From Desulfotignum sp. (GTDB lineage Bacteria; Desulfobacterota; Desulfobacteria; Desulfobacterales; Desulfobacteraceae): a DNA stretch of 64,000 nt. The position numbers and the translations under genes were made by a program. The notes under the pieces are model-generated. The model was not told the origin of the DNA. It worked only from the letters and a program-made list of their open reading frames with translations, and did no database searches. This document shows positions 1 to 64,000 of this stretch, one piece after another; positions within the stretch are counted from its first letter, which is position 1; each line of letters opens with the position of its first letter. The stretch covers positions 1-64,000 of the forward strand of contig JAABUD010000034.1 of the NCBI GenBank assembly GCA_011389555.1, read 5' to 3'.

Positions 1-431
1 ATATGGATGGCGCCGGCGATTTCCTCGTTGGGTTGAAAAACAAATTTGACTGTACCATTCAGATATGATTTGTTTTCTCTCAGCACCCTGGCAGCCACCA
101 GAAGCATGGCCATGTGTGCATCATGACCGCAGGCATGCATCACCCCGTCATTTCTGGATTTGTACGCCACCTTGCTGGTTTCCGTGATCGGCAGCGCATC
201 CATGTCTGCCCGCAGCATCAGTACCGGTCCGGGTCTGCCGCTGTCAAGCATGGCCACCACCCCTGTTTGGGCCATCCGGATGGTTTCATATCCGAGATTC
301 TGAAGAAAGTTTTCAATCTTGTTCGCGGTCTCAAACTCCTGGAATCCCAACTCCGGGTGCATGTGAAAATGCCGCCGGAGTTCTGTGATTTCATCGGTCA
401 GTTCCCGGATGCGTTTTTTGACAGGGTCCAT
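1..431 (-). CDS. M20-family amidohydrolase, N-terminal part (runs off window)
   Basis: The reverse strand from an ATG at 431 encodes about 143 residues before the window edge. An early HFHMHPELGFQEFET segment and the metal-ligand motif HACGHDAHM (about residues 100-108) mark the M20D aminoacylase/carboxypeptidase family, zinc or manganese enzymes that hydrolyse N-acyl amino acids. The C-terminal half lies outside the window. It starts 20 bp after the M24 gene and is probably the last visible gene of the panB-led operon. Some M20 proteins act as N-acetyl-diaminobutyrate deacetylases in ectoine breakdown. Given the DoeA-like neighbour that role is possible here, but it is inference only. Confidence 0.85.
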   Translation of the reverse strand, partial: MDPVKKRIRELTDEITELRRHFHMHPELGFQEFETANKIENFLQNLGYETIRMAQTGVVAMLDSGRPGPVLMLRADMDALPITETSKVAYKSRNDGVMHACGHDAHMAMLLVAARVLRENKSYLNGTVKFVFQPNEEIAGAIH

Positions 432-450
432 AAATCAGGTCGGCCTTTCT

Positions 451-1626
451 CTAAGCAATGACAAAAAGCTTGCGGTCAAACGTGGCAAAGGTTTCGGCAC
501 CGGTCCGGGTGACCCGGAAAGATTCCGAGCATTCAAATCCGAAATTGTCCATCCACATGCCCAATATCATGTGAAAGGTCATGCCCGGGGCCAAAACGGT
601 CTTGTCTCCGGGCCGCAGGCTGGCGGTGTGCTCTCCCCAGTCCGGCGGATAGTTCAGACCCATGGAATACCCGATGCGCGATTCTTTTTCAAACCCTTTT
701 TTTGCGATGTGTTCCCGCCACACCCGCTCCACATCTTCGCCGGTCATGCCGGGCCGGATGGTGTCCAGGGTCAGGTTCAACCCCTCCACGGTGATGTCTG
801 CCAGATCCGACAGTTTCTGCGGCGGCCTGGCTCCCAGAAACGCGGTGCGGGCGATGGGGCAGTGGTATCGGTGCCGGCATCCGGCCAGTTCCAGGTTCAC
901 GGCCTGGTTGGCCTGGTAGGGATCATCCGTCCAGGTCAGGTGGGGGGCCGAGGTTTTTTCGCCCGTGGGCATCATGGGCACGATGGCCGGGTAATCTCCG
1001 CCGAATTCGGGGGTTCCCGCTGCCTGGGCCTGGAATACCGCTGCCACGGCATCACATTCTCTTTTGCCGGGCACCAGGTTTTCCAACGCCGTGGCCATCA
1101 CCTTTTCCGCAATTTTCCCTGCCTGGCTCATCAGGGCGATTTCTGCGTCCGACTTGATGATGCGCACCCAGTTCACCAGCAGATTTGCGTCTGCCAGGGT
1201 GTCTTTGCCCAGGGTTTTTTTCAGTTCCGCATCACTTCGGGCTGTGTAGTAATAGGCATCCGTTTCCACGCCGATGGTTTTTTTGTCCCATCCTTTTTGT
1301 TTGATGAAGTCGGCCATAAAGTTCATGGGGTGTTTGACCGGAGACTGGACATAGTCATCCGGGTACCCGATCATGTTTTCTTTTTTGATAAACGCGGTAT
1401 GCAAGGCCCCGTTGACATCCATGTTCCGGCCGATCCATACGGGTTCCTCCTGGTCGTCGATCACCAGGACGGCCTGGGGCACATAAAAGGACCAGCCGTC
1501 ATATCCCGTGAGATAGTTCATGTTGGCCGGATCACACACCACCAGCAGTCCGATGCCCCGGTCTGCCATGGCGGCCTTGGTCCGTTGGATGCGGTCCAGG
1601 TATTCCGTGCGGGAAAACAGGGTCAT
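451..1626 (-). CDS. M24 (creatinase/ectoine-hydrolase-like) amidinohydrolase
   Basis: 391 aa with a creatinase N-domain (about 1-150) and a pita-bread M24 domain (about 160-391). Many segments resemble ectoine hydrolase DoeA/EutD: LTGYDGWSFYV, GYPDDYVQS, FGGDYPAIVP, SAPHLTW, AGCRHRYHCPIART, NYPPDWGEHTASLRPGD. The canonical M24 metal ligands (Asp in DxG and in SDxTRT) are absent: the equivalent stretch reads ELAGCRHRYHCPIART. This points to a metal-independent C-N hydrolase like creatinase or DoeA rather than an aminopeptidase. Its ATG overlaps the aminotransferase stop (ATGA), so the two are translationally coupled. The substrate could be ectoine or another cyclic amidine or N-acyl compound; that is inferred. 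Confidence 0.8.
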   Translation of the reverse strand: MTLFSRTEYLDRIQRTKAAMADRGIGLLVVCDPANMNYLTGYDGWSFYVPQAVLVIDDQEEPVWIGRNMDVNGALHTAFIKKENMIGYPDDYVQSPVKHPMNFMADFIKQKGWDKKTIGVETDAYYYTARSDAELKKTLGKDTLADANLLVNWVRIIKSDAEIALMSQAGKIAEKVMATALENLVPGKRECDAVAAVFQAQAAGTPEFGGDYPAIVPMMPTGEKTSAPHLTWTDDPYQANQAVNLELAGCRHRYHCPIARTAFLGARPPQKLSDLADITVEGLNLTLDTIRPGMTGEDVERVWREHIAKKGFEKESRIGYSMGLNYPPDWGEHTASLRPGDKTVLAPGMTFHMILGMWMDNFGFECSESFRVTRTGAETFATFDRKLFVIA

Positions 1627-2786
1627 TTTGTCACTCCTTTTTCGATGCGTTTCAATGCCTCTTCCAGATTTGCCGAACTAGTGGCAAAGGAAATTCGTAC
1701 AAACCCTTCGCCGTTCTCCCCGAAAATGGATCCCGGTACCATGGCCACCTTGTGGTTTTCCACCATGTGCCGGGCAAATTCCCAGGAGGACATGCCGAAT
1801 GAGGAGATGTTGGGAAACGCATAGAACGTGGATTCCGGTTTGATGCAGGAGATCCCCTGGATGCGGTTCAACCCGTCGACCACCAGATCTCTGCGTTTGG
1901 CATACCTCTCCACCATCTGTTTCACACAGTCCTGAGAGCCTTCAATGGCGGCGAGCGCCGCCCGCTGGGCCACACTGGTGACCCCGGATACCATGTGCTC
2001 CATGAGCTTTTCCATTTCGGCAACAATGGATTTATGGGCCGCCACATACCCCACCCGCCATCCGGTCATGGCATAGGATTTGGACAGGGTGTAGATGGAA
2101 ACCGTCAGATCCTGCATGCCGTCCAGGCTGCCGATGGAGACATGCTCGTTGCCGTCGAACAGGATGTGCTCATACGGCTCGTCGGAAATGACCATGATAC
2201 CATGTTTCTGGCAGATGGCGGCCACCTGTGCCAGGATATCCCTGTCAAAGATGGCGCCCGTGGGGTTGGACGGGGTGTTGAGGATCAACGCCTTGGTTTT
2301 CGGGGTGATGGCCTGTGCCACCTCTTCGGGATCGATCTTGAACCGGTTTTCTTCTCTGGCCGGGATGCGTACCGGGACCCCGCCGAACAGCCGGATCTGG
2401 GAGTAGTAATCATACCCCGGATCCACCACCAGCACCTCATCCCCTTGGTTCAGCAGATGGAGCATGATGTTGAAGATCCCCTGCATGGCACCCACGGAGA
2501 TAAAGATTTCCGAGTCCGGGTCGGCCTGAATCCGGTTTTCTTTGGCCAGTTTTTTTGCCACCGCTTGTCTGAGATCGGCAAACCCGCTGGCCGGGGGGTA
2601 CCGGGTAAATCCTTTGTCCAGGGCAATTTTGGCCGCATCCCGGATATGTTCCGGGGTGTCGAAATCCGGCTGGCCGATGCCTAAATTCACCACGCCGTCG
2701 ATCTGGTCGGCCAGGGCGAACATGATGCGGATGCCCGACCATTCCACCCCCTGGTTTCTTGCTGCAAATAATTTTTCTATATCCAT
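1623..2786 (-). CDS. PLP-dependent class I/II aminotransferase
   Basis: 387 aa from an ATG at 2786 (MDIEKLFAARNQGVEW). The frame is open further upstream, but those residues overlap the preceding gene and are not aminotransferase-like. It is a fold-type I aspartate/aromatic aminotransferase with a GIGQPDFDTP start, the LNTPSNPTGA substrate loop, a DEPYEHI segment and the Schiff-base lysine in YTLSKSYAMTGWRVGY. It lies 20 bp after the TIM-barrel gene and overlaps the M24 gene by 4 bp. In an ectoine-type route it could transaminate diaminobutyrate. The sequence shows family membership but does not settle the substrate. Confidence 0.9.
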   Translation of the reverse strand: MDIEKLFAARNQGVEWSGIRIMFALADQIDGVVNLGIGQPDFDTPEHIRDAAKIALDKGFTRYPPASGFADLRQAVAKKLAKENRIQADPDSEIFISVGAMQGIFNIMLHLLNQGDEVLVVDPGYDYYSQIRLFGGVPVRIPAREENRFKIDPEEVAQAITPKTKALILNTPSNPTGAIFDRDILAQVAAICQKHGIMVISDEPYEHILFDGNEHVSIGSLDGMQDLTVSIYTLSKSYAMTGWRVGYVAAHKSIVAEMEKLMEHMVSGVTSVAQRAALAAIEGSQDCVKQMVERYAKRRDLVVDGLNRIQGISCIKPESTFYAFPNISSFGMSSWEFARHMVENHKVAMVPGSIFGENGEGFVRISFATSSANLEEALKRIEKGVTK

Positions 2787-2806
2787 GATGGGTATCCTGC
2801 TATGGT

Positions 2807-3754
2807 TCAGGGTTTGGTTAAAACCAGATCTTTTGCGCCCTGGAGAGAGGTTTTCATCTCCGGAGCATGCCGTTCCATCAGTTCCATCACAATGGAGGCG
2901 ATCTTTACTTTTTCCTTGATAAAACCGGCATGCCACTCTTCTGTCACCCAGGGCATGTAAATATCCCCCTCCGAGGTGCCGGGTTCGAATTTAAAATAGC
3001 ACGGGGAAGCCACTTTGGCAATTTCCGGACATTCATATCCCCGAAAGTTGCCGCCGAATGAGTTCACGATAATGGTATAAATATCCAGCGGAATATTCAC
3101 CGCCTTGCGGATGGAAGACAAAATGGGCAGGGATACATCGGAAATGGGGTTCAAGGAGTTGGCCCCCATGCTTTCAACGACCTTGGCACCGGCGGCCGAG
3201 CAGTATCCGCCGAACACGGAAAACTTGAATATGGTCTCCTTGGGAATCAGGCCCTGTTCCCGCATTTTGTTCAGCAGAAACAATACCCCTTCGTCATACA
3301 CCAGAAATCCCCGGAACCCGGCCTCGATGTTGCGCATGATATCCGCAATGTGAAACGAGATGTTGTCGGAACCTCTCAGGCGGAACCCCTGCATCTGGCC
3401 CTCACTGGTCGTCATCTCCTTGGCGCCGGTATCCCAGCCCTTGCGGTGGCCCACGGTCATGATCACTTCAATCTGGGCGTCTTTTGCCATCTGGGCCATG
3501 TCTGTAAGTTCTGCAAAATCGCAGTAGGTGGAGCCGCCCACCGCGGCAATGGCCCGATGGATGACGATATTTCTGCGTTCCGCTTCCTTGATCATGGACT
3601 CCATGGTGGTGGCCCGTTCCACACCGGCGATTTCAATTCTGAAATTGGCCCCGTCGGCAAAGGCCTTGCCCGAAGCTGCCAGATCATACCCATCCCGTCC
3701 CGGGACTCCCTGTTTTTCCATGAAATCTCTGATCTTGTTCAATACGTCGCTCAT
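2807..3754 (-). CDS. Predicted TIM-barrel protein, U32-peptidase-like, function unknown
   Basis: 315 aa from an ATG at 3754 (MSDVLNKIRDFMEKQG). I see no signal peptide or membrane segment. Alternating hydrophobic beta strands and helices (IEVIMTVGHRKGW, GFRGFLVYDEGVLFLL, IPLDIYTIIVNSFGGNFRG, EIAKVASPCYFKFEPG) suggest a TIM barrel resembling proteins annotated as U32 peptidases, but I cannot assign an activity. It sits between the panB homologue, from which a 129-bp gap with heptamer repeats separates it, and the aminotransferase, so it is likely an enzyme of the same pathway. A lyase or aldolase role is as plausible as a peptidase role. Confidence 0.55.
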   Translation of the reverse strand: MSDVLNKIRDFMEKQGVPGRDGYDLAASGKAFADGANFRIEIAGVERATTMESMIKEAERRNIVIHRAIAAVGGSTYCDFAELTDMAQMAKDAQIEVIMTVGHRKGWDTGAKEMTTSEGQMQGFRLRGSDNISFHIADIMRNIEAGFRGFLVYDEGVLFLLNKMREQGLIPKETIFKFSVFGGYCSAAGAKVVESMGANSLNPISDVSLPILSSIRKAVNIPLDIYTIIVNSFGGNFRGYECPEIAKVASPCYFKFEPGTSEGDIYMPWVTEEWHAGFIKEKVKIASIVMELMERHAPEMKTSLQGAKDLVLTKP

Positions 3755-3781
3755 TGGTATGGTCCTTTTATATGAAAGTTT

Positions 3782-3823
3782 TAAGTGTTAAGTGTTAAGT
3801 TTTACGTGTTACGTGTTACGTGA
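3782..3823. repeat. Heptameric tandem repeat (six units)
   Basis: Six consecutive 7-bp units read TAAGTGT, TAAGTGT, TAAGTTT, TACGTGT, TACGTGT, TACGTGA. They fall in the gap between the panB homologue and the TIM-barrel gene of the same operon. A five-unit heptamer array of unrelated sequence occurs at 45195-45229. Confidence 0.85.
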
Positions 3824-3883
3824 ATGCCTGGCGGTTGAATGCGTATACTTTCATCATTTGTTGTGCCTGCCAGGGCATGGGGG

Positions 3884-4732
3884 TTATTTTAAAAGTGTTT
3901 TGAGTTTGTCCAGTTCGCCGTCTTTCATTTTATAGGTATGCTCGGGTGCCGGAAAGCTGCCATCCAGAACATCTTTGCGGTATGCGGAAAACGCCTGGAT
4001 GGTTTTTTCCCCCAGGTTTTCATATTTTTTGACAAATTTGGGGGTAAATGCCTGGAACACCCCGGCCACATCCGCGGAGATCATGAGCTGGCCGTCGGCA
4101 TCAATGCCGGCCCCGATGCTGTACACCGGAATGGTCAAGGTGTCTGTGATGATCCCGCACACTTCCGGGGGCACGGCTTCCACCAGCAGAGCGAACGCGC
4201 CGGCCTCCTGGATCGCTTTGGCATCGTCGATCAGTTCCCGGGCTGCCTCAGCGGTCCGGCCCTGGGCCTTGAATCCTCCCAGCTGGCCCGAACTCTGGGG
4301 GGTGAGCCCGATGTGGCCCATCACCAGCATGCCGCCGTCGGCAATGGCCTGGATCTGGGGACACACCCGTTTGCCGCCTTCCAGTTTGATGGCATCCACG
4401 CCGGCTTCCTTGTGGAACCGGCCGGCATTGCGCACCGCGTCCGGCACACTGACCTGGTAGGACAGAAACGGCATGTCGCCGATGATAAATGTGTTTGCAG
4501 CGCCCCGCCGCACGGCCTCACTGTGCACAATGCACTGGTCCATGGTCACCGGCACCGTGCCTTCATACCCATATACGCACATCCCTAACGAGTCCCCCAC
4601 CAGGATCATGTCCATGCCCGCGGCCTGGGCAAAGGTGGCGGTCCAGTAATCATAGGCCGTGATCCACACGATTTTTTCGCCGGCTTCTTTTTTGGACTGA
4701 AGATCCCATCGGGTGAGTTTTTTCTGTGTCAT
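3884..4732 (-). CDS. panB: 3-methyl-2-oxobutanoate hydroxymethyltransferase (PanB homologue)
   Basis: 282 aa from the ATG at 4732, preceded by a strong GGGAGG site. A longer open frame exists but has no such site. PanB moves a hydroxymethyl group from methylene-THF to 2-oxoisovalerate in pantothenate synthesis. The family's key acidic, lysine and histidine residues appear in VGDSLGM, GDMPFLSY, IKLEGGKRV, VMGHIGLTPQ and EAVPPEVC. No panC or panD is nearby. It heads a catabolic-looking operon under a promoter with IclR-type half-sites, so it may work on a different or reverse (retro-aldol) hydroxymethyl reaction; that is inference. The enzyme family is secure, the pathway role is not. Confidence 0.88.
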   Translation of the reverse strand: MTQKKLTRWDLQSKKEAGEKIVWITAYDYWTATFAQAAGMDMILVGDSLGMCVYGYEGTVPVTMDQCIVHSEAVRRGAANTFIIGDMPFLSYQVSVPDAVRNAGRFHKEAGVDAIKLEGGKRVCPQIQAIADGGMLVMGHIGLTPQSSGQLGGFKAQGRTAEAARELIDDAKAIQEAGAFALLVEAVPPEVCGIITDTLTIPVYSIGAGIDADGQLMISADVAGVFQAFTPKFVKKYENLGEKTIQAFSAYRKDVLDGSFPAPEHTYKMKDGELDKLKTLLK

Positions 4733-4762
4733 TTCGCCTCCCCTGTTGATTATGCTGAGTTT

Positions 4763-4779
4763 GTCACAAATAGTGTGAC
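4763..4779. promoter_or_regulatory. Inverted-repeat operator upstream of the panB homologue
   Basis: GTCACA-AATAG-TGTGAC is a perfect 6-bp inverted repeat, 31 bp upstream of the panB start. Further half-sites (GTGACA at 4795-4800, TGTGAT at 4805-4810) lie just beyond it. The same TGTCAC/TCACA element flanks the IclR promoter at 5681-5718, so the adjacent IclR protein is the likely ligand. Confidence 0.6.
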
Positions 4780-4810
4780 TAATGTTTTTATTGCGTGACA
4801 CCTATGTGAT

Positions 4811-4844
4811 AAAAAAAATCCCTGACGTTTGTCAAGGATTTTTT
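4811..4844 (-). terminator. Rho-independent terminator after the IclR gene
   Basis: An A-run, then ATCCCTGAC, a short GTTT loop and GTCAAGGAT followed by a T-run form a near-perfect stem with U-tracts on both strands. It lies 33 bp beyond the IclR stop codon and upstream of the panB promoter, and insulates the two units. Confidence 0.7.
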
Positions 4845-4876
4845 ACACATTGTTTGAAAAAAAAGGAAAAAGCGGG

Positions 4877-5641
4877 TCAGGTGCTGCCCATTTTATGGGA
4901 CAGCTCGTCAGATACCTCGAGGATGTCGGTTTTCATGGTTTCCAGGGCCCGGTGTGTCAGGCGCATGGCCGGTCCGGAAATGCTGACGGCATAGGCGGGA
5001 TAGTGGTTGTGGTCAAATATGGGGGCCGCAATGCAGCGCAGTCCGATGGTCATCTCTTCATCGTCTATGGCATAGCCGTTTTGGCGGACCCGGGACAGTT
5101 CCTGCAGGAACTCCTCTTTTTTTGTGATGGTGTTGGGGGCCAGGGGCCGGCGGTCCACGGTGTTCACATAGTGATCCAGTTCATGGTCCGGCAGAAACGC
5201 CAGAATCGATTTCCCCAGCCCGGTGCAGTAGGCCGGGGCTTTGTCTCCCAGGGCCGAGTCCATCCGGAGTACCTCCAGGCTGTCGATCTTTTCGATGTGG
5301 ATGACTTCCTGGTTTTTGAACAGCCCCAGGTTGATGGTTTCCTTGTACAGTATGGACAGCCGGTGCATATGGGGTTTGGCCATGCGCCGGATCTCGAACC
5401 GGTCCGCCACCTGCTGGGCCAGCGTCATGATTTTCAATGTGGGCTGATATTTGTTGCCGGTGTTTTTTTCCACATACCCCAGGTCCTTGAGGGTGGAAAT
5501 GAACCGGTGGCTGCCGGCCCGGTTGGTGTCCATGAGCCGGGCCGCCTCACTCACGCTCAACTCCCCGTGGGCCGCCAGAAGCTCCAGCATGTGGACACCT
5601 TTTTCAAGGGAGGCGATGTTGTAATATTTTTTTTCCGCCAT
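4877..5641 (-). CDS. IclR-family transcriptional regulator
   Basis: 254 aa from the ATG at 5641 (MAEKKYYNIASLEKGVHML). An upstream in-frame ATG at 5719 would place the start inside the operator, so I reject it. It has an N-terminal winged HTH (about 1-70, LSVSEAARLMDTNRAGSHRFISTL) and a C-terminal IclR effector domain (about 80-250) with YCTGLGKSILAFLPDHEL and RQNGYAIDDEEM. IclR proteins sense small carboxylates or aromatics and repress or activate neighbouring catabolic operons. A 10-bp inverted repeat upstream of its own gene recurs as half-sites before panB, which supports autoregulation and control of that operon. Confidence 0.93.
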   Translation of the reverse strand: MAEKKYYNIASLEKGVHMLELLAAHGELSVSEAARLMDTNRAGSHRFISTLKDLGYVEKNTGNKYQPTLKIMTLAQQVADRFEIRRMAKPHMHRLSILYKETINLGLFKNQEVIHIEKIDSLEVLRMDSALGDKAPAYCTGLGKSILAFLPDHELDHYVNTVDRRPLAPNTITKKEEFLQELSRVRQNGYAIDDEEMTIGLRCIAAPIFDHNHYPAYAVSISGPAMRLTHRALETMKTDILEVSDELSHKMGST

Positions 5642-5680
5642 GGGTTTTGTTTCCAACAATTGCAGGGTGTCAAAACAGTG

Positions 5681-5718
5681 TGTCACATATAGCAAGACGT
5701 GTGTTTCAATATGTGACA
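5681..5718. promoter_or_regulatory. Inverted-repeat operator at the IclR promoter
   Basis: TGTCACATAT (5681-5690) and ATATGTGACA (5709-5718) are a perfect 10-bp inverted repeat with an 18-bp spacer, 40 bp upstream of the regulator start. The core TGTCAC/TCACATA recurs upstream of the panB homologue. Confidence 0.7.
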
Positions 5719-5760
5719 TTCCATTATGGCAGGCCCGCGACGGATGTCAAGCAGAAACCG

Positions 5761-6942
5761 CTAGATGTCTGCCAGGGCCTGTTCCAGGTCAGAGATCAGG
5801 TCCCGCGGATCTTCGATGCCGGTGGAATAGCGGATCAGGCCTTCGGGGATTCCCATGGCGGCCCGTTCCTGTGCCGTGCATTCCACATGGCTGGTGGTGG
5901 CCGGTATGCCGACAATGGTTTCCACCGCGCCCAGGTTGGCGGCGGCATGGGCAAACCGGAGCCGGGGCAAAAACCGTTTGACCCCTTCCAGTGAATTCTC
6001 CCTTAATTCAAAACTGAGCATTCCCCCGAATCCGCGCATCTGCTGTCTGGCGATCTCATGGTTGTCGTGGGCTGCCAGGCCCGGATAATGGACCCGGCCC
6101 ACGGCCGGATGGTCCGACAGGAACCGGGCGATTTCCAGGGCGCTGTCGTTCTGCCGGGTCACTCTCAGGTGCAGGGTTTTCATGCCTCTGAGCAGCAGAT
6201 ATGCCGCCATGGGATGCAGGGTGGCCCCGTTGATTTCCCGGAAATGGTAGATCGTTTTCACCAGATCCCTGCTTCCACAGATCACACCGCCCAGGGCATC
6301 GGCATGACCCCCCAGAAACTTGGTGGCGCTGTGAAGGACCAGGTCCGCCCCCAGCTGCAGCGGATTCTGGTTGATGGGCGTGGCAAAGGTGTTGTCCACC
6401 ACGACAATGGACCCGGCCTTTTTGGCCGCGGTGATGAGTCGTTCCAGATCCAGGATTTTGATGGTGGGGTTGGTGGGGGTTTCCAGATACACCAGTTTGC
6501 AGCCTTTGGCGATTTCGGTTTCAATGGCTGCGTGATCCGTGGTGTCGCACAGGGTGACATCCACGTTGAACCGGGGCAGAAATTCGAAAAACAGCTTGCT
6601 GGTCCCGCCATAGGTGTCTTTGATGGAGACCACCCGGTCTCCGGCGGAAAGCAGACCGAACAGGGCGCTGCTGATAATGCCCATGCCCGTGGCGGCACTG
6701 GTGGCGGCCTCTCCTTTCTCGAGCCGCCGCACTTTTTCCTCGAACGCCTGAACCGTGGGGTTGGTGTTTCTGCCATAGATATGGCCGGATTTTTCTCCTT
6801 TTGCCACCTGCATCCATTCGTCCATATCCTGGTACCCGAAAGACACACTGTGGACCACCGGCACCTGGGTGGCACCCTGCATCCATGGCTTTTCTTCTCC
6901 GCCCCAGACGGTCTGGGTGCCGGTATGTATAAGATCGTTCAT
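5761..6942 (-). CDS. Cystathionine gamma-synthase/lyase-family PLP enzyme
   Basis: 393 aa of Cys/Met-metabolism PLP (fold type I) family. The Schiff-base lysine sits in LVLHSATKFLGGHADALGG, and YGRNTNPTVQAFEEKV, ETPTNPTIKILDL, VVDNTFATP and RYSTGIEDPRDL are typical. Members catalyse gamma- or beta-elimination or replacement in methionine/cysteine trans-sulfuration; the sequence alone does not separate synthase, lyase and O-acyl-homoserine sulfhydrylase. An AGGAG site precedes the ATG at 6942. It ends 120 bp upstream of the IclR start, in the same direction, and may be separately transcribed. A link with the panB/doeA-like cluster is positional only. Confidence 0.88.
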   Translation of the reverse strand: MNDLIHTGTQTVWGGEEKPWMQGATQVPVVHSVSFGYQDMDEWMQVAKGEKSGHIYGRNTNPTVQAFEEKVRRLEKGEAATSAATGMGIISSALFGLLSAGDRVVSIKDTYGGTSKLFFEFLPRFNVDVTLCDTTDHAAIETEIAKGCKLVYLETPTNPTIKILDLERLITAAKKAGSIVVVDNTFATPINQNPLQLGADLVLHSATKFLGGHADALGGVICGSRDLVKTIYHFREINGATLHPMAAYLLLRGMKTLHLRVTRQNDSALEIARFLSDHPAVGRVHYPGLAAHDNHEIARQQMRGFGGMLSFELRENSLEGVKRFLPRLRFAHAAANLGAVETIVGIPATTSHVECTAQERAAMGIPEGLIRYSTGIEDPRDLISDLEQALADI

Positions 6943-7257
6943 CGGTTCTCCTCAAGATCTTGATATATTGTTTTTTTATGAAAGAACCCTCTGTCAACCG
7001 GGCGGTCTTTCATGGGTTGTCATGGTGGTTTTGCCATGGCCGTTATGGCCTGCCGAAAAAGGCACCCGGGGTTATACTGTGTTTGCCGCGCAAAGTCCAG
7101 TATATCCGGATCCGTGATTCACTCTGCCGGTCGTCCTGCCCCCGTCTTTGACCGCAGCAGGCAGCCCGCCTTTCCGATCGGGCATTGAATCGGGAATTAT
7201 ACAATGGTATAGTGACCGCCGTTGATGAAGACCGTTCCCGGGGAGGGCAGAACAAGG
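6943..7257. other. Divergent intergenic region
   Basis: This 315-bp spacer separates the PLP enzyme (minus) from the patatin gene (plus). It holds a 12-bp palindrome TCAAGATCTTGA (6952-6963) just upstream of the minus-strand ribosome site and a sigma-70-like promoter for the plus gene. I see no small gene or RNA in the rest. Confidence 0.6.
7185..7213 (+). promoter_or_regulatory. Sigma-70-type promoter of the patatin gene
   Basis: TTGAAT (7185-7190), a 17-bp spacer and TATAGT (7208-7213) match five of six bases at each element. The start ATG follows at 7258 after a GGGGAGGG purine stretch. Confidence 0.6.
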
Positions 7258-8355
7258 ATGAGTGACATGACCGAAGATCTCGTGATCGTTGCCGGCAGCA
7301 AGGCGTATGAACATATCAGAAAGAACGGGCTGTCCCCGGAGGATATCCGTCTGGTGCTCGGGGCGTCCGGCGCGGCCAAATGGCTGGTGCTGTATGGCCT
7401 GGACACGGCCATCTTTTCCACCTGGTTCAGGAACCGCAAAGAACCACTGCCTTTGTGGGGGACCTCCATCGGGGCCTGGAAATTTGCCGCAGCCGCCCGG
7501 AAAGATCCGGTCCGGGCCTTTGATGCCCTGAAACATGCCTATATCCATCAATATTATTCAGGGCGCGTGACCCCGGCCCGGGTGACCCGGGAATCGAAGC
7601 GGATCATGAAAGCGTTTCTTGATCCGACCCGGATGGACGAGATCCTGAATCATTCGTTTCTGCGAATTGCCATCGGAACGGTCCGGTGCCGGTATCTGCT
7701 GGCTTCCAGGCACCGGGGGCTCCAGGTGCTGGGTATCGCGGCCGGGGCGGTGTTGAACCGGATTTCCCGGCAGTTTCAGCGCCTGGTTCTGGAGCGGGTC
7801 GTGTTTCATCATTCCCGATTGGATCCGCAGACCGTGGATTTTTCCGGTTTTCCCACCCGGTTCGTGCCGCTGGGGTCCCATAATTTTCAATCCGCTCTGA
7901 CCGCATCCGGTGCCATCCCCTATGTCATGGAAGGGGTGTCCAACATTGCGGGCGCGCCGGAAGGCATGTACAGAGACGGCGGCATTCTGGACTATCATCC
8001 CGCCGCCACCCTGTCATCACAGGAAAACGGACTGATCCTGTACCCCCATTTTTATCCCTGGATCATTCCGGGGTGGTTTGACAAAACCAATCTTGCCCGC
8101 CGGGTGACCGGACCGGTCACGGACCGGATGATTCTGGTGGCACCGTCTGACAAATTCGTGTCCCGCCTTCCCTTTGGCCGGATCCCGGACAGAAAGGATT
8201 TTATCCGTTTTAAAGGCAATGATGCGGCCCGGGTAAGGGCCTGGGAAAAAGCCGCCGACATGAGCCGGGGCCTGGGAGATCTTTTTCTGGAGGCTGCGCA
8301 GACCGGCCGCATTCAAAAGATGGTCCGGCCGCTGGCCGAGCTATCCGTGATCTGA
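7258..8355 (+). CDS. Patatin-like phospholipase/acyl hydrolase
   Basis: 365 aa from the ATG at 7258, chosen because GGGGAGGGCAG precedes it; an in-frame ATG 36 bp upstream has no better site. The patatin catalytic dyad is visible: an oxyanion-type GASGAAKW (about residue 37), the nucleophile serine in WGTSIGAWK, and the acid in MYRDGGILDYHP. Patatin proteins hydrolyse acyl esters of phospholipids or related lipids at the inner membrane. No signal peptide is evident. Its last 15 bp overlap the 3' end of the convergent Kdo-transferase gene. The substrate is unknown. Confidence 0.85.
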   Translation: MSDMTEDLVIVAGSKAYEHIRKNGLSPEDIRLVLGASGAAKWLVLYGLDTAIFSTWFRNRKEPLPLWGTSIGAWKFAAAARKDPVRAFDALKHAYIHQYYSGRVTPARVTRESKRIMKAFLDPTRMDEILNHSFLRIAIGTVRCRYLLASRHRGLQVLGIAAGAVLNRISRQFQRLVLERVVFHHSRLDPQTVDFSGFPTRFVPLGSHNFQSALTASGAIPYVMEGVSNIAGAPEGMYRDGGILDYHPAATLSSQENGLILYPHFYPWIIPGWFDKTNLARRVTGPVTDRMILVAPSDKFVSRLPFGRIPDRKDFIRFKGNDAARVRAWEKAADMSRGLGDLFLEAAQTGRIQKMVRPLAELSVI

Positions 8356-9621
8356 CAAGGCCGCCAGGATCGCCCGGCAGGCCATGTCCATGCCGCCGGA
8401 TCTGGCCTGCACATAGCGTTGCGTGTTCTGCCGCCGATGATCAGGGTCCTGCGGATGTGTCAGAATCGTTCCCATGGCCCGGGCAGCAAAGCGCCAGTCA
8501 GGCGTTCTTTGTGCGAGTCCCGAGTCAAACACCTGGTGTCCCACCCACAAAAAATCATCCCAAAAGGGGCCTGTGACCACCGGGGCCCCTTGCAGCAGGG
8601 GTTCCAGAAAATTCTGTCCGCCCAGCGGCTTCAGGCTGCCGCCCATGAATACGGCATAAGCGGAATGGAAAACCTGGCGCATCTCACCGAAAAGGTCCCA
8701 TAAAATGATGCCCGGACCCTCAGGAGGGGCGGACAGTCTGGAGCGCAGAAAAACCGGGATCCCGGTTTTTCTCAGCCGGCGTTTCCAGGATTCAACCCGG
8801 TGCATGTGCCGGGGAAACAGGGCGATCACTTGTTTTGGATGTTGATCGAAAAGAGAGTGAATCATTTTCAATGCCTGGCGTTCCTCCTGGCGCCGGATGG
8901 AGGCAAACACAGACACCGGCAGGGGGCAGGAAAAAATATCCGTCAACACGGACGACGGGGTTTCAGGTGTCCGGGAAGTCAGGGTTTCAAATTTCATGTT
9001 GGGCATCACCGTCACCCGGGCCGGATCGAACACCTGCTGAAATCGGTTTGCATCCATATCGGAAACCGCCAGGATGTGATGGGGAGAGATCCGGGTCCAC
9101 AACGGTTTTGTCATTCGATAATGGCGGCTGCTTTTGGCTGACATCCGCCCGTTCACCACCAGGATCCGGGTCTGGTGCTGCCGGAGACAATGCAGCAGGG
9201 CCGGCCACAGTTCGGTTTCCAAAAGCACCATCACTTTGGGGCCCACCTTTTTGACCGCAGTCGCGGTCACAGCCGGACAGTCAAAGGGAAACCAGCCCAG
9301 AGACAAGGTGATTTGGGAATCAGGCGGGTTTTTTTTGAGTTCGTCGCCAAGGATGTCCATGCCCTGGTCCGTGGTGGTGGTCACCAGTATCCGCACCGGC
9401 TTTTTTGGAGACAACCGCTGAACCAGGCGGACCGCCAGAAGGGCTTCACCGGCGGATGCGGCCTGGATCCAGATATCGGCCGGTACCAGATACGCCCCTG
9501 CATCCATGCGCGGATCAAAAGAATGCGCGAGCCGGGGGTGGTGCCGCAAAAAAGGCAGGGCAGCGGCCCAGAGCAGGTTGTAAAATCCCATGAAATTGGT
9601 TATAAAGGCAGACTTTTTCAT
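8341..9621 (-). CDS. waaA: 3-deoxy-D-manno-octulosonic acid transferase
   Basis: 426 aa from the ATG at 9621 (MKKSAFITNFMGFYNLLW); an ATG six codons upstream is possible. WaaA/KdtA moves Kdo from CMP-Kdo to the lipid A precursor at the inner membrane. An N-terminal hydrophobic anchor is followed by a GT-B glycosyltransferase with QAASAGEAL, VTTTTDQG, LLETELWPALL, VVNGRMSAKS, NMKFE and FMGGSLKPLGGQNFLEP, all typical of the family. It is divergent from msbA with 65 bp between starts, a logical pairing for LPS core assembly and export. Its 3' end overlaps the patatin gene. Confidence 0.93.
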   Translation of the reverse strand: MKKSAFITNFMGFYNLLWAAALPFLRHHPRLAHSFDPRMDAGAYLVPADIWIQAASAGEALLAVRLVQRLSPKKPVRILVTTTTDQGMDILGDELKKNPPDSQITLSLGWFPFDCPAVTATAVKKVGPKVMVLLETELWPALLHCLRQHQTRILVVNGRMSAKSSRHYRMTKPLWTRISPHHILAVSDMDANRFQQVFDPARVTVMPNMKFETLTSRTPETPSSVLTDIFSCPLPVSVFASIRRQEERQALKMIHSLFDQHPKQVIALFPRHMHRVESWKRRLRKTGIPVFLRSRLSAPPEGPGIILWDLFGEMRQVFHSAYAVFMGGSLKPLGGQNFLEPLLQGAPVVTGPFWDDFLWVGHQVFDSGLAQRTPDWRFAARAMGTILTHPQDPDHRRQNTQRYVQARSGGMDMACRAILAALSDHG

Positions 9622-9686
9622 GAGAACGCATGATCTCATGTTTTAAACAGATTGACAATAGGGCGACAACCAAAGATAACAGGTGT

Positions 9687-11522
9687 ATGGATAAGACACT
9701 AATCGATTTGCCTCGATCACGCCGCAGAAAAATTGTGGACCTGGTATTGCAGTACCGGCTCCAGCTGATCATTGCATCGCTGTGCATGATCGTGGTGGCG
9801 GCCGCCAACGGGGCCATGGCCTTTATGGTCAAACCGGTGATCGATGACATTTTTGTGGCAAAGAACCGGGACATGCTCATGCTGATTCCGGCCCTGGCCG
9901 TGCTGGTGTTTCTGCTCAAAGGAGCGGGCACGTTCGGATCGGAATACCTGATGAACTTCATTGGTGAGCGCATTATCCGGTATTTCAGGGAAGCGCTGTA
10001 CGACCGCATCACGGATCTGCCCCTGGCCTTTATCCACAAAGAAAAAACAGGCGCACTGATGTCCCGGATCACCAATGACGTGAACATTGTCAAGGGCATG
10101 GTGTCCACGGCCGTGGTCAATATTTTCCGGGATTTTTTCTCGGTGATCGCGTTTTTGTTCGTGATTTTTTACCGGGACTGGCAGCTGGCCTTAGGGGCGT
10201 TCATTGTCCTGCCCCTGGCATTTTATCCGATATTGATTTTCGGTCGCCGGGTCCGGCGGTTTTCCACCGGAACCCAGGAAACCATGGCAGAGTTGAACTC
10301 GTTTCTGCACGAAACCTTTACCGGCAGTAAAATCATCAAGATTTTCAATCTCCAGAATTTTGAGAAACAGCGGTTCAAGAAAAAGGCCCGGCATCTGTTT
10401 GAACTGGAGATGAAAAAAGTGATTGCCAAAGCCCTTTCCTCACCGGTCATGGAGTTTTTAGGGGGCTTAGGCATTGCCTTTATCATCTGGTTCGGCGGGA
10501 TGCGGGTGATCAACGGCACCTCCACGCCGGGCATCTTTTTTTCTTTTTTAACGGCCGTCATGATGCTGTATGATCCGGTGAAAAAAATTTCCAAGCTCAA
10601 CAATACCATCCAGGAAGGGGTGGCGGCCGCATCCCGGATCTTCGATGTGCTGGAAGAAGACCAGACCATCGAGGAAGCACCGGCGCCCCGAATGCTTTCC
10701 GGCCGGGCCCTGGCCGTGACGTTTGAAAATGTGAGTTTCTGTTATGGGCCCGATGAAAGCCCGGCACTGGAACGGATCGATCTGACGGCCGCGCCGGGGG
10801 AGGTCCTGGCACTGGTGGGCATGAGCGGCGGCGGTAAAACCAGTCTGGTGAACCTGATACCCCGGCTGTATGATGTGACTGAAGGCAAAGTGACGGTGGG
10901 CGGCATCGATGTTCGGGACCTGTCCATTCACTCTTTGAGGGATCATATTTCCATTGTGACCCAGGAGCCGATTCTGTTCAATGAAACCGTGAAAGACAAT
11001 ATCCGGTATGGCCGCATGAATGCCACGGATCCGGAGATTGAAGCCGCGGCCAAGGCGGCCTATGCCCATGACTTTATCACCGGGTTCCCCAAAGGGTATG
11101 ACACCCTGATCGGAGAACTGGGGTCCCGGTTGTCCGGCGGAGAGAAACAGCGCATCTGTATTGCCAGGGCCCTGCTCAAGGATGCGCCGGTGCTGATTCT
11201 GGATGAGGCCACATCGGCTTTGGATTCCCAGGCGGAACAGGTGGTGCAGAAAGCGCTGGAAAACCTGATGAAAGGCCGGACTTCCTTTGTCATCGCCCAC
11301 CGGCTGTCCACCATCGATTATGCGTCCCGGATCGTACTGCTCAAAAACGGCACCATTGTGGAACAGGGCACCCGGGATCAGCTCATGGCCCGTAAAGGAG
11401 AATTCTATAACCTGGTCGTGCTGCAGAGGGTCTCGGGAAAGAAAAACGACATCCTGGAAATTGACAGGTCGGTTCGAACCGTGCCCGGTCACCGACAGGA
11501 TACACAAACCAGTGAATCATAA
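9687..11522 (+). CDS. msbA: Lipid A/phospholipid ABC flippase MsbA
   Basis: 611 aa from the ATG at 9687 (MDKTLIDLPRSRRRKI). It is a half-transporter with an exporter-type membrane domain (about 20-330, six predicted helices) and a nucleotide-binding domain (about 350-590). Visible are Walker A GMSGGGKTSL, Q-loop VTQEPILFNE, signature LSGGEKQRIC, Walker B LILDEATSALD and the H-loop in IAHRLSTID. MsbA flips lipid A-core from the inner to the outer leaflet of the inner membrane. It is divergent from waaA and followed 10 bp later by the Trm112-like gene, starting a long plus-strand operon. Confidence 0.93.
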   Translation: MDKTLIDLPRSRRRKIVDLVLQYRLQLIIASLCMIVVAAANGAMAFMVKPVIDDIFVAKNRDMLMLIPALAVLVFLLKGAGTFGSEYLMNFIGERIIRYFREALYDRITDLPLAFIHKEKTGALMSRITNDVNIVKGMVSTAVVNIFRDFFSVIAFLFVIFYRDWQLALGAFIVLPLAFYPILIFGRRVRRFSTGTQETMAELNSFLHETFTGSKIIKIFNLQNFEKQRFKKKARHLFELEMKKVIAKALSSPVMEFLGGLGIAFIIWFGGMRVINGTSTPGIFFSFLTAVMMLYDPVKKISKLNNTIQEGVAAASRIFDVLEEDQTIEEAPAPRMLSGRALAVTFENVSFCYGPDESPALERIDLTAAPGEVLALVGMSGGGKTSLVNLIPRLYDVTEGKVTVGGIDVRDLSIHSLRDHISIVTQEPILFNETVKDNIRYGRMNATDPEIEAAAKAAYAHDFITGFPKGYDTLIGELGSRLSGGEKQRICIARALLKDAPVLILDEATSALDSQAEQVVQKALENLMKGRTSFVIAHRLSTIDYASRIVLLKNGTIVEQGTRDQLMARKGEFYNLVVLQRVSGKKNDILEIDRSVRTVPGHRQDTQTSES

Positions 11523-11532
11523 GGAGTAAAAC

Positions 11533-11706
11533 ATGGGTATTTCCAAGGAACTGCTGGACATTCTGGTGTGCCCCAAGTGCAAAAACCAGATTCGGCTGAC
11601 GGACAAACAAGACGGGTTGATCTGTGATCAATGCCGCCTGTTGTATGAGATCAAAGAGGATATCCCCATCATGCTGGTGGAAGAGGCCAGACCGGTAACC
11701 CCATGA
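11533..11706 (+). CDS. Trm112-family small zinc-ribbon protein
   Basis: 57 aa from an ATG at 11533 behind a perfect AAGGAG. The sequence begins MGISKELLDILVCPKCK, then has CDQC about 15 residues later, giving two CxxC pairs for one zinc, and ends in the LLYEIKEDIPIML segment typical of Trm112/YcaR proteins. Eukaryotic and archaeal Trm112 activates methyltransferases; bacterial copies are often found beside LPS genes and their role is less clear. Its stop overlaps the next start (ATGA). Confidence 0.9.
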   Translation: MGISKELLDILVCPKCKNQIRLTDKQDGLICDQCRLLYEIKEDIPIMLVEEARPVTP

Positions 11707-12245
11707 GTGTGCCAGCGCCTCCGGATCCGGCCAAGCTGGTGATGTCGGTGTTCATGAAGGAGAAACCGCTGTTTGAAACGGTTTTCCCGCTGCTGGAAAC
11801 CATCGGCGGTCCCGTGGACCTGGTGTCCCGGTGGCTGGATTTTGATTTTACAAACTATTACCATCAGGAGATGGGACACCCTCTTTTCCGGCGGATGCTG
11901 GCGTTCACCCCCCTGGTGAACCAGGCGGACCTGTCAAAAATCAAGCAGGCCACCAATGCAGTGGAACAACAGTTTGTCAAAGATCAGCAGCGCCGGATCA
12001 ATATCGATCCCGGATATCTCTTGCCCTCCCGGTTTGTTCTGGCCACGGGCAAGGATTATGCCCACCGGATTTATATCGGGGATCACCTGTACGCGGATCT
12101 GACCCTGATGTATATTCGCAAACAGTTTGTGCCTTTGGACTGGACCTATCCGGATTACCGGTCCGAAGAGATTGTCCGGTTTCTGGAACAGGTCCGGGAC
12201 AAATATCTGCTGGATGTAAAAGCCGTAAAAAGGAGTCAGTCATGA
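11703..12245 (+). CDS. DUF4416 family protein
   Basis: 180 aa beginning MSVPAPPDPAKLVMSVF. The segments FDFTNYYHQEMG, NIDPGYLLPSRFVLATGKDY, HRIYIGDHLYADLTL and WTYPDYRSEE match the DUF4416 family, conserved in Desulfobacterota and relatives and without a known function. No signal peptide or membrane helix is seen. It overlaps both neighbours by 4 bp (ATGA), showing tight translational coupling between Trm112-like and yicC. A link to RNA or ribosome metabolism is suggested by its neighbours only. Confidence 0.88.
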   Translation: MSVPAPPDPAKLVMSVFMKEKPLFETVFPLLETIGGPVDLVSRWLDFDFTNYYHQEMGHPLFRRMLAFTPLVNQADLSKIKQATNAVEQQFVKDQQRRINIDPGYLLPSRFVLATGKDYAHRIYIGDHLYADLTLMYIRKQFVPLDWTYPDYRSEEIVRFLEQVRDKYLLDVKAVKRSQS

Positions 12246-13123
12246 TCAAAAGCATGACCGCGTTTGCCAGGGCGGTCCATACAAAGGAAACGATCACGGC
12301 AGAGGCCGTGATCCGGTCCTATAATTCCCGGCACCTGGATTTTGCCGTGTACCTGCCCGATACCTGCCAGGGACAAGAAGAGGAGATCAAAAAGATCGTC
12401 ACCCGGTATCACCACCGGGGCCGGATGGAAATCCGGGTCACGGTGCAGGATGAAGGGTCGCAGGAAAGCGGGTTTGATGTGGATGAAGCAAAGGCCGTGG
12501 CCTATTTCAAAGCGTTGAAGCAGGTTACCGAGCGTCTGGGACTTTCCCGGGAACCGGAACTGGCGGATGTGCTGTCTGCCAGAAATATCATTGTCCCGGC
12601 CGTGGAAAATCCGGATCAGGCCCTGTTGACACAAGTGGTGTCTGAAGCCGTGGATCTCGCGGCCCGGGACCTGGACCGGATGCGCCGGGCCGAAGGAGAA
12701 AACCTGTACCGGGATCTGATGGCCCGGATCACTGCGATCGAAGATCAGATGGATCTGTTACAGACCCGGGCCGGTGACATTCCGGTGCTGTACAAAAAAC
12801 GCCTGGAAGAACGGCTGGCAAGACTGACCGCAGACCAGGGGGAGATCGATCCGGTCCGACTGGCCCAGGAAGTGGCAATACTGGCGGACAAAAGTGACGT
12901 GTCCGAGGAAATTGTCCGGATTTCAAGCCATATCCAGCAGTTTCGAAAAACAATGAATGCGGATCGCTCCCGGGGCCAGAACCTGAATTTTCTGATCCAG
13001 GAATTCAACCGGGAGTTCAATACCATCGGGTCCAAGGCCGGCCAGGCCGCGTTGTCTCACATGGTGGTGGATCTGAAGTCGAAACTGGAAAAAATCCGGG
13101 AACAGGTACAAAATATTGAATGA
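12242..13123 (+). CDS. YicC-family endoribonuclease
   Basis: 293 aa. It starts MIKSMTAFAR, the YicC hallmark, continues with the YicC N domain (VIRSYNSRHLDFAVYLP) and a coiled DUF1732 C-terminal domain (IQQFRKTMNADRSRGQNLNFLIQEFNREFNTIGSKA), with usual family length. YicC proteins are hexameric RNases reported to affect small-RNA stability. The order yicC, DUF370, gmk is widely conserved and supports the assignment. Start overlaps the DUF4416 stop. Confidence 0.93.
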   Translation: MIKSMTAFARAVHTKETITAEAVIRSYNSRHLDFAVYLPDTCQGQEEEIKKIVTRYHHRGRMEIRVTVQDEGSQESGFDVDEAKAVAYFKALKQVTERLGLSREPELADVLSARNIIVPAVENPDQALLTQVVSEAVDLAARDLDRMRRAEGENLYRDLMARITAIEDQMDLLQTRAGDIPVLYKKRLEERLARLTADQGEIDPVRLAQEVAILADKSDVSEEIVRISSHIQQFRKTMNADRSRGQNLNFLIQEFNREFNTIGSKAGQAALSHMVVDLKSKLEKIREQVQNIE

Positions 13124-13159
13124 TCTAAAAAAAAGCCTGTAGCGGCGGAAGGCACAGAA

Positions 13160-13438
13160 ATGAGTATGGAACAGATGCTGTTGAACATCGGTTTCGGCAA
13201 TACCGTGGTGGCGGACCGGGTGGTGGCGATTCTCACCCCCAATTCCAGCCCCATGAAACGCCTCAAGGATGAAGCCAGAGATGAACGAAGACTCATCGAT
13301 GCCACCCATGGCAGAAAAACCCGGGCCATTATTGTCACGGACTGCAATCATGTGATTTTATCCTCCGTGCATCCCGATACCATATCGGCCCGGTTTGCGG
13401 CCCTGGTCCGGAATCCGGGAGAGGTCCAGGAAGACTGA
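13160..13438 (+). CDS. DUF370/RemA-like DNA-binding regulator
   Basis: 92 aa: [56 protein letters not shown]. This is the DUF370/RemA family. In Bacillus RemA binds direct repeats upstream of biofilm and osmoprotection operons; the role in Proteobacteria is undefined. It stands between yicC and gmk as in many genomes. The ATG at 13160 follows a GGAAGG; a second in-frame ATG at 13166 is a minor alternative. Its stop is 1 bp before the gmk start. Confidence 0.9.
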
Positions 13439-13439
13439 C

Positions 13440-14036
13440 ATGAAAAAAAACGCACGGTTGTTTGTGATTTCCGCGCCCTCCGGGGCCGGGAAAACCACGC
13501 TGATCAAACAGGTCATGGCCCGGTTTCCCGGGGTGTCTTATTCGGTGTCTCACACCACGCGCCCGCCCAGGCCCGGAGAAATCGACGGCAAAGATTATTT
13601 TTTTGTCACGGAAACGACCTTCAAGCAGATGATCGATGCGGGAGAATGGCTGGAATGGGCCCGGGTCCATGCGCATTATTACGGCACCGCCCGGTCTTTT
13701 GTTCAAAAACAGCTGGAAGCAGGAAATAATCTGCTTCTGGATATCGATGTCCAGGGGGCCCGGCAGATCATGGCCTCCGGACTGGACCCGGTCACGGTTT
13801 TCATTCTTCCCCCTTCGGTTGAGGTGCTGCGCCAAAGACTGGCAACCCGGGGCACGGACAGTGCCCAAACCATTGCGTTACGTCTGGAAAACGCAAAAAA
13901 GGAAATCACCTGGAAAGACCGATACCGATATGTGGTGGTCAACGATGACCTGGCAGCCGCAACCGAACACCTGTGTGCCATTTTTGAACAAGAGATGATA
14001 TCTGGGGAAAGAAAAATGGACTCCAGTGATGTCTGA
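13440..14036 (+). CDS. gmk: Guanylate kinase
   Basis: 198 aa from the ATG at 13440 (MKKNARLFVISAPSGAGKTT). Gmk phosphorylates GMP to GDP. The P-loop SAPSGAGKTT, the GMP-binding SHTTRPPRPGEIDGKDYFFV, the WARVHAHYYGT segment and the LLLDIDVQGARQI core are all present and the length is standard. An earlier in-frame ATG at 13395 lies inside the DUF370 gene and is rejected because it adds non-conserved residues before the P-loop. It overlaps the following methyltransferase gene. Confidence 0.97.
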   Translation: MKKNARLFVISAPSGAGKTTLIKQVMARFPGVSYSVSHTTRPPRPGEIDGKDYFFVTETTFKQMIDAGEWLEWARVHAHYYGTARSFVQKQLEAGNNLLLDIDVQGARQIMASGLDPVTVFILPPSVEVLRQRLATRGTDSAQTIALRLENAKKEITWKDRYRYVVVNDDLAAATEHLCAIFEQEMISGERKMDSSDV

Positions 14037-14787
14037 GCCGAACATGGAGCTCCTTTTCGGATTTCACAGCGTGGTTGAAGCCCTGAAAGCCGGGCGCCGC
14101 CGGTTCGAGGGAGTATACGTCTCCCGGGGGCTGTCGGGACGGCGGAAAGACACAGTGGTATCTGCGGCAGAAACCGCCGGTATTCCCGTGTCCCTGACCG
14201 ATACCCGGCAGCTGGATGCGCTTGCCCGGGGCGGGGTTCACCAGGGTATTGCGGCCCGGGCCACCTTGTTTCCGGTATCCCGTGAACCGGATCTCATCGC
14301 CCGGATTGTGCAAAGACAGACGTTTTTTCATGCCCTGATTCTGGATCAGATCGAAGACCCCCAGAATCTGGGGGCCCTGATCCGCACGGCCCTGTGCACG
14401 GGGATCGATTATATCGTGATTCCCAAAGACCGGTCCGCGCTGCCCGGCCCCGGGGTTTCCCGGGCTTCGGCCGGTGCCATGGAGCATGCATCGATTTTTG
14501 TGGTCACCAATACGGCGGCCACCATCCGGACCCTTAAAACACACAACGCCTGGGTGGCCGGCCTGGATGCCGGAGGCGACACCCTGCTGCACCAGGCGGA
14601 TCTGACGGGAAACCGGGTCCTGGTGGTGGGCGGGGAACACAAAGGCGTTCGTCCGGGCGTGCTCAAAGTATGCGATTTTGTCATTTCCATTCCCATCAAA
14701 AGTCCGGTCACCTCTTTGAATGCATCAGTAGCCGGCGCCATGGCCATGTACGAGGCCCTGCGCCAGAAAATTGTCAATCAAAAATAA
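14029..14787 (+). CDS. rlmB: TrmH/SpoU-family RNA 2'-O-methyltransferase (RlmB type)
   Basis: 252 aa from ATG 14029 (a GTG one codon upstream is possible), overlapping gmk by 8 bp. It has an N-terminal L30e-like substrate-binding domain (about 1-80) and a SPOUT methyltransferase domain with DQIEDPQNLGALIRTA (motif 1), VVGGEHKGVRPGVLKVCD (motif 2) and SIPIKSPVTSLNASVAGAM (motif 3). RlmB methylates 23S rRNA G2251 in E. coli. The substrate nucleotide here is by homology; other TrmH-family specificities are possible. Confidence 0.88.
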   Translation: MSEPNMELLFGFHSVVEALKAGRRRFEGVYVSRGLSGRRKDTVVSAAETAGIPVSLTDTRQLDALARGGVHQGIAARATLFPVSREPDLIARIVQRQTFFHALILDQIEDPQNLGALIRTALCTGIDYIVIPKDRSALPGPGVSRASAGAMEHASIFVVTNTAATIRTLKTHNAWVAGLDAGGDTLLHQADLTGNRVLVVGGEHKGVRPGVLKVCDFVISIPIKSPVTSLNASVAGAMAMYEALRQKIVNQK

Positions 14788-14805
14788 GGAACGCGTCAAA
14801 TTATC

Positions 14806-16032
14806 ATGCAGCAACGGATTTCAATTACTGTAAACGGAACATGGCAGGTGCCGGATTATCCGGAAGTGGCCTGTATCGAAGGCGACGGCATTGGATCCGA
14901 CATCTGGCCCAATGCCCGAAACGTGCTGGATGCGGCCGTCAATGCCGTATTCAAAGATGACAAAAAAATTGACTGGGTCCCGGTGCCGGCCGGTGCAGCC
15001 AGTTTCAAACAAACCGGACACTGGCTCCCGGATCAGACGCTTGAAACCATCCGGAATTTGAAAGTCGCCATCAAAGGCCCTTTGGCCACGCCCGTGGGAA
15101 AAGGCATCCGAAGCCTGAACGTCCGGTTGCGAAAAGAACTGGACCTGTATGCCTGTATCCGGCCGGTCACGTATTATCCCCCCGTGCCCAGTCCCGTGAA
15201 ACACCCGGAAAAAGTGGATATGGTGGTGTTTCGGGAAAACACGGAAGATGTGTATGCCGGCATGGAATGGGAAGCCGGGTCCCCGGAGTGCCGGCAGCTG
15301 ATGAACATGCTGAAAACCCGTTTGCACTGCAACCTGCCGGAATCAAGCGCTTTGGGGCTCAAGCCCATGTCCCCGGAAAACACCCGGCGCCTGGTGAAAA
15401 AAGCGTGTGAATATGCATTGGAGAACCACCGCCAAAGTGTGACCCTGATGCACAAGGGCAATATCATGAAATTCACGGAAGGCGGGTTTCGCAAATGGGG
15501 ATATGAAGCGGCTGTTGACTGTTTCGGGGACCGGATGATCACCGAGGATGTGCTGTACACCAGATATGAAGGGATTGTGCCGGACGGGCATGTGGTGGTC
15601 CGAGACCGGATCGCGGACATGGTGTTTGCCGATGTGTTGCTCCGGCCCGAACAGTATGATATCATTGCCTGTCCCAACCTGAACGGAGATTATATTTCCG
15701 ATGCCCTGGCCGCCCAGGTGGGCGGTCTGGGGATGGCCCCGGGTGCCAATGTCGGTGACACCTGCGCCGTGTTCGAGGCCACCCACGGCACAGCCCCGGA
15801 CATTGCCGGCAAAGATGTGGCCAACCCCTGTTCCCTGATGCTGTCCGGGGCCATGATGCTGGATCATCTGGGGTGGCACGCGGCCGGAGATGCCGTGCGC
15901 CGGGCCGTGGGCCGGGCCCTGGCAGGGGGACAGGTCACATCGGATCTGGCAGATCAGATCCCGGGGGCAAAGGCGGTATCATGTTCCGGATTTTCACAGA
16001 TCGTCATGGAAAACCTGTTTGTGACGGCCTGA
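14806..16032 (+). CDS. icd: NADP-type isocitrate dehydrogenase
   Basis: 408 aa, beta-decarboxylating dehydrogenase family, converting isocitrate to 2-oxoglutarate. Visible are ACIEGDGIGSDIW (N-terminal glycine loop), IRSLNVRLRKELDLYACIRP (substrate arginines), FRENTEDVYAGMEW, TLMHKGNIMKFTEGGF with the catalytic lysine region, ACPNLNGDYISDALAAQVGG with metal-binding aspartates, and the nucleotide loop ATHGTAPDIAGKD. Length and motifs fit the bacterial homodimeric NADP enzyme. It follows rlmB by 18 bp, and its last 52 bp overlap the comF start. In sulfate reducers with an oxidative TCA cycle this would be central carbon metabolism. Confidence 0.95.
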   Translation: MQQRISITVNGTWQVPDYPEVACIEGDGIGSDIWPNARNVLDAAVNAVFKDDKKIDWVPVPAGAASFKQTGHWLPDQTLETIRNLKVAIKGPLATPVGKGIRSLNVRLRKELDLYACIRPVTYYPPVPSPVKHPEKVDMVVFRENTEDVYAGMEWEAGSPECRQLMNMLKTRLHCNLPESSALGLKPMSPENTRRLVKKACEYALENHRQSVTLMHKGNIMKFTEGGFRKWGYEAAVDCFGDRMITEDVLYTRYEGIVPDGHVVVRDRIADMVFADVLLRPEQYDIIACPNLNGDYISDALAAQVGGLGMAPGANVGDTCAVFEATHGTAPDIAGKDVANPCSLMLSGAMMLDHLGWHAAGDAVRRAVGRALAGGQVTSDLADQIPGAKAVSCSGFSQIVMENLFVTA

Positions 16033-16787
16033 AAAAAACCGTTCACATAGTTGAGGCACTGGTGTTTCCGGACATGTGCCTCAACTGCCGGGCATTGCTG
16101 CCCGTTTCTCTGGGACCCGGTTTTTCAGATCAGACCTTTTTCTGTGGGGCCTGTCGCGCCAGAGGACTTCCCACATTCGATCCCCCTTATTGCCGGATGT
16201 GCGGCCATCTGTTTGACACGGGTGACACCCATGTTTGTGAAACCTGCCTCACAGACCCACCCGTGGTTCACCGGGTCCGGGCGGCCCTGGCCTACCAGGG
16301 ACTGGTGCCCGAGATCGTTCCCCTGTTCAAATACCACGCCCGGCTGTCGTTGACCCGGTTTTTCGATTCCCTGATGTTCAATGCGCTTGATCGACATTTC
16401 AGGGACACGGAAATCCACTGGATTGTGCCCGTGCCCCTGCACCCGAAAAAACTGCGGCAAAGAGGGTTCAACCAGTCGTTTCTGCTGGTGCGCCGGCTTT
16501 GTGACACATATGAGCGGCACTTTGGCGGGCGTCCGGGGTGGCAGGTGGATGCCTCGGTATTGAAACGGGTCCGGTACACCCATTCTCAAACCGGGCTGGA
16601 CATTGCCTCCCGGAAAAACAATTTAAAGAACGCGTTTCAGGTCCCGGATCCGGCCCGGGTGAAAGATGCCGGCATCTTACTGGTGGATGATGTGTACACC
16701 ACCGGGGCCACATGTAACGAAGCGGCCCGGGCTCTGCTGGACGCCGGCGCGGCCCGGGTGGATGTCCTGGTCCTGGCCCGGGCCTGA
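15981..16787 (+). CDS. ComF family phosphoribosyltransferase-like protein
   Basis: 268 aa from the ATG at 15981, inside the icd 3' end; a GTG at about 16059, just before FPDMCLNC, is an alternative. The N-terminal zinc-ribbon-like cysteines (CLNC, CGAC, CRMC, CETC) are followed by a PRTase-like domain with WIVPVPLHPKKLRQRGFNQS and the PRPP-binding motif GILLVDDVYTTGATCNEA. ComF proteins belong to DNA-uptake systems in transformable bacteria and interact with replication-restart proteins, but are widespread in non-transformable species. No other competence gene is nearby. Confidence 0.9.
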   Translation: MFRIFTDRHGKPVCDGLKKTVHIVEALVFPDMCLNCRALLPVSLGPGFSDQTFFCGACRARGLPTFDPPYCRMCGHLFDTGDTHVCETCLTDPPVVHRVRAALAYQGLVPEIVPLFKYHARLSLTRFFDSLMFNALDRHFRDTEIHWIVPVPLHPKKLRQRGFNQSFLLVRRLCDTYERHFGGRPGWQVDASVLKRVRYTHSQTGLDIASRKNNLKNAFQVPDPARVKDAGILLVDDVYTTGATCNEAARALLDAGAARVDVLVLARA

Positions 16788-16833
16788 TCCAGACGGATAA
16801 ATTTATTCCAGAGAAGGCATCGACCCCGGGCAG

Positions 16834-17166
16834 ATGGGCATCCCCCAGGACCGGATTGCAAAGAGAGTAGGCCCGGCTCGGACATCATTCCAATACCATT
16901 TGCCGAAAATGGCAGCGTTGCCAAATTCGGCAAATGCTGATTTACGCGTGACCTCCAGGTTATCCCGGGGCTTCACTGTTGCCCAGGTGGCTGAAAAGCA
17001 AGGCTGGACCGATCCCATGGCCGGGAGCGGCGTGACCCCGCACACGTGCCTTGCCATGGGCCGCAGGTGCCGGGCCTTTGACATGAAGGCCGGTCGGATA
17101 CCCGCCCGGAAATCGATGACATCCAGATCAGTTCAACAACTTGTTGGCACCCAGTACAATAGGTGA
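16834..17166 (+). pseudogene. Remnant of a ParB/HTH-DNA methyltransferase protein
   Basis: A 110-codon frame reads MGIPQDRIAKRVGPARTSF then GFTVAQVAEKQGW, resembling ParB-type HTH segments, and runs directly into DPMAGSGVTPHTCLAMGRRC, a DNA-methyltransferase motif (DPFxGxGxT, S-adenosylmethionine binding). The catalytic DPPY region and the rest of both domains are missing. After FDMKAG the family-like continuation (RSDTRPEIDD) is in another frame, so there is also a frameshift. I read it as an internally deleted, frameshifted relic of a phage- or plasmid-type gene. The fusion order is known for such modification proteins. Confidence 0.6.
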
Positions 17167-17235
17167 TTGATTTTATTGTTTTTCAATTATATTATTACAT
17201 TCTGGCAGTAAAACATGCTATGAGGGGTTTGAAAA

Positions 17236-17313
17236 ATGGAAAGCAAGGTAACCACTCGAGAAAACTTGATTCAACGTATCCTGGAGCAACCAGAGAAGCT
17301 TTCATCCCTCTAA
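17236..17313 (+). CDS. Possible 25-aa small ORF
   Basis: An ATG at 17236 behind GAGGGG opens a 25-codon frame with a charged, helical composition (MESKVTTRENLIQRILEQPE). It could be a small protein, the 5' stub of a broken gene, or chance. Only the ribosome site and composition support it. Confidence 0.22.
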   Translation: MESKVTTRENLIQRILEQPEKLSSL

Positions 17314-17411
17314 TCTGTATTTGCGGGATTGTGTGCAGTCAAAACGGAAACCAACCTTGAACGGGTCGCCATAGACATAAACCACAAAATAAATGAAACA
17401 CAGGAGGTTGT

Positions 17412-17651
17412 ATGGAAGTTGATAAAGTGATGGATGGGCTGGCAAAAGAGTTGGCTGTGGCAGTGAAGGCCATGGCAAAAACAAAGAATGTAAATGATAA
17501 AGAAGCGTACAGCCGGATTGTAAAGAATCTGAGTGAATCATTGGGCGTGTTTCTGGATCTGGCAAACGACATGATGCTGTATGATGACGATGATGATGAT
17601 TATGAAGACGAAGATGATGAATTTCTGAAAAAGGGTGACATTCCTTTTTAA
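17412..17651 (+). CDS. Small acidic hypothetical protein
   Basis: 79 aa behind ACAGGAGG. The first 60 residues look helical (MDGLAKELAVAVKAMAKTKN, then SLGVFLDLANDMM) and the tail is strongly acidic (DDDDDDYEDEDDE) before a short basic-hydrophobic end. No domain recognised. The acidic tail could mimic nucleic acid or mediate protein contact; that is speculation. The upstream leader (17376-17406) is nearly repeated before the next gene, suggesting shared regulation or an ancient duplication of the promoter region. Confidence 0.7.
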   Translation: MEVDKVMDGLAKELAVAVKAMAKTKNVNDKEAYSRIVKNLSESLGVFLDLANDMMLYDDDDDDYEDEDDEFLKKGDIPF

Positions 17652-17730
17652 TCCGTGTACCTGCGGATAATGCTTGACTTGTGCGCGTGTTTCTCATAAA
17701 CAGTACAAAAAACGAAACACAGGAGGAACG

Positions 17731-18039
17731 ATGCACACATTTTCTTCGGCATTGCCGTCAGACGATTTTAAAATCCGGTGTCCCCGGCTGGGGCATGAGG
17801 TTCCTTTCACATATTGCCGGGCCGAGAATGCCGGGATTCCCTGTTTTAAAGCACTGGATTGCTGGCATGATCATTTTGATGTGGTCACCTGTTTTACACA
17901 GACCCTGTCAAAAGACGAATTTGCCGCGGCGTTCATGCATCAGGGCCGGCCCAAAATCCAGACCCTGATGGACCTGATAACACAGGCCCAGACCCGTGTT
18001 TCGGAAAAAAGCACCGGATCGGATAACGGGCGGGCCTGA
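17731..18039 (+). CDS. Small cysteine-containing hypothetical protein
   Basis: 102 aa from the ATG at 17731 behind ACAGGAGGAACG; an open frame further upstream has no such site. The protein reads IRCPRLGHEVPFTYCR, then GIPCFKALDCWHDHFDV, so four cysteines and several histidines lie within 60 residues and could bind a metal. I recognise the pattern as recurring in desulfobacterial small proteins but cannot name a function. Its TGA overlaps the ATPase start (TGATG), so the two are likely co-expressed. Confidence 0.75.
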   Translation: MHTFSSALPSDDFKIRCPRLGHEVPFTYCRAENAGIPCFKALDCWHDHFDVVTCFTQTLSKDEFAAAFMHQGRPKIQTLMDLITQAQTRVSEKSTGSDNGRA

Positions 18040-18755
18040 TGTTTTTGAAACAAGTGGCCATTCAAAGCGGGACGTTTCCGGATACGGACGTATATCCATT
18101 CTGTCTTTCGATACTGAATCAGACGGAAACACTGGCATGCAATCAGGGCATCACCCTGTTTTCCGGAGAGAACGGCACGGGCAAATCCACATTGCTCAAG
18201 GCCCTTGCCATCCGTTGCGGCATTCATATCTGGGAGCCGGAATTTCAGCTCCGGTGTGAAACCAATCCCCATGAAAAAAAGCTTCACCGTCATCTGTCGG
18301 TCACCTGGACTCAGGGACCGGTACCGGGGTCTTATTTCGGATCCCAGAATTTTTCGCATTTTGCCAGAAAACTGGAGGAATGGGCCCTCACGGACCGGCC
18401 CATGCTGGATTATTTCGGGGGAAAGTCGTTGATCACCCAGTCCCACGGCCAGTCGCTGATGTCCTATTTTTCCAGCCGGTATCAGCGCAAGGGGCTGTAT
18501 TTTCTGGATGAGCCCGAAACGGCCCTGTCGCCAAGATCCCAGGTGGCACTGCTCAATCTGATCCTCCGTGAGAGCGGCAAGGGACATGCCCAGTTTGTGA
18601 TCGCGACCCATTCACCCATTCTTCTGGCCTGTCCGGATGCGGTGATCTATAATTTCGACGGGCCGAAAATCGAGGCTATTTTGTATGAAGACACGGATTA
18701 TTATCGCCTTTACAAGGCGTTTATGACCGACCCGTCTTCCTTTATCAAAAGATGA
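18039..18755 (+). CDS. AAA/ABC-type ATPase, stand-alone
   Basis: 238 aa, soluble. Walker A is GENGTGKSTLLKAL (about residues 44-57), Walker B is GLYFLDEPETALSP (about 152-165), and the switch histidine is in FVIATHSPILLACPDA. The architecture is like the AAA_21/OLD-like or RecF-like ATPases annotated as 'AAA family ATPase'. There is no transmembrane partner, and the canonical ABC signature is replaced by LITQSHGQSLMSYF. It is coupled to the cysteine-rich protein upstream. A role in transport is unlikely; a role in DNA or stress response is possible but not shown. Confidence 0.8.
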   Translation: MFLKQVAIQSGTFPDTDVYPFCLSILNQTETLACNQGITLFSGENGTGKSTLLKALAIRCGIHIWEPEFQLRCETNPHEKKLHRHLSVTWTQGPVPGSYFGSQNFSHFARKLEEWALTDRPMLDYFGGKSLITQSHGQSLMSYFSSRYQRKGLYFLDEPETALSPRSQVALLNLILRESGKGHAQFVIATHSPILLACPDAVIYNFDGPKIEAILYEDTDYYRLYKAFMTDPSSFIKR

Positions 18756-18831
18756 AATCAACCGGTTTTTTGAGAAAAAACAGATATAACCGCCGTCATA
18801 AATTGTTAATTTTGTCATCAAAGGAGATCCC

Positions 18832-20205
18832 ATGAAAACGCAGAAATTTTTATTGAATGAACAGGAAATGCCCCGGCAGTGGTACAACATCATGGCAGAC
18901 CTGCCCACGCCCATGGAACCGCCCCTGCATCCGGGCACGGGTCAGCCCTGCGGGCCGGAAGATCTGGCTCCGATTTTTCCCATGAATCTCATCGAGCAGG
19001 AAGTGAGCACCCAGCGGTGGATCGATATTCCCGAAGAGATCCTGGACAAATATGCCATCTGGCGGCCATCTCCTTTGTACCGGGCCAGAAATCTGGAAAA
19101 AGCCCTGGACACCCCGGCCCGGATTTATTTCAAGAACGAAGGGGTGAGCCCGGCCGGTTCCCACAAGCCCAACACGGCTCTGGCCCAGGCGTATTACAAC
19201 AAGGAGGCGGGCACCCAAAAGATTACCACGGAGACGGGGGCCGGGCAGTGGGGCAGCAGCCTGGCCATGTGCTGCGCGTTTTTCGGCATCGAGTGCAAGG
19301 TGTTCATGGTGAAAATCTCCTACAACCAGAAACCCTACCGCCGCCTGATGATGGAAACCTGGGGCGCCAACTGCACGGCCAGCCCTTCCACAGAAACCCG
19401 TGCCGGCCGGTCGATTCTGGAAAAAGACCCGGATTCGCCGGGCTCTCTGGGCATGGCCATCTCCGAAGCCGTGGAGGAAGCCGTGTCTGATGAAAACACC
19501 AAATATGCCCTGGGATCCGTGCTCAATCATGTGATGATCCATCAGAGCATCATCGGGCTGGAGGCCATGAAGCAGATGGAAATGGCCGGGGATTACCCGG
19601 ATGTGATCATCGGCAGTGCGGGCGGGGGCAGTAATTTTGCCGGGCTGTCCTTTCCCTTTGCCAGGGACAAGATCAACGGGAAACCGATCGATATCATTGC
19701 CGTGGAACCCACCTCCTGTCCCACCCTGACCCGGGGACCCTTTGCGTATGATTTCGGCGACACGGTCCAGATGACGCCGCTTCTGCCCATGTACACCCTG
19801 GGTCACAATTTCGTGCCCGCCCCCATCCATGCCGGAGGACTGCGGTATCACGGCATGTCTCCGCTGGTGAGCCAGCTGGTTTTAGACGGCATCATCCGGC
19901 CGGAAGCCATTCATCAGATGGAAACCTTCAAGGCCGGACTCACCTTTGCCCGGTCCGAAGGATATATTTCCGCCCCGGAATGCAACCACGCCGTGGCCAT
20001 GGCCATCCGGGAGGCGTTGAAAGCCAAGGAAGAGGGCAAAGAAAAAGTGATCCTGTTCAACTGGTCCGGTCACGGTCTGGTGGACATGGCTTCCTATGAA
20101 TCTTATTTCAGGGGAAATCTGTCCGACCATGATCTTCCCCAGGAACAGATCGACCTTGCGCTCAAGGATCTGGAAAATCTGCCCAAACCCAGACAGGGCA
20201 AATAA
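18832..20205 (+). CDS. Tryptophan synthase beta-like protein TrpB2
   Basis: 457 aa, longer than TrpB1 (about 400) and with the TrpB2 hallmark N-terminus ([15 protein letters not shown]). The PLP lysine is in [18 protein letters not shown], the phosphate loop is [12 protein letters not shown], and TETGAGQWG replaces the TrpB1 signature. TrpB2 condenses indole (or O-phosphoserine-derived aminoacrylate with indole) to tryptophan and often stands apart from trpA, as here. An AAGGAG precedes the ATG, and a strong terminator follows. Confidence 0.93.
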
Positions 20206-20224
20206 AAAAGATTGAAGATCAACC

Positions 20225-20268
20225 AAACCGTCAGGGGGGTGCCTGAATTACGGGTCCCCTGACGGTTT
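20225..20268. terminator. Bidirectional terminator between trpB2 and the aminotransferase
   Basis: AAACCGTCAGGGG (20225-20237) pairs perfectly with CCCCTGACGGTTT (20256-20268) around an 18-nt loop, 19 bp after the trpB2 stop. It also lies 20 bp downstream of the convergent gene. Confidence 0.85.
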
Positions 20269-20288
20269 CTGGAAAGGAAAAAGAAGGG

Positions 20289-21461
20289 TTATGTGAGATT
20301 GTCCAGGGCTTTTTTGAATCCGGGGATGGACCCGGTGATGGTTTTGTCCGGCACGGCATAGGACAGCCTGAAATGGCCGGGGCCGCCAAACCCCGTGCCC
20401 GGCACGGCCAGGATGTTCTGTTCTTTGAGCCGGTGGACGAACGCCACGTCATTTTCAATGGGGCTTTTGGGAAACAGGTAAAATGCGCCGTCCGGTACGT
20501 CGAATTCATACCCGGCCTCTTGCAGTCCCTGGCAAAAAAGATCCCGGCGTCGGCGGTAAATCCCGATATCCACGGTGACCCCCTGAAGCCGGCCCACCAC
20601 CTGCTGAAACAGGGACGGGGCATTGACATACATCATGGTGTTGGCCACACCGGCCGCGCCGGCAATCAGCCCGGCATCCTCTGCTTTGGGATGCACGGCC
20701 AGATAACCGATCCGTTCACCGGCCAGAGACAGTTCCTTGGAGTAGGAAGTCAGAACAATGGTGTGGTCATAGGCATCGAACACACAGGGAACCGTTACAT
20801 CATAGGCGATTTTCCGATAAGGTTCGTCCGATATCAGGTAAATGCGCTTGTTGAATTTTTTGCTGGCCGCTTCCAGTATCCGGCCCAGACCGTCCAGCTC
20901 TTCGGCGGAATATACCGCTCCCGTGGGATTGTTGGGTGAATTGATCAGCACGACCCGGGTATTTTTTGTGATGGCGGTCTCGATGGCTTCCAGGTCCAGG
21001 TGAAAATCCGGCCGGGTGGGGGCCGTGATCAAGGTGGCCCCGGCCACGAACGCATACTGGTTGTATCCCACAAAATACGGCGCCGGGGTGAGCAGTTCCT
21101 CGCCCGGGTTGATCAGTGCCCGGAGACAGTCGTTCAATGCCCCGGCCGCGCCGGCCGTCATCACGATCAAATCTGGAGTCAGGCCCACATCAAAGGTCTG
21201 GTTCAGATAATCCGCCACGGCCCGGCGCACATGCAGAAAACCCGGGTTGGGCATGTACCCATGGGAAACAGTGTCATCATGGACCAGGTCCAGCAGGGTC
21301 TCTTTCATTACTTCGGGCGGGGGAACATCCGGGTTTCCCAGAGAAAAATCAAATACATTGTCGGCCCCGAATGTTTCTTTCATCCGGATACCTTCTTCAA
21401 ACATTTTCCGGATGGTGGAGGCAGCCTCCACCATTTTGACCATTTTGTCTGCAATCGGCAT
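20289..21461 (-). CDS. Aspartate-type PLP aminotransferase
   Basis: 390 aa, aminotransferase class I. FDFSLGNPDVPPP, INSPNNPTGAVYSAEEL, the DEPYRKI aspartate/tyrosine pair, and the Schiff-base lysine in LTSYSKELSLAGERIGY are present. It is annotated in relatives as a pyridoxal-dependent aminotransferase of broad specificity; the substrate is not decided by sequence. A TTTTCA-17 bp-TATGAT promoter-like pair lies upstream on the minus strand. It converges on trpB2 across a shared terminator. Confidence 0.9.
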   Translation of the reverse strand: MPIADKMVKMVEAASTIRKMFEEGIRMKETFGADNVFDFSLGNPDVPPPEVMKETLLDLVHDDTVSHGYMPNPGFLHVRRAVADYLNQTFDVGLTPDLIVMTAGAAGALNDCLRALINPGEELLTPAPYFVGYNQYAFVAGATLITAPTRPDFHLDLEAIETAITKNTRVVLINSPNNPTGAVYSAEELDGLGRILEAASKKFNKRIYLISDEPYRKIAYDVTVPCVFDAYDHTIVLTSYSKELSLAGERIGYLAVHPKAEDAGLIAGAAGVANTMMYVNAPSLFQQVVGRLQGVTVDIGIYRRRRDLFCQGLQEAGYEFDVPDGAFYLFPKSPIENDVAFVHRLKEQNILAVPGTGFGGPGHFRLSYAVPDKTITGSIPGFKKALDNLT

Positions 21462-21895
21462 GGCACTGTCCTTTCAAAATTATGAAGTTCTCATTCCGTA
21501 TGGATCATACATGAAAAAAAAGCGTATGAAAATCCCCTTGAAAAAACGGTACTGGTTGCTGGTCTCCATTTTTTGAAAAAAAGATAACCGTCTTGATTTT
21601 CAGGTAAATTCGAGGAACTGGGGTCATAAAGATCTGTCGGACTAGGGGTTTTTACCTATGGCGAGTAAGGGATTTTCCCGAATTGACAAAGCAAAGTGAC
21701 TGTCGTAATTCATCGTACATACTTGGTGGGACCATCCCGACATACCCCAATACACCCACCGGGTAACGGTGTTTAGGAAATGCGTCTGGCGGGCATTCAT
21801 ATCCCTCCAATCCCATCCTTCCAACAACGCACCCAGACGCAAAACCGGCTTTCGAATTCCCCTTTCCGGAAGCCGGTTTCTTCTTTTATTGATCG
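21462..21895. other. Intergenic region, mostly without recognised content
   Basis: 434 bp between two minus-strand genes. It contains a terminator hairpin at 21842-21879 and TGCGTCTGG/CCAGACGCA inverted repeats (21780-21788 and about 21834-21842). A 66-codon minus frame with a TTG start covers 21642-21842 but has no ribosome site or family resemblance. I see no RNA gene. Confidence 0.5.
21842..21879 (-). terminator. Terminator of the small conserved protein gene
   Basis: AAACCGGCTT (21842-21851) and AAGCCGGTTT (21870-21879) form a 10-bp stem with an 18-nt loop, 17 bp beyond the minus-strand stop at 21896. A T-run follows on both strands. Confidence 0.75.
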
Positions 21896-22261
21896 CTATT
21901 GAACTCCGGGAACGATGATCCGGGAATCATTGGACTGTTTTTTTTCCGTCTCCATTTTCTGGAACTGCTGGATCACTTTTTGGGTTTCTGCTTCCATGGC
22001 CTGGGGAAACGCGTCCATGGCCTGGTCCATTGTCGCGGCTTCCAGTCGGGCTTGAATCGGAACCGGGCCATGGGGTGTGCCCAGCTGGGTGTTTCCGACA
22101 AAAAAGGTTTCTCTGGAGGGATCGTTTGACCCGTCCGGATGGATGGGAGTCAATTTCTGAATACTGGCAATTTTCAGATCGGTGATGGTTTCTTCCCGGT
22201 AGAGATTTTTTCTGTCTACCTGGAAATCGATGTTGATGGGGCTGCCGCTGTTACCGCTCAT
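21896..22261 (-). CDS. Small conserved cytoplasmic protein, unknown function
   Basis: 121 aa from the ATG at 22261, preceded by AGGAGACATC; an ATG five codons upstream has no site. It begins MSGNSGSPINIDFQVDRKNLY, then EETITDLKIASIQKLTPI, a mid-section FFVGNTQLGTPHGPVPIQA and a helical, glutamine-rich C-terminus (QKVIQQFQKMETEKKQ). I recall similar proteins in other sulfate reducers annotated only as cytoplasmic proteins. No enzyme motif is seen. It is followed by its own terminator and so is probably monocistronic. Confidence 0.75.
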   Translation of the reverse strand: MSGNSGSPINIDFQVDRKNLYREETITDLKIASIQKLTPIHPDGSNDPSRETFFVGNTQLGTPHGPVPIQARLEAATMDQAMDAFPQAMEAETQKVIQQFQKMETEKKQSNDSRIIVPGVQ

Positions 22262-22339
22262 GATGTCTCCTGTCAAAAATATATAAATGATGATAAAAAA
22301 ATCCCGGCTGTCTGATCCGGGTGTAGTATGGGTGTGCTG

Positions 22340-23323
22340 TCAAACATGGCAGGGGCTGGCCTCCGGTTTTTTTGAAAACGATGCCAATCCGGCTGTCTCA
22401 TCCAGTCCCAAATGAATGTTCATGCACTGCACCGCAGCGCCGGCCGCGCCTTTGCCCAGGTTGTCGATGCGGGTGATCACGGCCATTCGTTTTTGATTGC
22501 CGAAAACAAACAGGTCGGCCCGGTTGGTATTGTTGCACGCCTGAATATCAAAAAATCCCTGGTCCAGACTGCTTTTGTCGTCAAAAGGGAAAACCCTGAC
22601 AAACGGTTCATCCCGGTAAAAGTCTTCAAACACCTGCTGTACGTCTGTGGGGGGCATTTTCTGGGCCAGAAGATGCGGGTGAATGAACACAGTGACTGCC
22701 AGGCCCTTGTAAAAATCGGCCACCACCGGGGTGAAACCGGGTTCCATGGTGAGACCGGTTCTGACTGTCATTTCCGGAAGGTGTTTGTGAACCAGGCCCA
22801 GGGCATAATGACGCGGGCTGTCCAGCACCGGGGTGTGCTGCTCTTCGTACGCGGCAATGAGTTTTTTGCCCCCGCCGCTGTAGCCGGTGATGGAATAACA
22901 GCAGATCGGGTAATCCGGGGGCATGATCCCGGTTTGGATCAATGGGTGAACCCCCAGTATAAATGCGGTGGCATGGCATCCGGGATTGGCGATTCGCTTG
23001 GTTTTCCGTAACCGGTCCCGCTGGCCGAACCCCAGTTCAGGCAGTCCATAGACCCAGTCCGGATGGGTTCGAAACGCGGTGCTGGCATCGATGATGCAGG
23101 TATCAGGGTTGGTGACCAGGGAGGCGGATTCTCTGGAAGCCGCATCCGGCAGGCATAGAAAGGTTACATCCGACTGATTGATCAATTGTTGTCTTTCCCG
23201 CGTGTTTTTGCGAAGCGCGGCATCGATTTCAAGCAGTTCAATCTCTTTTCGTGAAGACAGATAATCGATGATCTGCAACCCGGTGGTGCCTTCCCGGCCA
23301 TCGACAAATACCTTATACGCCAT
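22340..23323 (-). CDS. argC: N-acetyl-gamma-glutamyl-phosphate reductase, type 2
   Basis: 327 aa from the ATG at 23323 ([16 protein letters not shown]); AAAGGA is 6 bp upstream, while the ATG at 23329 is too close to it. ArgC reduces N-acetylglutamyl phosphate in arginine synthesis. The NAD(P)-binding [10 protein letters not shown], the catalytic cysteine in [14 protein letters not shown] and the histidine region HKHLPEM are visible. The short length and GREGTTG motif fit the type 2 subgroup. No other arg gene is adjacent. The divergent region to asmA holds several GTGTGA half-sites. Confidence 0.93.
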
Positions 23324-23578
23324 GATCATTCCTTTTGTTCGGCCTGTTTATGGGTGTGATGTTTCACTTCAGACTCTTCTTATACGTATTTCAGGATGAA
23401 AAATAAACCCCAAGTTCCGGGGCAGGGATTGTGAGACAAGTGTGAAATGATTGAAATCACACCCATGATCGTGTATATCCTGAAACCAGGTGGTTTACAG
23501 CAAAAGATGGGCTGTGACCATTCCTGCTTGGATCATATCCTTATGTTCAATAGTCAATGCCTGAAAAGGATCTTTGCC

Positions 23579-26062
23579 ATGAAAAAAATATTTTTGCTGA
23601 TTTTATCCGGACTGGGCGTGGTGATTCTGTTGACAGTGGTTGCTGCAGGGATCGTTTTGAACCTGGACCCGAACCGGTATAAGGACTATGTCGCTGAAAA
23701 AATCAGTCAACAGCTGGGCCGGACTTTTGAGATCACAGGGGATCTAAGGGTGGAATATTATCCCTGGCTGCATCTGGAAATGTCCGGAATTTTTCTTGAA
23801 AATGCGCCTGAATTCGATGATGTGCCCTTGCTGACAGCCGATCATGTCATGGTCCGGGTCAAGACATTGCCGTTGCTCGGAAAACAGATTGAAATGGACA
23901 CCATTGTGCTTGAAGGGGTTCATGTCAATCTGGCCAGAAACAAGGCCGGCGTGTCCAACTGGGGGGATCCGGGAGGCACGCCCGATACAACGGGGCCGGA
24001 TAAACCGTCCGAGCCATCGTCAAAAAAAGGATTTGACCTGAAAAATCTGGCAGTTCTGCTGACCGGCGGGGTGCGCATTCAGGATACCAGCTTCAGTTTT
24101 GACGATCAGTCCACAGGAAAAAAATATGCGGTCTCCGACCTGAATCTGGCCTGCCGGGTGGAAATGGATCTGCAAAAGGACACGGTGTCGGTCAGAAATC
24201 TGACGGCGTCCGGACTGGGAACGGATGTCACCGGAACCATTCTGCTGGGCAACATGAGCGCTGCCATACCTCGGGTCGACATGGACCTGGACATTGCCGG
24301 CAACGACCTGGCCCTGCTCTTACAGATTATTGAAGGAGGGCCTTTGTCCGCACATCTGGCCCAAACCGGTCAAAAGACATTTCATGTGAACATGGACGTG
24401 GATGTGGATGTGAGTCAGGGCCGCATCCTGGTACCGGCTCTGGATATTGCGGCATTGGGCATCACACTCAAAGGGGATGTCGCGGCCCGGGGCTTAGGCA
24501 CCAGCGACGCAAACCTGGATGGACAAATCCATCTGGAAGGCCGGCATCTGAACCGGTTGTTCCATGCGCTGGACCAACCCGTGCCGGGTGATCTGCTGGA
24601 CACGGTGGCCGGGCAGGTGCGATTCAATGGAAAGCAGGGAAACCTGACACTGGATCCGTTGCAGGTGCGCCTGGGACTTGCCGGAAAAATGATTTCCGGC
24701 GGGCCGGTTTCCGTGACCCTGGATGCACCGGTTCACTGGCAGATGGACCAGCAGCGACTGGAACTGCCGGCTTTTTCCTTCTCAGGGATGGATCTGGCCG
24801 TGTCCGGCAGCCTGGCTGTTGAAAAAATCCAGACCTCTCCTGTCTACAGCGGGACCTTGTCTGTGGCGCCATTCAATCTGCGGCAACTCATGAAAAAACT
24901 GGCCATTCCCCTGCCGGAAACCACCGATGCCAGGGTGTTTGAAAAAGTGGGCCTGGAAACCCGGTTTGCCGGTTCGACAAACGATATCCGGTTGACCGGG
25001 CTGTCCGGGGTTCTGGATGATTCACAACTGAACGGAAGTCTTGGGATAACAGACTTTTCAGATCCGGATATCACGATGGATCTGGCTGTTGACCGGATCG
25101 ATGTGGACCGGTATCTGCCGAAGGCGCCCAGGGATGCAAAAGGAAAAAAACAGAAATCTGTACCCGTGACGCCGGAAACGGTGGCTGCCGGAGCCGTTTC
25201 CGAGGTCCCTGTGGCACAGCTTCGAAACTTGAAAATCAACGCGGCCCTGGCCATAGATGATCTGGTCGTTTCCGGGGCATCTTTGTCCAAGGTTCAGGCA
25301 AAACTGATTGCCAAAGATGGCGTTATCCATGCAGCGCCTTTGTCTGCAACCCTTTACAACGGGGTTTACGAGGGAAACGTGATGCTGAATGCCGCCGGTG
25401 ATCTTCCTTTGCTCACAATGGATTCGACTTTGAAGGGGATCGAGGTGGAACCCTTGCTCATGGATATGACCGAAAAAGCCATGGTCCGGGGAACCGGAGA
25501 TATCACTGCCGCCTTGACCACCCGCGGGGCCACAGTGACTGCCATGAAACGGCAATTGAACGGGAACCTGTCTTTTTCGTTTCAAAACGGGGCTGTCAAA
25601 GGGTTTAACGCGGGAAAATTTCTGCGCAGTCTCAAATCCTTGAGAGACAACCGGTCTTTTTCGGTTTCAGAAGAAGAAGAAACCGATTTCACGGAACTCA
25701 CCGGGAATCCAGTGGTGACAAACGGGGTGGTCGTTCTAAACGACCTGTCAGGGAAATCCCCGGCACTGCGGGTGTCCGGGACCGGTACGATCGTGGATAT
25801 CGTTCAAGAAATCATTGACTACAAAGCGGTCCTCACGGTGGTGGAAACGTCCACAGGCCAGGCAGGCAAGGAAATGACCGAGCTTGCCGGACTTCCCATA
25901 CCCGTCTACATCAAAGGGCCGCTGGCGGATCCGTCCATCCGGCCGGATATCAAAGGCGTGATTACCTCGATTCTCTCGGGTACGTCTTCTGACTCCGTGG
26001 AGCAGTTGAAACAGAGCGTGGAAAAGGAACTGGGTCGATTTCTGAAAAAATTTTCCAATTGA
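23579..26062 (+). CDS. AsmA-family inner-membrane/periplasmic protein
   Basis: 827 aa from the ATG at 23579 (MKKIFLLILSGLGVVILLT), chosen for AAAAGGA upstream and the hydrophobic N-terminal anchor (about 3-25). The rest is periplasmic and beta-rich, with the AsmA N-domain (NLDPNRYKDYVAEKISQQLG, then FEITGDLRVEYYPWLHLEM) and a C-terminal AsmA_2 domain ending in GLPIPVYIKGPLADPSIRPD. AsmA-like proteins form bridge-like lipid carriers between inner and outer membranes. It overlaps nothing and precedes the isomerase gene by about 30 bp. Confidence 0.9.
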   Translation: MKKIFLLILSGLGVVILLTVVAAGIVLNLDPNRYKDYVAEKISQQLGRTFEITGDLRVEYYPWLHLEMSGIFLENAPEFDDVPLLTADHVMVRVKTLPLLGKQIEMDTIVLEGVHVNLARNKAGVSNWGDPGGTPDTTGPDKPSEPSSKKGFDLKNLAVLLTGGVRIQDTSFSFDDQSTGKKYAVSDLNLACRVEMDLQKDTVSVRNLTASGLGTDVTGTILLGNMSAAIPRVDMDLDIAGNDLALLLQIIEGGPLSAHLAQTGQKTFHVNMDVDVDVSQGRILVPALDIAALGITLKGDVAARGLGTSDANLDGQIHLEGRHLNRLFHALDQPVPGDLLDTVAGQVRFNGKQGNLTLDPLQVRLGLAGKMISGGPVSVTLDAPVHWQMDQQRLELPAFSFSGMDLAVSGSLAVEKIQTSPVYSGTLSVAPFNLRQLMKKLAIPLPETTDARVFEKVGLETRFAGSTNDIRLTGLSGVLDDSQLNGSLGITDFSDPDITMDLAVDRIDVDRYLPKAPRDAKGKKQKSVPVTPETVAAGAVSEVPVAQLRNLKINAALAIDDLVVSGASLSKVQAKLIAKDGVIHAAPLSATLYNGVYEGNVMLNAAGDLPLLTMDSTLKGIEVEPLLMDMTEKAMVRGTGDITAALTTRGATVTAMKRQLNGNLSFSFQNGAVKGFNAGKFLRSLKSLRDNRSFSVSEEEETDFTELTGNPVVTNGVVVLNDLSGKSPALRVSGTGTIVDIVQEIIDYKAVLTVVETSTGQAGKEMTELAGLPIPVYIKGPLADPSIRPDIKGVITSILSGTSSDSVEQLKQSVEKELGRFLKKFSN

Positions 26063-26091
26063 ACAGACACGGCAATGAAAAGGATATGGAT

Positions 26092-26889
26092 ATGAAATAC
26101 GGGGCATCGGGTTTTCCGGTCAAGCCGGTATGTGATGAAATATGGAAAGTGGCTGATCTGGGGTTTGATTATTTTGAACTGTCCATGGATCCCCCCGAGG
26201 GTCACTGGACCCGCATCCGTGAGTTGAAAAACCGGATTATCAACACCCTGGAAGACACAGGCATGCCGGTGATCTGTCATCTGCCCTGTTTTGTATACAC
26301 ACCGGATCTGACACCCGCCATCCGTCAGGCCTCTCTGGATGAAATGAAACATTCCCTGGATGCAGCAATGGAGATCCATGCTCAAAAAGCAGTGCTTCAT
26401 CCGGGGTATATCACCGGTATGGGGGTGTTTGCCATGGAGACCGCCCGAAAACATGCCCATGACGGGTTGACCGCTATTGTGGCCCATGCCCAAGACCTGA
26501 ACATGCAGGTGTGTTTTGAAAATATGTTTCCGTCATATCATCTGTTTTTCGAGCCGGATCCGTTCGAGGCGCTGTTCCGGGAATTTCCCCGACTGCAGAT
26601 GACCCTGGATGCCGGGCACGCCAATATTGAAGATCCTGAACAGACAAGGCTGGCACAGTTTGTCACCCGGTTGGGGCCGCATATCGGTCACGTGCATATC
26701 AGTGACAATTTCGGAAAAAAAGATGATCACTTGGCTGTGGGAAAAGGGAACATTGATTTTGCATCGCTGGCTTCATCCCTTAAACAGGCCGGATATGATG
26801 ATACCATCACCTTTGAAGTGTTTTCAGCAAACACCGATGACCTGGTGAAAAGCAGGGAACGGATTGAATTTCTTTTTTCAGACCTGTGA
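26092..26889 (+). CDS. Sugar phosphate isomerase/epimerase-like TIM barrel
   Basis: 265 aa. The ATG at 26092 (MKYGASGFPVKPVCDEIW) has AAAAGG at 8 bp; an ATG two codons earlier is too close to it. The AP-endonuclease-2-like xylose isomerase family is shown by FDYFELSMDPPEG, VICHLPCF, KAVLHPGYI, CFENMFPSYH, LTLDAGHANIE, HIGHVHISDNFGKKDDHLAVGKG and ITFEVF, which hold the metal-binding Glu, Asp and His residues. The substrate is unknown; endonuclease IV is a less likely reading. Confidence 0.85.
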   Translation: MKYGASGFPVKPVCDEIWKVADLGFDYFELSMDPPEGHWTRIRELKNRIINTLEDTGMPVICHLPCFVYTPDLTPAIRQASLDEMKHSLDAAMEIHAQKAVLHPGYITGMGVFAMETARKHAHDGLTAIVAHAQDLNMQVCFENMFPSYHLFFEPDPFEALFREFPRLQMTLDAGHANIEDPEQTRLAQFVTRLGPHIGHVHISDNFGKKDDHLAVGKGNIDFASLASSLKQAGYDDTITFEVFSANTDDLVKSRERIEFLFSDL

Positions 26890-26894
26890 TCACC

Positions 26895-26925
26895 CATCCG
26901 GAACGCATCCTGCTCCGGGTTTTTG
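26895..26925 (+). terminator. Weak terminator after the isomerase gene
   Basis: CATCCGGA and TCCGGG flank a short loop and lead into GTTTTTG just after the stop codon. The stem is short, so this is a tentative call. Confidence 0.4.
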
Positions 26926-27043
26926 AACGTTTTTTGACATAGAATCTGCAATATGATAGATGTATTTCTGTTTGATTTTTTTTAGCAAAGTGTACTTCGG
27001 CAGTAAATGGGCTGATGATCATAAAAATTCAAGATGGAGAAAA

Positions 27044-28987
27044 ATGGAAATGAAGAAACGATCACTGAGATTTAAATTGATTCTGGGCGGGATTCTTGCG
27101 GTTGCGATTCCAGTGTTGTTTGTTGGTGTTTTTGCCGTTAACACAGCCTCCAACGCGTTGATGGATGCCGGAAAGTTGCGGGCACAACAAGTCGCTCAGG
27201 ACCTGGCAGCCATGGCTGAAGTAACTATTGAGCAGGAGGTTAAGCAGGCCAGGAAAATGGCGGTAAATCCTCTGGTGATCAATGCGGCTGTGAAGGTACT
27301 GGCATCGGGAGTGGATCAGGCCAAGGCAGAATTGACTGCGCTGGATAATTTTTTTGTCGAACTTTACAACCAGGTCGGCAGTGACTATGACCTGCTTTTT
27401 GTGGCAGATGCCCAGGGGGATGTCATTTCCGACAGTACCGGGGGGACCCAGCGGGTCAAAGAGGTTTCCGTGGCGGCCAGGGAGTATTACCAGGCGGCAA
27501 AAACAGGCAAAACCACTATCGGCAAACCGATCAAATCCATGGCAAGCGGGCAGCCCGTGTTTGTGGTGGCGGTGCCTCTGAAAAACGATGCAGGTCGATT
27601 TGTCGGCATTTATGGGTCGGTCATTACACTGGATGCACTGTCCAACCGCATCACACAGGTGAAACTGGGGAATACAGGATATCCGTTTATGACGGATGGC
27701 AATGGACTCATTGTCGCTCATCCGGTTCAGGAGAATATTCTCAAACTGAACATCAGCAGTTTAAAAGGAATGGAATCCATTACCCGCCAGATGACATCCC
27801 AGCAAACAGGGGTGGAAAATTATACATACCAGGGCATTGACAAGATCGCCGGATTTGCGCCGGTAGCGCTATCGGGCTGGAGTATTGCAGCCACCCAGGA
27901 TGAGGCTGAATTCATGGGACCGGCGTATACGATTCGAAATATTGTGCTGGGCAGCTGTGCCGTGTTTTTGCTTTTGACGATCCTGGGGTTTCTCTGGTTT
28001 GCCCGAAGTATTACGTTGCCCATCAACCGGATTGTTTCAGGTCTTGGAGAAGGATCGGACCAGGTCGCTTCCGCGTCAAACCAGGTCTCATCCGCCAGCC
28101 AGGCCCTTGCCGAAGGCGCTTCCGAACAGGCCGCATCCATTGAAGAATCATCTTCTTCCATGGAAGAGATGTCTGCCATGACCCGAAAGAATTCTGAAAA
28201 TGCCGAGATGGCGGATGGGCTGATGCAGGAGGCGAATCAGGTTGTGACAAGTGCCAATAAATCCATGGAAAAATTAACCGATTCCATGGAAGATATTTCC
28301 AAAGCCAGTGAAGAAACATTCAAAATCATCAAAACCATCGATGAAATTGCTTTCCAGACCAATCTGCTGGCGTTGAACGCCGCGGTTGAAGCAGCCAGGG
28401 CCGGAGAAGCCGGTGCCGGGTTTGCCGTGGTGGCGGATGAAGTCCGCAATCTTGCCATGCGGGCTGCAGAGGCAGCCAAGAATACAGCTCAGCTCATTGA
28501 AGGCACCGTGAAAAAAATCAATGATGGTTCCGAGCTGGTTTCTATTACCAATGACGAGTTCAAGCAGGTGTCACAAAGTTCCGCCAAGGTGGGGTCTTTG
28601 ATAGCAGAGATTTCAGAGGCATCCAAAGAGCAGTCCAATGGGATTGAGCAGGTCAATATTGCCATTACCGAAATGGACAAAGTGGTTCAGCAGAATGCGG
28701 CCAATGCGGAAGAATCCGCATCCGCGTCCGAAGAGATGCATGCCCAGGCCGAACAGCTCAGAGAATATGTCAGGGATTTGGTTGTGCTGATTACCGGGAA
28801 AATGGAAACCGTCAATTCCGGCAGTCCACGTAAAACGGCTCATACGGGTAGTTCCGGCAGAAGGCTTCATGGCGAGCATAAGGGAAACCGTCCCGATTCC
28901 CGAAAAAGGCTGCCTCAAAAATCCGGTGAAATGCGGCCGGACCAGGTGATTCCTTTTGATGAAGACGATGATTTCAAGGAGTTTTAA
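27044..28987 (+). CDS. Methyl-accepting chemotaxis protein with Cache sensor
   Basis: 647 aa. The start at 27044 ([15 protein letters not shown]) follows GGAGA; an ATG two codons later is equivalent. TM1 is about residues 10-33, a periplasmic double-Cache domain about 40-290 (SKGE-like ligand fold: [36 protein letters not shown]), TM2 about 298-320, then the cytoplasmic coiled coil with hairpin tip [20 protein letters not shown] (about 433-452). The C-terminus is very acidic and ends in [11 protein letters not shown], a tail recurrent in deltaproteobacterial receptors and possibly an adaptor or CheR docking site. The ligand is unknown; a link to neighbours is not evident. Confidence 0.95.
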
Positions 28988-29030
28988 ACGATTTTTGAGA
29001 TCGTTGTACAGGTAAAAGCGACGTCCAAAG

Positions 29031-29579
29031 TTATCTGAGCATGACCTCTTTCAGGCGGAAGAACCCGTTCAGATTTTTGAGCCAAAAGGCATCGAACACG
29101 GGGTTGTCGCTGTGAAAGGAGATCACCTGACGCCGTTTTTCAGAGGTGTAAATCAGGTGAATCCGGCCGGTGTCTTCAATATCAAAAATCATGGCGGCCA
29201 GCTGGTTGTCCAAAACCATGAGGTCTCCTTTTTGAACCTGACTCTCGTCGATCTGCCTGACGTTTTTCAGCAGACGTGCCATGGGCAGATATCCGTGATA
29301 GGTCAGATCGGCCTGCTGGGCCGCCGTGGTATAGATGGCAAAAAAAAGATAGGAATTGTCTGTTGTGCCGGATGTCAGGGGATTGCCGCCATATTCATAA
29401 GGGGTGCCGATGAACTGCCGGGCCGCTGCGGGAATATTCTGCCGAAACACCTCCCGGGCAGTGGACACGGAAGCGGGCACGTCCGGCTTGTCTGTGGAAG
29501 GGTCTTTGTCGAACTGAACGCCCCATGCACAGACAGTGTTCAGTAACAGGCACAGGGTCACAATGATATGTTTTTTCAT
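29031..29579 (-). CDS. Secreted NlpC/P60-like protein, catalytic cysteine missing
   Basis: 182 aa with an N-terminal signal peptide (MKKHIIVTLCLLLNTVCAWG). The body follows the NlpC/P60 peptidoglycan endopeptidase plan: FIGTPYEYGGNPL, then a segment at the usual DCSG position reading TDNSYLFF, then VQKGDLMVL. The catalytic Cys is replaced by Asn, and the usual His-Val-Gly motif after GDL reads AAMIFDIED. It is therefore probably an inactive homologue or a re-purposed domain. Reading at 29341-29400 is clear, with no nearby frameshift. It stands divergent from the DHH gene across a terminator-like hairpin. Confidence 0.75.
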   Translation of the reverse strand: MKKHIIVTLCLLLNTVCAWGVQFDKDPSTDKPDVPASVSTAREVFRQNIPAAARQFIGTPYEYGGNPLTSGTTDNSYLFFAIYTTAAQQADLTYHGYLPMARLLKNVRQIDESQVQKGDLMVLDNQLAAMIFDIEDTGRIHLIYTSEKRRQVISFHSDNPVFDAFWLKNLNGFFRLKEVMLR

Positions 29580-29644
29580 GATTTTTCCTTGTATTCATGT
29601 CTCTTTATCCATATAAAGATAAGATATTGAAATGAAAAAAACAA

Positions 29645-29682
29645 GCTGTATCCGGAATGGTTTCGGGATACAGCCTGTTTTT
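29645..29682. terminator. Terminator-like hairpin in a divergent region
   Basis: GCTGTATCC (29645-29653) pairs with GGATACAGC (29666-29674), followed by TGTTTTT on plus and TTGTTTTTTT on minus. It lies upstream of both neighbouring genes (29579 minus, 29713 plus), so it may insulate them or attenuate one. Confidence 0.65.
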
Positions 29683-29712
29683 GGCGGCATCTATTGACAA
29701 GGACCCGATATC

Positions 29713-31014
29713 ATGAAAATCGTGACCACGCATAAAGGGACGGATTTCGATGCCCTGGCCAGTCTGGTGGCGGCAGCCCTCATATATCCGGACGCCCGTC
29801 CCGTGATTCCCGGTGAAGTGAATGAAAATCTGAAACCGTTTCTGGCCATTCACAAAGATGTGTTCGAACTTGCAACCCCCAGAGATATCAATCTGGACCA
29901 GGTGAATACCCTGATTGTGGTGGACACCCATTCCTGGGGGCGGCTGGATCCCCGGCTGGCCGTTCTCAAGGAAAAGCCGAACCTTGACATCATTGCCTGG
30001 GATCATCATCTGCATGGGGATATCCAGGTGACACGGTCGTATATCAAAGAAACCGGTGCCTGCATCACCCTGCTTCTCAGTGAGATTCAGAGAAAACGAA
30101 CATTGATTACGCCGATTCAGGCCACGTTGTTTCTGATCGGTCTGTATGAAGATACCGGGAACCTGACATTTCCCTCCACTTTGGGAGAGGATGCCCATGC
30201 CGCCGGATTTCTTCTGGATCGAAAAGCGGATCTGGTGATTCTGACCTCTTTTTTGAAGCAGGCCTATGCCCGGCAGCACAAGGATATCCTTTACGAGATG
30301 ATCCGAAAAAGCGAGACCATCAAGCAGTCCGGTTTTACCGTGGGGTTTTCAAGACTGGATATCGAAGGACGGGTTCAGAATCTGGCCATGGTGGTGCAGA
30401 TGTACAGAGAAATCATCAATGCAGATGCGGCATTCTGTATTTTTCGGGATCTGACCCGGGACAAATGCATGGTGATCGGCCGAAGCGGGGTGGATGAAAT
30501 CGATCTCAGCCTGATTATGCGCAGCCTGGGCGGCGGCGGCCATCCCGGGGCCGGGTCCGCCCTGATCAAGGCGGCCAATCCCGAGGTGATCCAGGAAATG
30601 ATCGTGGAGTTGATCAGCGGGAACCAGCAGACATCGGTAATGCTGTCGGATATCATGTCCTATCCCGTGGTCAAGGTACATGAAGATACCCCCGTGGAGG
30701 AAGTGATGATGATTCTCCGGGACCTGGGATGCACGGGTATGCCCGTGGTGGATAGTCAGGACGACCTGGTGGGGGTCGTATCCCGGCGGGATATGAAAAA
30801 AATCCGTCAATCCAAACAGATGACAGCTCCCATCAAAGCGTTCATGACCCGGAACGTGGTCACCATTTCCCATGACCGAAGTGCCGTGGAGGTGGCCCGG
30901 CTCATGATCAAGCATGATATCGGACGGGTCCCCGTGGTCAAGGAAGGCAAAATGATCGGTATTGTCACCCGGTCCGATGTGATGATGTATTTTTATGACA
31001 TGCTGCCGGATTGA
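29713..31014 (+). CDS. DHH phosphoesterase with tandem CBS domains
   Basis: 433 aa, start preceded by AAGGA. It has an N-terminal DHH domain with DFDALAS, VVDTHSWG and IIAWDHHLHGD (motifs I-III), a DHHA1 segment with SLGGGGHPGAGSALI, and two CBS repeats (about 310-430; TGMPVVDSQDDLVGVVSRRD and RVPVVKEGKMIGIVTRSDV). Related large proteins in the lineage continue into a poly(A) polymerase/CCA domain; this one stops after the second CBS. CBS pairs bind adenine nucleotides, so a ligand-controlled oligonucleotide or dinucleotide phosphodiesterase is plausible, but the substrate is not shown. Confidence 0.87.
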   Translation: MKIVTTHKGTDFDALASLVAAALIYPDARPVIPGEVNENLKPFLAIHKDVFELATPRDINLDQVNTLIVVDTHSWGRLDPRLAVLKEKPNLDIIAWDHHLHGDIQVTRSYIKETGACITLLLSEIQRKRTLITPIQATLFLIGLYEDTGNLTFPSTLGEDAHAAGFLLDRKADLVILTSFLKQAYARQHKDILYEMIRKSETIKQSGFTVGFSRLDIEGRVQNLAMVVQMYREIINADAAFCIFRDLTRDKCMVIGRSGVDEIDLSLIMRSLGGGGHPGAGSALIKAANPEVIQEMIVELISGNQQTSVMLSDIMSYPVVKVHEDTPVEEVMMILRDLGCTGMPVVDSQDDLVGVVSRRDMKKIRQSKQMTAPIKAFMTRNVVTISHDRSAVEVARLMIKHDIGRVPVVKEGKMIGIVTRSDVMMYFYDMLPD

Positions 31015-31017
31015 GCA

Positions 31018-32667
31018 TTATTTTTTGAGTCTGGCAGCGGCCTTGACGGCCAGTTTTTCCCTGAATATTTTGGCATTGTGCCGGATGTCCACGGGAAAAT
31101 GTTTCTCAATGAAAATATGGTGGATGTCTTGGGTCAGCGGACTGGCCTGGGCCAGGGCTGTCAATTCGGCAATCAGGTGTTTTTGATTGTCGGCGGATTC
31201 ACAGGGCTCCACAAAGATCACCGGTGTCTGGCTGTTCATGGGTCCCACCCCGGTCAATGCACTGCGGTAAACCCCCGGATGATTGTTGAACATCGATTCC
31301 ACGGGAATGGTGAACAATGTGCCTTTTTCCGTGATGACCCGGTGACTTTTTCTTCCGCAGAACCAGATCCGTCCTTTGGAATCCAGCCATCCCAGGTCCC
31401 CCATGCGGTGCCAGATCCGGCCGTCAGAGTCGGGAATTTTGGCCGTCAGATCAGCTTCCCGGTTGTTGAAATAATGTTCTGTGACCAGATCCGCCTTGAC
31501 GATGATTTCACCCACCTGTTTTTCCGGGACCATCAGGGAATCCCGGATCTGGGTGATGGGTGTGTCCGTGATTTTGATCAGCCGGACCTGGGTGTTTTCA
31601 ATGGGCCGCCCAATGCACAGCCCGAACCCTTTTTCCGACAGGTGCTTTGTTTCCGACAGAATTTCATTAGAGGCAATGGAGATGACCGGTACGGCTTCCG
31701 TGGCCCCATAGGGGGTGTGGATCTGCGCGTCGTTGGACAAAAGACCGGCAAACTGTTCGACATTGTCCGGTGATACCGGGGCCCCGGCAGACACCACCCG
31801 GCGCAGGGACGGCAGGGTGATGTCGTTTTCCCGGCCGTATTTTCCCACCCGGTTCAGCAGGGCCGGGGAGGCGAACATGTTGGTGATCCCGTGGTTTTCA
31901 ATGGCTTCGATGATTTTTTCCGGTTCGGCTTTGGCCGGCCGGGTGGGATCCATGTCCGGTATGACCGCGGTCATGCCCAACGCCGGATCGAACAGGGCGA
32001 ATAACGGGAATGTGGGCAGATCGATTTCATCGGGTCCGATGTTGAAATGGGCCTGGATCTGTTTGATCTGGGCATCGAAATTGCCGTGGGTATAGACCAC
32101 CCCTTTGGCCGGGCCGGTGGAGCCGGTGGTGAACACGATGGCCGCGGTTTCCTCCCGGGAGGTCTGGGCCGGGGTAAAGGATTTCTGTTCATTGGCCAGC
32201 AGTTGCCTGAACGTGTGCCCCCCCCAGAACCATCTGCGGCCCACAGTGACCCAGTGCCGGACCTGTTTGAAATATCCGGGCTTCACCAGCCGGAGGAGAT
32301 GGGCTTTTTCAATGCCGATAAATGCTTTGGGCCGTCCCTGATGCAGGCACTGCACCATCCGGTCAATGCCCATGCCCGGATCCACCACCACGGGCACGGC
32401 CCCGATTTTGAACATGGCAAACACAATAATGAAAAATTCCATACCCGGCGGGACCATGAGAATGGTCCTTGTCCCTCTGCCGATACCGATACCTTCCAGT
32501 CCGAAAGCCAGGCGGTCGGAAAGCGCATCCAGCTGCTTGAATGTCAACTGGCTGTAGAGCACCTGGTTGTCTTTGTCCCGGCCGGAAGGATACACCACGG
32601 CTCGTTTGTAAGGCAGGGTTTGAGCGGTTTTTTTCAGGCTCGATGCGATATTGGTGTAAAGGGTCAT
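31018..32667 (-). CDS. oleC: OleC-type AMP-dependent beta-lactone synthetase
   Basis: 549 aa, adenylate-forming superfamily. The P-loop is FTTGSTGPAKGVVYTHGN (about residues 180-197), with TPYGATEA and the RIWHRMGDLGWLDSKGRIWF hinge motif. In the ole pathway OleC adenylates a beta-hydroxy acid and forms a beta-lactone, which OleB decarboxylates to an olefin. It is the last gene of the PfaC-oleA-oleB-oleC unit, 33 bp after oleB, and ends 3 bp from the convergent DHH-CBS gene. Family and context agree; a fatty acyl-AMP ligase with another role is the main alternative. Confidence 0.85.
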   Translation of the reverse strand: MTLYTNIASSLKKTAQTLPYKRAVVYPSGRDKDNQVLYSQLTFKQLDALSDRLAFGLEGIGIGRGTRTILMVPPGMEFFIIVFAMFKIGAVPVVVDPGMGIDRMVQCLHQGRPKAFIGIEKAHLLRLVKPGYFKQVRHWVTVGRRWFWGGHTFRQLLANEQKSFTPAQTSREETAAIVFTTGSTGPAKGVVYTHGNFDAQIKQIQAHFNIGPDEIDLPTFPLFALFDPALGMTAVIPDMDPTRPAKAEPEKIIEAIENHGITNMFASPALLNRVGKYGRENDITLPSLRRVVSAGAPVSPDNVEQFAGLLSNDAQIHTPYGATEAVPVISIASNEILSETKHLSEKGFGLCIGRPIENTQVRLIKITDTPITQIRDSLMVPEKQVGEIIVKADLVTEHYFNNREADLTAKIPDSDGRIWHRMGDLGWLDSKGRIWFCGRKSHRVITEKGTLFTIPVESMFNNHPGVYRSALTGVGPMNSQTPVIFVEPCESADNQKHLIAELTALAQASPLTQDIHHIFIEKHFPVDIRHNAKIFREKLAVKAAARLKK

Positions 32668-32700
32668 GGGGGTCTCTTTGTGTAAGTTTGATTGAGCATA

Positions 32701-33618
32701 TCATGAATTGAGAAATCGGTGAATCATTTCAGCGGTTTTTTCCGGTTGGTCCTCAAACAGATAGTGACCGGCATCTGGAAACACATGGGATTGTGCGCCG
32801 GGCAGCCGGACCCGGAATTCATCCAGAAAACAGGTGTCAAACACAAAATCCTTTGCCCCCCATAAAAACAGCACCTGATCCGGGTTCAGACTTTCAAGCC
32901 GCTGATCCACCCGGTCCACGATTTTCCAGCTTCTGTCCGTGGGATTCAAAGGGATGTCCTGGACAAATCTCAGGGTGGCGATGCGGTTTTGGGGGCTGTT
33001 GTAAGGGGCGGTAAGCCCTTTTTTGACTTCCGGCCCCAACCGGGTGCAGGCCCCCAGATAAAGGGCGCCTCTGGCAAACAGATTCAGCCCCAACACTGCG
33101 GGCACTGAAAACCAGTTCAGGTATTTCACCAGCCACAGCATCCAGGGAAACCGTTTGGTTTCCGGCAGAAAAAAACCGGATGTGTTGGTGATCACCACCC
33201 GGTTGATCCGGTCCGGATGATCCAAAGCCCAGGCCAGGCCGATCATGCCGCCCCAGTCATGGACGATGAGATCCAGTTTGCCTTGTGGCACGGTATGTGC
33301 CACAAATGCATCCAGGTCCGCCACCCGGGAGGCCAGGGTGTAGTCGTAAATGTTCGGGTCCGGCTTGTCTGAAAACCCGCACCCGATATGATCGGGCACC
33401 AGGGTTCTGAATTCTTTGGACAGCCGGTTCACCAGGTGACGAAAATAAAACGACCAGGTGGGGTTGCCGTGAACCATGACCACGGGGGGACCTGCGCCTT
33501 CATCCAGGTAATGGAGCAGATGGCCGTGGATATCCAGATAATGGGGGGCAAACGGGTATTCACTTTCAAATCCCCGGGTGGAAGTGACCCGGCCGTTGAT
33601 GCGCCGTCGGGTTACCAT
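32701..33618 (-). CDS. oleB: OleB-type alpha/beta hydrolase
   Basis: 305 aa from the ATG at 33618 (MVTRRRINGRV), overlapping the oleA stop by 7 bp; an upstream ATG at 33639 is possible. The haloalkane-dehalogenase-like fold shows MVHGNPTWSFYFRHLVN (oxyanion HG), the nucleophile aspartate in LIVHDWGGMIGLAWALDHP, and a late histidine in VFPDAGHYLFED. OleB decarboxylates the OleC beta-lactone to an olefin. The nucleophile-elbow Asp and the ole neighbours are what separate it from an ordinary hydrolase. Confidence 0.87.
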   Translation of the reverse strand: MVTRRRINGRVTSTRGFESEYPFAPHYLDIHGHLLHYLDEGAGPPVVMVHGNPTWSFYFRHLVNRLSKEFRTLVPDHIGCGFSDKPDPNIYDYTLASRVADLDAFVAHTVPQGKLDLIVHDWGGMIGLAWALDHPDRINRVVITNTSGFFLPETKRFPWMLWLVKYLNWFSVPAVLGLNLFARGALYLGACTRLGPEVKKGLTAPYNSPQNRIATLRFVQDIPLNPTDRSWKIVDRVDQRLESLNPDQVLFLWGAKDFVFDTCFLDEFRVRLPGAQSHVFPDAGHYLFEDQPEKTAEMIHRFLNS

Positions 33619-34664
33619 TCCACCCCCAGCACATAACAATTGAGCCCGGACCCCACCCCGAGGAAAGCCACAAAATCCCCGGGCTGCAAAAAATCCCGCT
33701 CATCGGCAATGGCCGCGGTGATGGGCAATGACACCGTGCCCACATTGCCTAACAAAGGAAACGTGGAAAAATCTTTGGCCATGTCCAGGCCCAGGGCGGC
33801 ATAGAACCGCTGGTGGTGAGTGGCGCCCACCTGATGGCCGATGACCTTGTCCGGCTTGTCGTCCGGCAGGCCCAGCAGCTGTTTCATGGCCTGGAATGTC
33901 CGGGTGGCCAGAATGAGCCCGTTTTCCAGAACCTCGTTGGCCCGGGTCCGCATGATCACTTTTGCATTTGTGGGCATGCCTTTTTCATCAAACCGCCAGA
34001 AGCACAGGTCATGGTGCTGGATGGCATTTTTCACCACCCCGCCTTTCAGGGCATGGTGGCGGATGTCGTCATCTCCCAGGGTCCCGTCCGTGAGAAGCAC
34101 GGCCGCCGCACCGGACCCGCCCGTCAGGGTGGCCACGGTGTCTTTGTAGAAATCAACGCTTTTGTGCAAATTGATCTCCTGGATGGTGCTGTCCACGATC
34201 TGCCGGGCGGTTTCACACGAGACCACCAGACCGGCTTTGATGTTGCCCAGCTCGATTTCATTGGCCACCTGGACCATGCCCGTGATCATGCCCAGACAGG
34301 CGGATTTGACATCATACACATGGGCATCGGGTCCGATGTTGAGCTGATGGGCGATATGGCACGAGGTGGCAGGCTCAAACCCGTCCTGGCAGACCCCGCA
34401 GAATACCAGCGCCCCGATGTCGGACGGATGGATGCCGGCCTGTTCCAAGGCCCTCTGACCGGCCACGGCCGCGTGATCGGCCAGGGTGTGATCCTCATCC
34501 CAGTACCTTCGCTCCCGGATCCCGGTCAACGCTTCCAGCTGGCCGGGTTGGAATCCCACGGCATCCAGGAACGGTTTGATCCTTGCTTCGATCTGGGCCG
34601 TGGTGACGATGTGAGGCGGCAGTTCATATCCGAATGAAGTGATAAACACCTTGCTGTATTTCAT
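33612..34664 (-). CDS. oleA: OleA-type thiolase-superfamily condensing enzyme
   Basis: 350 aa. Typical OleA/FabH-like features are SFGYELPPHIVTTAQIE, GIRERRYWDEDHTLADHAA, the active-site cysteine in DVKSACLGMITGM, GHQVGATHHQRF with the catalytic histidine, and NVGTVSLPITAA with the asparagine. OleA condenses two fatty acyl-CoA (or acyl-ACP) head to head to a beta-keto acid. Its ATG overlaps the PfaC-like stop (ATGA), so translation is coupled, and it overlaps oleB downstream. FabH/KASIII is the alternative family; the oleB and oleC partners favour OleA. Confidence 0.88.
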   Translation of the reverse strand: MKYSKVFITSFGYELPPHIVTTAQIEARIKPFLDAVGFQPGQLEALTGIRERRYWDEDHTLADHAAVAGQRALEQAGIHPSDIGALVFCGVCQDGFEPATSCHIAHQLNIGPDAHVYDVKSACLGMITGMVQVANEIELGNIKAGLVVSCETARQIVDSTIQEINLHKSVDFYKDTVATLTGGSGAAAVLLTDGTLGDDDIRHHALKGGVVKNAIQHHDLCFWRFDEKGMPTNAKVIMRTRANEVLENGLILATRTFQAMKQLLGLPDDKPDKVIGHQVGATHHQRFYAALGLDMAKDFSTFPLLGNVGTVSLPITAAIADERDFLQPGDFVAFLGVGSGLNCYVLGVEW

Positions 34665-37600
34665 TTAAGTCTCCACACGTGTCTGAGCGTGTCCCGGGAG
34701 ACCCCGGTCAGGGTCATTCCCATATCTTTGTATAAAACAATGCGCAGGTCATCGGCAAACATATGCGCATTTGCAATGACAAACGGCTGTCCATCCGCTG
34801 CTGTATACCCCATCTGTTTGATTTCGATCTCATACCGGGCTTTTTTTGTGTCCGGCGTTACCGGGCCCCGGCATTTGAGATCGCTTTCATTGTTTGGCAG
34901 CACATTGAACCGGGCCACAGGATCCGGGCTGACCCACCCCATTCGCTGGACAAAAATCCGCAGGGCATGGGCGCAGCATTCATACATCAACGTGCCGGGC
35001 ATGACCGGGTCATCAATGAAATGACAGGTGAGAAACCAGGCATCCGGTCGGATATCCGCTTCCGCCACAATGGTTCCCAGGCCGTATCTGCCCCCGTTGG
35101 GATCAAAGGATAATACCCGGTCGATGAGGTGCATGGGCCCGCCGGGCAGGCGCTGGGCCTCTCCCAGGGTCATGCCGGAAAAATCATTGCCAAATGCGTC
35201 TGCCAGATTGCCGGAGCGCAAATGAGCGATCCGGCTCTCATCAAAGGCCGCCGGCCATACCCGTACCAGAGGGTCGAACCCGTGTTCGGGAAGAACCGGG
35301 GTCTGGTCCTGTTTTTTGATTACAATGCCGCCCGATTTTTCGACCTCGGCTTCCGTGAAAAAACCGGCACAACCGTCCCGCATGGAGATGAACAACTGCC
35401 GGTTGATATAGCCTTTGTAGTGAAAAAAGAACAGAAACACATCCCCTTGTTTCAGAAACCGGTCAATGCAGATGTGGTATTCAATGGTTTCTCCGGGTTC
35501 GGGCAACGGCCGGTGAAAGGTGACTCTGGCATCCAGCAGCCGGTATTTGCGCGTGCCTTTGACCTGGTGGTCAATCCCCAGAAAGACACATAAAAACAGG
35601 TCTGCCTGGCCCGCTTCAATGGAAATGGACACCGGAGCCACGCCCCCGTCCAGATACCAGGCATCTGGCTGCACATCATGCTGGGTGATGATTTTTCCCG
35701 GCCCCAGTGAACAGGGGGTCCCCTCAATGGCCATGATCCGGTCCACCAGCATCAACGGGTCATCCGGCAGCCGGACCCGCACGGGATAGGTGTCGATGAT
35801 GTCAAAGTCCGGGCCCAGCACGTTTCCGGCCCGGCCGACGGCAAATTCCATGCACTGGTCCCGGGTGAACAGCGGGGGCGTGGCGATGGGCTGTGGATCC
35901 ACGTTTTCACTGGATGGCGGTTCAAACCCGGGCTCCCGGGTCAGGGCGGCAGCAGCCCGGGTCAATGCAGCGAACTGGGTCTGCATATGATCCATATTGG
36001 TTTGGGAAAACGCCAGAAATTTTTCATGGGCCCGGGCCGTGATATCCGATGCTTCAACCAGAGCATCCGGATCCACGTACAAGGGGCCGGAAAGACCCGT
36101 GACCGGGGCAGAAGGCGGGGCAGAAGGCGGGGCCGGCGCCGAAGCAGAATCCGCAGCCGGCGCCGGCGACGGGTTCAGGCGGTTCAGCAGATCTTCGGGA
36201 ATCGGGGGCCGGGTGGTCGGGATGGACAGGGGGTGCCGGTTGGGTGTGGCATGGGACGGTTGCAGACCGGCATCCGGTGGAACGGATGAGGAAACCGGGT
36301 CCGGCGGCTGCCCAAGCAGGCAAAAAGCGGTTGCGCCATCCCGGGTCATGGCCCCAGCCATGGCATGCCTCAGGGGGGTGGAGGATGTTTCCGGCCATGG
36401 CACCGGGGCATCCGGTATGACAAAATTTTGTTTGTTCATGCCCTGTAATCCGGGGCCCGCCCGGAAACCCGGAATGGTGGCGTGATAAAGGCACAGGGCC
36501 GAATGAATGATACTGACCAGTCCGAATATTCCCCGGGTGTCTCCGGCCAGGCCGGCGGACCAGCCCAGAACACAAGGCGTTTTGTCATCAGGGCGTTTCA
36601 GATGGGTCAGGGCATGGGCTTCCACAGCCCCCAGGGGACCATGTCCGCCGGCATGGGTATTGAAAAACGACAGGTCTGAAAATGTGATTCCCGCATCGGT
36701 CAGACATTGTTTCAGGGGAGCCATATAAGGAAATTCCGGTTCTTTATGATCCCGGGTGACAGGGCCGCCGCTGCTGCCTGAAACGCCCTGGATCACCGCA
36801 TAAATCCGATCCTTGTCTTTTCTGGCATCTGCCAGACGTTTGACGATGATGGCCCCGGCCCCTTCGGCCGGCCGGGCCGGAACCCCGGGAAGGCTCGCCT
36901 GATTCAGGCAGAAGGACCGGATATCTCCGGCCATGTCCACGCCGGCACAGATGAACCAGTCGGTTTCTCTGGCTGCCAGAGACCGGGTTCCCACCTCAAC
37001 GGCTTTCATGCCCGAGGCCGCATCGGCTGAAACGGTGAAACAGGGGCCTCCCAGCTTGAATTCCCGGGCCACCCGGGAAGCGGCAATTCCGCCCAAGGCC
37101 CCTAAGGTGCGATTGAATGTCAATGGCGGGGAAAGCGGGTCCTGAAGCGAATCCTCCAGGTCATGGGCATACCATCGCAATGAAAAATCCGCAGCCCCGA
37201 AATCAAAATCAATGCCCACGGCACACCCGGCCCGGGTCCGCAATACATCCTGATTGTCCGGGCGGTGCGGGATATGAGCATCGGCCAGGGCCCCTTTGAC
37301 CGCCTGGAGCAGCACCAGATGCTGGGGCAGGATATCGGGAATCTGCACCGGAGGAATGTGAAATTCATCCATGGCCAGGGACAGGGCAGTCAGGTATCCG
37401 GCCGGCCGTTGGGGTTGATCCGGCGGCAGATGGTCCCTGCGCCGCCATCTGTCAGCCGCCGGGGCAGGACAAGGGGATGTGCGGCCCAGTATCATATCTG
37501 TGAACTGTGTCAGATCCGGGCAGTCACCCGTCAGAACCTGCATGCCCACAATCGCAAATGGGTCTGAATCGTTTTCTAACGCAACGGGTTTATCAGAAGA

Positions 37601-38962
37601 TGCGGCCCGCTTGGAGGCAGGCATTGATGAATAAGCCCGGGATTCAATAGGTTCTTCCACCAGAATATGGGCGTTGATGCCGCCGAACCCAAACGCGGAG
37701 ACACCGGCCCGTCTGGGTTCTCCCGGACGTGAAGGGATCCATTCATCCGCTTTTGTCTGAACCTGTACCCGGGTGTTTTCCAATGGATGCGCATCCGGCA
37801 GGGCCGTGAAATTACAGGATGGCGGCAGCATTTTCCGGTTCATGGCCAGAAGCGTTTTAATGATTCCGGCGGCACCGGCCGCGGTGAGCAAATGTCCGAT
37901 ATTGGATTTCACGGATCCGATGGCCAGAGAGGTGTCCATGCAGTCATGTTTTTCCAGCATGGCCCGGATACTGGTCAGTTCCACCTTGTCTCCCACCGGG
38001 GTTCCGGAACCGTGACACTCCATGTACTGCAGATGGCCCAATGACAGGCCCGCCATATCATAAGCCGCAGCCATGGCCCGCACCTGGCCTTCGGATGCCG
38101 GGGCCACCAGGTTGCCTTCAATATCGTTGGAAATCCCCCAGCCTTTGATCACCCCGTGGATGGTATCGCCGCAGGCCAGAGCGTCGGACAGCCGTTTGAG
38201 CACCAGGATCCCGCAGCCTTCTCCCACCACCAGGCCGTCGGCCTGCCCGTCGAACGGGGCGCACCGGCCGGACGGCGATAACGCGGCCAGCTGGGAAAAC
38301 CCGATCTGGGTGTACAAGGAATCCGGCCGGGACACCCCTCCGGTGACCATGACATCTGCCTTGCCGGAGATCAGTTGTTCACAGGCCAGCTGGATGGCAA
38401 CCAGCGACGATGCACAGGCGGCATCCAGTGTATAACTGCCGGCGTTCAGCCGTAACGCCCGGGCCAGGATTGCCGCCGGCGCCGAGACCATGGCACAGGC
38501 CAGGGCATCGGAAGGAGACGTGGGGCGGGGATTTTTGGCGCACAGCAATTCTCTGGAAAACGCGGATGCCGTGTCCGTGGGAAGGGCAATGGCTGCCAGG
38601 ATCACGCCCGTGCGCTGTTTTACATCTTCCGGCAGGTGGCACTCCCGGCATGCGGTCCGCCCGGCGGTCAACACCAGGTGATGCACCGGATCCAGAATCG
38701 ACAAAAAGGCTTCGTCCATGTCCAGCCCCGTGGGATCAAAGCAAAAATCGGTAATCAGGCCGGCCCGGTCGGATACTGCCCGGTCCGGACAAACAGCAGA
38801 AACCACCATCTTTTTGACCGGCGCAATCCACCGGTGGGCCGGAACCTGGATAATATGCTGTTTTTTTTCCAGAATATGGGTGATGAACCGCTGGTTGTCA
38901 GGGGCTCCCGGAAAAATGCCGGCCATGGAAACCACGGCGATATGCGGGGCATGGGATGTCAT
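34661..38962 (-). CDS. PfaC-like PUFA-synthase megasynthase (KS-CLF-DH-DH)
   Basis: 1433 aa. Order: KS (about 5-430) with the cysteine in LDAACASSLVAIQLA and both histidines in ECHGSGTPVGDKVE and KSNIGHLLTAAGAAG; CLF (about 470-890), whose cysteine is replaced (FTVSADAASGMKAVEVG) and whose NIGH site reads SAGLAGDTRG; a Pro/Ala-rich linker; FabA-like DH1 (about 1060-1220, WYLDGGVAPVSISIEAGQAD, FHRPLPEPGETI) and DH2 (about 1275-1433, CHFIDDPVMPGTLMYE). This is the full PfaC architecture of omega-3 PUFA synthases. There is no ACP, KR, AT or ER here, and pfaA, pfaB and pfaD are not in view, so the extender machinery must come from elsewhere. It overlaps oleA by 4 bp. Confidence 0.87.
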   Translation of the reverse strand: MTSHAPHIAVVSMAGIFPGAPDNQRFITHILEKKQHIIQVPAHRWIAPVKKMVVSAVCPDRAVSDRAGLITDFCFDPTGLDMDEAFLSILDPVHHLVLTAGRTACRECHLPEDVKQRTGVILAAIALPTDTASAFSRELLCAKNPRPTSPSDALACAMVSAPAAILARALRLNAGSYTLDAACASSLVAIQLACEQLISGKADVMVTGGVSRPDSLYTQIGFSQLAALSPSGRCAPFDGQADGLVVGEGCGILVLKRLSDALACGDTIHGVIKGWGISNDIEGNLVAPASEGQVRAMAAAYDMAGLSLGHLQYMECHGSGTPVGDKVELTSIRAMLEKHDCMDTSLAIGSVKSNIGHLLTAAGAAGIIKTLLAMNRKMLPPSCNFTALPDAHPLENTRVQVQTKADEWIPSRPGEPRRAGVSAFGFGGINAHILVEEPIESRAYSSMPASKRAASSDKPVALENDSDPFAIVGMQVLTGDCPDLTQFTDMILGRTSPCPAPAADRWRRRDHLPPDQPQRPAGYLTALSLAMDEFHIPPVQIPDILPQHLVLLQAVKGALADAHIPHRPDNQDVLRTRAGCAVGIDFDFGAADFSLRWYAHDLEDSLQDPLSPPLTFNRTLGALGGIAASRVAREFKLGGPCFTVSADAASGMKAVEVGTRSLAARETDWFICAGVDMAGDIRSFCLNQASLPGVPARPAEGAGAIIVKRLADARKDKDRIYAVIQGVSGSSGGPVTRDHKEPEFPYMAPLKQCLTDAGITFSDLSFFNTHAGGHGPLGAVEAHALTHLKRPDDKTPCVLGWSAGLAGDTRGIFGLVSIIHSALCLYHATIPGFRAGPGLQGMNKQNFVIPDAPVPWPETSSTPLRHAMAGAMTRDGATAFCLLGQPPDPVSSSVPPDAGLQPSHATPNRHPLSIPTTRPPIPEDLLNRLNPSPAPAADSASAPAPPSAPPSAPVTGLSGPLYVDPDALVEASDITARAHEKFLAFSQTNMDHMQTQFAALTRAAAALTREPGFEPPSSENVDPQPIATPPLFTRDQCMEFAVGRAGNVLGPDFDIIDTYPVRVRLPDDPLMLVDRIMAIEGTPCSLGPGKIITQHDVQPDAWYLDGGVAPVSISIEAGQADLFLCVFLGIDHQVKGTRKYRLLDARVTFHRPLPEPGETIEYHICIDRFLKQGDVFLFFFHYKGYINRQLFISMRDGCAGFFTEAEVEKSGGIVIKKQDQTPVLPEHGFDPLVRVWPAAFDESRIAHLRSGNLADAFGNDFSGMTLGEAQRLPGGPMHLIDRVLSFDPNGGRYGLGTIVAEADIRPDAWFLTCHFIDDPVMPGTLMYECCAHALRIFVQRMGWVSPDPVARFNVLPNNESDLKCRGPVTPDTKKARYEIEIKQMGYTAADGQPFVIANAHMFADDLRIVLYKDMGMTLTGVSRDTLRHVWRLK

Positions 38963-39036
38963 AGGGGGTCATATAATGGAGAAGAAAAAGGATTTCAAGG
39001 TGTACGTTGTAAAATTTGTGTAAAATGACTGCAAGG

Positions 39037-39771
39037 TTAAAAAAATACAAGGAAAAATCCCTGGATCACAGGGCGTGCCAGAAGCAGGACCGTGATGCCT
39101 GTCAGGAAAACAGCCAGGCCGAGATCCCAGCGATTTTCACGCCTTCGGTCATCATATCCCAGGATCCATCCCAGAGCCATGCCGCCGATCAATCCCCCGG
39201 CATGGCCCCAGTTATTGATATTGGGCAGCAGAAATCCGATCACGGCCAGGCTGATGATCCATCCGGAGGTCTGCTGATACACCTGCTGTGCCCGGAGCCC
39301 TTTGCTGGACCGGCCGAAATACAACAGCGCACCAATGAGCCCGCACAACCCGGAAGACGCCCCAATGGTCAACGGCACGTTTCCCATCACGGAAAGCAGA
39401 AATCCGGCTGCGCCGGAAAGGGTGTAGATCGAAAACATCCGGAACACGCCGTATTCAACCATGACCAGCGGGGCCACGGTTTTCAGGGCCAGCATGTTGA
39501 ACACGATATGCAGCAGGCTGCCGTGAAGCCAGTTGGCCGTGATCAACGATTCCCAGGCCTGATACGCCTGGATGGGAATTTTGCCGGAAGCACCTAAAAA
39601 CACGAGTACATCCGTGGCAGGGCTCAACGCGTTGAAGGGATTGAATCCCGTATGCATGGATCGGCCGCTGAAAATCAGGCTGATAATGAACAGGAGGACA
39701 TTGGTATAAATAATGGTGTTCAGCACCCGGGAAGGGGTGACTGCGTTCAGATAGGATCGGTTGACAGTCAT
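39037..39771 (-). CDS. Rhomboid-family intramembrane serine protease
   Basis: 244 aa, about six or seven transmembrane helices. The catalytic serine is in IGASSGLCGLIGALL and the histidine in NNWGHAGGLIGGM; the N-terminal loop HGSLLHIVFNMLALK is the rhomboid HxxxN-like motif. Rhomboids cut transmembrane substrates within the membrane. It is encoded 74 bp upstream of the PfaC-like gene on the same strand, so the pfaC-ole unit may share its transcript. No link between the functions is shown. Confidence 0.9.
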   Translation of the reverse strand: MTVNRSYLNAVTPSRVLNTIIYTNVLLFIISLIFSGRSMHTGFNPFNALSPATDVLVFLGASGKIPIQAYQAWESLITANWLHGSLLHIVFNMLALKTVAPLVMVEYGVFRMFSIYTLSGAAGFLLSVMGNVPLTIGASSGLCGLIGALLYFGRSSKGLRAQQVYQQTSGWIISLAVIGFLLPNINNWGHAGGLIGGMALGWILGYDDRRRENRWDLGLAVFLTGITVLLLARPVIQGFFLVFF

Positions 39772-39801
39772 ACGGATATTATTTCCTTGTGACGCATGGG
39801 C

Positions 39802-40347
39802 TTAATTGAGTTTGACCGGTTTGATGTGAACCGCTGCCAGATATTCCTTGACCCCACCCAGGGTCAGGGCGAACATTTTGGATCCCGTGAGCATGGCCAC
39901 GGGGTCATCCGGATGTCCGCAGGTTTTTGCAAACGCAGGCCCCATGACCGCAGACGGGTCAATGGTATTGTCGGCGGTCTTGTGCATCTGCTGAACATAG
40001 GTGTCCAGCCGTTCCTTGAGAATCTTGAAATAATCAATGGGCTGACCCGTGGTGGTTTCGGTAAGGGTGGAGATATTTTGGGAAAATTCCTGGATCATCT
40101 GCCAGAACGCATCCGATAACAACGGTTTGTTTTTGTCGCTGACGGGCATGAAAAAAGAAATGCCCCATCCCACGGTCAGGATTTTTAAAATGCCCAGTTC
40201 ATATTCCAGGGTGACCTGGTTCAGACCGGATTCCTTGGGCAACGATGCCAGGATTGTTTTCAAATCGGTCCGGTCAACGGCAAACACGGCAAGATTTCTG
40301 GCGGTTTCTTCCACGGTCAGGTGCATGGACGGGTTTTGGGGAGTCAT
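39802..40347 (-). CDS. Hypothetical protein
   Basis: 181 aa from the ATG at 40347 (MTPQNPSMHLTVEETARNLA), preceded by GGAAGG; an ATG five codons upstream has no site. It is soluble, mixed alpha/beta, with no motif I recognise. Segments include LEYELGILKILTVGWGISFFMPVS and LGGVKEYLAAVHIK. It stands 30 bp upstream of the rhomboid gene, same strand, and could belong to its transcript. Confidence 0.65.
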   Translation of the reverse strand: MTPQNPSMHLTVEETARNLAVFAVDRTDLKTILASLPKESGLNQVTLEYELGILKILTVGWGISFFMPVSDKNKPLLSDAFWQMIQEFSQNISTLTETTTGQPIDYFKILKERLDTYVQQMHKTADNTIDPSAVMGPAFAKTCGHPDDPVAMLTGSKMFALTLGGVKEYLAAVHIKPVKLN

Positions 40348-40442
40348 AAATACGCCTTCCATTTAAGGTATACAAAACAGGTGATTTATGGCATAACATA
40401 CAGCATTCAAACCGAAATATCCAGAAAGGAAAGGGCATTCCC

Positions 40443-40679
40443 TTGGCAAAGATTCATATCACACTCAAACTGTTTGCCACCCTGGCACCTTATCTGCCTG
40501 AAAATGCGGATCACTTTCACATTCCGGACGGCACCACGGTGCAGGCTCTGATCACGGACCTTCAACTGCCGTCCGATGCCGTGAAACTGATTTTTGTCAA
40601 CGGCAGAAAACAGGAAACAACCTATGTGCTCAAACCCGGAGACCGGCTGGGACTGTTTCCCCCGGTGGGAGGAGGATGA
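40443..40679 (+). CDS. MoaD/ThiS-family ubiquitin-like sulfur carrier
   Basis: 78 aa from a TTG start (MAKIHITLKLFATLAPYLP) behind AGGAAAG. The beta-grasp fold ends in LGLFPPVGGG, the C-terminal di-glycine that is activated as an acyl-adenylate or thiocarboxylate. Sulfur carriers of this type supply molybdopterin, thiamine or cysteine synthesis. It is followed immediately by a ThiF/MoeB-type activating enzyme, the expected partner. Which pathway it serves is not decidable here. Its stop overlaps an ATG, but the partner probably starts at 40685. Confidence 0.88.
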   Translation: MAKIHITLKLFATLAPYLPENADHFHIPDGTTVQALITDLQLPSDAVKLIFVNGRKQETTYVLKPGDRLGLFPPVGGG

Positions 40680-40684
40680 TCCCC

Positions 40685-41386
40685 ATGTCCATTGGAACTG
40701 AACGCTATGATCGTAATTTTGACACATTGACCCGACCCCAGCAGGCACAACTGGCATCATTCCGGGTGGCGGTGCTGGGCTTAGGCGGTCTGGGGGGCGG
40801 CGTCAGTGAAATGCTGGCCCGGACCGGTGTGGGGCATCTCACCTTGATCGACGGGGATGTGTTTGAACCCAGCAATCTGAACCGGCAGCTGTTCTGCACG
40901 GAAGAGGTGGTAGGCGTTTCCAAGGCCCTGGCCGCAGAAAAACGAATCCGGGCCGTCAATTCCCAGGTAAAAGTCACAGCGGTTCACCAGTATGCCGATG
41001 ATGATACCCTGTATGACCTGATCCAAGACTGTGACCTGGTGGTGGACTGCCTGGACTCCATCCCGGCCCGGTTCATGCTTGAACATGCGGCCAAAAAAGC
41101 ACAAATCCCCCTGGTGGCCGGTGCCATTGCCGGAGTGACCGGACAGGTGACCGTGATTTTTCCCCAAGACAAAGGGTATGAACTCATTTATGGCAAAAAA
41201 GAACACCTGCCCGCCAAAGGCATCGAGTCCCGCACCGGCAATATCTCCTATTGCGCCCTGATGGTGGCGGCCCTCCAGGCTTCGGAATGCATCAAAGTGC
41301 TGCTGGACCGGGGCGATATCCTGCGCAACAAACTGCTGATCATGGAATTATGGTCCAATTCATTCGAGGTGATGGATCTGGTATGA
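40685..41386 (+). CDS. ThiF/MoeB/HesA-family E1-like adenylyltransferase
   Basis: 233 aa from ATG 40685 (MSIGTERYDRNFDTLT); an ATG three codons earlier overlaps the MoaD stop, but GGAGG at 40671 is better spaced for 40685. The nucleotide loop GLGGLGGGVSEMLARTGVG, the arginine in NLNRQL, and DCLDSIPARFMLE are family hallmarks. I do not see the rhodanese domain or extra CxxC zinc pairs of the larger MoeB forms. It activates the preceding MoaD/ThiS protein by adenylation of its C-terminal glycine. Its stop overlaps the sirtuin start (ATGA). Confidence 0.88.
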   Translation: MSIGTERYDRNFDTLTRPQQAQLASFRVAVLGLGGLGGGVSEMLARTGVGHLTLIDGDVFEPSNLNRQLFCTEEVVGVSKALAAEKRIRAVNSQVKVTAVHQYADDDTLYDLIQDCDLVVDCLDSIPARFMLEHAAKKAQIPLVAGAIAGVTGQVTVIFPQDKGYELIYGKKEHLPAKGIESRTGNISYCALMVAALQASECIKVLLDRGDILRNKLLIMELWSNSFEVMDLV

Positions 41387-42144
41387 AACACACAGACCTG
41401 TACGAGAACGCTGCAGAAATCATCGTCAACGCCAAGCGGTGTGTGGCTTTCACGGGGGCCGGCATTTCCGTTGAAAGCGGGATCCCGCCCTTCAGGGGCG
41501 AAAACGGGCTGTGGAACAAGTATGATCCGGACAGCTTTGATATCCGCTATTTTCACCGGCACACCAAAGAATCCTGGCAGGTGATCCGGGAGATCTTTTA
41601 TGATTTGTTCGGAAAAGTCCGGCCCAACAAGGCCCATGCGGCCCTGGCACAATTGGAGGCCAGCGGGGTGGTGAAAAGCGTGATCACCCAGAATGTGGAC
41701 AACCTGCATTATGATGCCGGCTCCCGGGTGGTGCATGAGTTTCATGGATCGCTCAAGCGCCTGGCGTGCCTGGCCTGCCATGCCCGGTATCCCATTTCAG
41801 AGGTTAGCCTGGACCGGCTGCCGCCTGCCTGTCCCCGTTGTGAGGGGATACTGAAACCGGATGTGATTTTTTTCGGCGAATCCATCCCGGAACCGGCCGG
41901 GTCCCTGTCTTTTGAGGAAACCCGGCAGGCGGACTGCTTGATTCTCATCGGCACCACCGGTACCGTGGCACCGGCCAACCTGATCCCGTCGGCTGCCAGA
42001 TCCAACGGGGCCGCCATCATTGAAATCAACCCCGTGCCCTCGGAATATACATCCCGGGTGACCGATATTTTTCTGGAAGCCGGCGCCACAAACGCCATGA
42101 CCCGCCTGATGGAAAAAATATCCGGCAAAATTCGAAAACAATGA
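41383..42144 (+). CDS. SIR2-family NAD-dependent protein deacylase
   Basis: 253 aa from the ATG at 41383 (MKHTDLYENAAEIIVNAKRC). Sirtuin motifs are complete: FTGAGISVESGIPPFRG, QNVDNLHYDAGS, the catalytic histidine in EFHGSLKRL, four zinc cysteines in CLAC and CPRC, and GTTGTVAPANLIP. It removes acyl groups from protein lysines using NAD. The Cob-type desuccinylase specificity residues (Tyr/Arg) are not assessed. It is coupled to the ThiF gene, an unusual but operon-like pairing, and is followed by the HIT gene. Confidence 0.93.
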   Translation: MKHTDLYENAAEIIVNAKRCVAFTGAGISVESGIPPFRGENGLWNKYDPDSFDIRYFHRHTKESWQVIREIFYDLFGKVRPNKAHAALAQLEASGVVKSVITQNVDNLHYDAGSRVVHEFHGSLKRLACLACHARYPISEVSLDRLPPACPRCEGILKPDVIFFGESIPEPAGSLSFEETRQADCLILIGTTGTVAPANLIPSAARSNGAAIIEINPVPSEYTSRVTDIFLEAGATNAMTRLMEKISGKIRKQ

Positions 42145-42178
42145 CCCCTATTCCCCGGAATCTGCAAAGGAGTAACAC

Positions 42179-42520
42179 ATGCCTGACGACTGTCTTTTCT
42201 GTAACATTGTCAACAAAAAGACCGACACCCGGTTGTTATACGAAGACGACACCTATGTGGTGTTCAAGGATATCCACCCGGCCGCCCCGGTCCATCTGCT
42301 GCTGGTGCCCAAAATCCATATCCGCAGCATCAACGACCTCGAACCCGGTCACCAGGGACTGGTGGGGGGCCTGTTTCATCTGGCCGCCAAAATGGCCGGA
42401 GAACAGGGGGTGGACCAGTCCGGATACAAACTGTTTTTCAACGTGGAAAGGGGCGGGGGGCAGGTGATTTTCCACCTGCACCTGCACCTGGTCGGCGGGT
42501 GGCAGCGGACTGACAGGTAA
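42179..42520 (+). CDS. HIT-family nucleotide hydrolase/transferase
   Basis: 113 aa behind AAAGGAG. CLFCNIVNKKTDTRLLYEDD is the typical N-terminus, and the histidine triad reads FHLHLHLVGG with the motif HxHxHxx at residues about 98-102. HIT proteins (HinT-like) hydrolyse nucleoside phosphoramidates and are near-universal. It is the last gene of the MoaD-ThiF-sirtuin-HIT unit. No T-run terminator is visible after it. Confidence 0.93.
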   Translation: MPDDCLFCNIVNKKTDTRLLYEDDTYVVFKDIHPAAPVHLLLVPKIHIRSINDLEPGHQGLVGGLFHLAAKMAGEQGVDQSGYKLFFNVERGGGQVIFHLHLHLVGGWQRTDR

Positions 42521-42594
42521 TCATTTTTTCTGTTTCAGTGTAAAACCCCACTGCCAGAGGCAAACAGGGATCTTTGCGGGATAAAAAGATGGCA

Positions 42595-42960
42595 CTAAAC
42601 CAAAGGAACGGTTTTTTTGATTGTACGAATCAGTTCAATGATACTGCCGGGTTTTTCGAAAGTCATGTCAAACAGATTGCAATCAAGCAGCCATGGGGTC
42701 CCTGACATGCCAATGACCGGCACAGTGTCACCATAAAGGGTTTTGACCGCGGTTGCCACGTCGCTGCCTGAGACCCCGGGCATCACGAAATCGGTGAGCA
42801 CACAATCATATCTGCAATCCTTGATTTTTTTGACCGCTTCTTCCCCATTGAGGGCGGTGTGGATGCAGTAGCCTTCCCGGGACAATGCATGGGTCAACAT
42901 TTTCAATATGGCCCGTTCATCATCAACAACCAGAATCTGTTTGCGACCGCTGTCACTCAT
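42595..42960 (-). CDS. Single-domain response regulator receiver protein
   Basis: 121 aa, receiver domain only. Acidic pocket VVDDE, phospho-acceptor aspartate in VLTDFVMPGVSGSDV, switch serine in VIGMSGTP and the conserved lysine in MTFEKPGS are all present. No output domain. It overlaps the upstream receiver gene by 8 bp, so the pair may pass phosphate or act on a common target. No histidine kinase is nearby. Confidence 0.9.
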   Translation of the reverse strand: MSDSGRKQILVVDDERAILKMLTHALSREGYCIHTALNGEEAVKKIKDCRYDCVLTDFVMPGVSGSDVATAVKTLYGDTVPVIGMSGTPWLLDCNLFDMTFEKPGSIIELIRTIKKTVPLV

Positions 42961-43300
42961 GCTCGTTTTTCCTGATGGTTGAATGGGCCCCCATCTGAAT
43001 CACCCGCTGCTGGGTTTCCGGGGTCAAAAACCCGCTGAACACGATGGTTGTGACTTCCGGATATCTGGTATGGATTTCCAGTATGGCATCATACCCATTG
43101 ATTTTCGGCATTTCCAGATCAATAATCGCCAGATCCGGAACCGTTTTCTCAAGAGATTCCAAGAGCTCGGAACCATCACTGGTTTCTGTGGAGTGTTCAA
43201 TGCCACAATATTCCTTGAGCACCCTTTTCAGATACCGCCTGATGATGGGGTGATCATCTGCAATGGTCAGGCTGATTTTGGGTGTTGTATTTTGGTCCAC
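42953..43300 (-). CDS. Single-domain response regulator receiver protein
   Basis: 115 aa. Receiver features: TIADDHPIIRRYLK, phospho-acceptor in LAIIDLEMPKINGYDA, TIVFSGF, and a terminal segment GAHSTIRKNEHE holding the lysine. The protein ends right after the receiver, with no HTH output, although its sequence resembles NarL-type receivers that normally carry one. It is read in tandem with another stand-alone receiver. Confidence 0.87.
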   Translation of the reverse strand: MDQNTTPKISLTIADDHPIIRRYLKRVLKEYCGIEHSTETSDGSELLESLEKTVPDLAIIDLEMPKINGYDAILEIHTRYPEVTTIVFSGFLTPETQQRVIQMGAHSTIRKNEHE

Positions 43301-43409
43301 GGTTCGCTTTCACTAGAAGAAGTATATAAAGGGAGCATGCAATAGGGATATACGATTACAGGAATTTTTCAATCCCTATTTATATGTATTTTTCATGGCC
43401 GGAATCCGG

Positions 43410-44018
43410 TCAGGTTCCATGGCAAATGGCGTTTGCGTCATGGGAAGTTGGTGTCTGCGTGTTTAAAAGGGTCTGAATGGTCTGCATCAGGCCCTCATTG
43501 AAAAACGGCTTGGTCAGGTAGGCATCGGCCCCTTCCGAGAGAATCTTTTCCCGGTGTTCTTCGGAATCATAGCCAGTGACCGCCAGTACTTTGATATGGG
43601 CGGTATCCGGTTTGGTCTTGATCTGCCGGCACACCTCGAATCCATCCATTCCCGGCATGATCAGGTCCAAAATCACCAGCCCGGGTTTGAAAGTCATGAT
43701 TTTCATACCGGCATCAAACCCGTCATTTGCGGTTTCCAGGCAATAGCCCTCTTTGGACAGTATTCGAGTCAGCAGATTGAGAATTTCGGGCTCATCATCT
43801 ACAATCAGAATCCGCTGGTTTTTCAGCTCGTCCAGGCCGGGTGAATACATGTTGTTGCGCTGCATGAACGCGGTGAAATCTTTTTTCAAAATCCGGTACT
43901 GCCCCCCGGGGGTCATGGATGCCGGGATATCCCCTTTCTTGACATATTTCCAGATGGTGCCCCGGCTCATGCCGCAGAGACGGGACGCCCGGGGGATGGT
44001 GAGAAGATTTTCTTTCAC
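43410..44018 (-). CDS. Response regulator with N-terminal MerR/excisionase-type HTH
   Basis: 202 aa. The first 55 residues are a helix-turn-helix of excisionase/MerR style (TIPRASRLCGMSRGTIWKYV, then GDIPASMTPGGQYRI), followed by a receiver (about 68-190) with ILIVDDEPEILNLL, the acceptor in VILDLIMPGMDGFEVC, and AYLTKPFFNEG. In most response regulators the receiver is N-terminal, so this order is unusual. It is divergent from the binding-protein gene and may regulate it. No kinase is adjacent. Confidence 0.88.
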   Translation of the reverse strand: MKENLLTIPRASRLCGMSRGTIWKYVKKGDIPASMTPGGQYRILKKDFTAFMQRNNMYSPGLDELKNQRILIVDDEPEILNLLTRILSKEGYCLETANDGFDAGMKIMTFKPGLVILDLIMPGMDGFEVCRQIKTKPDTAHIKVLAVTGYDSEEHREKILSEGADAYLTKPFFNEGLMQTIQTLLNTQTPTSHDANAICHGT

Positions 44019-44146
44019 GGCCCAAAATATCCTTTCCTAAACGCGGAGAAAATGGTAACATAATAAACAGAATGAACAAAGTAAACATATCACAGGGTGT
44101 TGGAAAAATCAAATGAAAAAAAGAACAAGGGCAGGGGGACAGGATT

Positions 44147-45196
44147 ATGACCAGGGAATGGCGTCAGAAAAAACGTTGGGCTGCAGTGATGGCAGGGATT
44201 CTCTGGGGTCTGCTGGTGTCTTTGTCTGCTGCATCCGGTGGTGTCCGGCAGGTGGTGGTGGTGGTCACCCTGCCCGTGCCGGCATGTGAAACCCATTTGA
44301 CCCATTTTGTGGACCGGCTGGAGCAGATCAGGGAGGAAAGCGGCATCGGCATCGATCTGATCACCATCCGGGCCAATGGAGACCGGCAGTTTGCCGAAAA
44401 CCAATTGACAAAAATTCTGGAAAAAGGCCGGCCCGACGTCGTGGTCACCATTGCCACCCTGGCGTCCCAGGCTGCTGTGACCGTGTTCAAAGACACCGGG
44501 GTGCCCATCTTTTTTTTCCAGGTGTCTGATCCCGTGGGGGCCGGTCTGGTCGAAAAAATCGGAGAACCCACGGGCACGAAGGTGACCGGCCGGGTGTTTA
44601 CCGTGCCGGCACAGGTGCGCACCGGCCTTGCCATGCGCCTGGTCAGCCAGGCCGTGCCTGGGGACCGGCCCGTGGTTTTCGGGTATATCCATTCCACATA
44701 CCCGTCGGCCAAGGGGGATCTCCGGCAGTTGAAAGCCATTGAAGCCCAGGGAAACCCTTTCCGGTTCGCCGACCATGACGTCACGTATGAAAAAGGACCG
44801 GGCGGTATGCCGGTCATGCTGGCGGCAGCTGCCAGGGGGGTTCAGGACCTGTCACGCCAAGTAGATTTCTGGTGGGAACCCCAGGGGCCCCTTGGGGAAC
44901 ATCCTGATTACACAAGGCTGCTCCTGGACCGGTCCGCAGTGCCCGTGGCCATGGGGCAGACCCTGGACAGCGTGAAAATGGGGGCGTTGATGCACATCAC
45001 CCCGGATCTGGAAGCCGGGGGAAGGGAAGCGGCCAACTTTGTGGCGGCATTCCTGGAGGGGACGGATCCGGGGACCATTCCGGTGACGGCACCGGCCCGG
45101 TTCCAGCTGGGTATCAACCTGACCACGGCCCTGAACCTGAACATCGTGATACCCCCGGACATCCTGGCCCTGGCCGGTAAACATGTATACAGGTGA
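44147..45196 (+). CDS. ABC-type substrate-binding protein (TrpX/DUF534-like)
   Basis: 349 aa with a secretion signal (about residues 8-30, WAAVMAGILWGLLVSLSAAS). The body fits the PF04392 ABC substrate-binding family: VVVVVTLPVPACETHLTHF, GRPDVVVTIATLASQAA, IFFFQVSDPVGAGLVEKIG and ITPDLEAGGREAANFVAA. No permease or ATPase gene is present, and the next gene is a Cache-HAMP sensor, so the protein may serve as a periplasmic ligand sensor rather than a transporter component. That is inference. The ligand is unknown. Confidence 0.85.
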   Translation: MTREWRQKKRWAAVMAGILWGLLVSLSAASGGVRQVVVVVTLPVPACETHLTHFVDRLEQIREESGIGIDLITIRANGDRQFAENQLTKILEKGRPDVVVTIATLASQAAVTVFKDTGVPIFFFQVSDPVGAGLVEKIGEPTGTKVTGRVFTVPAQVRTGLAMRLVSQAVPGDRPVVFGYIHSTYPSAKGDLRQLKAIEAQGNPFRFADHDVTYEKGPGGMPVMLAAAARGVQDLSRQVDFWWEPQGPLGEHPDYTRLLLDRSAVPVAMGQTLDSVKMGALMHITPDLEAGGREAANFVAAFLEGTDPGTIPVTAPARFQLGINLTTALNLNIVIPPDILALAGKHVYR

Positions 45197-45229
45197 CAAG
45201 AGACAAGAGACAAGAGACAGGAGACGGGG
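45195..45229. repeat. Heptameric tandem repeat (five units)
   Basis: GACAAGA x3, then GACAGGA and GACGGGG, begin just before the stop of the binding-protein gene and run to 13 bp before the next start. The CAGGAGACGGGG part can serve as ribosome binding site for the downstream gene. Confidence 0.8.
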
Positions 45230-45241
45230 AACAAAATTGAA

Positions 45242-46279
45242 ATGAAACTGCAGACAAAGATCGCCCTGGGCATCATCCCGCTGGTGTTGTGCAGTATTTT
45301 TGTGCTGGGGCTGTGGTCAATGAAAAAAACAGGAGACAATCTCCACCAGTCCGCGTTTCTGTATATGGACACCATCATCGATGGTTACATGCAGGATATC
45401 GTCCGGCACCATGATCTGCTGCAAACCAACGGGCTGGATGCCATTGAATCGTTTGTCACTGCATATCAGAACCAGGTGTTTGCGGCCGGCAGGGAAATGA
45501 AAATCGCTGAATCTTCCCATCTGTTTATCATGGATGCCGACGGGCACCTGAAATTCTGCTCAAAAGAAAACAGCAGGCAGAAGATGGAGTCTGTGTGGGG
45601 ACCGGCTGCCCGGGCCGCTGCAAAGGGTGAAATCTTTCAGGCGGACGATGACGGTCATGTGTATGACGATGACATTGAAACCATGTATGTGGTCCGGTTG
45701 TTTCCCCCATGGGACTGGGTGGTGTTCTTTGCCATGGATCATGGGGTGCTCCATGCGGCGGAGCGTCAGATTCAACTGGCGACCACCGGCATCGCTGTTG
45801 TCTGTGCCGGTCTGCTGATCCTGATCATTCTCATGATGTTGAGACGGTTTTTTGTCAATCCCGTCAGGAAGATCGGCCGGGCCGCGTCTGCCATTGCAAC
45901 AGGGAGCCAGGTGGACCGGATCGATGTCAGGTCAACAGATGAACTCGGGGACCTGGCCCGCCATATGGAAGCGATGTCCGCCGCCATCCAGCAGCAGCAG
46001 GCGGATATCATAAAAGCCAACCAGGAGCTGGAACAGCGGGTCAAGGCTCGTACCCGGGACCTGGAAACGGCCCTGTCCGAGATAAAAACCCTGCGGGGCA
46101 TTATTCCCATCTGCTCCCACTGCAAGAAAATCAGGGATGATGACGGCTACTGGAATCAGTTGGAAACCTATATCCGGGACCATTCCGAAGCCCAGCTCAG
46201 CCATGGGATCTGCCGGGAATGCGCTGAAAAATACTATCCGGAAATGAATTTATATGATGACGATACCCTTGGAGAGTAA
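45242..46279 (+). CDS. Cache-HAMP sensor with C-terminal cysteine motif, no kinase
   Basis: 345 aa. TM1 (about 8-27), a periplasmic Cache-type domain (about 30-180, FIMDADGHLKFCSKE), TM2 (about 180-202), HAMP (about 205-255), a coiled coil (QQQADIIKANQELEQRVKAR), and a C-terminal segment RGIIPICSHCKKIRDDDGYW followed by HGICRECAEKYYP. This CxxC...CxxC motif recurs at the ends of many bacterial sensor proteins and probably binds a metal. There is no HisKA, GGDEF or cyclase domain. With the upstream binding protein it forms an operon-like pair. Confidence 0.85.
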   Translation: MKLQTKIALGIIPLVLCSIFVLGLWSMKKTGDNLHQSAFLYMDTIIDGYMQDIVRHHDLLQTNGLDAIESFVTAYQNQVFAAGREMKIAESSHLFIMDADGHLKFCSKENSRQKMESVWGPAARAAAKGEIFQADDDGHVYDDDIETMYVVRLFPPWDWVVFFAMDHGVLHAAERQIQLATTGIAVVCAGLLILIILMMLRRFFVNPVRKIGRAASAIATGSQVDRIDVRSTDELGDLARHMEAMSAAIQQQQADIIKANQELEQRVKARTRDLETALSEIKTLRGIIPICSHCKKIRDDDGYWNQLETYIRDHSEAQLSHGICRECAEKYYPEMNLYDDDTLGE

Positions 46280-46317
46280 ATTATTAATTTTACAAATATT
46301 TGTAAAATTAATAATTT
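46278..46317. repeat. Perfect 40-bp AT-rich palindrome
   Basis: Arms 46278-46297 and 46298-46317 are exact reverse complements with no loop; the core is ACAAATATTTGT. The first bases belong to the TAA stop of the sensor gene. It can form a cruciform or a long stem in RNA, and may act as a terminator or protein site. Confidence 0.85.
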
Positions 46318-46401
46318 GAGCAATTCTGCCCCGGGTCATTTCAGGCCGGGGGATATTGAAATTGAAACGGATGGCATTCCATGGTTTTGCTTTTTTAAAA
46401 A

Positions 46402-46462
46402 CCACGAAGGACACGAAGGGAAAGAAGGAAGGACTTTTTCATGCTCTTCGTGTCCTTCATGG
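46402..46462. repeat. Inverted repeat of the CCACGAAGGACACGAAG type
   Basis: The 17-bp arms at 46402-46418 and 46446-46462 differ at one base. The motif resembles a dispersed repeat I have seen in intergenic regions of diverse environmental bacteria; whether it is repeated in this genome cannot be told from one window. Confidence 0.6.
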
Positions 46463-46500
46463 CAAAACAACCTGACGGCCCTGAAAAGATCACTTTTTTG

Positions 46501-46529
46501 TTGACAAGTATCAAAAAGGTCTGTAGACA
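46501..46529 (+). promoter_or_regulatory. Candidate promoter of the leader
   Basis: A perfect TTGACA (46501-46506) is followed after 17 bp by TAGACA (46524-46529), a weak -10. The leader-peptide ATG follows 23 bp later. The weak -10 keeps confidence low. Confidence 0.4.
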
Positions 46530-46552
46530 AGGCCGATAGTCAGGATAAGAAC

Positions 46553-46648
46553 ATGAAACCGGAAATTAGCATGATGAAACGCATGACACCCCAGTTTGTA
46601 TGTAATTTTGGACGCTTCTTCTTTTTTAGGAGCGTTCATCCGGTGTAA
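46553..46648 (+). CDS. Phe-rich leader peptide of a transcription attenuator
   Basis: 31 codons from ATG 46553 behind AGGA; the peptide reads MKPEISMMKRMTPQFVCNFG followed by RFFFFRSVHPV, with six phenylalanines, four in a row. It lies upstream of a fused DAHP synthase-prephenate dehydratase, exactly where an E. coli pheL-like leader would be. The RNA can form four strands: GGACGCTTCT (46610-46619, within the Phe codons), AGGAGCGTTCATCCGG (46628-46643), CCGGGTGGAC (46681-46690) and CCACCCGGGG (46699-46708). Strand 2 pairs with 1 or 3, and strand 3 with 2 or 4. Start codons further in (46571, 46574, 46583) would keep the Phe run. Confidence 0.8.
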   Translation: MKPEISMMKRMTPQFVCNFGRFFFFRSVHPV

Positions 46649-46675
46649 TGTTTTATTGAATAATTGAGAATCATA

Positions 46676-46723
46676 AAGCCCCGGGTGGACAAGATAAGCC
46701 ACCCGGGGCTTTTGTGTTTTTTT
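46676..46723 (+). terminator. Attenuator terminator 1
   Basis: AAGCCCCGGGTGG (46676-46688) and CCACCCGGGGCTT (46699-46711) form a 13-bp perfect stem with a 10-nt loop, then TTTTGTGTTTTTTT. Its left arm is the antiterminator strand 3 described for the leader peptide. Confidence 0.85.
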
Positions 46724-46764
46724 AAGGGCTTCGGGAAACAATCCTGAAGCCCTTTTGTTTTTTT
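46724..46764 (+). terminator. Terminator 2 in the leader
   Basis: AAGGGCTTCGGG (46724-46735) pairs with CCTGAAGCCCTT (46743-46754), followed by TTGTTTTTTT. A second terminator directly after the first is unusual in attenuators; it may be a fail-safe or the end of the leader transcript. Confidence 0.75.
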
Positions 46765-46819
46765 ACAGGCAGGAAACACCCCGACACGGGGCTGCCATTA
46801 CAACAAGGAGAAAGCGAAC

Positions 46820-48688
46820 ATGAAACTCGTTCTGGACAAACAGATCACCCCGGACCAGGAATCCGGTGTTCAAACCCTGCTGGAAAAAGACGGCTGCATC
46901 AGCCGCACCATCACGGATGCCGGTCAAAAGGTGATCGGCATTGTAAAAAAAGGTGCTGGAAAGCCGGATGACTACCTGGACGTGCCGGGCATTGCTCAGG
47001 TACTGACGGTGTCCACCTCCCACAAGCTGGTGAGCCGGGAATTCAAGACCCAGGACACCCGGGTGGCCATCAACAATGTGGTGGTGGGCGGGGTCCGCAT
47101 CGTGGTGATGGCCGGGCCCTGTGCCGTGGAAAGCCTGGATCAGGCCATGATCATCGCAAAACAGGTGAAACGATATGGGGCCGTGCTGTTCCGGGGCGGG
47201 GCATACAAACCCCGGTCCTCCCCATACTCCTTCCAGGGCCTGGAAGAGGAAGGGCTGAAAATTCTGGCACAGGTCAGGGAGGAGACCGGCCTGGGCGTGG
47301 TCACGGAGATGACCTCCCCTTCCCAGGTGGAACTGATGGAAAAATATGTGGATGCCGTCCAGATCGGGGCCCGGAACATGCAGAATTTCGAGCTGCTCAA
47401 ATGCGCAGGGAAAATGCGCAAGCCCGTGGTGCTCAAAAGGGGACTGGCCGCCACCATCCAGGAGTGGCTCATGTCTGCCGAATACATCGCCGCCGGCGGG
47501 AACACCGACATTATTTTATGTGAGCGGGGCATCCGCACATTCGAACCCTATACCCGCAACACCCTGGATCTGTCCGCCATCCCCGTGCTCAAAAAGCTCA
47601 CCCACCTGCCCATTGTCATCGATCCCAGCCATGCCACGGGGATCCGGGAAAAGGTCAGCCCCATGGCCAGGGCGGCCGTGGCGGCCGGGGCCGATGCCCT
47701 CATGATCGAGGTGCACCATGATCCGGACAATGCATTGTCCGACGGTCCCCAGAGCCTGTATCCGGAACAGTTTGGCAAGCTGATGCGTGATATCTACACC
47801 ATCGCACCGGTGGTGGGCAAACAGCTGGATTTTGAGTACCTGAAAAAAGCGGAACTGATCCATGACCTGGATGAGAATGCCGTCAAAACCGCCGCGTTTA
47901 TCGGCGAGTTCGGGGCATACAGCCACAAGGCGGCCCTGTCATATTTCGGGGATGATATCACGCCGGTCCCCATGAAGGGGTTCAAAGATATTTTTGAAGC
48001 CGTGGCAGCAGGCAGATCCGAGTATGGGGTGATTCCGCTGGAAAATTCGTTGTCCGGCTCCATCCACGAAAATTTTGACCTGCTCCAGGCGTATGATCTG
48101 AAAATCATCGGTGAGATCACCATCCGGATCCAGCATGCCCTGATCGCCCACAAAGGGGCGGTCAAAGACCATATCAAACAGGTCCTGGCACCGCCTCCGG
48201 CCCTGGCCCAGTGTTCGAACTACCTGGACCAGTACCCCTGGATGGAGCGGATACCCGTGGCTGCCACCTCCCGGGCGGTCAAACAGGTGAAGGATTCAGA
48301 GGACGTTCACCTTGCCGCCATTGCATCCACCATGGCGGCAAGGATTTTTGACATGCAGATCATAGATGAATCCATCGAGGACGATCCCAGGAATTTTACC
48401 CGGTTTGCCGTGATTGCCAGAGAATACAAAGGCCGCAAAAAAGTGGCCAAAACCTCGGTGATTTTTTCCACGGGCAACAAGCCGGGCGCCCTGTTCGAAG
48501 TCATGAAAATTTTCAGCGACTATGACATCAACCTGGTGAAGCTGGAGTCCCGGCCCATCCACGGCAAACCCTGGGAATACATGTTCTATGCGGACCTGGA
48601 GATTGATATCGAAAAAAAGGAACTGGCACCCGTGCGGGATCTGCTGGAGGAAACAACCGAAACCTTCCGGGTGCTGGGGCGGTATTGA
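46820..48688 (+). CDS. Fused DAHP synthase-prephenate dehydratase
   Basis: 622 aa behind AAGGAG. Order: an N-terminal ACT-like domain (about 1-70), type I-beta DAHP synthase (about 75-335; [55 protein letters not shown]), prephenate dehydratase (about 350-530; [30 protein letters not shown], catalytic threonine in NFTRF), and a terminal ACT regulatory domain ([20 protein letters not shown]). It thus catalyses the first shikimate step and the Phe-specific step. The ACT domain suggests Phe feedback. The Phe attenuator upstream matches this role. The two activities are usually on separate proteins. Confidence 0.93.
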
Positions 48689-48702
48689 CCACTCGGATGA
48701 GA

Positions 48703-49350
48703 CTATCCTCGACGGATGGGTACAATGGTGATCTCAACCCGGCGGTTCATGGCATGGTCAGAGGATATGGGGCGTGATTCTCCATATCCCACTGCATTGA
48801 TCCGCCGGTCCAGCACTCCGTTGCGGATCAGTTCGTTTTTAACGGCCAGGGCTCTTCTTTCCGAAAGGCGCTGGTTGTATTCTTCAGAACCCCTGGTATC
48901 GGTGTGTCCGCCCACTTCGATGATGGTCTGGGGATATTTGATCATGACATCGGAGATCCGCCGCAATTCTGCCTGGGCACCGGGCAGCAATGTGCTTTTA
49001 TCATACTCAAAAAAAGCTTCTCCTTTGAACGTGGCCCGCAAAATATCCTGTTCTCTGGAGATGCTGGCGGATTCTGATGTGGCGATGGCGCTGCGCAGAT
49101 CCTGCTCCTGATTGTCCATGTAACGCCCGATCTGGTTACCTGCCAGGCCGCCCAATGCAGCGCCGATCCCGGCCCCGATCAGTGTGGCTTCCGTGTCTCC
49201 GCCGATCACCTGCCCGAGGGCGGCACCGACTCCTGCACCGACCCCTGCACCGACAGCAGTCCCCTGTCCTTGTTGCTTTTGCATGGTGGTGCAGGAAAAA
49301 AGGCTTACAAGCACGGCGATACACATAACGGCAAGAAAATTGTTTTTCAT
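48703..49350 (-). CDS. OmpA-family lipoprotein with glycine-zipper segment
   Basis: 215 aa. The signal peptide ends in a lipobox (LVSLFSC), so it is probably lipid-anchored. Next is a glycine-zipper region (GTAVGAGVGAGVGAALGQVI, then GAGIGAALGGLAGNQIG, about 30-75) and a C-terminal OmpA peptidoglycan-binding domain with EVGGHTDTRGSEEYNQRLSE and INAVGYGESRPI. It likely tethers the outer membrane to peptidoglycan. Converges on the aroF-pheA fusion with 14 bp between stops. Confidence 0.92.
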   Translation of the reverse strand: MKNNFLAVMCIAVLVSLFSCTTMQKQQGQGTAVGAGVGAGVGAALGQVIGGDTEATLIGAGIGAALGGLAGNQIGRYMDNQEQDLRSAIATSESASISREQDILRATFKGEAFFEYDKSTLLPGAQAELRRISDVMIKYPQTIIEVGGHTDTRGSEEYNQRLSERRALAVKNELIRNGVLDRRINAVGYGESRPISSDHAMNRRVEITIVPIRRG

Positions 49351-49608
49351 TTTTTGGATCTCCTGATTGCGATGTTTGAAATACGTTTCTTTTACATACA
49401 GCTAAAATTCAATGATGTTGAAAAAACAAAGATTCATATCCAATTTTCATCTGTGACATTGAATTTTTGTGCATTTTCTTAACCGAGTAAGATAATCACT
49501 GCTTTGAAAATGTACACCTTGTCATAAATTTTTCTGGGTCAATCCAAGATACAGCGGCCATGCTTTGATTGACGCGATATCGTTCAATACGGCTTTTTCA
49601 AGTGACCC

Positions 49609-49799
49609 GTGCCGGGGGGTTCCTGTGGGTTTCACCCTCTGCCGCGTTTGACATGGAGTAGGGCATGGCTGCGCTGAACGGCAAAAACTGCGGGCAGGTG
49701 TGTCCTCAAACAATTTGCCGTTCTTACCGCTTCGCCATGCCCAACTCCATGTAGCAAACGCGTCAGAATGGGATTCAACCCACAGGAACCCCCCGGCAC
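49609..49799. repeat. 191-bp nested inverted-repeat element
   Basis: Five nested stems: 49609-49631/49777-49799 (23 bp perfect, GTGCCGGGGGGTTCC...), CGCGTTTG/CAAACGCG (49643-49650/49755-49762), ACATGGAGT/ACTCCATGT (49651-49659/49744-49752), GGGCATGG/CCATGCCC (49661-49668/49735-49742) and GAACGGCAAA/TTTGCCGTTC (49676-49685/49714-49723). It can fold into one long hairpin on either strand, typical of a MITE or a structured RNA. No coding capacity. Confidence 0.85.
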
Positions 49800-49938
49800 T
49801 AGTCGTTGATGGCAGCGGTGAACCGGAACGAAGTCTGGATACCTCCCTGAATAATGGCCATGCCCAGAGTTGCACAACAAATATATAAACGGGAGATGGA
49901 ATGAGCGGAGTGGAGCCGGGTATGATTTGTACAGCGGA

Positions 49939-50023
49939 GCCCCTGGTGGGGGTGCCTTGCTGACGGACTGTCGGAGCCACCCCGTGGATTCCAGGCCGGC
50001 AGCAAGGTACCCCCACCAGGGGC
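49939..50023. repeat. 85-bp inverted-repeat element
   Basis: Arms 49939-49962 and 50000-50023 (24 bp, one mismatch, GCCCCTGGTGGGGGT core) enclose a 37-nt centre. It lies 139 bp from the 191-bp element and could be a second small mobile or structural element. Confidence 0.8.
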
Positions 50024-50107
50024 GGTCTACTGCCAACCAAGCATGAATCACCCCGATCATTGGATCCGGCCGGTGGGACGGGTGTATGTAAGATAACGTT
50101 ACAGCGG

Positions 50108-51160
50108 TTATCCTGCATCTCCGGGTGTGTTGAAATCCCGGATGAAGATCTCCCAGAATGCCACGAACAATGCCGCTAACAGGGGCCCCATGACAAATCC
50201 GTTGATGCCGAACAAAACAAATCCGCCCAGGGTGGACAGCAGCACCAGGTAATCCGGCAGTTTGGTATCTCTGCCCACCAGGATGGGCCGCAGAAAATTG
50301 TCCACCAGGCCGATGACCCCGGCCCCGAACCCGATGAGCACCAGGCCCTGTATCCAGCTGCCTGTTGCAAACAGATAGATGGCCACCGGACCCCAGATCA
50401 GGCCGGCCCCCACCATGGGGATCAAAGACAGCAGGGTCATGATCACCCCCCACAGCAGCGGGGCCGGAATACCCAGTATCCAGAAAATAATCCCCCCCAG
50501 GCTGCCCTGAACCACGGCCACCACCAGGTTGCCTTTGACCGTAGCCCGGGTGACTTCGGCAAATTTGGCGAACAACAGGCGTTCCCGTTCATCTCCCAGG
50601 GGCAGGGCCCGGGCCAGCTGGGCCACCAGCCCGGAGCCGTCCCGGAGCGTGAAAAAGGTCAGGTACAGCATCAATCCCAGGCTGACAACCCATTGCACCG
50701 CATCCTGGCCGAACTGCATTGCGTTCTGGGCAATGAACCGGCTGGCGGCAATGGCGGCATTGGATAATTGCGCTTTGAACTGGGTCAGATCCAGATTGAG
50801 CCGGTCCATCAGTGCCTGGATGGCCGGAAAGGCCTGGCGGATCTGCTCGATGCGCTGTCCGATATCGATGTCACCGCTTTGCAGGCGCTGGTACAGGGCC
50901 GCCCCTTCCTGGAAAAAAGAGACCAGCACAAACAGGGTTGGAATGACACCGATGGTGATGACCACCACCAGTGAGGACAATGCCGCCAGAGTGGGCCGGT
51001 TGTTCCACAATTGTAAAAAACGCTGCTGCAAAGGAAAAAACAGCAGCCCCACCACACAGGCCCAGAACACGGCACCGAAAAATGGTTTGAGCAGAAAAAA
51101 AAACAGTGCGGTCACCAGGACCAGCATGGCCAGAAATGATCCTTGTTCCAGTTTTTTCAT
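50108..51160 (-). CDS. AI-2E family (PerM-like) membrane transporter
   Basis: 350 aa from the ATG at 51160; a TTG one codon upstream is equivalent. About eight transmembrane helices and the family pattern: LLFFPLQQRFLQ, a long amphipathic stretch in the middle, then GVIMTLLSLIPMVGAGLIWG, LVDNFLRPILVGRDTKLPDY and NGFVMGPLLAALF. This is the AI-2E/UPF0118 family, whose members export autoinducer-2 or exchange Na+/H+; the substrate is open. Confidence 0.9.
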   Translation of the reverse strand: MKKLEQGSFLAMLVLVTALFFFLLKPFFGAVFWACVVGLLFFPLQQRFLQLWNNRPTLAALSSLVVVITIGVIPTLFVLVSFFQEGAALYQRLQSGDIDIGQRIEQIRQAFPAIQALMDRLNLDLTQFKAQLSNAAIAASRFIAQNAMQFGQDAVQWVVSLGLMLYLTFFTLRDGSGLVAQLARALPLGDERERLLFAKFAEVTRATVKGNLVVAVVQGSLGGIIFWILGIPAPLLWGVIMTLLSLIPMVGAGLIWGPVAIYLFATGSWIQGLVLIGFGAGVIGLVDNFLRPILVGRDTKLPDYLVLLSTLGGFVLFGINGFVMGPLLAALFVAFWEIFIRDFNTPGDAG

Positions 51161-51211
51161 CAAAAAAATTGTCCCATCCTGATTGATTGAGGTTCGTTTA
51201 CTGTGTAGACG

Positions 51212-51239
51212 GCTGATCTTGTGTATATATCAGATCAGC
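51212..51239. promoter_or_regulatory. Inverted repeat upstream of the PerM gene
   Basis: GCTGATCT (51212-51219) and AGATCAGC (51232-51239) are perfect 8-bp arms 52 bp upstream of the PerM start. It may be an operator; no T-run follows. Confidence 0.4.
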
Positions 51240-51263
51240 AAAACAGGCAAATGAGAATTCAAA

Positions 51264-51309
51264 AATCCCGCCGAGGGAAAAGTACGATGAAGAATCCGGC
51301 GACGGGATT
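51264..51309 (-). terminator. Terminator of the EttA-DMT unit
   Basis: On the minus strand, AATCCCGTCGCCG pairs with CGGCGGGATT, followed by TTTG. The first bases overlap the transporter stop codon. Confidence 0.6.
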
Positions 51310-52195
51310 AATCGATCGCCTGAGATGCAAAATAGCCGGCTGCCACCGAAGCTCCGATGATGATACCCCCGCCGGCCAGGGTGGAAAGCGCAGGGATTTC
51401 TCTGAGAAAAAAAAATGCCAGCACAATGCCGTAAACCGGCTCCAGCCCGGTGATCACCGAGGCGGTCTGGGCCCGGATCTGTTTGAGGGAACTGATGAAC
51501 AGGGTATGGGACAGGGCCGTGCACACCACTCCTAAAAAGACCAGGGCCGGCAGATCCGTTGCCGCCGGTGCCCGGGGCTGGATCAGGATCACAGGAATCA
51601 CCAGGCACAGGGCAGCAAACAGATTCTGATAAAACGCGACGGCCACGGCATCCGATACCCGGACATTTCTGCGGTTCACCAGGGCCAAAATGGCAAAGGT
51701 CAGGCCGGACAGAATGCCGAAAATTCCGCCCAGCGTGGTCTGATTGGATAGATCCGGTTCCGGAATGACCAGGCAGATGCCGATGAATACGACAACGGCC
51801 GTCAGGATATCTTTGCGGGCCAGCGGTTCTTTGAACACCAGCGGCTCCATGAACGTGACAAACAATGGGAAGGTGGAAAAGGTCACCAGGCCCACGGCCA
51901 CGCTGGAGATCTGGATCGACAGAAAGAAAAAATACCAGTGAACCGCCAGCAGCGCACCCTGAAGAATGAACAGCCCCATTCCCTGTCCCGGAATGTCAGA
52001 CAGCCTTGTCCCGGAGATCAGCCGGGCATACAGGCCCAATGCCATGGCCGCAAACACGGTTCGTCCCAGAACGATATATAACGGGCTTGCATCGATGAAT
52101 TTGCCGAACAGCCCGGACAGGCCGAACAGCAGCACGGCACTGTGTATCCGGAACAATGCATGGGCCGCCGCTGCCGCGGGTCCGGGGTGTTTCAT
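51308..52195 (-). CDS. EamA-family (DMT superfamily) transporter
   Basis: 295 aa with about ten transmembrane helices in two EamA repeats (about 15-145 and 160-290). The first repeat includes LFGLSGLFGKFIDASPLYIV and the second LAGGGIIIGASVAAGYFASQ. EamA proteins export amino acids or other metabolites. The second EamA gene at 56105 is only distantly similar. It starts 18 bp after ettA and probably shares its transcript. Confidence 0.87.
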   Translation of the reverse strand: MKHPGPAAAAAHALFRIHSAVLLFGLSGLFGKFIDASPLYIVLGRTVFAAMALGLYARLISGTRLSDIPGQGMGLFILQGALLAVHWYFFFLSIQISSVAVGLVTFSTFPLFVTFMEPLVFKEPLARKDILTAVVVFIGICLVIPEPDLSNQTTLGGIFGILSGLTFAILALVNRRNVRVSDAVAVAFYQNLFAALCLVIPVILIQPRAPAATDLPALVFLGVVCTALSHTLFISSLKQIRAQTASVITGLEPVYGIVLAFFFLREIPALSTLAGGGIIIGASVAAGYFASQAID

Positions 52196-52213
52196 CGGTA
52201 TAAGGCCCTGGAC

Positions 52214-53896
52214 CTACCGGGTCAGCTGGCGGTATTTGATGCGGGTGGGAGCGTCCGCCTTGATGCCCAGCCTTTTTTTGCGGTCTTTTTCATAATCGGA
52301 ATAGGCCCCGTCGAACATCAGGGTCTGGCTGTCTCCTTCAAAGGCCAGGATATGGGTGGCGATGCGGTCCAGAAACCACCGGTCATGGCTGATGATGACA
52401 GCGCACCCGGCAAAGTTTTCCAGGGCCTCTTCCAAAGCCCGCATGGTATTGATATCCAGGTCATTGGTGGGTTCGTCCAGCAGCAGCACATTGGCTTCCT
52501 GCTGGAGCATGCAGGCCATGTGCACCCGGTTGCGTTCCCCGCCGGAGATCTCTTCCACCTTTTTCTGCTGGTCCGTCCCCGAAAAGTTGAATTTACCCAC
52601 ATAGGCCCGGGCATTGATCTCCCGGCCTCCCAGGACCAGGGTGTCACTGCCGCCGGAGATGGTCTCGAAAATGGTTTTTTCCGGGTCCAGGGAATCCCGA
52701 TCCTGGTCCACATAGGCCAGGTTCACGCTCTGACCCAGCTCGATGGTACCGGTATCCGGTGTTTCCCTGCCGGTGATCATGTTGAACAGCGTGGTTTTGC
52801 CCGCGCCGTTGGGGCCGATCACCCCGACAATGGCGCCCGGGGGAATGACAAAATTCATGTCTTGAACCAGCAGCCTGTCTTCAAACGCTTTGGTGACATG
52901 GTCTGCCACAATCACCTTGTCTCCCAGCCGGGGACCGGGGGGAATGAAGATTTCCATCTCCCGTTCCTGTTCGCCGGCATCTTTTTTGAGCAGGTCTTCA
53001 TACGCTTTGATCCGGGCCTTGGACTTGGATCGCCGGCCTTTCGGGGACAGGTGGATCCATTCCAGTTCCCGCTCCAGGGTCTTTTGGCGTTTGCTCTCGC
53101 CCTTTTGCTCGATGGCCAGCCGTTTTTGTTTCTGTTCCAGCCAGGAAGAGTAATTGCCTTTCCAGGGAATGCCTTCGCCCCGGTCCAGTTCCAGAATCCA
53201 GCCGGCCACATTATCCAGAAAATACCGGTCATGGGTCACCGCGATGATGGTGCCTTCATACCGGTTCAGGTGTTCTTCCAGCCAGGCCACGGACTCGGCG
53301 TCCAGGTGGTTGGTGGGCTCGTCCAGCAGCAGGATGTCCGGTTTGGACAACAGCAGCCGGCACAACGCCACCCGCCGTTTCTCCCCGCCGGAGATAAGGT
53401 TGACCAGGGTGTCTTCAGGCGGGCACCGGAGCGAATCCATGGCCATTTTCAGACGGGCGTCCAGGTCCCAGGCATCCCCGTGGTCCAGCTGTTCCTGGAT
53501 TTTTCCCTGTTTTTCGATGAGCTGATCCATCTCGTCTTCGGACATGGGTTCGGCAAATTTTTCAGAAATTTTTTCATATTCCGCCAGCAGGTCCACAGTG
53601 TCCTGGACCCCTTCCTCCACCACCTCCCGGACGGTTTTGGTCGAGTCCAGCAAAGGTTCCTGTTCTAAAAATCCGATGGTGTATCCCTTGGACAGGATGG
53701 TTTCACCCGTGAATTCCGTGTCTTTGCCGGCCATGATCCGGAGCAGTGAACTTTTGCCCGATCCGTTGAGTCCCAGGACCCCGATTTTGGCCCCATAGAA
53801 ATAGGACAGGGAAATATCCTTGAGCACCTGGCGTTTGCCATGGAATTTGCTCACATGGATCATGGAATAGATCACTTTTTTGGTATCTTCGGTCAT
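52214..53896 (-). CDS. ettA: ABC-F ATPase EttA
   Basis: 560 aa, two ABC nucleotide-binding domains and no membrane domain. Walker A motifs are GLNGSGKSSLL (about 39-49) and GPNGAGKTTLF; signatures are SGGEKRRVALCRLL and SGGERNRVHMACML. The inter-domain linker is highly charged, as in EttA, which binds the ribosomal E site and gates translation when the ATP/ADP ratio falls. Length and start (MTEDTKKVIYSMIHVSKFHG) fit EttA, not Uup or the antibiotic-resistance subgroups. Confidence 0.95.
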   Translation of the reverse strand: MTEDTKKVIYSMIHVSKFHGKRQVLKDISLSYFYGAKIGVLGLNGSGKSSLLRIMAGKDTEFTGETILSKGYTIGFLEQEPLLDSTKTVREVVEEGVQDTVDLLAEYEKISEKFAEPMSEDEMDQLIEKQGKIQEQLDHGDAWDLDARLKMAMDSLRCPPEDTLVNLISGGEKRRVALCRLLLSKPDILLLDEPTNHLDAESVAWLEEHLNRYEGTIIAVTHDRYFLDNVAGWILELDRGEGIPWKGNYSSWLEQKQKRLAIEQKGESKRQKTLERELEWIHLSPKGRRSKSKARIKAYEDLLKKDAGEQEREMEIFIPPGPRLGDKVIVADHVTKAFEDRLLVQDMNFVIPPGAIVGVIGPNGAGKTTLFNMITGRETPDTGTIELGQSVNLAYVDQDRDSLDPEKTIFETISGGSDTLVLGGREINARAYVGKFNFSGTDQQKKVEEISGGERNRVHMACMLQQEANVLLLDEPTNDLDINTMRALEEALENFAGCAVIISHDRWFLDRIATHILAFEGDSQTLMFDGAYSDYEKDRKKRLGIKADAPTRIKYRQLTR

Positions 53897-53915
53897 ACAG
53901 TCTCCTTGACAGAAA

Positions 53916-56033
53916 TTAATGGTACTGCGTGATCACCGGTTCCTTGAGGATCAGGTCCACGGCTTCCGCTGCTGTCTTTGCCACATCAGGAAAGCTGTCT
54001 CCGATTTTGGCGATCTGGCGCAGGTTTTCCGCGGTGCGCAGAATCAGCCTGGCAAAATCGCCTTCTGCGTAATCAGACCCGGTCATCAGTTCATCCCAGG
54101 GGGTGTCATGGGCCCAGCCATACATGAGCGCTGCCGGCTGCACAAAGAGATTGGGGGCGGAAAATCCGCTGGACAGCAGTTTCAGGGCAAAAGGCTTCAA
54201 TCCTTTTCGAATCTCCAGAAATCCTTGTTTGAGGCGTTTGGGAAGGGCCCCTTCAAACAGCAGGTCGTCTTTGAACTCTTTTTCATTGACAAAGGCGGCC
54301 ATGATGGCGGCCATCAGGGCCGGATCCTGGTCCGGCAGCAGGTTTTCCCGGATCCCCTGGGCCACCAGCAGCGGGGAGTCGATTCTCAGCTTGGAGGCCC
54401 ACAACCCGTCCTCGGTCAGACTGCCCTCCCGGGTGATGAATCCTTCCTCCGCCAGAAACGACATATGGGCCAGAAAATCATTCCATAACAGGGCCAGGTC
54501 CTGACCGAACCGCTTTCTGGCGGCCTTGGACCTTTTTTCACCGGCAGCAATCAGGTAAGATGCAAACGAGTTGTCCAGCAGGGTCCGGATCTGGTCGGGG
54601 CTGTGGGAAAGCAGCAGGTTCAACACCATGGAAAAATCGATCTTGATCTGGCTGTCCACATCCAAAGCCGGCGCGTTCACCAGTCCGGCAATGCCTTTCA
54701 GATCCATGAATTTGCCGGGCAGCACCAGGGCGAACCCGATATTGTCCATGCCCCGGCGGCCGGCCCGGCCGGCCATCTGCTGGAATTCACTGGGGCTCAA
54801 CGTCTGGAAGTCCACCCCGTTGAACCGGTCGGAATTGAGGATTACCACGGACCGGGCCGGAAAGTTCACCCCGGCCGCCACCGTGGAGGTGGCAAACATG
54901 GCATTGAGCAGTCCTTTGGCCATCAGGGTTTCCACCACCACTTTCCAGGCGGGCAGATGCCCGCTGTGGTGGGCCCCGCACCCTTTTTCCTCCAGATCCC
55001 GGCGATGGGGGTGACTGCTCAGATGGGGATTGCCCGCCACCAGCTCCGCCACCGACGCTTTCAGGTCCGCTTTTTTGTGCGGGGTTTTGTTCAGCAGGCC
55101 GGCATTGCACAATTTCAGGGCGTTGTCGCATTCGGCCCGGGATTTTAAAAAGAAAATGGCCGGAAGCAGATCATATTGGTCCAGGATCGTCAGGATCTGT
55201 CCGAAATCAGGCAGCCGTCCCGGCGGGGCCAGAATCGGCGGTTTTTTGATGTTGGCAAACTTGAACACCTTGTCATGAAGTTTGGCCCCGGAAGCCCCTT
55301 CGGTCTTATTCATCAGCGGATACAAGGTGCCGGACGGATGGAGAAAGATGGGATGCAGCGGCACCGGACGTTGTTTGTTTTCCACGATGCGGCAGGTACG
55401 TCCCCGGATGGCGGTCAGCCAGCCCGCGATCTGGTCCGGGTTGCCGATGGTGGCGGACAGCAGCAAAAGCGGGATGCGCACCGGCAGGTAGATCATGATC
55501 TCTTCCCACACCACCCCGCGTTCCGCATCCCCCAGAAAATGAGCCTCATCCAGGATGATCAGATCGCAGTTCAGGTTCTCTCCCGTGTGCATGGCATCAT
55601 ACAGCTGGTTTCTCAAGATTTCCGTGGTGCCGATGATCACGTCGGCATCGGCGTTTTCCTTGATATCCCCGGTGAGGATCCCGACATTTTCTTCACCGAA
55701 CAGCTGGGAAAACCGGGCATGGATGGAGTTGGTCAACGCCTTGAGCGGGGTGGCGTACCAGACCCGGCCTTTTTTTGCCAGGCAGTTCCGGGTGGCTTCC
55801 TCGGCAATCCAGGTTTTTCCCGCTCCGGTGGGGGCGGTCACCAGACAGTCTGCTTCCTGGATGGCGGCAATGGCTTCGACCTGGAAAGGGTCCGGTGAAA
55901 AAGATCGGTCTTCCGGCACCCCGATTTTTTCAAAGATGCGTTTGAGCCCCTTGTCCGCACCGGGCTTCATGGGCGGCATGTTTGCAGGTTTGCGCCGGGG
56001 GCGTTTACCCCGGTAATTTCGTTTTGTATTCAT
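53916..56033 (-). CDS. Ski2-like DEAH-box RNA/DNA helicase
   Basis: 705 aa from the ATG at 56033; a TTG three codons upstream is possible, and neither has a strong ribosome site. Superfamily II motifs: basic N-terminus (RNYRGKRPRRKP), Q-motif area, VTAPTGAGKTWIAEEA, DLIILDEAHFLGDAERG, LLLSATIGNPD, STVAAGVNFPAR, QMAGRAGRRGMDN. The C-terminal part is helical and unlike UvrB. Such helicases act on RNA decay or DNA repair; no partner is seen. It is 19 bp upstream of ettA on the same strand. Confidence 0.9.
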   Translation of the reverse strand: MNTKRNYRGKRPRRKPANMPPMKPGADKGLKRIFEKIGVPEDRSFSPDPFQVEAIAAIQEADCLVTAPTGAGKTWIAEEATRNCLAKKGRVWYATPLKALTNSIHARFSQLFGEENVGILTGDIKENADADVIIGTTEILRNQLYDAMHTGENLNCDLIILDEAHFLGDAERGVVWEEIMIYLPVRIPLLLLSATIGNPDQIAGWLTAIRGRTCRIVENKQRPVPLHPIFLHPSGTLYPLMNKTEGASGAKLHDKVFKFANIKKPPILAPPGRLPDFGQILTILDQYDLLPAIFFLKSRAECDNALKLCNAGLLNKTPHKKADLKASVAELVAGNPHLSSHPHRRDLEEKGCGAHHSGHLPAWKVVVETLMAKGLLNAMFATSTVAAGVNFPARSVVILNSDRFNGVDFQTLSPSEFQQMAGRAGRRGMDNIGFALVLPGKFMDLKGIAGLVNAPALDVDSQIKIDFSMVLNLLLSHSPDQIRTLLDNSFASYLIAAGEKRSKAARKRFGQDLALLWNDFLAHMSFLAEEGFITREGSLTEDGLWASKLRIDSPLLVAQGIRENLLPDQDPALMAAIMAAFVNEKEFKDDLLFEGALPKRLKQGFLEIRKGLKPFALKLLSSGFSAPNLFVQPAALMYGWAHDTPWDELMTGSDYAEGDFARLILRTAENLRQIAKIGDSFPDVAKTAAEAVDLILKEPVITQYH

Positions 56034-56104
56034 GTGTGCCAAGTGTAATCAATATCTGTAAATTGTGCAAGCCCTGCGTTCCTTGCTGCACGGTGAATTC
56101 ATTT

Positions 56105-56980
56105 TCAGCTCCGGCCCAGCCGGTGCATGGCCAGGCCGGAGCCCACAATGAGAATCCCCCCGGCAAACAGGTGCCAGGAGACCGGTTCCATGAGAAAGAC
56201 AATGCCCACCACGGCGGTAAACAGGGTCTCACTGGACATGTAGGCGGCCCCTTCAAAGCCCTTGCAGAAAAAAAATCCCTGGTTCATGAGCAGCTGGGCC
56301 GCCACCGACACAAAGACAATGCCGCCGGCCATGGTCCATTCAACCGCAGAGGCCGGGACGATGGGGTGGGCCATGCAATAGGGCAGGGTGGCCAGGGTGC
56401 CCATGGTGCAGAAATAAAAATAGATGATCACCGGCCCGTTGTGCTCCCGCAAAGACCGGATGATGGTCACGGTGAATCCGGCAAAAACCGCGCCGGTGAT
56501 GGCCATGGCCTGGCCCAGGGCGTTGGCGGACAGCCGGAAGTCGAACAGGATGGCCACCCCTGCCAGAAGTATCCCGATACAAGCGATCTGAAACCGGTTC
56601 ACCTGCTCCTTGTATATGAGAAAACCAAACAGGGCCGCAAACGCGGGATAGGAATAAAACAGCACCACGGCCGTGGACATGGGCAGCAGGCGCAGGGCCG
56701 AGACCACAAAGAAAAATGCCAGGGAACCGGTGCATCCCCGGAGAATCAGCAGCGGGATCTTATGTCCTTTAAATGGATTTTTCCTGCGGCTGAACACCAG
56801 CGTCAACACCAGCATTCCCCCGAAACACCGGATGAATCCCAGGTGCCAGACCGTGTAGGGTTCCGGCATCAGTTTGACCAGGGTGGACATGAGGGTGAAC
56901 AGCAGGGCTGCCGACAGCATGAACAAGGGGCCTGCCGTGCGGGCATCCATGAGAATGGTTCGGGTGGAGGTGTGTGGCAT
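56105..56980 (-). CDS. EamA-family (DMT superfamily) transporter
   Basis: 291 aa from ATG 56980 behind AAGGACC; an ATG at 56950 is possible. About ten helices. Segments such as MSTLVKLMPEPYTVWHLGFI and FEGAAYMSSETLFTAVVGIV fit a DMT carrier with an early helix-loop and a late helix pair. The solute is unknown. Its stop lies 71 bp from the helicase start. Confidence 0.87.
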   Translation of the reverse strand: MPHTSTRTILMDARTAGPLFMLSAALLFTLMSTLVKLMPEPYTVWHLGFIRCFGGMLVLTLVFSRRKNPFKGHKIPLLILRGCTGSLAFFFVVSALRLLPMSTAVVLFYSYPAFAALFGFLIYKEQVNRFQIACIGILLAGVAILFDFRLSANALGQAMAITGAVFAGFTVTIIRSLREHNGPVIIYFYFCTMGTLATLPYCMAHPIVPASAVEWTMAGGIVFVSVAAQLLMNQGFFFCKGFEGAAYMSSETLFTAVVGIVFLMEPVSWHLFAGGILIVGSGLAMHRLGRS

Positions 56981-57176
56981 ATGTCAATGGTCCTTGAAGT
57001 CCGTGGGTCAATCAATGGTGTAAAATAGACCCGGCATGCCATGTGTGTCAAACAAATTGCGGCGTGGTTCCGGAATCATTGGATTTTTTGTTGGATACGG
57101 CTGAAAAATGGTGGTATGGTTTGAGGAAAAATCAGACAATTGTGATGGCACAAAAAACAGTGGGTGAAAAAATAAA

Positions 57177-58937
57177 ATGAATCTGTCCCGGTTCCAATTT
57201 AAAAGATTGCAGACACGGCTTCTGATTTCCCTGTTACTCCCTGTGCTGGTCATTGTCCTTTTGGGCGGGGCGGCCAGTTTCTGGTATTCCCGGGGCATCA
57301 TGCTCGACCAGTGGAATGAATCCGCTGTGGTCAAGCTCCAGCGGGCGGCCCATAATATCGAGATGCGGCTTCTCAAGCCGGTGGACCTGCTCAATATCCT
57401 GTTTCAGGTGTCTGACCGGAAAGGCATCGTGATATCCCCGGATCAGGTGGTGGATTATCTGCGGGTCATGGACGGGGTGGTGTCTGCGGCGTATGATCCG
57501 GCGGATCCGGCAGCCGTCCCTCCGACAGGGAGGATGCCCGGCATGGGGCATATGGACCGGATGAACGTGGCGGAACACCCCGGCATGCGGTTTTCCCGGT
57601 CTCAAATCGCCAGTGTGTCCAGCCCCCGGTATCATGCCGATGAGCAGGGCAGAACCGTGACCATGCATATTTCCCTGTTCGGGGTGTCGGAAAAACGGCT
57701 GGGGGATCTGGTCATCCGGATGGATTTTAATTTCCTGCTCAAAGATATTCTGGCCCTGGGGTGGTGGCAGAGTGACATGGCCTGTATTGTCGATGAGACC
57801 GGTGACTATATGGCCCATACCAACATGGCCATGACGGATCGACGGACCCTTGGGGGATCCGATGATCCGCTGGAGCAGGCTATTTTGGAAAAAATGAATT
57901 CCCAGCCGTTCGGCACCGTTTCCCTGGACGGACATCCCCCGGATCTGATTGCGGGATTTTACAAACTGGCGCAGGTGCCCTGGACCATCATCATGTTTGC
58001 CGACGGCCACAAAATTCTGGGACCCATCGTGACATACAGAAATGGCCTTGCCCTGGGCGTTTTTATACTGGCCGCCCTGGTGCTGGTATTGATCCGGTTT
58101 CACATGTGCCGGATGGTGAGACAGATCCAGCAGTTGTCAGAAAAGGCTCAGGCCGTGGCAGAGGGAGAGTATGGATCCCCCATCCCTGTGGAAAGCCGTG
58201 ATGAAATCGGGCAGCTGGTGGAAAGCTTCAACACCATGGTCAAAGGACTGGAGGAGCGGGATCATATCCGCAACAGTTTTGGCCGGTATGTGGACCCGGA
58301 TTTTGCCAGGACCCTGATGGCGCACCCGGAGGCCGGCCAGCTGGGAGGGGTCCGGCGGGAAGCAGTGATGCTCATGTCGGATATCCGCGGGTTCACCAAC
58401 CTGTCCGAGACTCTGGAGCCTGAGATGATCGTGGCCATTCTGAACCGGTATTTTTCCCATATGATCGAAATTATCCGGACCCACCAGGGCATAATTGTGG
58501 ATTTTTACGGGGATGCGATTCTGGTGTTTTTCGATCCTTTGGATGAACCGATCCAGAAAACCGTCCGGCGGGCCGTGCAGTGTGCCTTTGCCATGCAGGA
58601 CCGGATGCCGGGGGTGAACCGGGAGTTGAAAGAGCAGAACATGCCCGATCTTTCCATGGGCATCGGCCTCCATGCCGGCCAGGTGGTGGTGGGGAATATC
58701 GGCTCCACCACCCGTGCCAAGTATGGCGTGGTGGGATCGGCCGTCAACATCACCAGCCGGATCCAGGAACAGGCCCGGAAGCGACAGATCCTGGTGTCCA
58801 ATGCGGTGCTGAACCACGCAGCAAAATGGGTGGCGTTGCAGGTGCGGTCGTCTTTTCCGGCCGACCTGAAAGGGGTGGACCGGGCCATGACCCTGCATGT
58901 GATCGAGCCGGCGGATGAAACCCTGCCGGCGGCGTAA
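57177..58937 (+). CDS. Membrane class III adenylate cyclase (Cache-HAMP-cyclase)
   Basis: 586 aa. TM1 about 14-36, a periplasmic Cache-type domain (about 40-280), TM2 about 283-308, HAMP (about 308-360), and the cyclase catalytic domain (about 393-560): metal aspartates in LMSDIRGFTNLSE and FYGDAILVFF, and the base/ribose motif GVVGSAVNITSR. The adenine-selecting residues fit an adenylate cyclase better than a guanylate cyclase, but I have not aligned them. A Met/His-rich insert, GRMPGMGHMDRMN (about 117-130), stands out in the sensor domain. Confidence 0.9.
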   Translation: MNLSRFQFKRLQTRLLISLLLPVLVIVLLGGAASFWYSRGIMLDQWNESAVVKLQRAAHNIEMRLLKPVDLLNILFQVSDRKGIVISPDQVVDYLRVMDGVVSAAYDPADPAAVPPTGRMPGMGHMDRMNVAEHPGMRFSRSQIASVSSPRYHADEQGRTVTMHISLFGVSEKRLGDLVIRMDFNFLLKDILALGWWQSDMACIVDETGDYMAHTNMAMTDRRTLGGSDDPLEQAILEKMNSQPFGTVSLDGHPPDLIAGFYKLAQVPWTIIMFADGHKILGPIVTYRNGLALGVFILAALVLVLIRFHMCRMVRQIQQLSEKAQAVAEGEYGSPIPVESRDEIGQLVESFNTMVKGLEERDHIRNSFGRYVDPDFARTLMAHPEAGQLGGVRREAVMLMSDIRGFTNLSETLEPEMIVAILNRYFSHMIEIIRTHQGIIVDFYGDAILVFFDPLDEPIQKTVRRAVQCAFAMQDRMPGVNRELKEQNMPDLSMGIGLHAGQVVVGNIGSTTRAKYGVVGSAVNITSRIQEQARKRQILVSNAVLNHAAKWVALQVRSSFPADLKGVDRAMTLHVIEPADETLPAA

Positions 58938-58988
58938 GGTTCGCGATGCACTGGAAAGTGTCGGTGATGCAGCGATCATGGGGCCGTT

Positions 58989-60377
58989 TTATGGATGGGA
59001 GGATAAAATCTGATCCAGGTCCAGGCCATATTTTTTGATTTTATTGTTCAACGTCGTTCGGGTGATGTTCAGTAATTTCGCCGCCTCTGTCTTGTTGCCG
59101 CCGGTCTGTTTCAATGTCTGTATCAGGGCCATGGCTTCAACTTCATCCAGGGATTTTCCCCCCAGTTCCGGCAGGGGATTTTGGGAAACCTCATCCGGCC
59201 GGTAGTTTTTCACCACATCCGCCGGCAGATCTTTTTCTGAAATATACTGCCCCATGGACAGGATCACGGCTCTTTCAACGGCATTTTCAAGTTCCCTGAC
59301 ATTGCCCGGCCATGGATGCTTCATCAGGGCATCCATGGCCACGGGCGTGAATCCCTTGAACCGTTTCCGGTTTTTTTGTGCGTACCGGGTCAGGAAATGC
59401 TGGGCCAGCAGGGGAATGTCATCCGGCCTCTCCTTTAAAGAGGGGATCTTGATATTGATGACGTTCAAGCGGTAAAACAGGTCTTCTCTGAACCGGCCGT
59501 TTTCGACTTCCTGTTCCAGGTGTTTGTTGGTGGCCACGATGATCCGGACATCGATGCGGATGGGCCGGTCACTGCCGATCCGCTGGATCTCTCTTTCCTG
59601 GATGGCCCGCAGCAGTTTCACCTGCATGGACGGTGGAATATCCCCGATTTCGTCCAGAAAAACAGTGCCTTTGTCCGCGTGCAGAAACAGGCCGTCTCTT
59701 TTTTTGTCCGCGCCGGTGAACGCACCTTTTTCATGGCCGAACAGTTCCGATTCCAGAAGCGTTTCATTCAACGCGGCACAGTTGATGGAGATCAGCTGAT
59801 TTTTGTTTCGGGCGCTGTGATCATGAATGGCTTTGGCAAACAGCTCTTTTCCGGTTCCGCTGTCTCCGGTGATCAGAATGGTGGCATCCGTGGGGGCCGC
59901 GATCGTGGCGGTTTCCATCACCGCTTTCATGGCCGGGCTGGTGCCGATGATGCGGGAAAACCCGGTGTCAGCAGACATCCTTTTTTTCAGGTCCGCATTT
60001 TCCCGGGTCAGGTGAAAATGGCTCATGGCCCGTTCGATGGTGAGTTTCAGGTCATCAAAGTTCAAGGGTTTGGTCAGATAGTCATAGGCCCCCAGTTTCA
60101 TGGCTTCCACGGCCTTGTCCACCGAAGAATAGGCGGTCATGATGATGATGGGAATGGCCGGGTTTACTTTTTTGATTATTCCCAGGGCCTCCATTCCGTC
60201 GACATTCGCCATTCTCACATCCATGAGCACCAGATCATAGGGGGTCTTTTCGACTTCGCTGATGGCGTCTGCCCCGTCTGTGGCACTGTCGATGGCGTGG
60301 CCCAGGCTTTTTAAAACGGTTCGGAGCATGGACAGGTGGGCCGTGTCATCATCAACGATCAGGATGTTGCCTTTCAT
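58989..60377 (-). CDS. Sigma-54-dependent response regulator (NtrC/ZraR type)
   Basis: 462 aa from ATG 60377; the ATG at 60383 is too close to the AAAAGG site. It has a receiver (about 1-120; VDDDTAHLSMLRTV, VLMDVRMANVDG, TKPLNF), an AAA+ domain (GDSGTGKELFAKAIHDHS, sigma-54 loop GAFTGADKK, VFLDEIGDIPPSMQ), and a C-terminal Fis-type HTH (GGNKTEAAKLLNITRTTLNN). It activates sigma-54 promoters when phosphorylated. It follows the cognate kinase with 2 bp between stop and start. The TGGTATAGTCATTGCA promoter 2.3 kb away is a good candidate target. Confidence 0.95.
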   Translation of the reverse strand: MKGNILIVDDDTAHLSMLRTVLKSLGHAIDSATDGADAISEVEKTPYDLVLMDVRMANVDGMEALGIIKKVNPAIPIIIMTAYSSVDKAVEAMKLGAYDYLTKPLNFDDLKLTIERAMSHFHLTRENADLKKRMSADTGFSRIIGTSPAMKAVMETATIAAPTDATILITGDSGTGKELFAKAIHDHSARNKNQLISINCAALNETLLESELFGHEKGAFTGADKKRDGLFLHADKGTVFLDEIGDIPPSMQVKLLRAIQEREIQRIGSDRPIRIDVRIIVATNKHLEQEVENGRFREDLFYRLNVINIKIPSLKERPDDIPLLAQHFLTRYAQKNRKRFKGFTPVAMDALMKHPWPGNVRELENAVERAVILSMGQYISEKDLPADVVKNYRPDEVSQNPLPELGGKSLDEVEAMALIQTLKQTGGNKTEAAKLLNITRTTLNNKIKKYGLDLDQILSSHP

Positions 60378-60379
60378 GG

Positions 60380-62122
60380 TCATTCCTTTTGCCGGTTTTC
60401 AAGCGGGATTGAAATAAAAAAAGTGGTTCCCTTTCCTTTGACACTGTCGAGCCAGATGGTGCCGTTATGGCCTTCGATGATTTTGTGGACAATGGCCAGT
60501 CCCAGCCCGGTTCCCTTTTTTTTGGTGGTAAAATAGGGATTGAACACAGCGGCCTGGTCATCGGGCAGAATCCCTTCCCCCGTATCGGAGACGGCAAAAA
60601 GAACGGCATCTTCATGCACCCGGACACCCACTGTCAAATCTCCGCCATGGGGCATGGCCTGCATGGCATTGATGAAAAGGTTCATCAGTACCTGACTGAA
60701 ACGGTCCGGATCCACAAAGAGGTCAGGAAGCGAAGCATCTATTTTTTCCTCTATCCGGATGCCGGTACTTTCAGCCTCATGCCGGATAATGCGCAATGTG
60801 TTCTTGATCAACGGGCCCGGGTGCACGGGACCCCGCTTTAAATCCGGCGGTCTTGCAAACTCCAGCAGTTCTGAAATAACCCGGTCCACCCGGTCAATCT
60901 CTTCAACCAGTAATTGCGCCGCTTTTTTGTTTTCACTGTCATCTTCAAACAGGCTGCCGAAAAAACCGGCATATCCTTTGATGGAACTCAAGGGGTTCCG
61001 GACTTCGTGGGCAATGCCCGAGGCCAGTGTTCCCAGCGCGGCCAGTCTTTCTTTTCTCCTGATTGTCAACTCCAGTGCCCGGATCTGGCTCAAATCTTTT
61101 ACAATAAAGAGAAATCCGATAAAATCACCGGCCTGGCCGAAAATTTTTGTCACCATCACGGAAACAGGGGTTGGGCCGGATTTTTTCGCGTTGACAACGA
61201 TCTCTTTTTCAATCCCCTTTCCATGCTCATCCGTGATCTTACGCAGATGCCAGATGATGCCGGGAAGAACGGCATCGGCTGTTTTATCCGTTACCCCGGA
61301 AATATCGATTCCCAGAAGAAAACAGGCGGTATCATTCATATACCGGATGTGCCGGTGCTTATCCACAATGATGATCCCCATGGGAAGGCTGGCAATGGTT
61401 TCTGCGGCAAAGGCCCGGGTGTCCTGGAGCAGTCTGCGGGAACGCACGACTTTGCGGGACCAGAACAACGAAACAATTCCGGCCAGCCCCACGAGAAAAA
61501 CAATGGTGATCATCAAAATATTGTGGTGCAGGTCTTCGGCAACAGCCTGGTCAAAAAGGTGTGCATCCATTCCGATGAATATCATGGGTCTGGTTTCCGC
61601 ATCAATGCCCGGGGAGAGGGACATCACCTGCCTCTCAGTCTGGTATCTCTGTTTTTTGACAATTTCCGGAGATACAGGAAGAAAAGATTTGTACACTTCA
61701 AAATACCGTGTGTTATTTTCTTTTTCAACAATCCGCCATCCTGGTTCGGTGGGTGCAGTTATCTGATTTTTACATGCGGTGTCATCGATCTGTGAGCCGA
61801 TCATTTCGCGATCATTGTGGGCCAGAATCTTTCCGGATGGGTCCACCAGAAACATATAAGAGATATCCGGCCGGGATGCGGTGTGTTCCAGCATTTTCTG
61901 CAAAAAATGGTGACTGCCCGGTATCCCGGTTCCGGCATCGGCTTCAAAAGACTTGATCCATGCCGCCCCTTTTTCCTTTAAGTGGCTGCCCACATGCTGT
62001 TTTTCCCGGTTATACATCATAATGGTCTGAAAAATGATAATCACCATGAGCACAAAACTGATGCCGATGGTGATCCATGGGGAGGCAGAAACCATAAACC
62101 GGTTTGTTTTGTTAAAATTCAT
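60380..62122 (-). CDS. Membrane sensor histidine kinase (ZraS-like)
   Basis: 580 aa from ATG 62122 (MNFNKTNRFMVSASPW). TM1 about 13-35, a periplasmic sensor domain (about 40-200, ISYMFLVDPSGKILAHNDRE), TM2 about 205-225, PAS (about 240-350, IIIVDKHRHIRYMNDTAC), HisKA with H-box GIAHEVRNPLSSIKGY, and HATPase_c with DTGEGIL and GTGLGLAIVHKI. The PAS-Cache-NtrC pairing is like ZraSR/AtoSC. The signal is unknown; neighbouring SHOCT and TolC genes hint at metals or envelope stress. Confidence 0.93.
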   Translation of the reverse strand: MNFNKTNRFMVSASPWITIGISFVLMVIIIFQTIMMYNREKQHVGSHLKEKGAAWIKSFEADAGTGIPGSHHFLQKMLEHTASRPDISYMFLVDPSGKILAHNDREMIGSQIDDTACKNQITAPTEPGWRIVEKENNTRYFEVYKSFLPVSPEIVKKQRYQTERQVMSLSPGIDAETRPMIFIGMDAHLFDQAVAEDLHHNILMITIVFLVGLAGIVSLFWSRKVVRSRRLLQDTRAFAAETIASLPMGIIIVDKHRHIRYMNDTACFLLGIDISGVTDKTADAVLPGIIWHLRKITDEHGKGIEKEIVVNAKKSGPTPVSVMVTKIFGQAGDFIGFLFIVKDLSQIRALELTIRRKERLAALGTLASGIAHEVRNPLSSIKGYAGFFGSLFEDDSENKKAAQLLVEEIDRVDRVISELLEFARPPDLKRGPVHPGPLIKNTLRIIRHEAESTGIRIEEKIDASLPDLFVDPDRFSQVLMNLFINAMQAMPHGGDLTVGVRVHEDAVLFAVSDTGEGILPDDQAAVFNPYFTTKKKGTGLGLAIVHKIIEGHNGTIWLDSVKGKGTTFFISIPLENRQKE

Positions 62123-62206
62123 TCTCTGCGGTTTCCTGACGATGATTAAAATATAACCGATCTCATCCAGTCGAATGTACAAATTTTAATCATTTTCACG
62201 TGGTCT

Positions 62207-62222
62207 TGCAACCGGTTTGTGC
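62207..62222. promoter_or_regulatory. Possible NtrC-type enhancer site
   Basis: TGCAACCGGTTTGTGC is a near-palindrome around CAACCGGTT, about 70-80 bp upstream of the sigma-54 promoter, where a bacterial enhancer-binding protein would bind. One site only, so tentative. Confidence 0.35.
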
Positions 62223-62288
62223 GGGGAGAGACAGGAAAAGATTCAATAATTTCTTTTATTTTAAATGGTTATGAAAAATATGACAATG

Positions 62289-62304
62289 TGGTATAGTCAT
62301 TGCA
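62289..62304 (+). promoter_or_regulatory. Sigma-54 promoter
   Basis: TGGTATAGTCATTGCA fits TGGYAYRNNNNTTGCW, with GG at 62290-62291, exactly 10 bp, then GC at 62302-62303. It is 66 bp upstream of the SHOCT start and opposite the sigma-54 activator/kinase pair. Confidence 0.75.
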
Positions 62305-62369
62305 AATCCTATTCAGTCAGAATGAATGACACTGTTTGAAATAATCAATACATATATCAGGAGTAAAAA

Positions 62370-62633
62370 ATGGGTAGCTGTAATTTCATAGGTTCAGGCA
62401 TGGGACACTGGGGGATTGGCGGAGGCGTCATCGGATGGGGCATCACTTTGCTCATCATCGGTCTGGTTGTCCTGGTTCTGCTTCAATTGAATAAATCCGG
62501 CAGGAAGCGTGATCCGCATGCCGATACAATGGATTCTTTGAAAATTGTAAAATCACGATATGCCAAAGGGGAAATCACGGAACAGGAATACCTGCGGATG
62601 CGGGATGTTCTGTACAACAATCATACATCCTAA
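62370..62633 (+). CDS. SHOCT-domain small membrane protein
   Basis: 87 aa behind CAGGAG. A glycine-rich start (MGSCNFIGSGMGHWGIGGGV), one transmembrane helix (about 20-43) and a C-terminal SHOCT motif (LKIVKSRYAKGEITEQEYLR) that is common in short stress-related proteins. It is read from a sigma-54 promoter and is followed 17 bp later by the TolC-type gene. A role as an accessory of efflux or envelope stress is plausible, not proven. Confidence 0.87.
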   Translation: MGSCNFIGSGMGHWGIGGGVIGWGITLLIIGLVVLVLLQLNKSGRKRDPHADTMDSLKIVKSRYAKGEITEQEYLRMRDVLYNNHTS

Positions 62634-62650
62634 AGTAAGGGCGGGTTTTT

Positions 62651-64000
62651 ATGGAAATCAGAAAAAAAATAAAATACAGAGAGCTGCAACGCAAACTGGT
62701 TCTGGTTTTTCTGTGTTTTGGTATCCTGGTGTTGTGTCAGAACAACGCCCGGGCAGCAGAACAAGAAGATCTGACAAAACTGGACTCCAGCCTGTCAACG
62801 ACCATAAGATTGTCAGATCTGCTTACCTATGCCTATTTGTCCAGTCCGGCCATCACTGCGTCCAAAAAATCCTGGCAGGCGTTTATTGAAAATTACAGGG
62901 TCGGCAAAAGCTACCCAGATCCCCAGCTGGCCGCCACCTATTTTCCCCGGCCCATTGAAACCCGGCTTGGCCCCCAGGACTGGAGCCTGACCCTTTCCCA
63001 GGTGATTCCCTTTCCAGGCACCCTGTCCCAAAAGGCCCGGGTCCTGGAGGCAGATGTTGCAATCTCCAGACTCAAGGTGGACAAGGCCGTTAAAACCATT
63101 GTCACTGAGGTGTCTTTGGCATTTTACGAACTGGTGTATATCCAGAAAGCCATGGCAGTGGCACAGGCCAACCTGGACTTGAATCACCAGATGCTGCAGA
63201 TCAGCGAAAACGCCTATGCAGATGACAAAGCCCTGTTTTACGATGTATCCAAAGCCCGTTCCCAGACCGCCCAGATACAATATGATATCCTGTTGCTAAA
63301 GGAGCTGGAAAAAACACAAAAAACAACCCTCAACACCCTGTTGAACCGTCCCCCCGCAGCATTGCTGGGACATGCGGCAGGCACCCTGCCACAAAAAGCG
63401 GTGTATTCTCTGGATGAGGTGTATGAACTTGCCATGCTGCACCAGGAAGATATCCTCATGGCTGAGGAAAAGGTGCACAAATCAGAACAGGCCATACAGC
63501 TGACACGGCTTGAAACCCTGCCTTCATTCAAGCTGGGCCTGTTTTATGCCGGCATTGGTGATCCGGATGTGCCAAATCCGCCGCCCGATGCCGGTGACGA
63601 TGCGGTGGGGGTGCAGTTCGGCATGAACATTCCCTTGTGGTCTGGAAAAAATAAAAGCCGGACCGCACAGGCTTTGGCAGAAAAACAAAAAGCACAGGCA
63701 CAGAAAACCGAGGCCGCCAACAGGGTCAAGGCCGGGATCAGCCGACTGTGGTTCAAGCTGGAAAATGCCGAACGGCTGATAATCCTGTATGAAAAAAATC
63801 TGCTTCCCCAGGCGGTCTCTTCCGTACAGACGGCAGAAACCTGGTTCAAACAGGGCCAGGGCAGTTTTGCCGATTTTCTGGAAATCCAGGCAACTGCCTA
63901 CAATTTTCAATTGTCCCTTGAACGGGCCAAAGCTGATTACGCCAAAACCCTGGTACTGCTTGAGCAGACAGCCGGTGCCATCCTGGATGCGAAAATCACG
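62651..64000 (+). CDS. TolC-type outer-membrane efflux protein (runs off window)
   Basis: The frame from ATG 62651 is open to the window edge: 450 codons, C-terminus missing. A signal peptide (LVLVFLCFGILVLCQNNARA) and the outer-membrane factor repeats follow: VTEVSLAFYELVYIQKAMAV, AQIQYDILLLKELEKTQKTT, MNIPLWSGKNKSRTAQAL and AETWFKQGQGSFADFLEIQA. CusC/TolC-like proteins form trimeric export channels with an RND or MFS pump. SHOCT and a ZraSR-like system beside it suggest metal export. Pump genes would lie beyond the edge. Confidence 0.88.
   Translation, partial: MEIRKKIKYRELQRKLVLVFLCFGILVLCQNNARAAEQEDLTKLDSSLSTTIRLSDLLTYAYLSSPAITASKKSWQAFIENYRVGKSYPDPQLAATYFPRPIETRLGPQDWSLTLSQVIPFPGTLSQKARVLEADVAISRLKVDKAVKTIVTEVSLAFYELVYIQKAMAVAQANLDLNHQMLQISENAYADDKALFYDVSKARSQTAQIQYDILLLKELEKTQKTTLNTLLNRPPAALLGHAAGTLPQKAVYSLDEVYELAMLHQEDILMAEEKVHKSEQAIQLTRLETLPSFKLGLFYAGIGDPDVPNPPPDAGDDAVGVQFGMNIPLWSGKNKSRTAQALAEKQKAQAQKTEAANRVKAGISRLWFKLENAERLIILYEKNLLPQAVSSVQTAETWFKQGQGSFADFLEIQATAYNFQLSLERAKADYAKTLVLLEQTAGAILDAKIT

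Follow-up and report, generated by a model that had tools for sequence, protein, structure and literature searches.

Closest described systems

Prokaryotic MITEs are the nearest described counterpart of the element reported here, a hairpin at 49609-49799 of the window (the whole 64,000-nucleotide stretch of Desulfotignum sp. DNA that was analysed). In the available parts of two papers (PMC10969869, PMC6382973), MITEs share with the element a short, non-coding, intergenic sequence, many copies and inverted ends, and with its order-wide relatives the short target duplications. The element differs from them in being one conserved fold throughout, in the arm letters not being conserved and in showing no duplications in Desulfotignum. 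REP and REPIN sequences with their RAYT transposases are likewise palindromic, intergenic and dispersed, but they measure 20-50 nt in the accessible text of PMC12306157 and PMC3733652, against ~206 nt here, and the element has neither a GTAG or CGTC tag on the + strand nor any linkage to a RAYT. The attC site of integrons is also a long imperfect hairpin; the element differs in having no attC core sites, and no array was seen. MRSC-65-2 is presented in the part of PMC11109978 consulted as a mobile or repeat candidate with a UYCCGG repeat and >20,000 examples in diverse phyla. Like the element, it has one long covarying stem, reaches dozens of copies per genome and is taken as selfish. In a comparison made by description only, the difference lies in the repeat, since TYCCGG occurs 8 times in total on both strands of 72 copies of the element.

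According to the available part of PMC2702500, exact repeats with a length of at least 50 bp number 2357 in the HRM2 genome. The element is not described in those parts of PMC2702500, PMC11109978 and PMC12306157. No prior description was found in the literature searched, which does not prove its absence from print. At the gathering cut-off, Rfam gave no match in the window and none in 20 loci with relatives; on the locus itself, with E up to 10, every match fell below the gathering score.

Fold and limits of the element

The earlier note placed a 191-bp, five-stem hairpin with perfect 23-bp outer arms at 49609-49799. These coordinates are exact, with the arms at 49609-49631 and 49777-49799. 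A single long multi-stem hairpin is indeed formed, but the consensus of 41 copies has six helices instead of five. The length of 191 bp is that of the hairpin itself, whereas the conserved unit also includes GACCC (49604-49608) and TAGTCGTTGA (49800-49809), so that the whole unit with both edges comes to ~206 bp. The features of the locus are as follows.

49604..49608, + strand: 5' edge of the conserved unit, GACCC, invariant in the 41 aligned copies
49609..49631, + strand: 5' outer arm, helix 1, pairing perfectly with 49777-49799 over 23 bp
49635..49640, + strand: helix 2, 5' side (CCC-TCT), adjoining the conserved TCACCC and pairing with 49765-49772
49647..49664, + strand: helix 3, 5' side, pairing with 49739-49758
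49668..49674, + strand: helix 4, 5' side, pairing with 49729-49736
49677..49685, + strand: helix 5, 5' side, the stem below the apical core, pairing with 49714-49722
49685..49707, + strand: apical core AAACTGCGGGCARRTRTGTCCTC with helix 6, its pattern recurring in related genomes
49739..49758, + strand: helix 3, 3' side, from the copy alignment and covariation
49765..49776, + strand: conserved motif AGAATGGGATTC with the 3' side of helix 2; AGAATGGG invariant in the 41 aligned copies
49777..49799, + strand: 3' outer arm, helix 1, pairing with the 5' arm at 49609-49631
49800..49809, + strand: conserved 3' edge TAGTCGTTGA, consensus TRGYCGYTGA, from the 41-copy alignment
49939..50023, + strand: hp2, a second repeated hairpin of 85 nt, 3' of the element, with 32-nt arms that are 91% complementary
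48703-49350, - strand: OmpA family gene, flanking neighbour
50108-51163, - strand: AI-2E transporter family gene, flanking neighbour

The minimum free energy of the hairpin is -133.7 kcal/mol as + strand RNA (z -14.6), -133.8 kcal/mol as - strand RNA (z -15.1) and -78.9 kcal/mol as DNA (49604-49809, z -13.3). None of 200 shuffles folded as well in any of the three modes. To the left of GACCC the sequence varies from copy to copy, and past the 3' edge at 49809 conservation weakens. In another comparison, 2 of 40 copies (L070, L082) read ACCC at the 5' edge, without the G.

The absence of coding capacity stands as claimed: the sole open reading frames that cross the hairpin are mechanical and lie on the opposite strand, and the hairpin has no gene of its own. 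The flanks, which had been called ordinary, are so with respect to the two genes, but hp2 had been overlooked. In 16/72 full copies it follows the element on the 3' side at a distance of 38-121 bp, oriented alike, and the 300 bp on the 5' side are free of it in all 72; it is present also without the element. Similarity to hp2 at two Y1_Tnp loci is short and coding-like.

Conservation of the fold in Desulfotignum

The alignment of 41 full copies spans 211 columns, and all six helices are kept. Paired letters fill 97.3% of the cells, compared to 90.7% in shuffles; 24/62 pairs are changed on both sides in some copy (10.2 in shuffles), and the covariation score is 0.167 (0.050 in shuffles). For each of these three measures, 0/500 shuffles reached the observed value, with the reservation that the shuffles ignore kinship. 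When the partners were slid against each other, pairing fell to 34-45%.

The changes are not spread evenly. Double changes affect 14/19 consensus pairs of helix 1, and the outer arms thus keep pairing while their letters vary among copies. In helix 3 they affect 7/17 pairs; in helix 5 they affect 3/8 within the genus and 8/9 across genera (alignment A2). Helices 2 and 4 have zero double changes, with 99.2% and 96.6% of their cells paired. The loop motifs TCACCC and AGAATGGGATTC and the apical core are highly conserved. Wobble counts in the outer stem favour the - strand (34 A.C cells vs 8 G.U); those in the inner helices favour the + strand (71 G.U vs 10), with 64 of the 71 coming from two pairs. 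As a strand indicator the wobble counts are thus undecided, and they do not tell RNA from single-stranded DNA.

Copies in the genome and the genus

A DNA search of the own genome returned 32 rows, which reduce to 25 distinct places because 7 rows repeat a place as its reverse-complement match. A contig end cuts through six of the 25, so that halves may count twice and the true number is ~22 to 25. By pattern, the core has 23 matches in this genome, the most of any in the genus. The earlier note advised a search for further copies and would have given up its reading had related genomes held only one and no transcript appeared; copies were found in 13/13 genus genomes searched, own included. In named records the core was found in 89 stretches, and the 80 listed belong mostly to metagenome assemblies of Desulfotignum and Desulfobacula. 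One core record, a contig of 3.5 kb (L084), is titled Marinimicrobia, perhaps through mis-binning. At four loci (L074, L081, L099, L131) the match stops near the apex, at model column 111, and the contig runs out ~66 nt later; the copy numbers are thus probably too low.

The loci examined comprise 127 distinct places, of which 72 are full copies; these are not independent, since orthologous copies are included. None of the 72 overlaps a called gene (script calls). For the 58 copies with genes on both sides, the neighbours are co-directional in 32 cases, divergent in 17 and convergent in 9. The lack of a fixed orientation, together with the lack of overlap, argues against a terminator or a 5' leader. 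Two variant forms were observed. Most of the interior is absent from a short form at C160 (L031). In some species, the first ~33 nt of the element are repeated ~75-100 bp upstream of an intact copy, as seen when L061 and L276 (G009, G001) were compared with L066 and L272 (G002).

Evidence for movement

The window copy and two others of its own genome (L009, L010) are 97-98% identical, but their flanks part ways after some tens of bases; in a subset of copies the similarity extends a few tens of bases past each edge of the unit. One intergenic site is occupied by the element in G002 and G010 and by hp2 in G005 and G009. In G012 the matched flanks of this site are separated by 45 bp, and both repeats are missing; in G001 the flanks are ~23 kb apart and the site is uninformative. 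At another site (L267), three species retain a 3' remnant, which indicates loss and not gain, and provides no pre-insertion site. No clean pre-insertion site was found for the Desulfotignum copies. The window's own locus is rearranged in relatives and unusable as an empty site, and a cross-locus comparison for empty sites yielded mainly positions shared by species. Since many positions are common to species (flank identity roughly 83-100%), many copies are old.

The earlier note proposed a check for target-site duplications. Among 56 non-redundant Desulfotignum copies there are none, and no offset is enriched; duplications do appear in order-wide relatives, as described below. The 25 largest clusters of neighbouring genes, from 156 sites, contain no shared mobile gene and read as ordinary host families. 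The core has no match in viral contigs, and there was no match in the plasmid and phage collections.

That this is a mobile or dispersed structured element, as the earlier note suspected, is well supported by the many copies, the sharp ends, the presence and absence between species and the covariation.

Relatives across the order

Other genera carry hairpins of ~200 nt with different outer stems and the same apical core. In Desulfobacula the type is ACCCGTTCCGG...CACTGG, a related type occurs in other Desulfobacteraceae records, and a third was found in G065, G070 and G085. The third type has an extra conserved 5' block, for example GGCCATGTCGGCCTGCCGACACAACGAATAATGAAAATGG, in G070 and G085 (L203-L212, L223-L225); a similar sequence stands just 3' of some copies, as if tandem units were possible. 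Six representatives, including the window copy, fold at z -6.4 to -14.7 (60 shuffles each).

With at most two mismatches, the core 23-mer is present in 37/86 family genomes and in 34/389 genomes of an order sample, all of the own family. The 49/86 family genomes that the pattern does not match include some in which a covariance model finds the core. This model, R1, covers the stretch 49668-49736, was built from 45 sequences and was run within the order only. At E <=0.01 (E-values are rough) it has matches in 124/389 genomes and 47/150 genera of the order. Of the 124 genomes, 84 lie in other families, 20 of those families having matches at E <=1e-6. At E <=1e-4, 18 other-family genomes, picked as already matching, have 3 to 74 matches each. 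Many matches in the relatives with up to 74 in one genome are of equal score. Many in the richest genome sit at contig ends, so matches may exceed copies.

Across genera, the 45-sequence core has 89 double-changed cells vs 25.0 in shuffles. Its covariation measures beat 500/500 shuffles, save the number of pair types, which 73/500 shuffles reached; these shuffles, too, ignore kinship. The other-family relatives have 52 double-changed cells vs 13.1, in an alignment fitted to the model.

The order-wide relatives are also long hairpins, with AACTCGGGC-loop-GCCCTCAAACAG at the centre. Their ends are GATGGNNTCGTAAAAAG and its inverse in several genomes; in G346 they are different. We examined 69 loci for target duplications and could score the 12 copies in which both ends were placed by patterns. 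An exact duplication of 6 or 7 bp flanks 9 of these 12. With chance re-pairing, 2.4 of the 12 were duplicated on average and at most 7 (2000 runs), a level that reflects A/T-rich targets. Four further copies (L339, L350, L365, L366) appear duplicated by eye.

Search for a transposase with the same ends

The earlier note also proposed looking for a transposase bounded by the ends of the element. In ~379,000 distinct bases of G221 (388,861 fetched), no end pair encloses an intact one. About 190 bp separate a 57-nt end piece (L403:8226-8282) from the end of a frame that resembles DDE_Tnp_1; the match is weak (E 2.6e-4, 21.2 bits, cut-off 23) and only one end is present, so we regard this as a lead rather than an identification. 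Another end piece (L396:14230-14291) has no adjoining transposase by reading of its open reading frames. Among the long end pairs of G221, one encloses host-like genes, another lies in L404, and one joins a full copy to a 57-nt end piece across broken transposase-like frames.

G221 also contains short pairs of ends, spaced 136-140 bp, in which the core has no exact match (L391:3350-3503, L402:15264-15422); the one in L402 has 83% identity to part of the element, in reverse. In viral contigs the end motif occurs in 9 stretches, with no core and no transposon pair. Two of the viral contigs (L384, L385) carry a different short element that lacks the core; its end GATGGCTTCGTAAAAAGTC recurs ~125 bp away as an imperfect inverted copy, and several small elements may have this type of end in common.

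Alternative explanations

The element could be a plain MITE, that is, an internally deleted insertion sequence whose arms are terminal inverted repeats bound by a transposase, with the hairpin a by-product and the interior neutral. It is short, non-coding and multicopy, and its perfect 23-bp arms form terminal inverted repeats. The order-wide relatives fit, with GATGGNNTCGTAAAAAG ends, 6-7-bp duplications and as many as 74 matches, many of equal score, in a single genome, and the one-ended lead in G221 points the same way. For these relatives the earlier note's MITE proposal is supported. For the own lineage it is not established: the arm letters vary with pairing kept, target duplications are missing, the core and inner loops are highly conserved instead of neutral, and the search of ~379,000 distinct bases of G221 found no intact transposase between ends and a second end piece without a neighbouring one. 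On balance we consider a plain MITE somewhat unlikely. Another candidate is a REPIN-like unit with a RAYT (Y1) transposase as its mover. Such a unit would also be a long intergenic hairpin in many copies, and Y1_Tnp proteins, many of RAYT size, occur in 12/13 genus genomes. Yet the own genome (93.66% complete), despite having the most core copies of the genus, has no Y1_Tnp (PF01797) match, and it is the exception among 32 family genomes searched, 31 of which have Y1_Tnp, carriers and pattern-negative genomes alike. No cognate RAYT flanked by the repeat was seen: the hairpin is at 0/24 Y1_Tnp loci even when E is relaxed to 10 (20 of the loci have frames of 225-341 aa and were taken with ~1.2 kb on each side; 4 are shorter). 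Nor does the 5' foot carry the tag: on the + strand neither GTAG nor CGTC occurs within the first 12 nt in any of the 72 copies, and on the other strand CGTC does in 3/72. A RAYT is thus disfavoured as the mover, and we give a REPIN-like origin little credence. The earlier note's further suggestion of a large attC-like site, or integron recombination site, draws on the long imperfect hairpin with its conserved internal features. It was rejected on the core sites: 0/72 copies have RYYYAAC and GTTRRRY (R'' and R') in the outer 35 nt of the two ends, on either strand. The copies also lie apart, with no cassette array seen, and this identity is practically discounted.

Two other explanations address the fold itself. 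Covariation and invariant loops, together with some positions kept across species, would suit an RNA with a regulatory or structural function, present as dispersed paralogues, whose mobility is incidental. Against such an RNA stand several observations, namely no consistent position or orientation to genes, varying occupancy of one site, sharp ends within differing flanks, and 49/86 family genomes without a pattern match, some of which the model finds; we judge it improbable. The covariation could also be mutational, a product of quasi-palindrome correction and not of selection. In favour, the element is quasi-palindromic, and template switching is an established way for one arm to be copied into the other. 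Correction of this kind should erase internal loops and bulges, yet TCACCC, AGAATGGGATTC and the apical core are conserved, and the stems below the core co-vary between genera. A mutational origin is therefore most unlikely.

Proposed nature of the element and its significance

The explanation that we favour, and hold with good confidence, is a non-coding, non-autonomous, MITE-like palindromic element of ~206 bp that is mobilised in trans, one member of a family found across the order and having a folded core under selection. Movement in trans has the best support among the readings of its mechanism. We file the element under palindromic MITE-like repeats, and not as a MITE, because a target duplication is missing in its own lineage.

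Copies of the element would owe their movement to an enzyme that acts in trans. Across the wider family, the mover is probably a transposase reading GATGGNNTCGTAAAAAG-type ends, and the relatives point to one that makes 6-7-bp duplications. In the Desulfotignum lineage, the arms keep their pairing but not their letters, which makes end-reading uncertain there and a folded strand the likely substrate. The enzyme would there recognise the core and the folded strand, as RNA or as single-stranded DNA, and not the arm sequence. The fold would be retained since the element needs it for spreading or for being tolerated. A bolder proposal is that the folded core itself is the mobility handle, the outer stems and even the terminal ends being swapped between lineages, and that an enzyme acting in trans reads the fold and not a sequence at the ends. 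This would define a new class of mobile structured nucleic acid; we consider it unlikely at present.

This repeat family reaches 74 matches in a genome, extends over an order of sulfate reducers and is absent from Rfam; it would merit annotation, and its repeats also break assemblies. Because the core stays constant while stems and ends change, the family offers a clear test of what marks a mobile hairpin for recognition.
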